The notes under the pieces: generated by a model
What the model was told of the DNA's origin: nothing
The model's database searches: none
What the model saw: only the letters and a program-made list of their open reading frames with translations
Made by a program: the position numbers and the translations under genes
Part shown: piece after piece, positions 1 to 33,973 of the stretch
Layout of the letters: every line of letters begins with the position of its first letter
How positions within the stretch are numbered: the stretch's first letter is position 1
Assembly (NCBI GenBank): GCA_022824725.1
Contig: JAJDZH010000434.1
Location: 1 to 33,973, forward strand
Direction of reading: 5' to 3'
DNA length: 33,973 bases
Source of the DNA: Thermoanaerobaculia bacterium
GTDB taxonomy: Bacteria > Acidobacteriota > Thermoanaerobaculia > Multivoradales > Multivoraceae

Positions 1-204
1 GCGGAATCCGCCGCAGCATCTCCCGCTCCGGGGTCATGTAGCCGACGGTCTTCCGCGTTTCCTGCCTGCGATGGTTCCGTCTTCCCGGTGGTCAGCCGGC
101 ACGGCCGACCGGCCGAGCAGCTTAGCGAAGTCCGATGCCGGACGCCGGGGAATACGTGCCCGCGCGGCAGCGTTGCAGGCCCGCGGCGCCGGCGCGCGGC
201 GGTC

Positions 205-220
205 CCGCCAGCGCTGGCGG
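205..220. promoter_or_regulatory. Perfect 16-bp palindrome, possible operator
   Basis: CCGCCAGCGCTGGCGG is a perfect inverted repeat 110 bp upstream of the winged-helix regulator gene at 330. It has no T-run and so is not an intrinsic terminator. A dimeric regulator site is the simplest reading, but this is inference only; GC-rich DNA produces some palindromes by chance. Confidence 0.3.
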
Positions 221-244
221 AAGGCCGCTCCGGCCGGCCGACGC

Positions 245-260
245 GACGATCGCGATCGTC
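245..260. promoter_or_regulatory. Perfect 16-bp palindrome, possible operator
   Basis: GACGATCGCGATCGTC is a second perfect palindrome, starting 24 bp after the first ends and 70 bp upstream of the regulator start. Its sequence is unrelated to the first. It contains two GATC-type cores (CGATCG) and could bind a regulator or be a methylation target; this is inference. Confidence 0.3.
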
Positions 261-329
261 ACCGTTCGGTCATGAGAAGTCACGCCGAATCACACGTCCC
301 CATCTTGCAGTCGTGCGAGACTGCCGGCC

Positions 330-923
330 ATGCGTATGGCTGACTTCGCACACCGTGGCCGCAAGGCCCGCGGGTCGCGCCGCCTGCGATTCGGCGACTT
401 CGAGTTCGAGCCTGCCACGCGGGAACTCAGCGGCCCCGAGGGCGCCGTCAGGCTCCAGCCACAACCCGCCAGACTGCTCGGCTTGCTGCTCGAGAACGAG
501 GGCGACGTGGTCTCGCGGGAACAGGTCCGGCGCCGCCTGTGGCCGGACGAGGTTCACGTCGAGTTCGACCAGGGCATGAACACTTGCATCAAGCGGATTC
601 GCGCCACGCTCAACGACAACGCCGAGGCGCCGCGCTACATCGAGACCCTGCCGCGCCTCGGCTACCGGTTTCTCGCTCCGGTCACGGAGGTCGAAACAGC
701 CGCCGGCCTGCTCGGCGCAAGGGGCGGTCGACGGCGACGACGATTTCGATTCGCTCTGATCGCCCTGCTCGCCGCGGCGGGTCTGGCCGCCGGCGCCTTC
801 GCCTTGCGTGAACTGACCGCTCCGCCATGTGCCGACCAGGAGCCGGCGCAGTTGGCCGGCGCCGGCAGCGCCAACAAACGCCCGGACACTCCGGCGGACC
901 CGGGACGTTCTCCGAATCCCTGA
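330..923 (+). CDS. Winged-helix DNA-binding protein with C-terminal membrane anchor (CadC/OmpR-type Trans_reg_C)
   Basis: 197 aa. Residues about 18-118 form an OmpR/PhoB-type winged helix with the usual hallmarks: the RFGDFEFEP start, the LLxLLxxxxGxVVSREQ helix, the LWPDEVHVEFDQ segment, and the ETLPRLGYRF wing. An arginine-rich stretch and one hydrophobic helix (about residues 138-160) follow, so the DNA-binding part should be cytoplasmic on a membrane anchor, as in CadC-like regulators. Only some 35 residues follow the membrane helix, so no sensor domain is present. The paralog at 19710-20831 is closely similar over the winged helix but continues into a FlgO-like domain. This copy is therefore short and may be truncated by the TGA at 921-923. 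The start is ATG at 330, with a second in-frame ATG at 336. Its target genes are unknown; the two palindromes upstream could be autoregulatory sites. Confidence 0.8.
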   Translation: MRMADFAHRGRKARGSRRLRFGDFEFEPATRELSGPEGAVRLQPQPARLLGLLLENEGDVVSREQVRRRLWPDEVHVEFDQGMNTCIKRIRATLNDNAEAPRYIETLPRLGYRFLAPVTEVETAAGLLGARGGRRRRRFRFALIALLAAAGLAAGAFALRELTAPPCADQEPAQLAGAGSANKRPDTPADPGRSPNP

Positions 924-1022
924 ACCGCCGCCGCGCAAGGCCGAGATCGTTCCCGAACGCGCGGCCGCTCGCGTGTCGCCGTCGAGGGCCATCTTCAGGC
1001 CGGCCAGGACGCAGCCCCGTCG

Positions 1023-2099
1023 CTACGGCTGGTGCTCTCCGAAGTTCCCGACCGTCCGATCGTCGCTGCCGACCGGCAGGGCGATGTGCATGCCGTCGAC
1101 GGCGACCAGCGCGTCGTTCGGCGCATCCTCGGCCCTGCCGCGCAAGAACACCGCGTTCGCCTGCGCCGCCGGCAGAGGCGGCGCGAGGTGGCTCAGCACG
1201 AGCAGACCGACCCCCGCCTCGGCGGCGAGGGCGTGCAGATCGCGCGGGTAGATGTGGTAATCGAGAGTGTCGGCGACGAGCTTGCCGAGCCGTTCGGCGC
1301 CGCCGGCGGAAAGCGCCTGGGCCGCCATGCCCATGACGGCCTCGGACAGGACCTCGTGGACCAGCACGTCGACGCCCTGGCTGGCTTGCTCGAGGTTGGC
1401 GGAACGGACCGTGTCGCCGCTGATCACGACCGAGCGGCCGCCGAAGTCGAACCGGTAGCCCACCGCCGGCGCGACCGGCTCGTGGTCGACGAGGAAGGCG
1501 CTGATCCTGAGGTCGTCCCGATCGTAGAACGCGGAGGTCGGAGCGTCATCCGTCAGGTCGATCGTGCGGGCTACCGCTCCGGCGCCGGCCGGCGGCAGGA
1601 TCTCCTCCCCATGATGGGCGATCCGGTAGGACACGTCCAGTTCGTAGACCATCCGGAACCCCGCCACGACGCGGTCGACGCCGGCCGGGCCGTACACGTC
1701 CAGTGGCTCGGCACGGCCCGACACCCAGCTCGCGAAGAACGTCTCGCCGAGGTCGGCTATGTGGTCGGAGTGGAAGTGGGTGAGCAGCACCCCGGCGAGC
1801 CGGTCGATCGGCAACCCCCAAAGGCGGACGTTCTCCAGGGATCCGTTGCCGACATCGACCAGGAACATCCGGCCGCCCGCGATGACCGCCGTGCAGGCCT
1901 CGGCCCTCTCCGCGCTCGGCAGCGGCGCTCCGCTGCCGCAGATCACGACGTGCAGCGCGCCGTCATCGAGCAGCGACGAGCGGTCGGGCGGCAGGGCGCC
2001 GAACTGGGCCTCGACGGCCGAGGCCGCAAGGACGAGCAGCGCCAGAGCAAGTGTCAGAGCAGGCGGTCGGCGCCATCGAAGGGCTGATCGAGCGAACAT
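1023..2099 (-). CDS. Secreted metallo-beta-lactamase-fold hydrolase (RNase Z/AtsA-like)
   Basis: 358 aa. An N-terminal signal peptide (about residues 1-31, with hydrophobic LALALLVLAASAVEAQ) predicts export. The metallo-beta-lactamase fold then begins with a beta-strand and the GSGAPLPSAERA loop seen in RNase Z/arylsulfatase-like members. The zinc-binding HFHSDH motif lies near residue 108, and later metal or active-site positions are visible at VISGDT, VHEV and LSHLAPP. A signal peptide argues against tRNA processing, so a periplasmic hydrolase acting on a phosphodiester, sulfate ester or lactone is more likely; the substrate cannot be read from sequence. The ATG at 2099 is supported by GGGGAG six bases upstream. 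The gene is divergent from the redox operon at 2260, across a 160-bp intergenic region. Confidence 0.82.
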   Translation of the reverse strand: MFARSALRWRRPPALTLALALLVLAASAVEAQFGALPPDRSSLLDDGALHVVICGSGAPLPSAERAEACTAVIAGGRMFLVDVGNGSLENVRLWGLPIDRLAGVLLTHFHSDHIADLGETFFASWVSGRAEPLDVYGPAGVDRVVAGFRMVYELDVSYRIAHHGEEILPPAGAGAVARTIDLTDDAPTSAFYDRDDLRISAFLVDHEPVAPAVGYRFDFGGRSVVISGDTVRSANLEQASQGVDVLVHEVLSEAVMGMAAQALSAGGAERLGKLVADTLDYHIYPRDLHALAAEAGVGLLVLSHLAPPLPAAQANAVFLRGRAEDAPNDALVAVDGMHIALPVGSDDRTVGNFGEHQP

Positions 2100-2259
2100 G
2101 AAGACTCCCCGTATGCGCGGACCGTCCGAGAACGGCTCCGACGCGGGTCGGTTCTCCGGAGCCCGGGCTTCTCCCGAAACTCTCGGCGGAGGAAGCTAGC
2201 AGCCCCGCGCAACCTGGACCGGCGCCGGCGCAAGATCGCGTCAGTAGGATCTCGAAGCA

Positions 2260-4248
2260 GTGACGATGCCAGGATCATCCCGGCCAGGAAGACGCGAGCG
2301 ACTCGTCGTCGTCGGCTTCGGCATCGCCGCGTACCGGTTCATCGAGCGCCTGACCGCGCTCGGCGCTCACGACCGCTACGACATCACGGTCATCGGCGAG
2401 GAGGCCGACCCCGCCTACAACCGGGTCCGCCTGTCCGAATGGCTCGACCGGCCTCTTCCGGAGACGCAGGCGGCGCCGCGCGATCTGCGACCCCTCGCGC
2501 TCGCGAGCCCCGACTGGGGCAAGGCGCGCGGCATTCGCACCCTCCTGTCGACCACGGTCGTCTCCATCGACCGCGAAGCCCGCACGGTCGAAACGGCTCG
2601 CGGCGAGAGCATCGGCTACGACCGTCTCGTACTGGCCACGGGGTCCCTGCCGATCGTCCCGCGCATCGAGGGTGTCGACAGCGACGGCGTCTTCGTGTAT
2701 CGCACGATCGAGGATCTCGAGGCGCTCCAGGAACGGGCGTCGCGGGCGAAGCGCGCGGCCGTGCTCGGCGGCGGCCTGCTCGGAATCGAGGCGGCCGAAG
2801 GGCTCCGGCGCCTGGGTCTCGCGGTCGTTCTGCTGCAACGGGCGCCACATCTGCTCAATCGGCAGTTCGGCCCCGACGCGGGAACGTACCTGGAAACCCG
2901 GGTCCGGGCGGCTGGCATCCAGCCGATGCTGGGCGCCGCCTCGGTCCGCATCGAAGTCAGGAGCCACGCGCTGGCCATCGAGCTGGTCGGCAAGGACATG
3001 CCGCTCACGACCGACCTCGTCGTCGTCGCGGCGGGCGTACGCCCGCGCGACCGGCTGGCCAGGGAGGCCGGCCTCATCGTGGCGTTCCGCGGCGGAGGCA
3101 TCGTCGTCAACGACCGGTTGGACACGTCCGACCCGCGCATCCAGGCGATCGGCGAGTGCGCTTCCGCCGGCAGGACGGTGTACGGCATGGCCGGGCCGAC
3201 TCAGGGGATGGCCCACACGCTGGCGGAGATCATGGCGGGACGGTCCACGCGCTTCGGACGCCAGGTCCCGGCGACCCGGCTCCGCCTGGTGGACCTGGAC
3301 ATCTGGGCGATCGGCGACACGGCCGCGCTGGCGGAACGCGTCACCTGGAGCCGGGACGCCTCCTACCGCCAGCTCAAGCTCCGGGCCGGCCAGATCATCG
3401 CGGCGACCACGATCGGCCCCTGGGAGGAACTGGGCGTCGTCCAGGACCTGATACGGCGGCGCAGTCCGATCTGGTGGTGGCAGTTGCGTCGCTTCCGCCG
3501 GACCGGCATGCTGTTTCCCCGTTCCGAGGCCCTTCCCGTTGCGAAGTGGCCGAGCGCCAGGGTCGTGTGCAACTGCCTCGGCGTGACGCGGGGAGAGCTC
3601 GACCTGGCCCTCCGGGCCGGCTGCGACTCGGTGAAGTCGATCGCCGGCCGCACCGGCGCCTCGACCGTATGCGGCGCGTGCCGGCCCCTGCTCGCCGAGT
3701 TCCTGGGGGCGGATCCGGCCTCGGCGGCGGAAGCGCTCCTCCCGGCGAGACCCAAGGCGCAGCCGGCGCTACTGGCCGCAGCCGTCGCGGTCGCGGGGCT
3801 GGCGGCGGTCATCGTCGCGGGGCCCTCAATCCCCCCGGCCGACAGCGTCGCGGACGGCGGCTTCCTGGACGCCCTCCAGAGGGACGGCGCCCTGAAGCGA
3901 TTCACCGGTTTCTCCCTGCTGGGAGCGACCCTCGGCACGCTCGTCCTGTCGCTGCGCAAGCGCTGGAACAGGATGCGCGCGGGCGACTTCGCGGTCTGGC
4001 GCCTGATGCACGGCGCCGTGGCCGCGCTGGCGCTCCTGGCGTTCGTGCTGCACACCGGCCTCCACCTGGGCACGGGCCTCAACCTGGCGCTCAGCGCGAC
4101 CTTCCTCGCGACCTCCGTCCTCGGGAGCCTCGCCGCGGCTGGCGTCGGCCGCCGCGGCGCACGAACGATGTTCTGGCTCCACGTCTTCGCCGTCTGGCCG
4201 CTGCCGGTGCTGATCGCCTTTCACATCCTGAAGACCTGGTACTTCTGA
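2260..4248 (+). CDS. FAD/NAD(P)H reductase (NirB N-terminal-like) fused to BFD [2Fe-2S] domain and diheme b-type membrane domain
   Basis: 662 aa. Residues about 13-410 are a two-dinucleotide-fold flavoprotein: FAD site VVVGFGIAAYRF, LVLATGS, NAD(P) site VLGGGLLGIEAAEGLRRLG, and IQAIGECASAGRTVYGMAGP, which resembles the NirB/nitrite-reductase large-subunit version. Residues about 435-482 are a BFD-like [2Fe-2S] domain with Cys437, Cys439, Cys471 and Cys474. The rest has about five hydrophobic helices. His584/His598 in one and His641/His655 in another each form an H-x13-H pair, the spacing used by NOX/ferric reductases and cytochrome b to hold two stacked b hemes. No siroheme domain is present, so this is not a nitrite reductase. 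Predicted flow is NAD(P)H to FAD to 2Fe-2S to heme b, across the inner membrane. The downstream multiheme gene starts 16 bp after the stop. The GTG at 2260 or the ATG at 2266 could be the start. Confidence 0.82.
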   Translation: MTMPGSSRPGRRERLVVVGFGIAAYRFIERLTALGAHDRYDITVIGEEADPAYNRVRLSEWLDRPLPETQAAPRDLRPLALASPDWGKARGIRTLLSTTVVSIDREARTVETARGESIGYDRLVLATGSLPIVPRIEGVDSDGVFVYRTIEDLEALQERASRAKRAAVLGGGLLGIEAAEGLRRLGLAVVLLQRAPHLLNRQFGPDAGTYLETRVRAAGIQPMLGAASVRIEVRSHALAIELVGKDMPLTTDLVVVAAGVRPRDRLAREAGLIVAFRGGGIVVNDRLDTSDPRIQAIGECASAGRTVYGMAGPTQGMAHTLAEIMAGRSTRFGRQVPATRLRLVDLDIWAIGDTAALAERVTWSRDASYRQLKLRAGQIIAATTIGPWEELGVVQDLIRRRSPIWWWQLRRFRRTGMLFPRSEALPVAKWPSARVVCNCLGVTRGELDLALRAGCDSVKSIAGRTGASTVCGACRPLLAEFLGADPASAAEALLPARPKAQPALLAAAVAVAGLAAVIVAGPSIPPADSVADGGFLDALQRDGALKRFTGFSLLGATLGTLVLSLRKRWNRMRAGDFAVWRLMHGAVAALALLAFVLHTGLHLGTGLNLALSATFLATSVLGSLAAAGVGRRGARTMFWLHVFAVWPLPVLIAFHILKTWYF

Positions 4249-4264
4249 ACCGCCGCTTGCAGCC

Positions 4265-5569
4265 GTGCGCTCACCCCGTCCAACCGTCCTCTGGCTGCTG
4301 TTCACCCTGGCCGCCTGCGCCTGGCTCGGCTGGTCCCTGGCGCGGCCGCGGGCCGCCGTCTTCCTGCCCGGACCGTCGAGCGACGGCCACCATCAGATCG
4401 AGGCCGCCTGCCACCTCTGTCACACGCCGTTCGCGGGCGTCGCGCAGGAGGCCTGCCTGGACTGTCACGCCGAGGAACTCGAGAGAGCGGGGGATTCCCA
4501 CGCCGCGGCGGTCTTCAGCGACCCCCGCAACGCCGCGGACCTGGCGAAGCTCGACGTCCGGCTCTGCGTCACCTGTCACATGGAGCACCAGCCGGAGATC
4601 ACGGCCGCGATGGGCCTTACCCTGCCGCGGGACTTCTGCGTTCACTGCCACGCCGACATCGCCGACGAACGACCCACGCACATGGATTTCGCGCCGGCAA
4701 CGTGCGCCAGCGGCGGCTGCCACAACTTCCACGACAACCGGAATCTCCACCAGGACTTCCTGGCGCGGCACGGCGCCGGCGGCGCCGCGACGTTCGAGGG
4801 TTCCCTGCCGACCGGCGAAGCGTGGATTGCCGTCGACCTCGGCGAGCGGGCGCCTCTTTCCGCCGTCGACGCCGACAGTCCCGGAAACGCCGCGCCGGAA
4901 CTCGCGGAGGCCTGGGCGTCATCCGCGCACGCGGCGTCCGGAATCGCCTGCTCGGACTGCCACGGCGGCGGGGCGGACTGGAGCGACCGTCCCCGCCGGG
5001 ACGTCTGCGCCTCCTGCCACGAAGCCGAATCGACCGGCTTCCTCGCCGGGAGACACGGCATGCGCCTGGCGGCGGACCTCGAACCCATGTCGCCGGCGGA
5101 CGCACGTCTGCCGATGCGTCCGGAGGCGGCGTCGCGGACGCTGGATTGCGGCGCCTGCCACGAGCCGCACGGCGTCGATGTGCGGGTCGCCGCAGTCGAC
5201 GCTTGTCTGGAATGCCATGCGGACGACCACTCGACCGCGTACGCCGAATCGCCCCACGCCGACGCCTGGCAGGCGGAACTCTCGGGCGAAGCGGCGCCTG
5301 GCAGCGGCGCGAGCTGCGCCTCCTGCCACCTGCCGAGAACGGAAACGCGCCTGGGCGGCGCCCCGCGGATCGTCGTCCAGCACAACCAGAACGACAACCT
5401 CCGACCGAACGAGAAGATGCTCCGCGACGTCTGCATGAACTGTCATTCCCTGGCCTTTTCGCTCGACGCGCTGGCCGACCGGGAACTGATCCGACGGAAC
5501 TTCAGAGGGCAGCCGGCGCGCCATGTCGAGAGCGTCGATATGGTTCCGTCGCTGGCCGACGGACCATGA
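4265..5569 (+). CDS. Periplasmic multiheme (11 predicted hemes) c-type cytochrome
   Basis: 434 aa. A hydrophobic N-terminal helix (about residues 7-27) is a membrane anchor or signal. The remainder carries ten CxxCH heme-attachment motifs (CHLCH, CLDCH, CVTCH, CVHCH, CSDCH, CASCH, CGACH, CLECH, CASCH, CMNCH) plus one CX4CH site (CASGGCH, Cys147-His153). Eleven c hemes are therefore predicted, with many extra histidines as distal ligands. Pairs of closely spaced motifs resemble the 'doubled CXXCH' and cytochrome c3/NrfB-like wire proteins. No known catalytic signature was found, so an electron-transfer role is more likely than an enzymatic one. The gene starts with GTG 16 bp after the fused flavoprotein/cytochrome b and precedes a mono-heme lipoprotein, suggesting it accepts electrons from the membrane heme domain. 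Terminal acceptor or donor unknown. Confidence 0.88.
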   Translation: MRSPRPTVLWLLFTLAACAWLGWSLARPRAAVFLPGPSSDGHHQIEAACHLCHTPFAGVAQEACLDCHAEELERAGDSHAAAVFSDPRNAADLAKLDVRLCVTCHMEHQPEITAAMGLTLPRDFCVHCHADIADERPTHMDFAPATCASGGCHNFHDNRNLHQDFLARHGAGGAATFEGSLPTGEAWIAVDLGERAPLSAVDADSPGNAAPELAEAWASSAHAASGIACSDCHGGGADWSDRPRRDVCASCHEAESTGFLAGRHGMRLAADLEPMSPADARLPMRPEAASRTLDCGACHEPHGVDVRVAAVDACLECHADDHSTAYAESPHADAWQAELSGEAAPGSGASCASCHLPRTETRLGGAPRIVVQHNQNDNLRPNEKMLRDVCMNCHSLAFSLDALADRELIRRNFRGQPARHVESVDMVPSLADGP

Positions 5570-5594
5570 GAAACCGCCCGGACAAGGAGACGCC

Positions 5595-6215
5595 ATGAGA
5601 CTCCGCACCCCTTTCCCCCCGTGGACTTCCCGCGGCGTCGTTTCCGCCCTCACGCTAGCCGCCGTCGTGATCCTCAACGGCGCCGTCACCGCCTGCGGCG
5701 GCTCGACCGAGGCAACGGGAAGCCCCGGCATCCCTCCGGAAGCGATGGCCGACGCCATTCACCACGTGCTCGAATCAGACCGCACCGTCTACGCCCGCCA
5801 CGTGGTCAACCGCTTGCAGGACGAGGAGGGCGTCATCGCCGCCAGCGAACAGTGGGAGGACGACCGGGCGCTGCCCCTGCCGGCCCAGATGTTCCGCATG
5901 AGCGCTCAGCTCACCGCCGAGAAGACGGACAGGGTCAGCTACGCGCTGCTGTCCCCGTGGCCGATCAACAGCCGGAACGCCCCCAGGACGGAGGCCGAGG
6001 AAGCGGGCCTCGAAAGCGTCGCGGCCGACCCGTCGAAGCCCTTCTACGGCACGGAAACCCTGGGCGACACCGAGTACTTCACCGCCGTCTACGCCGACAT
6101 TGCCGTGTCGCCCGCCTGCGTCACGTGCCACAACGCCCACGCGGACAGTCCCCGCGACGACTTCGAACTGGGCGACACGATGGGCGGCGTCGTCGTCCGC
6201 ATCGCGCTCGACTGA
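5595..6215 (+). CDS. Tll0287-like (DUF3365) mono-heme c-type lipoprotein
   Basis: 206 aa from the ATG at 5595, which has AGGAG at 5585-5589, five bases upstream; an upstream in-frame start would overlap the cytochrome gene and is less likely. A signal peptide (about residues 14-34) ends in the lipobox VTAC, predicting lipid attachment to the cysteine and a periplasmic location. The C-terminal half matches the Tll0287/DUF3365 heme-binding sensor-like fold, with the covalent heme site [16 protein letters not shown] followed by [11 protein letters not shown]. In cyanobacteria this fold is a mono-heme redox or sensory protein. The gene lies 25 bp after the multiheme cytochrome stop, so it is probably the third member of the same redox operon, acting as a small electron shuttle or redox sensor. 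Confidence 0.8.
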
Positions 6216-6294
6216 GCCGCGAGGCGACCGGACAAGCCTCACTCGTGGCAGAATCCCGGCGGCAGAACCACCTTTCCCGAGGAGCACTCACTCA

Positions 6295-6894
6295 ATGCAC
6301 GAAGTTCCCGATCTGGCCTACCCGTTCGACGCACTCGAGCCCCACATCGACGCGCGGACCATGGAGATACACCACGACAAGCACCACGCTGCCTATGTCG
6401 CCAACCTGAACGGAGCGCTCGAAGGCCGCGACGAACTCGCCGCGATGAGCGTCGAGAACCTGCTCCGCAACTTCGACGAGGTGCCGGACCCGATCAAGGG
6501 CGCCGTGCGCAACCACGGCGGAGGCCACGCCAACCACTCGCTGTTCTGGTCCGTCATGAGCCCGAACGGCGGCGGCGCTCCGAGCGGCGACCTGGCCACC
6601 GCCATCGACATCCGCTTCGGCAGCTTCGACCAGATGAAGGAGCGTTTCGTCAGCACCGCGATGGGCCAGTTCGGCAGCGGCTGGGGCTGGCTGGTGAGCG
6701 GCGACGACGGCCTGGCCGTGATCGCGCGGCCCAACCAGGACTCACCGCTGATGGAGGGCCTGACGCCGCTGCTCGGAGTCGACGTGTGGGAGCACGCCTA
6801 CTACCTGAACTACCAGAACCGGCGGCTGGACTACCTGAACGCCTTCTGGAACGTCGTCGACTGGGAGGCGGTCGCGGCGCGGTTCAGAGGTTAG
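6295..6894 (+). CDS. sodA: Superoxide dismutase, Mn/Fe family (Mn-type signature)
   Basis: 199 aa, the normal length for a cytoplasmic Fe/Mn SOD, which disproportionates superoxide to O2 and H2O2. Predicted metal ligands are His26, His81, Asp163 and His167 ([17 protein letters not shown] and DVWEHAYY). Gly at 77 and Gln148 (NQDSPLM) are the Mn-type arrangement; Fe-type enzymes place the active-site Gln near position 69. Cambialistic activity remains possible. The ATG at 6295 is chosen because GAGGAG precedes it by about ten bases and the family N-terminus begins there. No signal peptide. Its 3' end overlaps the convergent S41 peptidase gene by 11 bp. It follows the redox operon on the same strand after 79 bp and may be read from it or from its own promoter. 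Confidence 0.95.
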
Positions 6895-8536
6895 CGACGA
6901 GGCCGGTGCTGCGGCCGCGGCCGCGGGTCTGGCGGTCCTGCTCCATGCGGCGCTTCAGCAACTCCTCCGCTTCGTCGAGGAGTTCGAGCGCCCGTACGAG
7001 CTGATTGTCCAGTTGCCGCTCGGCCTTGAAGCCCTCGGTCAGGCCGAAGGCGGTGTTGAAGATCTCGTAGCGGAGCCGGACGCGGGCGTGGCGCTCGACG
7101 GCGGGATTCTCCAGCGCCTCGTCCAGCTCTTCGGCTGAGACGAGGTCCTCCGCGACGACCCAGTCCCAGAACCGTTCCAGGTAGTCGTCCGGCACCTGCC
7201 AGTCGGTGGAGTCGACCCCCTCGGGCACCCCCTCCTCGAAGGGGAAGCGGTGGAAGCCGCTGCGCGTCCGCAGGCGGAGGATGATGGGCGGATCCTCGTC
7301 CAGTTCGACCACGTAGTCGGGGGTCACGCCGCCGCCGCCGTAGACCTCGCGGCCGAGATCGGTGTGGAAGACCGGCCTGTCCTCGCTCTCCGGCTGGTCG
7401 ACCGGCGGCAGCTCCTCCTCGTCGCCGTTGTCGCCGTTCGCGTCGTAGCCGGTGTAGTAGTCCCAGTACGAGGAGTAGTCGCGCTGGATCAGCCGCCCCG
7501 CCGGCGTGTAGTAGCGCGCCGTCGTCAGGGCCAGGCCGGCGCCGTAGGACAGCTCGTAGACCGTCTGCACCAGGCCCTTGCCCCAGGTCGACTCGCCGAC
7601 GACGAGGCCCACGTCGTGATCCTGGATGGCGCCCGAAACGATCTCGGAGGCGGAAGCGGAGCCGCCGTTCACGAGCACGACGACCGGCAGGCCGAGCGGC
7701 TCGTGGCGGCCGGTGGAACGGTACGACTGGTGCGAACTGTCGATCCGCCCCCGGGTCTCGACGATCGTCGTGCCCGGAGGCACGAACTGGTCGGAGACGG
7801 CGATCGCCTGGTCGAGCAGGCCGCCGCCGTTGAACCGGAGGTCGAGAATCAGCCGCCGCATGCCCTGGCCCTTGAGTTCGGCCAGGGCGCGGGCGACCTC
7901 TCCGCCGGTCGAACGGGAAAAGTCGGTGATCCAGAGGAAGCCGGTTTCCGGCGTCAGCATGTGGGCGTGGCGGACGGTCTCCTGCGGGATCTCGGCCCGC
8001 GTCACCGTGACTTCGAGGGGCTCGTCCAGACCGGGACGAAGCAGCGTCACCGTGACGTCCGTTCCCTTCGGCCCCTTGAGCTTCCGGATCGCCTCGTTCG
8101 GGTTCATCTCCTCCGTCGGCTCGCCGTTGATCAGGTGGATGATGTCGCCGGCACGGATGCCCTTCTCGTAGCCCGGCGTGCCCTCGATCGGAGAGATGAC
8201 GGTCAGGCGGTTGTTGCGCGTGCCGACGTAGATGCCCAGGCCGTAGAAGGAACTCTGCTGGCGTTCGCGCATCGAGTCGTAGGCCACGGGCGGCAGGAAG
8301 CTCGTGTGCGGATCGAGGTTGCGCAGCATGCCCCCGATCGAGGCGTAGACGAGATCCCGGTAGGTGACGTCGTCGACCGCGTAGTTGGCGTGGGCCGCCT
8401 CGACCAGCTCCGTGTAGTGGCGGACCTGGGCGATCTGCTCCGCGTCGACCGCTCCCAGGTTGCCGCCCGCCAGCAAGCCGACGGCCACCGCCGCGGCGAA
8501 GAGAAGGAGTACCAGATTGCGCCAGGGTTGCTTCAC
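6884..8536 (-). CDS. ctpA: Carboxy-terminal processing protease, S41 family
   Basis: 550 aa from the GTG at 8536; longer upstream frames translate the intergenic repeat and lack a signal sequence, whereas this start leads directly into a hydrophobic signal anchor (about residues 8-27). A PDZ domain follows (about residues 95-180, with [27 protein letters not shown]). The S41 catalytic region has [13 protein letters not shown] near residue 290 with the serine nucleophile and [11 protein letters not shown] with the general-base lysine near residue 320, so a Ser-Lys dyad is intact. Such periplasmic proteases trim or degrade proteins from the C-terminus. A C-terminal extension of about 200 residues, acidic and then arginine-rich, is family-typical. 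The stop overlaps the end of sodA by 11 bp. The divergent neighbour is tatA. Confidence 0.92.
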
Positions 8537-8573
8537 GGTTTCACCGGGAAAACAGCGATTGTACCAGCGAAAT

Positions 8574-8642
8574 CGGTCGCCGCTCCGCGGCGCGCAGCAA
8601 AGCCGCCTTCGGCGGCAGCGGGTCAGAGGACCCGCGTACCCG
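8574..8642 (-). repeat. REP-like repeat, copy 1
   Basis: Reverse-orientation copy between the divergent ctpA and tatA genes. It contains the GC hairpin near 8577-8594, GCCGCC-TTC-GGCGGC at 8602-8616 and GCGGGTC...GACCCGC (one change, AGAG loop) at 8618-8635, followed by a diverged head (GCGTACCCGG). It lies about 40 bp before the tatA start, so it is likely in or near the tatA promoter or 5' UTR. Confidence 0.8.
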
Positions 8643-8679
8643 GTGTGCAGTGCCTCCGGTTGGCGTATCATGCCGGGCC

Positions 8680-8976
8680 ATGTTCGGCCCGATCGGCATG
8701 CAGGAGATGCTGTTCATCCTGGCGGCCGCCCTGCTCATCTTCGGCCCCAGGAAGCTGCCCGAGCTCGGCCGCACCCTCGGCCGCGGGATGGCGGAGTTCC
8801 GCCGCGCCACGACCGACCTGAAGCGGTCCATCGACGTCGAGCTCGACGACGAGAAGCGGCCCGCGCCGGCACGGCGCATCGACACTCCCAGGAGAAGCGC
8901 CAGCGCGTCGAGCCCGGGCAGTTCGAAGAAACCGCCCGGATCGGGCGCCGGGGCCCCGAGTGACCCCGCCGTCTGA
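8680..8976 (+). CDS. tatA: Twin-arginine translocase subunit TatA/B
   Basis: 98 aa. It has the typical single N-terminal membrane helix (about residues 7-21), the hinge [23 protein letters not shown], an amphipathic helix, and then a charged, low-complexity Ser/Pro-rich cytoplasmic tail. Together with TatC it forms the pore that exports folded Tat substrates. The ATG at 8680 starts just before the helix; an upstream in-frame ATG at 8650 falls next to the repeat and would add ten unlikely residues. Its 3' end overlaps the tatC start by 17 bp, so the two are a translationally linked pair. No separate TatB is visible, so this may be a bifunctional TatA. Confidence 0.92.
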
Positions 8977-9814
8977 GGACGACGCTCCGGTCCAGCCGCC
9001 CGAAGCGCCGGAACCGGAGCGGCTGCCCGAGACGAGGCTGGGCAAGCGGAAGCCCGACGAGGAGGAAGAAGAAGAACTTCCGCGGATGACGCTGCTCGAG
9101 CACCTCGACGAGCTGCGCCGCCGCATCCTGCGCACGCTGATCGTCGTCGTCGTCGCCTTTTTCGGCTGCTTCGCCTTCGCCGAGGAGATCTACACGTTCC
9201 TGGCGAAACCGATCGAGCCCCACGTCGACCAGCTCGTCTTCGACGGCGTCGCCGATCCGTTCATCGTGCAGGTGAAGGTGGCGCTGCTGGCCGCCGTCTT
9301 CCTCACGTCGCCCTATCTCGTCGCCCAGCTCTGGGGCTTCGTGTCGCCGGGCCTCTACCGCCGCGAGAAGCGCTACGCGATCCCCTTCATCTTCTTCGGC
9401 TCCTTCTTCTTCCTCGGCGGCGGCGCCTTCGGTTACTTCGTCGCCCTGCCCTTCGCGGTCGAGTTCCTGGTCAACATGGGGCTCAACGCCAACTGGGACG
9501 CCGATATCCGGATCGAGCGCTACCTGAACTTCGCCGTCAACATCCTGCTCGGGCTGGCGGTCATGTTCCAGCTCCCCATCGTGATCTTCATGCTCTCGCA
9601 GCTCGGGGTCGTCACGCCGCGGTTCCTGATGCGGCACTTCCGCTGGGCCGTGCTCATCATCATCGTCCTCTCCGCCGTGATCACGCCGACGCCGGACGTC
9701 GTGAACATGACGATCGTGGCCGGGCCGACGTTGCTGCTGTATCTGGTGGGGGTGGGCGCTTCGGCGCTCGTGCAGCGGCGGAGGAAGCGGATCGAGGACG
9801 AGGGGGAGGAGTAG
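8960..9814 (+). CDS. tatC: Twin-arginine translocase subunit TatC
   Basis: 284 aa, inner-membrane receptor for twin-arginine signal peptides. A charged N-terminal extension of about 40 residues, rich in Pro and Glu, precedes the conserved HLDELRRRI segment and six transmembrane helices. The first periplasmic-loop signature [22 protein letters not shown] includes the conserved glutamate, and the last helices contain [12 protein letters not shown]. The GTG at 8960 overlaps tatA by 17 bp; an ATG further in ([13 protein letters not shown]) would remove the acidic extension and is an alternative start. The C-terminus is short and Arg/Glu-rich. A large inverted repeat pair follows the stop. Confidence 0.95.
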
Positions 9815-9824
9815 GAACCCTCCG

Positions 9825-9967
9825 CTGGGTGCGCGGGTCTTCCGACCCGCCCCACGGGCGGAGCCGCGGAGCGGCGTAGCCCGGACAATGGAGCCGCCGG
9901 CCGGAGGCCGGCGACGTTGCTGTCGGCCGCCTGTGGCGGCAGCGGGTCGGAAGACCCGCGCACCCAG
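9825..9967. repeat. Inverted pair of REP-like repeats (copies 2 and 3), perfect 26-bp arms
   Basis: Positions 9825-9850 and 9942-9967 are perfect reverse complements of 26 bp, each containing its own GCGGGTC-TTCC-GACCCGC type hairpin, separated by 91 bp of GC-rich sequence that itself holds a GCCGCC...GGCGGC hairpin (near 9927-9941). The heads (CTGGGTGCGC) point outward. The pair fills the gap between the convergent tatC and kdsC genes, so on transcription from either side it could fold into a long stem and act as a bidirectional transcript-end structure. It has no T-run. Confidence 0.88.
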
Positions 9968-9983
9968 TGGCGGCACCCGGTGT

Positions 9984-10487
9984 TCAGGAGACGGGGCCGA
10001 GGGCTTCGATGATGCGGTCGACGAGTTCGCGGGCGGCGCCGCGGCCGCCGCGGGCGTCGAGCACGAGGTCGACGTTGTCGCGGACTTCCCGCACGGCGTC
10101 GGCGGGAGCGGCGGACAGGCCCGCCGCGCGCAGTACCGGCAGGTCGACCAGGTCGTCGCCGACGTAGGCGACCTCGGACGCATCGAGCCCGCGGCGCTCC
10201 AGCAGGTCGGCGAAGGCCGCGGCCTTGTCGCGGCAGCCCAGGAGGACCTCGTCGAAGCCGAGGTGGGCGGCGCGGCGCTCGACGGCCGGAGAGTCTCTCC
10301 TGGCGCTCAGCAGGCCCATCCCGAGGCCAGCCTCGCGCGCGCGGCGCACAGCCAGGCCGTCGCGGGTGTCGAACGCCACGGCCACCTCGTCGCCGACGTA
10401 GTAGAGCCGGCCGTCGGTCAGGACGCCGTCGACATCGAAGAGCAGGAAACGCAATCGCAGGACGACGGAGGAGAGCATGGAGGACAT
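9984..10487 (-). CDS. kdsC: 3-deoxy-D-manno-octulosonate 8-phosphate phosphatase (KdsC, HAD superfamily)
   Basis: 167 aa, typical length for the cap-less C0 HAD phosphatase that forms tetramers and hydrolyses Kdo-8-phosphate to Kdo. HAD motif I is DVDGVLTDG, motif II is the serine in LLSARRD, motif III is the Lys in CRDKAAA, and motif IV is GDDLVDL. Last gene of the kdsB-pyrG-kdsA-kdsD-kdsC run, 66 bp after kdsD. The ATG at 10487 (MSSMLSS) or the ATG at 10478 (MLSS) could be used. The 5' end is partly duplicated 57 bp upstream, giving a ten-codon leader frame MLSSVVLRLR-stop; see findings. Confidence 0.92.
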   Translation of the reverse strand: MSSMLSSVVLRLRFLLFDVDGVLTDGRLYYVGDEVAVAFDTRDGLAVRRAREAGLGMGLLSARRDSPAVERRAAHLGFDEVLLGCRDKAAAFADLLERRGLDASEVAYVGDDLVDLPVLRAAGLSAAPADAVREVRDNVDLVLDARGGRGAARELVDRIIEALGPVS

Positions 10488-10537
10488 GGGCGTTTCGAGC
10501 CGTTAGCGAAGGCGCAGGACAACGGAGGAGAGCATGG
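10456..10537 (-). repeat. 57-bp-period direct duplication of the kdsC 5' end
   Basis: A 25-bp segment at 10456-10480 recurs at 10513-10537 with one mismatch. Both copies encode an in-frame ATG and MLSSVVLR on the minus strand. The downstream copy is part of kdsC; the upstream copy meets a TAA after ten codons. This looks like a local tandem duplication that left a dead or leader start. Confidence 0.75.
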
Positions 10538-10553
10538 GAGGGTTCCGCGGGAG

Positions 10554-11585
10554 CTACTTGCGGCGCAGGCCCCAGAGGTCGTGAATGTGCACCAGGCCCT
10601 CGAGCCGGCCGTCGGCGTGGCAGGTGAACAGGGACGTGATGCGGTGCCGCTCCATCGCCTCCTGGGCGACGGTGACCAGGGCGTTCGCGGGGATCGTCTT
10701 CGGCTCGGCCGTCATGTAGTGGCGAACCGAGCGGTCGAGGAAGGCGCCGCCGCCCGCGCCCGGCGCCGGCTCCGTGTTCAGCAACCGCCGCAGGTCGCCG
10801 TCGGAGATCACGCCGCGGAGCCTGCCCTCCCCGTCGAGCACGGCCGTGATGCCGAACGACTTCTCCGTCATCTCGAACAGCGCCTCGCGCAGGGACGCCC
10901 CGAGCCCCACGCGGGGCAGGGCGTCGCCGCGGTGCATGACCTGCTCCACCGTCATCAGGCGGCGGCCGAGTGCGCCGCCGGGATGGAGCGTCGCGAAGTC
11001 CTCCAGGGTGAAGCCGCGGGCTTCGAGCAGCGCCATCGCCAGCGCGTCGCCCAGGGCCAGCGTCGCGGTCGTCGAAGCGGTTGGGGCCAGGTTCAGCGGG
11101 CAGGCCTCCTGGTCGATCGCGGCCGAGAGGTGGAGGTCGGCCCGCTCGGCGAGCGTGCTCCGGGCGGCGCCGGTGATCGCGATCAGCGGAACGCCGCGAC
11201 GATGCAGCACGTCGATCATCTTGAGGAGTTCTTCCGTGCCGCCGGACGACGACGCGGCCAGGACGACGTCGCCCGGCACGATCATGCCGAGGTCGCCGTG
11301 GATCGCCTCGGCCGGGTGGATGAAGAGGGCCGGGGTCCCGGTCGAGGACAGGGTCGCCGCCACCTTCTTCATCACGTGGCCGCTCTTGCCCATGCCGGTG
11401 CAGACGACGCGGCCCCGGCAGTCGCGCATCCGCCGCACCGCCTCCGCGAAGTCCTCGCCGAGCTGGCCGATCAACCCCTGAATGGCGGCAGCCTCGATCT
11501 CCAGCACCTTGCGGGCGATGTCCAGGCTGCGGTCCGTGCCGGCCGCCGGGGCCGCGACCCTCTTGGCGATCTTCGACGCGGTCAA
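10554..11585 (-). CDS. kdsD: Arabinose-5-phosphate isomerase (KdsD/KpsF/GutQ family)
   Basis: 343 aa. Converts ribulose-5-phosphate to arabinose-5-phosphate, the first committed step toward Kdo. The N-terminal half is a SIS domain (about residues 30-180) with GMGKSGH, the STGTPALFIHPAEAIHGDLGM segment and SSSGGTEE. The DFATLHPGGALGRRL linker is diagnostic of this family, and two CBS domains follow (about residues 210-335, with VISDGDLRRLL in the first). The TTG start at 11585 overlaps the kdsA stop in the sequence TTGA (four shared bases), a standard translational-coupling arrangement, and gives an N-terminus matching the family; longer frames upstream only shadow kdsA. Followed by kdsC 66 bp downstream. 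Confidence 0.93.
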   Translation of the reverse strand: MTASKIAKRVAAPAAGTDRSLDIARKVLEIEAAAIQGLIGQLGEDFAEAVRRMRDCRGRVVCTGMGKSGHVMKKVAATLSSTGTPALFIHPAEAIHGDLGMIVPGDVVLAASSSGGTEELLKMIDVLHRRGVPLIAITGAARSTLAERADLHLSAAIDQEACPLNLAPTASTTATLALGDALAMALLEARGFTLEDFATLHPGGALGRRLMTVEQVMHRGDALPRVGLGASLREALFEMTEKSFGITAVLDGEGRLRGVISDGDLRRLLNTEPAPGAGGGAFLDRSVRHYMTAEPKTIPANALVTVAQEAMERHRITSLFTCHADGRLEGLVHIHDLWGLRRK

Positions 11586-12418
11586 ACCCAGGGGCCCTCG
11601 GCCGCCCGCGAACGGTGGATCTCGATCGCCGACAGGAGCAGGTTCTCGGCCCGCTGGAGCGGCAACTGCGTTTCCCGGTCGCAGCGCGCGCTGTCCGGGT
11701 CGGGGTGCACCTCGAGGTAGAGACCGGCGGCGCCGGCGGCGATGGCGGCCCGCGTCAGGGGTTCGGCAAAGCGGCGGTCGCCGCCGCTCTCCTTCTCCCG
11801 CGCCCCGGGAAGCTGCAGCGAGTGGGTCACGTCGTAGAGGACGGCGATCCCGTGCTCGGCCAGGATGCGGAAGCTCCGCATGTCGACGACCAGGTTGTGG
11901 TAACCGAACGAGCTGCCGCGCTCGGTGACGGCCACGCGGGCGTTGCCGGTAGCCCGCGCCTTGTCGACCGTCCTCGCCATGTCGGCGGGCGCCATGAACT
12001 GCCCCTTCTTGATCAGGAGGGCCCTGCCGGTGGCCGCGGCCTCGATCACCAGGTCGGTCTGGCGGCAGAGGAAGGCCGGGATCTGGAGCACATCGCAGAT
12101 CTCGGCGGCGGCGCCGCACTGGCCCGCCTCGTGGACGTCGGTCAGGACCGGGAGGCCGGTGGCCTCCTTGACCTCCCGCAGCGCGGCGAGGCCGTCGGCC
12201 AGGCCGGGACCCCGGAAGCTGTCGCCGGAACTGCGGTTCGCCTTGTCGAAAGAGGACTTGAAGATCAGCGGCAGGCCCAGACGATGGCTCATCGCCCGCA
12301 GTTCCTGGCCGAAGCCCACCAGCCAGTCGCGGCCCTCGATCACGCAGGGGCCGGCGATCACCGGCAGCGCGCCGCCGCCGAGCGCGACCCCCGGCGCGAG
12401 CTCGAAGCCGTCTGCCAA
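11582..12418 (-). CDS. kdsA: 2-dehydro-3-deoxyphosphooctonate aldolase (KDO-8-phosphate synthase)
   Basis: 278 aa, matching the usual 270-285. Condenses arabinose-5-phosphate with phosphoenolpyruvate to give Kdo-8-phosphate in the cytoplasm. Family signatures run in order: AGPCVIEGRD, IFKSSFDKANRSS, FRGPGL, TDVHE, IPAFLCRQTDL, KKGQFMAP, TERGSSFGYHNLVVDMR, DVTHSLQLPG and LEVHPDPD, so the TIM-barrel is complete. The cysteine near the start (GPCVIE) is present, but metal dependence cannot be settled by eye. The TTG at 12418 is chosen because GAGGA (overlapping the pyrG stop) lies four bases upstream and translation begins just before the conserved region. kdsD starts within its stop codon. Confidence 0.94.
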   Translation of the reverse strand: MADGFELAPGVALGGGALPVIAGPCVIEGRDWLVGFGQELRAMSHRLGLPLIFKSSFDKANRSSGDSFRGPGLADGLAALREVKEATGLPVLTDVHEAGQCGAAAEICDVLQIPAFLCRQTDLVIEAAATGRALLIKKGQFMAPADMARTVDKARATGNARVAVTERGSSFGYHNLVVDMRSFRILAEHGIAVLYDVTHSLQLPGAREKESGGDRRFAEPLTRAAIAAGAAGLYLEVHPDPDSARCDRETQLPLQRAENLLLSAIEIHRSRAAEGPWV

Positions 12419-12425
12419 GACGTCC

Positions 12426-14902
<2,477 letters not shown>

Positions 14903-14945
14903 GGCCCACCCTAACCGCGCGCCGCGCCGAGGGTCAAACCGCGGG

Positions 14946-15015
14946 CTGGGTGCGCGGGTCCTCTGACCCGCTGCCGCCGCAGGCGGCCTGGAAACCGCGC
15001 CGCGAAGCGGCGACC
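14946..15015 (+). repeat. REP-like repeat, copy 4
   Basis: Full-length plus-orientation copy: head CTGGGTGCGC, hairpin GCGGGTCCTCTGACCCGC, GCCGCC-GCA-GGCGGC, then a spacer and CGCCGC-GAA-GCGGCG. It lies between the lipoprotein gene (stop 15025) and kdsB (start 14902), both on the minus strand, within the likely kdsB promoter or 5' UTR. Confidence 0.85.
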
Positions 15016-15024
15016 GCACTCCGC

Positions 15025-15927
15025 CTACCGCCGAGCCCGGACCGCCCGCAACCCGGGCACGCCGGTAACGATCACCGTGTCGAAGCTGCGCGGGACTGAA
15101 TCGCGCCACGCCGGCCTGCCGGGAGTCAACACGAGGGGCAGCCGCTCGCAGTCGCCGGCCAGACAGATGCGCAGTTCACGGGGGTCGTCGGCAGCGGCCG
15201 GCCGAAAGTCGAGTTCCAGCACCCCGGCGACCTCCCGGCCGAAGTCGACCCGATGAGACAACCGCCATCCGGGTTCGATCTCGAGGCCCGGCGACGCGGT
15301 CACGCGGACGATGCGCCAGGCTCCGGCCGCGCGCCAGATCTGATCGGGCTTCCGCATGTCACCGCGGGTCACACGGCCCCAGCGGCCCACCGGCGGCCGT
15401 CCCCAGACCCGGACGGGCCGGAGCGCGGGGCGGGCGTCCGCGAGGAGGGTCTCTCCCTTGACCAAGCGGGGATCCCAGTCGTCGGTGAACTGCCAGCCGC
15501 CGTCCGTCACCACCGGCATCGAGGCGTCCGCGAGCTCGATGCCCGCGAGCAGGCCGCCGTCGCCATGGGGCGTCCGCGCTTCGATCGTCAGGCGATTCGG
15601 ACCCTCGCGCAGCAGGTGGGCGACCTGGAACTCGTCGACCGGCTCACCCCGCCGGTACGCGCCTCGGGCGATCTGGCGTCCGTTCAGGTGGACCGCGTAC
15701 TCTCGGTCGGCCGCGACGAACAGGCGCGCCGCCGCTTCGGGCGCGGCGTCGAGCTCGAAGTCGCGCAGCAACAGGTAGGCCGCCGGCCGTCCTGGCGCGG
15801 CGGAGGCGTCGTCGGCCCAGATCCACTCGGCCGCGCCGGTCGGCGCCGGCGCGCTGACGCAGCCCGGCTGCGCAAGCCCGATGGCGAGCACCGCGACGGC
15901 GAGTGCGCCTGAACGCGTTCTCCTCAC
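15025..15927 (-). CDS. Lipoprotein with alpha-L-rhamnosidase N-terminal-like beta-sandwich, function unknown
   Basis: 300 aa. Signal peptide with lipobox (QPGC, cysteine at residue 23) predicts a periplasmic or outer-membrane lipoprotein. From about residue 34 the pattern WIWADD, then a beta-strand pair with RLFVAADREYAVHLNGRQIARG and later LREGPNRLTIEARTPHG, resembles the jelly-roll domain at the N-terminus of bacterial alpha-L-rhamnosidases (GH78) and other galactose-binding-like folds. No (alpha/alpha)6 catalytic domain or acidic catalytic pair follows; the second half looks like a further beta-sandwich. It may bind carbohydrate rather than hydrolyse it. The start is GTG at 15927. REP-like repeats lie on both sides. 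Confidence 0.72.
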   Translation of the reverse strand: MRRTRSGALAVAVLAIGLAQPGCVSAPAPTGAAEWIWADDASAAPGRPAAYLLLRDFELDAAPEAAARLFVAADREYAVHLNGRQIARGAYRRGEPVDEFQVAHLLREGPNRLTIEARTPHGDGGLLAGIELADASMPVVTDGGWQFTDDWDPRLVKGETLLADARPALRPVRVWGRPPVGRWGRVTRGDMRKPDQIWRAAGAWRIVRVTASPGLEIEPGWRLSHRVDFGREVAGVLELDFRPAAADDPRELRICLAGDCERLPLVLTPGRPAWRDSVPRSFDTVIVTGVPGLRAVRARR

Positions 15928-15943
15928 GCGGCGAGCCTAACGT

Positions 15944-16010
15944 CGCCGCTTCGCGGCGCGGTCCTCCGGCCGCCTACGGCGGCAGCGGGTCAGAATACCC
16001 GCGCACCCAG
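15944..16010 (-). repeat. REP-like repeat, copy 5
   Basis: Reverse-orientation copy: CGCCGC-TTC-GCGGCG at 15944-15958, GCCGCC-TAC-GGCGGC, then GCGGGTCAGAATACCCGC at 15985-16002 and the head GCGCACCCAG to 16010. One base change weakens the main hairpin. It faces copy 6 (heads pointing inward) across 103 bp. Confidence 0.82.
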
Positions 16011-16038
16011 AGCACTGCCCATCCCACATCGACGGGGA

Positions 16039-16163
16039 CTGCTTCAGACGATCGTCCTCGGCAGAGTCACGACGGTTCCGGAACAGAGCCACGATCACGG
16101 CGACGGCCTTTCTCTGGGTGCGCGGGTCTTCTGACCCGCTCCGGGCATCGCCGCGCAGCGGCG
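16039..16163 (+). repeat. REP-like repeat, copy 6, with conserved 75-bp left extension
   Basis: The repeat head begins at 16114; hairpin GCGGGTCTTCTGACCCGC occupies 16122-16139, followed by a diverged GC-rich tail. The preceding 16039-16113 is clearly related to 32491-32566, upstream of copy 9 (about 85-90% identical by eye, including CCGGAACAGAGCC and CGATCACGGCGA). This indicates a longer repeat family of about 100 bp or more. Confidence 0.85.
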
Positions 16164-16174
16164 AGGCCCGGTTT

Positions 16175-16821
16175 CTACGGTTCTTCCCAGTCGATACCAG
16201 CCGGCGGTTCGAAGCGGCCGGGCGGCGCGCCGGAGCGGTAGTCGCCGACCTGGAAGCGGTTCTCGTTGCGCTGGGCGTCGTAGTAGGTCAGTTCGCGCAA
16301 GCGCTGGTCCCCGGCGTCGATCACCACCTGCACGAGGGCGACGTCCTCGCTCGGCTCGAGCGGTCGCAGGACGAGGCGCAGGCGGTTCCCTTCCGCCGTG
16401 TCCAGCTCCGCCTCGTAACGGTCCCTGAGGTCGCTGGTCGTCAGCAGAAAGAAGTCGAGGCCGGGCGCGGGCTGTTCCGAAAGGTCGTACCGCTGGCCGA
16501 CCGTCTCGCCGGGATTCCAGTGGTGGACCGTGCGTCCGCAGAGCAGAAACGCCTTCTCGAACGGCGGGAAGTAGTCCCAGCGCAGGCAGCCGGGGAGGTC
16601 GATGGCGAGGCTGCCGCGCTCGGTTTCCCCGTCCTCGGGCGCGAAGCCGAAGGGCACGAAGGTCTGCACGAAACCGGCCGACAGGGGGCCCGAACCGTCG
16701 AGTGCCCGGCGGAAGTCGGCCACGACCTGCCAGGGGTCGTCGGCGGCTGGCGCCGGGGCCGCGCCGAAGCCGACCGCGGTGGCGACGACGGTCGCGAGCG
16801 CCGCAGCCCGGACGGGCGACA

Positions 16822-16822
<1 letters not shown>
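16175..16822 (-). CDS. lolA: Outer-membrane lipoprotein carrier protein LolA family
   Basis: 215 aa, usual length. Signal peptide at about residues 1-27 (ending APAPAA) places it in the periplasm, where LolA shuttles lipoproteins from the LolCDE complex to the outer membrane. Family hallmarks: an early FRRALDGSGPLSAGFVQTF strand, the LPGCLRWDYFPPFEKAFLLCGRTVHHWNP region (matching the LolA P-x-R-x-x-W-x-Y pattern) and LRELTYYDAQRNENRF near the C-terminus. Two cysteines (LPGC and LLCG) are unusual but could form a disulfide. The ATG at 16822 shares its A with the purH stop (TGATG), so it is translationally coupled to purH. No LolCDE is in the window. Confidence 0.85.
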
Positions 16823-18414
<1,592 letters not shown>

Positions 18415-18518
18415 CGGCGTCGGCGCAGCGTAGCACGCAGGATCCGCCTCCCTGGCCATTGCGCTTCCACGGCGCAAGCTGCTAGAAACCGTCTCCATCG
18501 TGCGGCCCGCGCGACGCT

Positions 18519-18594
18519 GCCCAGGTAGCTCAGTTGGTAGAGCACCTGACTGAAAATCAGGGTGTCGGTGGTTCGAATCCGCCCCTGGGCACCA
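18519..18594 (+). tRNA. tRNA-Phe (anticodon GAA)
   Basis: 76 nt cloverleaf: acceptor GCCCAGG/CCTGGGC, D-arm TAGCTCAGTTGGTAGAGCA, anticodon stem CCTGA/TCAGG enclosing the loop CTGAAAA (GAA anticodon, reading UUC/UUU), T-arm with GGTTCGAATCC, and an encoded 3' ACCA at 18591-18594. On the plus strand, divergent from purH. Confidence 0.97.
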
Positions 18595-18778
18595 TGTTCG
18601 CGACCCGGTCAAGGCCCCGATTCCAGACCGCCGGTGCGGAGGACTCGGAGAATCCGCAGGTATTCCGCAGTGCCTTCCAGAACCCTTCAACCAGGCTCCG
18701 GGAGCGGCAAGTAACGGCAATGACGACACTTACGGACGGACCGAGCCGCCTGCCCCGCGACCGGAGAAGAACACCGTC
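18595..18778. other. Spacer between tRNA-Phe and the putative large RNA
   Basis: No supported gene. The short frames here lack a plausible product. The segment is less repetitive than other gaps and holds no copy of the REP-like repeat. It ends at the predicted promoter of the downstream RNA. Confidence 0.4.
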
Positions 18779-18808
18779 TTGACACACCCTTCATACGGCC
18801 TGTACGTT
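18779..18808 (+). promoter_or_regulatory. Sigma70-like promoter for the putative large RNA
   Basis: A consensus -35 TTGACA (18779-18784), 18-bp spacer and -10-like TACGTT (18803-18808) lie 7 bp upstream of G18816, where the 5' strand of the closing helix begins. The match to consensus at -35 is exact, the -10 is moderate. The local sequence is more A/T-rich than its surroundings. Confidence 0.6.
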
Positions 18809-18815
18809 ATTTCGC

Positions 18816-19434
18816 GGATAGGGACTGTGACCAAGAATCGCATCCTGATCCACCGGTCCTGAGACGCGACCTTCGGATCGGAGCCTGAGAAGGGCGAAAG
18901 TCACGTTCGCGTGGTGGGCGCTCGTCGAAGGCGACGGTAGGAGGGTCACGAATCGGACGCCGGGCTCGGCGGCAGGAGCCGCTGGGAGTCGGGGGACCTG
19001 GAGGCGCAAGCCAAAGGGAAGCCGGATTCCGAAAAGCTCCAGTCATCGAGTGGCTCCCGTGGCCGACAGTCTTCCCGGGAGCGGCGCCGAAGGGCGAAAG
19101 CCTGCCGGAGGCGTTACTGGGAAGACGGCTTCAGGGAAGCGGACGGCCGGAAAGTTGCCCGGCAGCAACGGAATGGCCGACCGGTAACTGAAGCGCTTCG
19201 TCGGCAGACCCTACGGGGGCTTCGTCGTGAGACCCGACCAGTCGAGCGGCGAAGTGTCCCGCAGGCGTCAGGTCGGCAAAGGCCAGGCTTCGGTGAGTCC
19301 CCGGCTGGTGGCGCGCTCGCGCTCCAAGACCCATGCCCGCCAAGCTGTAGAGGTCTGAGAGATGCGAACGGTGGGGTGAGAGGCTGAGGTCGATTCGGGT
19401 GAGATTCCTGAAGCGGTCCCTATCCTCTTTTTTT
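18816..19434 (+). ncRNA. Putative large structured non-coding RNA, about 620 nt, class unknown
   Basis: No reading frame covers this stretch. The ends pair: 18816-18828 (GGAUAGGGACUGU) with 19413-19425, 13 consecutive pairs including two G-U, and the 3' strand is followed within two bases by seven T's (19428-19434), as an intrinsic terminator would be. Inside are several further helices: CGTCG/CGACG at 18923-18936, CTGGAG/CTCCAG (18998-19003 with 19037-19042) enclosing GGC-GCAA-GCC, GTCTTCCC/GGGAAGAC (19069-19076 with 19119-19126) enclosing GGGC-GAAA-GCCT, GTTGC/GCAAC (19154-19169) and AGACC/GGTCT (19327-19356). Two GNRA tetraloops are visible. The 12-mer GAAGGGCGAAAG occurs at 18889 and again at 19089. 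I do not see the RNase P GAGGAAAGUC core, the tmRNA tRNA-like ends or the SRP tetraloop domain. Whether it is a known large class (GOLLD, ROOL, OLE) cannot be judged by eye. Confidence 0.65.
19418..19434 (+). terminator. Probable terminator: closing helix 3' strand plus T-run
   Basis: The 3' strand of the end-to-end helix (19413-19425) is followed by TC and seven T's. The 5' partner is 600 nt away, so this would function either as a long-range structure or with a local alternative hairpin. No other run of seven T's was noticed in this GC-rich window. Confidence 0.5.
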
Positions 19435-19461
19435 GGCCCGGCGGAAACCTAGCACGGTCCG

Positions 19462-19494
19462 CCCGTAAGTGCAACCCCGCCAGCAACTTACGGG
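19462..19494. repeat. Hairpin with perfect 9-bp stem
   Basis: CCCGTAAGT (19462-19470) and ACTTACGGG (19486-19494) are perfect inverted arms around a 15-nt loop, in the spacer between the putative RNA and the second winged-helix gene. It could be a second termination structure or an operator for the downstream regulator. No gene overlaps it. Confidence 0.5.
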
Positions 19495-19709
19495 TCACTG
19501 CGCCAGGCCCGGGAGGCGAACGCACCTCCAAAATGGGAGGGTCCCGGCGGTCAGACACTGGTCAGCCAAGCGTCACGCATCGGACGGAATGCTCGGAACG
19601 TAGTGTCCTTTAGTGTTATCGAAAACTCGGGGTCCGGTTCCGCGCTCGCGGCGGCCGGCCTCCCGGCGCAGGGAACGTCCGCCCCCCGTAGAAGTCGAGA
19701 AGCCAGCCC

Positions 19710-20831
19710 ATGCAGCGCGGTAACGGCACGTCGCAAGAGGCAGCGCCCAGGCGCGGCAAGCGCCGGGTCACCGCCCGCCGCAAGCCGCGCCGGCTGCGTT
19801 TCGGCAACTTCGAGTTCGACCCCGAGACGCTCGAACTGCACGGCGACAGGGAGTCGATCCGGCTCCAGCCGCAGCCGGCCAAGCTGCTTCACCTGCTGAT
19901 CGCCAGCCGCGGCGCCGTCGTGTCGCGCGCGGCGGTTCGGCGGCACCTCTGGCCCGACGAGATCCACGTCGAGTTCGACCAGAGCATGAACTCCTGCGTC
20001 AAACGCATTCGGGTGGCGCTCGGGGATAGCGCGGAGGCTCCCCGCTACATCGAGACGCTTCCGCGGATCGGCTATCGATTCCTGCAGCCCGTGATGGAAG
20101 TTCCGGAAGGTGACCCGCGGCTACCGGCTCCGCGGGCCGCGCCGGCCGCCCCGGAACCCCGGCCGCGGTCTCGACGGATCGCGGCTGCAGTGCTCGCGGC
20201 GGTGGGCGCGGCCCTCGGAATCGTCCTCACGGTCCTGACCTGGCATGGCCTGGACTCCCGGCCCGGCACCGCCGACGAGCCGCCGCGCCAGGTACTTGCG
20301 GTGCTGCCCTTCGCCGCCCTCGAGAACTGGACCGGCGCCGAGCCCTTCCGCCAGGCCCTGGCCCAGGAACTCATCACCTCACTCGCCCGCCACGGCTCGC
20401 AGAACCTCGCCGTCGTGGCCCAGGACGCCGGGCCCGACGTGGATACCGGCGCGGCGGTGCCCGGCGTCAACGCCGACTTCGTCCTCGACGGCCGCGTTCA
20501 GCGCGAGCAGGGCACGCTCCGGGTGTGGGCGCGCCTGCTGCTCGCGAAGGACGGCACCGTGCTGTGGACCGAGGCCTACGACGGCGCGGAGGACGAGATC
20601 CTCGTCTTCCAGACCGAAGTGAGCGCCAGGATCGGCGACGCCGTGCTCGGGCGGTTGGCGCAGTTCGTCGAGGAAGACCCGGCGCCGCAGAGTTCCAGGC
20701 GGAGCCGGCCTGACGGCCGGCGCCCTGTCTTCCACGGGTCAGAAGACCCATGGTCACACGCCTTCGGCGGCAGCGGGTCAGAAGACCCGCGCACCCAGCG
20801 GATTCCGCCAGGAGCCGGGGCGGCCGGGTAG
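19710..20831 (+). CDS. Winged-helix DNA-binding membrane protein with FlgO/TolB-like periplasmic domain
   Basis: 373 aa. An OmpR-type winged helix at about residues 28-130 (RLRFGNFEFDPETLEL ... LWPDEIHVEFDQ ... ETLPRIGYRF) is closely similar to that at 330-923. A hydrophobic helix follows (about 153-176). A FlgO/TolB-N-like domain then runs over about 190-335 (VLAVLPFAALENWTGAEPFRQAL ... ADFVLDGRVQ ... WTEAYDG). This architecture is frequent in Acidobacteriota and usually continues into TPR repeats, which are missing here. From about residue 335 the sequence is low-complexity, and residues about 351-363 ([12 protein letters not shown]) are the REP-like repeat read in frame, so the original C-terminus was probably replaced or extended by the repeat. 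The end overlaps the convergent aat gene by 54 bp. Confidence 0.8.
   Translation: MQRGNGTSQEAAPRRGKRRVTARRKPRRLRFGNFEFDPETLELHGDRESIRLQPQPAKLLHLLIASRGAVVSRAAVRRHLWPDEIHVEFDQSMNSCVKRIRVALGDSAEAPRYIETLPRIGYRFLQPVMEVPEGDPRLPAPRAAPAAPEPRPRSRRIAAAVLAAVGAALGIVLTVLTWHGLDSRPGTADEPPRQVLAVLPFAALENWTGAEPFRQALAQELITSLARHGSQNLAVVAQDAGPDVDTGAAVPGVNADFVLDGRVQREQGTLRVWARLLLAKDGTVLWTEAYDGAEDEILVFQTEVSARIGDAVLGRLAQFVEEDPAPQSSRRSRPDGRRPVFHGSEDPWSHAFGGSGSEDPRTQRIPPGAGAAG
20736..20798 (-). repeat. REP-like repeat, copy 8, plus a partial hairpin
   Basis: Complete hairpin GCGGGTCAGAAGACCCGC at 20773-20790 with the head to 20798 and the preceding GGCGGC element; a partial copy GGGTCAGAAGACCC lies at 20736-20749. 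The copy provides the stop codon and last six codons (LGARVF) of aat on the minus strand and part of the C-terminus of the winged-helix protein on the plus strand. Confidence 0.85.
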
Positions 20832-21494
20832 CGCGACGGCGGCCGCCAGTTCGTCCAGGAAGCGCGTTCGCGCGACCTCCTCGGCTCCGAAGCGCAGGAG
20901 ATGCTCGGTGACCTGCTGGCAATCGATGAAGGCGAAACCCCAGTTCCGCAGACGGTCGACAAGGTGAACCAGGGCGACCTTGGACGCGTTCGAACGCCGC
21001 GTGAACATCGACTCGCCGAAGAATGCGCCGCCGATGGCGACCCCGTAGAGGCCGCCGGCCAGCTCGCCGTCCGCGAGACACTCGACCGAGTGCGCGAACC
21101 CCTTGCGGTGCAGGCGATCGAACGCATCGATCAGAGGCTGCGTGATCCAGGTGCCCGGCCTGCCCGAACGGTCCTCCGCGCAGGCGGTCATGACTTCACG
21201 GAAGCGCGTGTCGACCGTGACCTCGAAGCGACCATGCCGCAGTTCCTTGCGGAGGCTCCGCGAGACCCGGAACCGCTCCGGACAGAGCACCAGCCGCGGG
21301 TCGGGCGAGAACCAGAGCATGGGTCCGTCGGCGCCCAGGAGCGGCCAGGGGAAGATGCCCGCCCGGTACGCGGCCAGCACGCGCTCCGGTTCGAGGTCGC
21401 CGCCCACCGCCAGCAGGCCGCTCGGGTCCGCGAGCTCCGGAGACGGAAAGTCCAGACTCCGTTCGTCGAGCTGGAAGGGGCCCGGCCGGTTCAT
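20778..21494 (-). CDS. aat: Leucyl/phenylalanyl-tRNA--protein transferase
   Basis: 238 aa, near the usual 230. Transfers Leu or Phe from aminoacyl-tRNA to the N-terminus of proteins beginning with Arg or Lys, marking them for ClpS/ClpAP. Signatures: FPSPELADPSGLLAVGGDLEPERVLAAYRAGIFPWP, MLWFSPDPRLVL, TWITQPLIDAFDRLHRKGFAHSVE, GGLYGVAIGGAFFGESMFTR, ASKVALVHLV and FIDCQ. The last residues LGARVF and the TGA stop come from the REP-like repeat; the conserved core ends before them, so activity should be unaffected. The ATG at 21494 lies 10 bp after the ychF stop, making gdsl-ychF-aat a likely operon. Confidence 0.95.
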   Translation of the reverse strand: MNRPGPFQLDERSLDFPSPELADPSGLLAVGGDLEPERVLAAYRAGIFPWPLLGADGPMLWFSPDPRLVLCPERFRVSRSLRKELRHGRFEVTVDTRFREVMTACAEDRSGRPGTWITQPLIDAFDRLHRKGFAHSVECLADGELAGGLYGVAIGGAFFGESMFTRRSNASKVALVHLVDRLRNWGFAFIDCQQVTEHLLRFGAEEVARTRFLDELAAAVALPGRPGSWRNPLGARVF

Positions 21495-21504
21495 CGCCGG
21501 CGGC

Positions 21505-22569
21505 TCACACGTTGAACCGGAAGTGAACGACCTCGCCGTCCCGCACCGGGTAGCCCCGGCCCTCCAGACGCAAGGTTCCGCGGTCGCGGCAGGCGGCCAT
21601 CGAGCCGGCGTCGATCAGCTCCCGCCAGTCGACGACCTCGGCGCGGATGAAGCCGCGTTCGATGTCCGAATGAACGGCCCCGGCCGCGGTTCCGGCGGTG
21701 TCGCCGCGGCGAATGGTCCAGGCACGCACCTCGTCCTCGCCGACGGTGAAGAAGGAGATCAGCCCCAGGAGGCGGTAGCCCGCCCTCACCACGCGCACCG
21801 CGCTGGGCTCGTCGAGGCCGGCTTCGGCCAGAAAGGCGCCGCGGTCCTCCGGCTCGAGGCGCGAGATCTCCTCTTCGAGGCCGGCGCTGACGGCCAACCC
21901 GTCTGCCCCGGGCGGAAACTCGAGACCGGCGATCGCGTCCCGGTCGCCCGCGACCCCTTCGTCGACGTTCAACACGACCAGCATCGGCTTCAGGGACAGC
22001 AGTCCGTAGCCCCGCAACTGCTTCTCTTCACCGCCGCCGAATTCCATCGACCGCAGCGACGTCTCCGCTTCGAGCGCGGGAAGAACACGCTCGGACAGGA
22101 GTGCGCGCTCGCGCTTCTCCTGGTCGGTGAGGCCCCGCTTCTCGGCCTGGACCAGGCGCTCGAGCCGGCGCTCGACCAGCTCGTAGTCCGCGAGGATCAG
22201 CTCCAGGTCGACCGCGGCGACGTCGCGCGCCGGGTCGACGCCGCCGGCCGGATGGACGAGTTCCGGATCCTCGAACGCGCGCACGACGTGAACGAGGGCG
22301 TCCATCATCCGCAACTCGGCCAGGTCGAGGGTCTCGCCCCGGCCGCGGTCGATGCCCGGGACGTCCACGAACCGCACCTGCGCCGGCACGTAGCGCCGCG
22401 GGCCGTAGAGCTCGCGGAGCCTCTCCAGGCGCGGATCGTCGACGTGCGCGACGCCGACGTTCGTCGTCCTGGACGCCTTGAACTTCGCGGTCTCCTGACG
22501 CGAGGCCGTCAGCGCGTTGAAGAGCGCCGTCTTGCCCGCCTTCGGCAGGCCGAGGATGCCGAGCTGCAT
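21505..22569 (-). CDS. ychF: YchF/OLA1-family P-loop ATPase
   Basis: 354 aa, normal length. Cytoplasmic TRAFAC-class ATPase that binds ribosomes. Walker A is GLPKAGKT (the family usually has GLPNVGKS), followed by NVGVAHVDDPRLERL, VRFVDVPGIDRG, the ALVHVVRAFEDPELVHP segment, and the DVAAVDLELILADYELVERR coiled-coil start. LVVLNVDE occupies the altered G4 position that favours ATP over GTP. The C-terminal TGS-like domain has LISFFTVGEDEVRAWTIRRG, HSDIERGFIRAEV and the final VVHFRFNV. The region usually reading KGASKGEGLGN is shortened here (DRGRGETLD). The ATG at 22569 follows the GDSL gene stop by 12 bp. Confidence 0.92.
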   Translation of the reverse strand: MQLGILGLPKAGKTALFNALTASRQETAKFKASRTTNVGVAHVDDPRLERLRELYGPRRYVPAQVRFVDVPGIDRGRGETLDLAELRMMDALVHVVRAFEDPELVHPAGGVDPARDVAAVDLELILADYELVERRLERLVQAEKRGLTDQEKRERALLSERVLPALEAETSLRSMEFGGGEEKQLRGYGLLSLKPMLVVLNVDEGVAGDRDAIAGLEFPPGADGLAVSAGLEEEISRLEPEDRGAFLAEAGLDEPSAVRVVRAGYRLLGLISFFTVGEDEVRAWTIRRGDTAGTAAGAVHSDIERGFIRAEVVDWRELIDAGSMAACRDRGTLRLEGRGYPVRDGEVVHFRFNV

Positions 22570-22581
22570 CTGGAGCGCCTT

Positions 22582-23760
22582 TCAGACGCCGGCGCCGAAG
22601 TTGGCGGCGAGGACGGCCAGGTCCTCGCCGTCGACCTGACCGCTGCCGTCGAGGTCGGCGTCAGCGTCGTAGCGACGCGAACTCGCGCCGGCGCCGAACG
22701 CCAGGCCCAGGCGGACCAGATCCGAGCCGGTTACCCGTCCGTCCCGGTCCACGTCGCCCGGCGGAATGACCGCGCCGTAGACCTGGAAGCGGCCGAGCTG
22801 CCGGTTGAAGACGTTCCCGTTCAGATCCCAGGCGCGAAGGGTCATCGTGACCACGCCGCTCAAGGGGACGGGCGGCTTGTAGCTCCACTGCAGACGGCGT
22901 CCATCGTCGTCCACGACAGGCGCCGGCGCCGGCGCGCCGGCGACCACGAGAACTGCCGACCCTTCCACGATGTCGCTGCCGAAGTCCGTCATCTCCACTT
23001 TCACCGTGGCGTCGGCCGGGACCTGACTCGCGCCGTGCGCCGGTTCGAGCCGGGTGGGCACGGGCGGCACGCTGTCCGTCCCGAGGAGGACGTCGGCGAA
23101 GACCGCCGCCAGCAGGTCGTAGCCCGGTCCGTTCGGGTGTCCCACGGGGTCCTCCTCGCCCGCGTAGTAGTACTCCCGGAACAGCCGCGGCCTGCTACTG
23201 AACACCTCGAACGGATCGACCAGGCCGCGGCCGCGCTCCGCGGCCAGCCGCCGGATCGCCTGAACGAGGTCCTGGTTCTCCACGTTGTTCGGGTCGAAAC
23301 GGGCATTCAGCAGGCGTGGAATCAATGTCGCGTGGTACGGCGTTCGCCCGGCTTCGGCCGCCAGCGAAGCCATCCGGTCCAGATTGAACAGGGTCGTCTC
23401 CGGCGAGATTCCGCGGCTGATGTCGTTCGTGCCTTCCATCAGCAGCAGACAGTCGCCGGGCTCCGCGAGCACGCCGTCGATGCGCGCCAGGCCCTCCGGG
23501 GTCCGCTCCGCGCCCACGCCCCGGTTGTCGACGACGAGCCCGGGAACCAGTTCCTCCAGGCGCGGCGGGTAGCCGGGCGCCTCCCGCTCCGGATCGTCGC
23601 CTACGCCGGCCGTGATGCTGTCGCCGAACGCCGTGCAGCGACCGGGCGTCTGGGCCGCGGCGGAGGCACCGAACGCGATGGCGCCGACGAGAGTCGCGAC
23701 GGCGAGCCGGAGGGCCCGCGGGGCCCTGCCAGGGGACCCGATGAGGTAGCTACCGGCCAA
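22582..23760 (-). CDS. Secreted SGNH/GDSL hydrolase with C-terminal dockerin-like domain
   Basis: 392 aa. Signal peptide at about residues 16-37 (ending AAAQ). SGNH hydrolase domain at about 40-230 with the nucleophile block FGDSITAG, the GTND block III, and a histidine block DPVGHPNGPGY; the usual D-x-x-H spacing is one residue longer here. A beta-rich Ig-like segment (about 235-335) is followed by a type-I dockerin-like pair: DVDRDGRVTGSDLVRLGLAFG and DADLDGSGQVDGEDLAVLAANFG, each a calcium-loop plus helix. Likely an extracellular esterase on carbohydrate or lipid. The start is TTG at 23760; no better in-frame start precedes the signal peptide. First gene of the gdsl-ychF-aat run. Confidence 0.82.
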   Translation of the reverse strand: MAGSYLIGSPGRAPRALRLAVATLVGAIAFGASAAAQTPGRCTAFGDSITAGVGDDPEREAPGYPPRLEELVPGLVVDNRGVGAERTPEGLARIDGVLAEPGDCLLLMEGTNDISRGISPETTLFNLDRMASLAAEAGRTPYHATLIPRLLNARFDPNNVENQDLVQAIRRLAAERGRGLVDPFEVFSSRPRLFREYYYAGEEDPVGHPNGPGYDLLAAVFADVLLGTDSVPPVPTRLEPAHGASQVPADATVKVEMTDFGSDIVEGSAVLVVAGAPAPAPVVDDDGRRLQWSYKPPVPLSGVVTMTLRAWDLNGNVFNRQLGRFQVYGAVIPPGDVDRDGRVTGSDLVRLGLAFGAGASSRRYDADADLDGSGQVDGEDLAVLAANFGAGV

Positions 23761-23832
23761 TGGGCGGCCATCCTACAAAAGCGCCGGGTTCGGACGGTCA
23801 AACGGGTTTCTTCTCTCTCGATTATGTGCTAT

Positions 23833-23848
23833 TGTGCATGTTTGCACA
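23833..23848. promoter_or_regulatory. 16-bp inverted repeat, possible operator
   Basis: TGTGCATGTTTGCACA has perfect 6-bp arms and sits in an A/T-rich island 71 bp upstream of the secreted-protein gene at 23919. The position fits an operator in its promoter, but the regulator is unknown. Confidence 0.4.
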
Positions 23849-23918
23849 TCCGTCAGTTTTCCTTGGCAGTCTTCCTTGGACTTGGGGGGGCCATCGCGCC
23901 CTTGAGGAGAGAAACGGA

Positions 23919-25274
23919 ATGATGAGGCAAGCCTGCGGTCTGGTTCTGGCAGTCCTGCTCGGACTTCCCGCCGCGCTTTCGGCACAGGGGACGTCTTACG
24001 TCCTGATCGGCGACAGCGACGACGCCAGGGAAGTTCTGCTCAGCGTTCACAACCCGACCAGCCACGGTCAGAGCTTCGACGTTCTCCCGATCGCCGCGGG
24101 AACCGACGGCGTCCGTCGGTCGACCTCGCCGACCCGCATCGACGTTCCGGCCGGACGCACGATGGTCTACTCCGAGCTCGCCGGCGGCGGTCCCGCGATG
24201 GTCGAGCTGACGGCCCACGGCGAACTCACCTTCCAGGCGTACCTGATGCCCCTGAACTCGAGCGGCAGCCGGGTCGGTCTGCGCCAGCAGGTCCCGATCG
24301 TCGACTCGGAGAGCCTCATCCGCGGCGGCAACTGGGCCTATGTGACCGGACTGCGCCGCGATTCCAACGATCGTTCCGACTACGCGATCCTGAACCTCTC
24401 CCACTCGACCAACACCTGCGAGCACCGGGTCCGAAGCCGCGAAGGCTACTGGGCCCGGGAGTCGAGCGTCCTGAGGCACCCGCCCCTGTCCCTGACCTAC
24501 GTGGCCGACGTGCTCAAGGTGGTCGGCGTGGAGCTTGGCGATCGCTACACCATCTCGACCAACTGCGGCGACAGCTTCTACGTGGCCGCGCTCGTTTCGG
24601 ACGACAGGAACGACAGGCTGACCGTGCTGGAACCGTCGCAGAGCGGCGTCTCGAGCCTGAGGCCGCCCGGACACGACGAGCCACCGGCGACACCGGACCC
24701 GGAAACGCCGGACCCGCCGCCGTCTGCCGGTTGCCCCAGCGGCTGGACCTGTCTGAATCCGGACCGAACGAGCCACAGGGTGAGAAGGCAGGATCTCCAG
24801 TACATCTTCCGCGCCGGTCTGGAGGCCGGCAGCTACCGCTCCGTCGAGCTGGAGTTCAACCTCCGCACGACCAGCATCGACCCGGCAGGGGCCCAGATCT
24901 TCTGGCTCGGGATCAACCGCCACAGAGACCTGCTCGGATTCACGGTTCAGCGTCGAAGCGACCTGTTCGTCCGCCACGGCCTGGGTGTCACCCACACCAA
25001 CAAGGCCCGCCTCGTCCTGCCGCGGGCGTTGACGCCGAATCAGACGTACAGGCTGACCTACCGCTACAACGCCGGCGGGGAGGTTTCCCTCTGCGTGACG
25101 GACAGTCAGGAAACGCGGTTCTGCTCCCGGGGCACGGCAAACGTCGACTCGCTCTCGTTCACCGCCTCCGATCGACTCGTCCTGGTCATGGGCAGCGATG
25201 GCACCGAGGAAATCGAGCCGCCGCAGTGGGGCTGGACGTACAGCGACATCCGACTGCGCGCCCGAAAGAACTGA
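23919..25274 (+). CDS. Secreted protein of unknown function with two beta-rich domains
   Basis: 451 aa. I do not recognise the family. A signal peptide (about residues 1-22, ending ALSAQ) predicts secretion. The N-terminal part (about 25-240) is beta-rich with repeated polar strands and a cysteine pair (NTCEH, NCGDS). A proline-rich linker (about 250-268, PPATPDPETPDPPPS) separates it from a second domain (about 268-450) that starts CPSGWTCLNPDRTSH, continues with alternating strands and ends in WGWTYSDIRLRARKN; this resembles lectin- or concanavalin-like sandwiches but not decisively. The ATG at 23919 (or 23922) is preceded by GAGGAGAG at about 8-10 bases. An inverted repeat at 23833-23848 lies in its promoter region. 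Confidence 0.75.
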   Translation: MMRQACGLVLAVLLGLPAALSAQGTSYVLIGDSDDAREVLLSVHNPTSHGQSFDVLPIAAGTDGVRRSTSPTRIDVPAGRTMVYSELAGGGPAMVELTAHGELTFQAYLMPLNSSGSRVGLRQQVPIVDSESLIRGGNWAYVTGLRRDSNDRSDYAILNLSHSTNTCEHRVRSREGYWARESSVLRHPPLSLTYVADVLKVVGVELGDRYTISTNCGDSFYVAALVSDDRNDRLTVLEPSQSGVSSLRPPGHDEPPATPDPETPDPPPSAGCPSGWTCLNPDRTSHRVRRQDLQYIFRAGLEAGSYRSVELEFNLRTTSIDPAGAQIFWLGINRHRDLLGFTVQRRSDLFVRHGLGVTHTNKARLVLPRALTPNQTYRLTYRYNAGGEVSLCVTDSQETRFCSRGTANVDSLSFTASDRLVLVMGSDGTEEIEPPQWGWTYSDIRLRARKN

Positions 25275-25292
25275 GGCGGCCCGAACGCCGCC
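25275..25292 (+). terminator. GC-rich hairpin right after the stop, possible weak terminator
   Basis: GGCGGC-CCGAAC-GCCGCC begins one base after the stop codon of the 23919 gene. Only three T's follow shortly after, so it is a weak intrinsic terminator at best or an mRNA 3'-end stabiliser. Confidence 0.4.
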
Positions 25293-25349
25293 TCCCGCTT
25301 TGCCTGGCGCGGGATCCCCGCCTCCCGAACACGGCAGTAATGTAGCCCC

Positions 25350-26819
25350 ATGAGGCCGCGCCGAGCCGGAGTCCACCTGTCGCTAGCGCTCGCCGCCGCG
25401 GCCCTGTGGACCGGCTGCGCCGAGGCGCCGCCGGTCCACCGCGGACCCATCGTGCTGATCACCATCGACGCGTTGCGCGCCGACCTGGTCGGCACCGGGC
25501 TGCTGCCGAACCTGGATCGCCTCGCAGCCGAGGCGGACTGGTCCGGTACGGCGATCACGACCTCGAGCTGGACGGTGCCGTCCATGGCGTCGCTGTTCAC
25601 CGGTCAGCAACCCTGGCGTCACGGCAGTTGGCACAGCGCCCGCGCCCACCTGCGCGACGACGTGGCGACCCTGCCCGAGATCCTCCGTGAGCTCGGCTAC
25701 GAGAACGCGGCCTTCCGGTCGAACAGCTGGCTCACACAGACCTTCGGCTACGTCCGCGGCTTCGACCGCTTCGGTCCCGTGAGCCGGATGGAACGGGTCA
25801 CGGAGGTCCTGGCGGCGCTCGACGGCGGTCCGCAGTTCGTGTGGATGCACCTGCTGCCGCCGCACGCGCCCTACCGCCGCCACGCCCGCTATCTCGACCG
25901 CCTGGACGCCCCGCGCGACGACCTGCCGGAGCGGATCACTCCACTCGACCTGCGGCCGTTCGCCGATCCGGAGAGGCCACTCGACGCGGATCAGCGGGAA
26001 AGGGCCTGGCAGCTCTATCAACTGACCGCCGCCCACGCGGACAGCCAGGTCGGCGAGATGCTGGCCGCGCTGCGTGACAGCGGACACTTCGACGAAGCCC
26101 TGATCGCCGTGACCTCCGACCACGGGGAAGAGTTCGGCGAGAACGGCCAGGTTCTGCACGGCAACAACCTGCACCGCGTGCTGATCGAGGTGCCGCTGAT
26201 CGTCAAGCTGCCGGCGGCCTGGCCCCGTGCCATCGACCCCGGCGCGACCGTGGCCAACCACCGCCTGTTCTCCACGCTGATCGAAGCCGCCGGCGGGACG
26301 CCGCCGCCCGGCAGTCCGCCCAGCCTGTTCGAACCCAGCGCGGACGGAGCGTTGTCCGAGCTCTACCTCGGCAACGGCGTGAACCGGATGTCCCTGGTCG
26401 AGGGCGATCGCCAGCTCATGTGGACCAGCCGTTTCGCGCCCGCCGAGGAGCGCTACTACGACGCGATGCTGGCGCTGGCTGGCGCTGAGCCGCCGTCGCC
26501 GCTGCCGGAAGCGCCGGAGGAACTGACGGCTCGCCTCGAACGGGAGTTCGAGAACGCGCCGCCGCTGATGGGGGCGCCCGGCACGCGGCCCGGGCTCCAG
26601 GCCTTCGACTGGGGCGCCGACGGCACGGTCGAGCCGGGCGCCGCGGAAGACGACTTCGCGCGCCGACTGCAGGAGCGCTGGCAGGCGGAGAACGGTTCCG
26701 ACCTGGCCGCCCGGCTCGCCGAACGCGGCGAGCCCGAGATCAGCCCGGAAGAGATGGAACGGCTCCGCGCCCTGGGCTACGTCGTGACGTCGCGCAAGCC
26801 GGCGCCGGACGGCGAGTAG
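25350..26819 (+). CDS. Sulfatase-like lipoprotein, alkaline phosphatase superfamily
   Basis: 489 aa. Lipobox WTGC (cysteine about residue 23) predicts a lipoprotein. The alkaline-phosphatase fold begins PIVLITIDALRADLVG with the metal-binding Asp. The nucleophile region SSWTVPSMASLFTG has Thr where sulfatases carry the Cys/Ser converted to formylglycine, and no CxPxR signature is present, so a phosphatase, phosphodiesterase or phosphotransferase role is more likely than true sulfatase. VTSDHGEEFGENGQVLHG supplies the second Asp-His pair. The C-terminus carries the EMERLRALGYV motif shared with many Acidobacteriota proteins of this kind and with the gene at the right edge of the window. ATG at 25350. 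Substrate unknown. Confidence 0.83.
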   Translation: MRPRRAGVHLSLALAAAALWTGCAEAPPVHRGPIVLITIDALRADLVGTGLLPNLDRLAAEADWSGTAITTSSWTVPSMASLFTGQQPWRHGSWHSARAHLRDDVATLPEILRELGYENAAFRSNSWLTQTFGYVRGFDRFGPVSRMERVTEVLAALDGGPQFVWMHLLPPHAPYRRHARYLDRLDAPRDDLPERITPLDLRPFADPERPLDADQRERAWQLYQLTAAHADSQVGEMLAALRDSGHFDEALIAVTSDHGEEFGENGQVLHGNNLHRVLIEVPLIVKLPAAWPRAIDPGATVANHRLFSTLIEAAGGTPPPGSPPSLFEPSADGALSELYLGNGVNRMSLVEGDRQLMWTSRFAPAEERYYDAMLALAGAEPPSPLPEAPEELTARLEREFENAPPLMGAPGTRPGLQAFDWGADGTVEPGAAEDDFARRLQERWQAENGSDLAARLAERGEPEISPEEMERLRALGYVVTSRKPAPDGE

Positions 26820-26833
26820 TCGGAAGACTTGCG

Positions 26834-27565
26834 CTACAGCCGCGGCTTGCTCGCGGGCCGGAGCCGCAGGTCGTAGACCTCGGCCGACGGCGGCAGCGCG
26901 GCGGCGTCGACGATCGCGCTCGCCACGTCCGCGGGGTCGAGGAAGCGCTCCTCGTCGTAGCGCTGGCCGAGACCGCGGCAGACCTCCCGCTGCATCCGGC
27001 CGCGGGTCCTGCCGGGGTAGACGCTGAGCACCCGGACGCCGTCGGCGTTCACTTCGGCGCGCAGGCCGTCGGCGACCGCCCGCAGCGCGTGCTTGCTCGC
27101 GGCGTAGGCGGCGCTGCCGGCGCCCGCCCCGAGGCCCGCCGTCGAGTTGACGAAGACGACCAGGCCGCAGCGGGCACGGAGTGCCGGCAACAGACGTTGG
27201 GTCAGAAGGTACGGAGCGCGGACGTTGACGGCGAACTGGAGATCGAGGTCCCCGGCCGACGCCGATTCGACCGGACCCGCGCGGAAAGCGCCGGCTGCGT
27301 GGACGACGAGGTCGACGCCGTCGCCCAGCGACTCCACGGCCGCGCCGGCCGCCTCGACCGCCGGCTGCCCGGTGAGGTCTCCGGCGACGATCCGAACGGC
27401 CGCGGCGCCTTCGTCCAGCTCCGCCCCGATCTCCCGCAGCCGCGCCTCGTCCCGGCCCAGGAGCAGCAGGGACGCCCCTTCCCCGGCCAGCGAGCGGGCG
27501 AGTGCTCCGCCGATCGCGCCGGTGGCCCCGGCCACGACCGCGACCCGATCGACAAACCTCGACAC
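26834..27565 (-). CDS. Short-chain dehydrogenase/reductase
   Basis: 243 aa. Classical SDR fold with the NAD(P)-binding GATGAIGG near the N-terminus, the FAVNVRAP motif, catalytic Ser in VNSTAG and catalytic YAASK. The substrate is not predictable. The protein lacks the C-terminal signatures of FabG. The start is GTG at 27565. Convergent with the sulfatase-like gene, whose stop is 14 bp away; a degenerate REP-like trace may lie at the junction. Divergent from the secreted-protein/glycosyltransferase pair. Confidence 0.88.
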   Translation of the reverse strand: MSRFVDRVAVVAGATGAIGGALARSLAGEGASLLLLGRDEARLREIGAELDEGAAAVRIVAGDLTGQPAVEAAGAAVESLGDGVDLVVHAAGAFRAGPVESASAGDLDLQFAVNVRAPYLLTQRLLPALRARCGLVVFVNSTAGLGAGAGSAAYAASKHALRAVADGLRAEVNADGVRVLSVYPGRTRGRMQREVCRGLGQRYDEERFLDPADVASAIVDAAALPPSAEVYDLRLRPASKPRL

Positions 27566-27598
27566 CCGCGGAGCTTACCGGCCGGTAAGCTGCGGTTG

Positions 27599-28654
27599 AT
27601 GCCGAGGTCGCTTCGCCTGACGCTGACGATCCTGGCCTTGGCCGGCGCGTTCCCCACGGGAATCGCAGCCGACGGGCTCACCGCCTACCGCGGATCGGCC
27701 TGGGCGCACCTGCAGGCGACCGCCGAACCGCCCGTCCTGTGGCTGGGGACCGAGCGCTCCGTGGCGTTGCCCGCGGCCGGAGCGACGGGCGCCGCTCGCT
27801 ACGACGACCTGGTTCTCCTCGGTCCGCGATCCGACGGCGGCGTCGAGTGGGCGGTCGCCGGCCACGCCCGCGGCACGGACGGGCCCCGCTTCCTGCTGTA
27901 CGCCGGCCGCGGGACGGAAGTGACCGCTCTGCCGGCGCCGGAACGGGCGAGACCGGGGAACCGGCTCGCCTCGGCCCGGTGGCTCGCGTCGGACGGCCCC
28001 GAGCCCCTGCACGGTCTTGCCTGGCTCGAGGCGAACCGACCCCGCGCCCAGGAGGTGTGGCTGGCGCCCTGGGGCGGCGGCGTCTTCGGACCTGCCGTCC
28101 GACTGGTCGCGGATGGTCCCGGTTCCCAGACCGCTCTGGACGCCGCGGTGCTCGCCGACGGTTCCTGGCTGCTCGTCTGGTGCGCCTTCGACGGCGAGGA
28201 CGACGAGCTCGTCTGGCGGCACCGCCAGCCCAACGGAAACTGGGTCGGCGGCCGCGTCTCGCCCGACAACGGCGTGCCCGACATCACGCCCCGGCTCCTC
28301 GTCACCCGGGACGGCGCCGCGGTCGCCTGGAGCCGCTATGACGGCCGGGTCTACCGGGTGCGGACGGCGCGCTTCGAGGACGGACGCTGGAGCGACGAGG
28401 ACTGGGCGGGTCCACCCGATTCGCTTTACCCCGAGTGGGCCGGCGACGGCGACACACTGCTCTTCCTGGAAGGCGCGAGCCGGACCTGGACCGCGGCCGG
28501 GCCGGCGTCGACGCTGCGCTTCGAGGCGGCGACGTCGACCTCGGCGACGCCCGTTCTCGACCGCGACTCCACGTCGGGTCTCCTGCGCGCGCTCTGGCCC
28601 GAGACGTCCGGCTGGCGCGCCGAACCCGGACGGCCTGCCGGGGTACGACCGTGA
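27599..28654 (+). CDS. Secreted protein, possible beta-propeller-like fold, function unknown
   Basis: 351 aa from the ATG at 27599. A signal peptide (about residues 1-22) precedes a chain rich in short beta-strands with recurring Trp and Asp-box-like spacing (for example VLWLGTERSVALPAAG, WLLVWCAFDGEDD, PRLLVTRDGAAVAWSRYDG), which resembles sialidase-type propellers without a clear family match. Upstream frame extension is antisense to the SDR gene and is rejected. The stop overlaps the GTG start of the glycosyltransferase gene (GTGA, four shared bases), so the two are translationally coupled and probably act together at the cell surface. Confidence 0.72.
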   Translation: MPRSLRLTLTILALAGAFPTGIAADGLTAYRGSAWAHLQATAEPPVLWLGTERSVALPAAGATGAARYDDLVLLGPRSDGGVEWAVAGHARGTDGPRFLLYAGRGTEVTALPAPERARPGNRLASARWLASDGPEPLHGLAWLEANRPRAQEVWLAPWGGGVFGPAVRLVADGPGSQTALDAAVLADGSWLLVWCAFDGEDDELVWRHRQPNGNWVGGRVSPDNGVPDITPRLLVTRDGAAVAWSRYDGRVYRVRTARFEDGRWSDEDWAGPPDSLYPEWAGDGDTLLFLEGASRTWTAAGPASTLRFEAATSTSATPVLDRDSTSGLLRALWPETSGWRAEPGRPAGVRP

Positions 28655-30966
28655 GGAGCACGATCCGGGCACTGTCCGCGCGCTTCCAGGCCCGACTCCA
28701 CGACCGCGAAGGACTGTTCGCGAGCCGCCCGGCGGTCGTGACGCTGGCGGCCTTGAGCCTCTTCCTGCTGGCGGTGCCGCTGACCATCGGCAAACCCGGT
28801 CAACCGGCGACGCTCAAGGCGGACGAGCCCGCCTACTACCTGATGGCGCTCAGCCTCGCCCGCGACCTCGACCTGAGCTACGAGCCGGCGGACGGCGACC
28901 GGCTGCTCGAGGAGTTCCCGTTCGCTTCGACCGGCAACCTGATCCTGATGACCTCGGACGGCTGGCAGACCGTCCACTACGGCAAACCGCTGGCCTACCC
29001 GCTGTTCGGAGCGCCCTTCGCCGCCCTGTGGGGCGCGAACGGGCTGCTGTTCTTCAACATGGCGCTCTTCGTCGCCATGCTGTGGCTGGCCGCGATGTTC
29101 CTGGCCCGCCGCGCCTCGCCCGCGGTCGCCGCCGCCTTCGCCTGCGGCCTGCTGCTGCTCTCGGCCTGCTCGCGCTACGTCTTCTGGCTCCAGCCGGAGG
29201 TGTTCAACATGTTCGGCGTCCTCGGCGCCCTCTACTGGGGCTTCGAGAACCGCCGGCGCGCCTGGTGGCTGACGGCCCTCTCCGGCGTGCTGCTGGCGCT
29301 GCCGGCCTACAACAAGCCGATGTTCGCCGCCATCGCGCTGCCTCTGGCCGGCGCCTTCCTGCTGCGCCGGCAGTGGCGGACGGCCGCCCTCTGGATCGCC
29401 GGCTTCGCGGCCATGCTGGCTCTGCTCTCCGCGATGTCGCTCGGCTGGACCGGCCAGCTCCTGCCCTACCTGGGCTCCGACGTGCGGGCGGCGGTCCGCG
29501 TATGCGAGCCGGGCGGCTGGCCGGCGGAGATCGTCGAGGCGCGGCGGGTCGCCGAAGGCCAGGCCCCGACCACCGGCGAAGCGGCGGCGGCCGTCACCAT
29601 TCCCGAGTCGCCGACCGGCAACACGTTCTCCTGGCTCTTCCGCATTCCCCGCCAGTCGTTCGGCGAAGTCGTCGAGAACGCCGGCTACTTCCTCGTCGGC
29701 CGCCATGCCGGCCTGCTTCCCTACCACCCGTTCGCGGCTCTCGCCTTCGGCCTGTTCCTGTTCGGCGGCCGCCGCGACCGGGACCGCTGGCTGCTCGTCC
29801 TGGCGCTGGCCGCGATCGCCGGCTACTTCCTGCTGTTCATCGGCTGGAACTGGCAGGGCGGCGGCGGTTTCATCGGCAACCGCTACTTCGTCAGCGTGAT
29901 GCCTGCCTTCCTGTTCCTCGTGCCCGGCCGGATCCCGCCCTGGACGTTGCCGGCCGGGGGGCTCGCCGCCGGCCTGTTCACCGGTGCGATGGTGCTTGCG
30001 CCGTTCGGCGTCAACGTGCCCGCGCCGACGCTGCAGGCGCACACCCGCAACGCGCCGCTCCGCTACCTGCCATTCGAGTTCTCGTTGCGCAATGTGCCCG
30101 GCTACGAGCGGAGGAGCATCGCGGGCATGCGGATCCTGGGTCGTGCCGACCGGGTGCTGGAACGCGGCGGCGCCTGGTGGATCGCCGCCCGCGGTCCGAG
30201 CGAACTGTTCCTCGAGTCCCGGCACCGCTTCGACAGCCTGACGCTCTTCGTCACTTCGCCCGTGGCGCCGAACCGTGTGCGCCTGCGCCTCGACGGCGGT
30301 CCGGCGGTCGACGTGGAGTTCGCCGAGGCCGGCCGTCGCCAGCGGGTGACCCTGCGGTCCACGAGGCCGCACAGGACGAGGAGGCGCGACGGCCACCGCA
30401 GCTACGTCCACCGCCTGCGCGTCGAAACCACCCGCGGCGCGCCCACCGTCTGGACCAGGGTGCGGCCGCCCGCGCCGTGCGCCGTCTACGCCTGGAACCG
30501 CGAGACCGAAGAGACCTTCTACCTCGGCGCCGAGCTGCGGCTCCTCGCCAGCGAGGAGCACATGAACGCCGAGGTCTTCGCGGCCCGGATCGGCACCGTC
30601 GGCCTGATGCCGGCCGCGCTGCCCGCCGGGGCGGAGGTCGAGCTACCGGTCGGCGTGACGAACGAGTCCCAGGTGACCTGGCGCCGCCAGGGCTACGTCG
30701 GGGTCAACCTCGCGTCCCGCTGGCGGCAGGGGATCGCGACGGAAGAAGGCGAGGAGCCCGGCCCGCGGATCGCCCCGGAAGGCCGGCGCAGCCTGCTGCC
30801 GGAGCTGGCGCCCGGCGGCTTCGAGACGGTGATGCTGCGGGCGCGGGCACCGGACGAGCCGGGCGACTACACGCTGGAGATCGACCTCGTCTACGAGCAG
30901 GTCGCCTGGTTCGAACAGCGCGGCGGCGTACCGCTGCGGCTGCCGATCCGCGTGGAGGCGCCATAG
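28651..30966 (+). CDS. Multi-spanning membrane protein, GT-C glycosyltransferase-like, with C-terminal beta domain
   Basis: 771 aa from the GTG at 28651. About ten transmembrane helices occupy residues roughly 28-480. The first extracytoplasmic loop has a D-E pair (Asp58-Glu59 in KADEPAYYLMALSLARD), the usual metal/nucleophile motif of GT-C enzymes such as ArnT and PMT. The C-terminal 290 residues are beta-rich, with an Ig-like module near the end (VELPVGVTNESQVTWRRQGYVGVNLASRW). This suggests transfer of a sugar from a polyprenyl-phosphate donor on the periplasmic side, but donor and acceptor are unknown. Translationally coupled to the preceding secreted protein by the GTGA overlap. Convergent with the DUF4910 peptidase across 58 bp. 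Confidence 0.78.
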   Translation: MRSTIRALSARFQARLHDREGLFASRPAVVTLAALSLFLLAVPLTIGKPGQPATLKADEPAYYLMALSLARDLDLSYEPADGDRLLEEFPFASTGNLILMTSDGWQTVHYGKPLAYPLFGAPFAALWGANGLLFFNMALFVAMLWLAAMFLARRASPAVAAAFACGLLLLSACSRYVFWLQPEVFNMFGVLGALYWGFENRRRAWWLTALSGVLLALPAYNKPMFAAIALPLAGAFLLRRQWRTAALWIAGFAAMLALLSAMSLGWTGQLLPYLGSDVRAAVRVCEPGGWPAEIVEARRVAEGQAPTTGEAAAAVTIPESPTGNTFSWLFRIPRQSFGEVVENAGYFLVGRHAGLLPYHPFAALAFGLFLFGGRRDRDRWLLVLALAAIAGYFLLFIGWNWQGGGGFIGNRYFVSVMPAFLFLVPGRIPPWTLPAGGLAAGLFTGAMVLAPFGVNVPAPTLQAHTRNAPLRYLPFEFSLRNVPGYERRSIAGMRILGRADRVLERGGAWWIAARGPSELFLESRHRFDSLTLFVTSPVAPNRVRLRLDGGPAVDVEFAEAGRRQRVTLRSTRPHRTRRRDGHRSYVHRLRVETTRGAPTVWTRVRPPAPCAVYAWNRETEETFYLGAELRLLASEEHMNAEVFAARIGTVGLMPAALPAGAEVELPVGVTNESQVTWRRQGYVGVNLASRWRQGIATEEGEEPGPRIAPEGRRSLLPELAPGGFETVMLRARAPDEPGDYTLEIDLVYEQVAWFEQRGGVPLRLPIRVEAP

Positions 30967-31024
30967 CAGTCCGTCGGCGTGGCCGCACACCGGGTGCGCC
31001 GGCTGCTGGACCTTCCGCCTCCTC

Positions 31025-32443
31025 CTACTCCACTTCCTCCAACAGCCCGGCCTCCCGAAGCGCCTCCGCGGCCTCGCCGACGACGCCCGGCGGCAACCCC
31101 GAACGCTCCGCGATGTCGCCCAGGGAGCGCTCGCCGTCGCTCTGGTTGAGCACCCACAGCATGGCGATCTCGAAGCCCTCGCGGCCGGCGCCGCCGAGGC
31201 CGCCGTAGAGGCCGCGGCGACCGAGCTGAGGTTCGCCGAAGGGCTCGAGATTGCGGTAGCGGCGGCCGCCGGCTGTGCGCAGGGGCCGCGCCTGGGCCGA
31301 TGGAGCGTCCAGGCCGGTGTGGGCCGCGCTTCTCTGGCCGTCTTCGGCGGCCGGCGGCGCAGCCACTCCTTCCTCGAGCACGGCGGCGATCGCCAGGTAC
31401 GCCGCGAGCGAGCCGGCGAGTGCATCCGCGGCGATGAACGAGAGGTCGTCGGCGGAGGTGTGGTACTCGGAGTAGCGACCCCAGGGCGTGCGGGTCAGGA
31501 CGCCGACCGGGAGGTCGAAGCCGGGGGAGCAGTACTGGCGCTCGTCGTAGCCGAAGGGGAAGAAGTCCTCGGTGACGAGGTCCTCGCCGAGACCGGCCAG
31601 GGCGGCGGCCACGGCGCGGTCGATCTCGCGGTCGCCGTGGCGGCTCTTCTTGTAGTGGAAGGCGCCGCCATCGCCCAGGTTGGCGGCGATCAGCCCGTGG
31701 CGGAAGGTTTCCAGGCGGTCGCGGTTCCGGGCCAGCCAGGCGATCGCGCCGATGCCGCCCGGCGCGAACAGGAAGCGGTAGCTGTAGCGGCGCCCGGGAA
31801 TCCGGGCCAGGGCCTCGGCCAGGTGAACCGCGACGGCGATCCCGGACAGGTTGTCGTTGGCGAGCCGGGGATGGCAGACGTGGCTGGAGATGAGGACCTC
31901 TTCGGCGGTTGCGCCGGGCAGCAGATACTCCCCCCAGGTCATCGCACCGTCCTCGAGCGAGGCATCGATGAAGACCTCGTACTCGACGTCGGGCAGTGAC
32001 TCGAACAGGCGATGGGGCAGGCAGAAACCCCAGGTTTCCTCGTAGTAGGAGGTGCGATAGGGGATCAGGTCCGGCTGTTCCGGCAGGCTGTGGAGGTGCG
32101 GCCGCAGCTCGTCGAGCGTCACCCGGCGGTGGACGGGCGCGCTGTAGCCGACCAGGTGGAGGTTGTGGTCGGCGAAGTCGACGACCTTTCGGCCCGCAGG
32201 ATCCCGGATCCACGCCTCGCGCGGGTTCCACTCCCGCGGCACGGTCCAGTCGAGGACCGGCGTGCCGGTGGGGAGTTCGTGGAGTTCGAGGGGGATCCGG
32301 CGGCCGATCCGCCCGAGCGTGGCGCGCACGCCGTCCCCCGTGAGGCTCCGGGGGATCGGGTAGAGCTCCCCGGCGAGGTCCATCATCGACCGTCCGGCGG
32401 CGTCGCGGTCGAGGGCGGCGAGAGCCTGCCGGACGGTGGACAT
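31025..32443 (-). CDS. DUF4910/M28-like aminopeptidase with C-terminal winged helix
   Basis: 472 aa from the ATG at 32443. The first part (about residues 10-140) resembles DUF2172 beta-domains. The middle is an M28-type aminopeptidase-like domain with SSHVCHPRLANDNLSG (about 185, zinc His/Asp) and EYHTSADDL (about 330, His). The usual glutamates are less clear. The C-terminus (about 400-472) folds like a winged helix (SLGDIAERSGLPPGVVGEAAEALREAGLLEE). This DUF2172-DUF4910-HTH architecture is a known but poorly characterised family often found beside polysaccharide genes. Longer upstream translation runs through the REP-like repeat and is rejected. No signal peptide, so it is cytoplasmic. Confidence 0.82.
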   Translation of the reverse strand: MSTVRQALAALDRDAAGRSMMDLAGELYPIPRSLTGDGVRATLGRIGRRIPLELHELPTGTPVLDWTVPREWNPREAWIRDPAGRKVVDFADHNLHLVGYSAPVHRRVTLDELRPHLHSLPEQPDLIPYRTSYYEETWGFCLPHRLFESLPDVEYEVFIDASLEDGAMTWGEYLLPGATAEEVLISSHVCHPRLANDNLSGIAVAVHLAEALARIPGRRYSYRFLFAPGGIGAIAWLARNRDRLETFRHGLIAANLGDGGAFHYKKSRHGDREIDRAVAAALAGLGEDLVTEDFFPFGYDERQYCSPGFDLPVGVLTRTPWGRYSEYHTSADDLSFIAADALAGSLAAYLAIAAVLEEGVAAPPAAEDGQRSAAHTGLDAPSAQARPLRTAGGRRYRNLEPFGEPQLGRRGLYGGLGGAGREGFEIAMLWVLNQSDGERSLGDIAERSGLPPGVVGEAAEALREAGLLEEVE

Positions 32444-32490
32444 GGGCCTATTCTGCGCGATGCTGGTGGCGCCAGTATCGTCGGCGGTCA

Positions 32491-32640
32491 CTGCTGCAGA
32501 CCATCGTCCTCGGCCAGGGTCGTGACGCGCCCGGAACAGAGCCGCGATCACGGCGAGAGCCTCTCTCTGGGTGCGCGGGTCTTCCGACCCGCTGCCGCCG
32601 AAGGCGGCCGGAAACACGCCGCCGCGAAGCGGCGACCGCT
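32491..32640 (+). repeat. REP-like repeat, copy 9, with conserved left extension
   Basis: Full-length plus-orientation copy from 32567: head, GCGGGTCTTCCGACCCGC, GCCGCC-GAA-GGCGGC and CGCCGC-GAA-GCGGCG. The preceding 76 bp (32491-32566) is closely related to 16039-16113. It lies between the phosphodiesterase stop (32655) and the peptidase start (32443), both on the minus strand. Confidence 0.87.
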
Positions 32641-32654
32641 ACCGCGGCACGCCG

Positions 32655-33973
32655 CTACAGGTACCCCATCGCCTTCAGGCGCTCGATCTCGTGCCGGGTC
32701 CGCTCGACGTCCGTGCCGCCTACCGTATCGACGGGCTCCCATGCGTCGCGGTATGTCGCAACCCGGCGAGCCGAGCCCGGGTCCGGCGGCGTCTCGAACG
32801 CCTCCTCCAGAACCCTGCCCTCGGCGTCCTCCGGGACAGGCAACCCGAGCAGCGCCAGCACGGTCGGGAAGACGTCGAACACGTGGCTGCTTTCCAGCCG
32901 GTGGCCGCGGCGGATGCCGGGGCCGTACAGCAGCAGGACTCCGTCCGGACCGTGCCGGTGCTGGGTGTAGAGGCGGTGGACGAAGGTCGGCGACTGGCCG
33001 TGGTCGGAGGCGATGACGAAGACCGTCTCGGGGCCAAGAGCGCGCCGCAGTTCGCCGACCAGGCCGTCGATCCGCCGGTAGACGTCGGCCACCGCCTCCC
33101 CGTGCTCCTCGATGCCGGCCCGCGAGACGAACGGGAACAGCTCCGGCTCGGCCCAGCGCCAGCGCTGGTGGGAGACGGTGTCCGGTTCATGGGTATAGAG
33201 GTTGAGGAAGCGCGGCGGCGGCAGGCCCTGCCGGGAGCGGTGCTCCAGCAGGGCGAGCACGGCCCGGTGCTGCCATTCGAGGTCCGGCCGGCCGGCGGCC
33301 GCGTCCAGGACCTCCTGAGGCACGTCGGGCGGCTGGGCGAACCACTCGATCGTCGCGGCCGCGCCGCCGGAGGCCGCCAGTGCGTCGTTCAGGCCGTAGC
33401 CGAGCATCCGGCTCGACGGCTCGAGCATCTCCTGCGCCGGGAACGAGTAGAAGTAGCCGTCGACGACGACCGTCGGCAGGCCGGCCCGGTCCGCGATCTC
33501 CCAGATCGGCGGCGAGGCGAGGTCGAGCCGGTTGACGAAACGCCGCGAGATTCCCGGCGCCCAGGCAAGGAGATCGATCAGTTCCTTGAAGTAGGTGCGG
33601 TGAACCGGAAACAGGCCGGCGCCCGAACCGGGAAAACGAATCCGGTAGAAGTCGTGGACGCCGTGGCGTCGCGGCGACTCGCCGGTGTAGATCGACGCCC
33701 AGATCACGGCGGAGTTCGCGTCGCTGATCGTCCCGAGGCGGCTCGACGTACCGTCGCGGACGAACTCCGCCATGTTCGGCAGCTCGCCGGCGTCGATCAA
33801 CTTGTCGAGCATGTCGGGGTCCACCCCGTCGAAGCCGAGCAGGGCCACCGGCGGCCCTTCGCCGGCGACCAACGCCGTCGGGTCGAAGGACCCCGCCTCT
33901 CGTTCCGGGACGAGCCGGAACGCGATCGGCAGCGCCACGTGGGCCGCGACCAGGGCGATCGCGAGCGCGGCCA
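32655..33973 (-). CDS. Type I phosphodiesterase/nucleotide pyrophosphatase-like protein, 5' end beyond window
   Basis: At least 439 residues; the frame is open to the right edge and its first visible residues (AALAIALVAAHVALPIAF) form a membrane helix, so the true start lies outside and the GTG at 33938 is probably internal. It is an alkaline-phosphatase-superfamily enzyme: VALLGFDGVDPDML supplies the first metal Asp, SDANSAVIWASIYTGESPRRHGV the nucleophile region, HEPDTVSHQRW and IASDHGQ the other metal ligands. It ends HEIERLKAMGYL, the same C-terminal motif as the protein at 25350-26819. Likely membrane-anchored with the catalytic domain outside the cytoplasm; substrate unknown. Confidence 0.83.
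   Translation of the reverse strand, partial: AALAIALVAAHVALPIAFRLVPEREAGSFDPTALVAGEGPPVALLGFDGVDPDMLDKLIDAGELPNMAEFVRDGTSSRLGTISDANSAVIWASIYTGESPRRHGVHDFYRIRFPGSGAGLFPVHRTYFKELIDLLAWAPGISRRFVNRLDLASPPIWEIADRAGLPTVVVDGYFYSFPAQEMLEPSSRMLGYGLNDALAASGGAAATIEWFAQPPDVPQEVLDAAAGRPDLEWQHRAVLALLEHRSRQGLPPPRFLNLYTHEPDTVSHQRWRWAEPELFPFVSRAGIEEHGEAVADVYRRIDGLVGELRRALGPETVFVIASDHGQSPTFVHRLYTQHRHGPDGVLLLYGPGIRRGHRLESSHVFDVFPTVLALLGLPVPEDAEGRVLEEAFETPPDPGSARRVATYRDAWEPVDTVGGTDVERTRHEIERLKAMGYL

Follow-up and report, generated by a model that had tools for sequence, protein, structure and literature searches.

A conserved large structured RNA gene downstream of tRNA-Phe in Candidatus Multivorans, apparently of an undescribed family

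The window, defined here as the whole stretch of 33,973 nucleotides analyzed, contains a gene for a structured RNA on the plus strand. The gene is 610 nucleotides in length, measured from one strand of its closing helix to the other (18816-19425). Computation establishes a conserved gene with a conserved fold, strand, and promoter and no coding content. A conserved non-coding unit with its own promoter and a conserved complex fold is of a known kind, the large stand-alone structured non-coding RNA. The family itself is apparently undescribed, confined to one genus, and unrelated by sequence to OLE, ROOL, and GOLLD. The favored reading, held with a probability of about 0.83, is that the gene stands alone and encodes a large structured non-coding RNA that acts as RNA. 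A sequence-only reading of the same DNA had proposed that a large structured RNA of an undescribed kind is encoded downstream of tRNA-Phe, and the three checks run (comparison with Rfam, a search for homologs and compensatory changes, and a search for coding in another frame) favor it.

The locus is ordered purH (minus strand), tRNA-Phe, RNA gene, and winged-helix regulator gene. The coordinates of these and other features are listed in Table 1. The upstream neighbor is tRNA-Phe in all 19 genomes bearing the RNA, at a distance of 187-230 nucleotides. It is a single tRNA gene and does not belong to a tRNA island. In G005, G009, G014, and G020, purH lies approximately 4-6 kb from the RNA and has no adjoining tRNA-Phe. 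The stretch from purH to tRNA-Phe has thus been rearranged or filled in these genomes, while tRNA-Phe and the RNA stayed linked. The regulator gene is found downstream of the RNA in every RNA-bearing genome. It is approximately 60% conserved between clades, far below the RNA core, and begins about 275 nucleotides beyond the T-run in the window, a distance that includes an invariant element of opposite orientation. In one genome (G004) the regulator protein encoded downstream of the RNA matches at residues 171-327 only, which is the C-terminal part, so its DNA-binding N-terminus may be absent or out of frame.

Table 1. Features of the RNA gene and its flanks, with positions given in window coordinates.
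Feature	Position	Strand	Basis
tRNA-Phe (GAA)	18519-18594	+	ARAGORN; Rfam tRNA, 74.4 bits
Direct repeat AATCCGCAG-N2-ATTCCGCAG, 11-bp period	18651-18670		Both TCCGCAG copies retained across 19 genomes (5' flank alignment)
Imperfect dyad CAAGTAAC...CACTTACGG	18708-18736		Partly conserved in the 5' flank alignment
RNA promoter, TTGACA - 18 nt - TACGTT	18779-18808	+	-35 and TACGTTRTTT conserved across 19 genomes; flank otherwise drifting
Structured RNA	18816-19425	+	Homologs in 19 of 21 genus genomes; strand z-scores; 99.1% of pair cells kept
Closing helix, 5' strand	18816-18828	+	13 pairs kept in 19/19; 11 never vary
5' core: long-range helices to 19335-19391, with hairpins 18853-18881 and 18883-18895	18829-18922	+	92.7% identity across the deepest split; consensus fold
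Arm: helix 18966-18985/19047-19066, GCAA tetraloop hairpin 19003-19012	18966-19066	+	Main helix, 99.7% of cells paired
Arm with GAAA tetraloop (GCAA in relatives)	19069-19126	+	Helices 14-15, three pairs with two-sided change
Arm ending in hairpin 19154-19169	19128-19194	+	Helices 16-18, four pairs with two-sided change
Long hairpin; loop region GAGACCCGACCAGTC nearly invariant	19215-19260	+	Helix 20, 17 pairs, 100% of cells paired
Site of extra peripheral domain, rich in GNRA hairpins in relatives, absent in the window	19300-19301	+	Alignment and folding of relatives
Closing helix, 3' strand	19413-19425	+	Alignment; consensus fold
T-run, probable transcript end	19428-19434	+	Seven T's here; 4-7 in relatives
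Promoter-like element TTGCAC - 17 nt - TAGGTT, oriented toward the RNA	19446-19474	-	Invariant in the 3' flank
Winged-helix (Trans_reg_C) regulator gene	19710-20831	+	Pfam PF00486; tblastn

Homologs of the RNA were identified by blastn against 60 relatives. They are present in 19 of the 21 genomes of Candidatus Multivorans (Acidobacteriota, Thermoanaerobaculia), a genus from an uncultured lineage that lives largely in association with sponges, and range from 609 to 856 nucleotides in length. Outside the genus this search returned only short, GC-rich, weak matches, which are regarded as chance. Two covariance models were built from different parts of the RNA, with 132-133 positions each; R1 was run over 149 genomes from the class and R2 over 396 from the phylum. 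Neither found a match outside the genus under strict filters, which weak matches can escape. An exact 26-base core of the RNA was also searched in one genome per species across 84,980 species, and the 16 contigs matched correspond to members of the genus. Phage records, plasmid records, and viral contigs gave no match, and a phage or plasmid origin was set aside on the basis of these collections.

Two genomes of the genus lack the RNA. One of these (G012) also lacks a tRNA-Phe match, so the gap may be due to the assembly. The other (G019) is a complete, single-contig genome in which purH, tRNA-Phe, and the regulator gene are present in order with no RNA between them. At this locus (L076, 2035-2720), the spacer holds a short sequence, GGTGTCAGGCCCGACATCTGCGACGAG, in two copies. 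In the purH tree, G019 is nested beside two RNA-bearing genomes with support of 100/99, and loss of the RNA is therefore the simplest reading. The RNA is probably ancestral to Candidatus Multivorans. Because it was lost in one species, it is probably not strictly essential.

The RNA is under strong selection relative to its flanks. Between the two main clades, which form the deepest split in the genus, the first 107 RNA columns at the 5' end are 92.7% identical and RNA columns 337-472 are 88.6% identical. Identity is 45.6% in the 5' flank, promoter excluded, and 54.7% in the 3' flank. For purH, the third codon positions are 61.6% identical between these clades, the first 88.2%, and the second 90.9%. 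In its best-conserved parts, the RNA thus tolerates about as little change as a conserved enzyme does at the codon positions that determine its amino acids, which does not hold for the variable arms. The claim that no ORF is present was upheld: no frame is plausible, and homolog lengths leave all three possible remainders on division by 3, so a conserved reading frame is excluded. A coding gene is ruled out by indels that break every frame.

The closing helix is composed of 13 contiguous base pairs, two of them G-U, between GGATAGGGACTGT and GCGGTCCCTATCC. A test of duplex energy was replaced by a test for contiguous helices, as GC-rich DNA yields strong imperfect duplexes regardless. In dinucleotide shuffles, a 13-pair helix arose between the 120-nucleotide ends in 62 of 2000 cases (approximately 3%) and at the exact 40-nucleotide segments in 10 of 5000 (0.2%). 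Taken alone in one sequence, the closing helix is only moderately unusual. Conservation settles the reality of the feature, since the closing helix is intact in 19 of 19 genomes and TTGACA is kept in a drifting flank. With 11 of its 13 pairs invariant, covariation neither supports nor refutes this helix.

A consensus fold of the 19 sequences was obtained with RNAalifold and contains 165 pairs. Standard pairs occupy 99.1% of the consensus pair cells, compared with 98.5% (sd 0.1) after shuffling, and drop to 32-49% when the partners are slid by 1-3 columns. Two-sided changes were seen at 9 pairs and in 25 cells, against 4.5 and 7.4 in shuffles that ignore the relatedness of the genomes; 0 of 500 shuffles reached either value. 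Most pairs never vary, so the covariation is modest. It is nevertheless real, and the arms it supports are the variable ones (helices 13-15, 17, and 18). The compensatory changes expected of a structured RNA were thus found among the homologs from 19 genomes, to a modest degree.

Folding also distinguishes the strands. The 625-nucleotide region folds to -327 kcal/mol, compared with -276 kcal/mol (sd 9) in shuffles (z = -5.7). The z-scores were -5.6 and -7.9 for the sense strand and -2.7 and -3.2 for the antisense strand, and the consensus energy was -226 for sense and -170 for antisense. Folding of both strands rules out the antisense strand as the functional RNA.

Internal to the closing helix, long-range helices link 18829-18919 with 19335-19391, and four arms follow. 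The conserved loop of hairpin 19154-19169, at the end of the third arm, includes the invariant palindrome CCGG, and the hairpin is also complementary to the invariant segment 18959-18965. The CCGG loop is a candidate for an intramolecular pseudoknot with this segment or for a self-kissing contact, either of which is possible. The extra domain is present at 19300/19301 in L010-L019, where it is approximately 80, 165, or 245 nucleotides long. Its absence in the window's genome and several relatives points to repeated loss or gain. The extra arm yields a poor consensus when both clades are folded jointly and a better one clade by clade. Hairpins capped by a GNRA tetraloop number 5 in the window RNA, compared with 1.9 in shuffles, and 13 in L015, compared with 2.3.

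All of the elements named in the sequence-only reading are present, including TTGACA (18779-18784), the 18-nucleotide spacer, TACGTT (18803-18808), and the 13-pair helix. The seven T's are also present, but do not directly follow the helix as claimed, because a TC intervenes. TTGACA is kept across the 19 genomes, with variation of one base at its edge in the alignment. The spacing of the promoter places the start of transcription at approximately 18815-18816, seven nucleotides after the -10 and at, or one base before, the beginning of the closing helix. A generic consensus scan of the region found no sigma-70 promoter and no local terminator hairpin. Of the claim that a promoter and a T-run delimit the transcript, the promoter half stands on its conserved -35 and -10, and the terminator half is weaker. 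The 3' end of the RNA is less certain, as there is no local terminator hairpin and the T-run is down to four T's in some species. The T-run is duplicated in G004.

The flanks contain further conserved elements. Between tRNA-Phe and the RNA promoter, the TCCGCAG direct repeat is kept in 19 genomes, save one base in single genomes, and is a putative regulator site. The dyad at 18708-18736 is a candidate operator and by eye resembles the reverse complement of 19466-19492. Downstream of the RNA, all 19 genomes share TAGCAC-N10-TAAGTGCAA without variation; it has one copy in each of five RNA-bearing genomes tested and none in G019. Read on the minus strand, this 3' flank element has the form TTGCAC-17 nt-TAnnnT in most genomes. 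It is a putative promoter, from which a transcript would begin at approximately 19438-19440 and run antisense through the RNA.

The RNA was compared with the 4227 families of Rfam. At gathering score only tRNA matched, and at E<=10 only three chance-level matches were added. These whole-library scans gave no covariance-model match to ROOL, GOLLD, OLE, or any other Rfam family, so the suggested membership in GOLLD, ROOL, or OLE was not borne out and a general resemblance is what stands. The usual setting of ROOL and GOLLD in phages, prophages, and tRNA islands is likewise not found here, with no match in phage, plasmid, or viral records. The sequence-only reading had noted no RNase P, tmRNA, or SRP core motifs. 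None of these models, nor that of 6S RNA, matched at the RNA locus, and each of the RNAs is encoded at another locus. RNase P RNA is found at G000:C393 (233 bits), tmRNA on contig C443 (80.7 bits, with its 5' end cut at the contig end), SRP RNA on contig C443, and 6S RNA on contig C199.

From these data we infer transcription of the RNA gene from the plus strand and action in trans. Transcription would proceed from the RNA's own promoter, start at about 18815-18816, and end near the T-run. The ends of the transcript would be joined by the 13-pair helix, and the interior would form a multi-arm, GNRA-rich fold. Most likely the folded RNA particle would act in trans as a scaffold, an RNA-only oligomer, or an RNA-protein complex. 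Like OLE, ROOL, and GOLLD, it may have an accessory function that the cell can do without; it resembles these RNAs in its size, closed ends, arms rich in tetraloops, dispensability, and possession of its own promoter. A scaffold or oligomer mechanism, drawn from this analogy, is tentative and somewhat short of an even chance. A more specific proposal is a genus-specific RNA machine (an RNA-only cage or oligomer, or a ribozyme) whose level would be set by a dedicated antisense promoter just past the 3' end, transcribing back across the RNA, with the CCGG loop as a possible self-contact of the oligomer. This proposal is unlikely.

Most likely the RNA does not serve as a message or a housekeeping RNA, nor as a leader of the gene that follows. 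The idea that it is a cis-acting leader or attenuator of the winged-helix regulator gene, by which the long RNA would control read-through, is improbable. The regulator gene follows on the same strand wherever the RNA exists, and the T-run could be an attenuator. However, the T-run and the regulator gene are set apart by the interval containing the invariant opposite-facing element, and the regulator is much less conserved than the RNA core. The size and closed ends of the RNA would also be unusual for a leader, and G019 keeps the regulator and other neighbors intact without the RNA, which argues against a required leader. The same loss also speaks against a new catalytic RNA, possibly acting on tRNA or itself, a reading judged quite improbable. 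The long invariant unpaired stretches in the core, the GNRA-rich fold, and the position beside a tRNA gene are consistent with a ribozyme, but no Rfam ribozyme family matched and RNase P is encoded elsewhere.

Membership in one of the known giant RNA classes (GOLLD, ROOL, or OLE), with too much divergence for Rfam to recognize, would explain the similar size, complexity, and tRNA proximity, and the ROOL of L. salivarius also adjoins a regulator gene (PMC5643018, PMC12286853). This explanation is very improbable: Rfam gave no match even at E<=10, the searches made turned up no phage or prophage context, and the RNA occupies the same chromosomal position throughout the genus. That the region is a GC-rich intergenic relic or decayed mobile element without function, which simply happens to fold well, is hardly credible. 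Such a relic would fit the restriction to one genus, the absence in G019, and the partly inverted-repeat-like flanks. It is largely refuted by the strong purifying selection relative to the flanks, and the strand-specific folding, compensatory change, and conserved promoter also stand against it.

Apart from the housekeeping RNAs, only a few bacterial RNAs longer than about 600 nucleotides are known to have conserved complex folds. The present family, new and unrelated to these, offers 19 natural variants, an arm resized within the genus, and one natural loss, and is an independent case for what large structured RNAs do and how often such RNAs arise. As the host lineage is uncultured and largely sponge-associated, the RNA may also bear on symbiosis.

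The RNA can be compared with four known systems. OLE RNA is approximately 600 nucleotides in length. Like the RNA described here, OLE is large, has many helices, and is found in the chromosomes of a limited set of bacteria. It differs in its phylum, the RNA here has no Rfam match to it, and the RNA here lies between tRNA-Phe and a winged-helix regulator gene. Class A RNase P RNA of bacteria is also a large, multi-helix RNA with a long-range closing helix, but no match to it was found here and a normal RNase P RNA is present at another locus. GOLLD shares tRNA proximity and a complex fold, and its length is often more than 800 nucleotides (PMC12286853). In contrast to GOLLD, the RNA here has no Rfam match and is not phage-linked as far as searched. 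OLE, ROOL, and GOLLD form RNA-only complexes, either dimers or cages (PMC12286853), and two of the three are of unknown function; the raiA motif was resolved as a monomer (PMC12286853). Not every large RNA oligomerizes, then, and the RNA here may or may not do so. ROOL (Rumen-Originating, Ornate, Large) is similar in length (659 nucleotides for env-120), has a complex fold, is often near tRNA genes, and is dispensable (PMC12286853). The ROOL of L. salivarius is an abundant, dispensable lncRNA with an HTH regulator gene beside it, and both it and the RNA here adjoin a regulator gene (PMC5643018). Unlike ROOL, the RNA here has no Rfam match and no phage or prophage context was found for it; it occupies one inherited chromosomal site in one genus.
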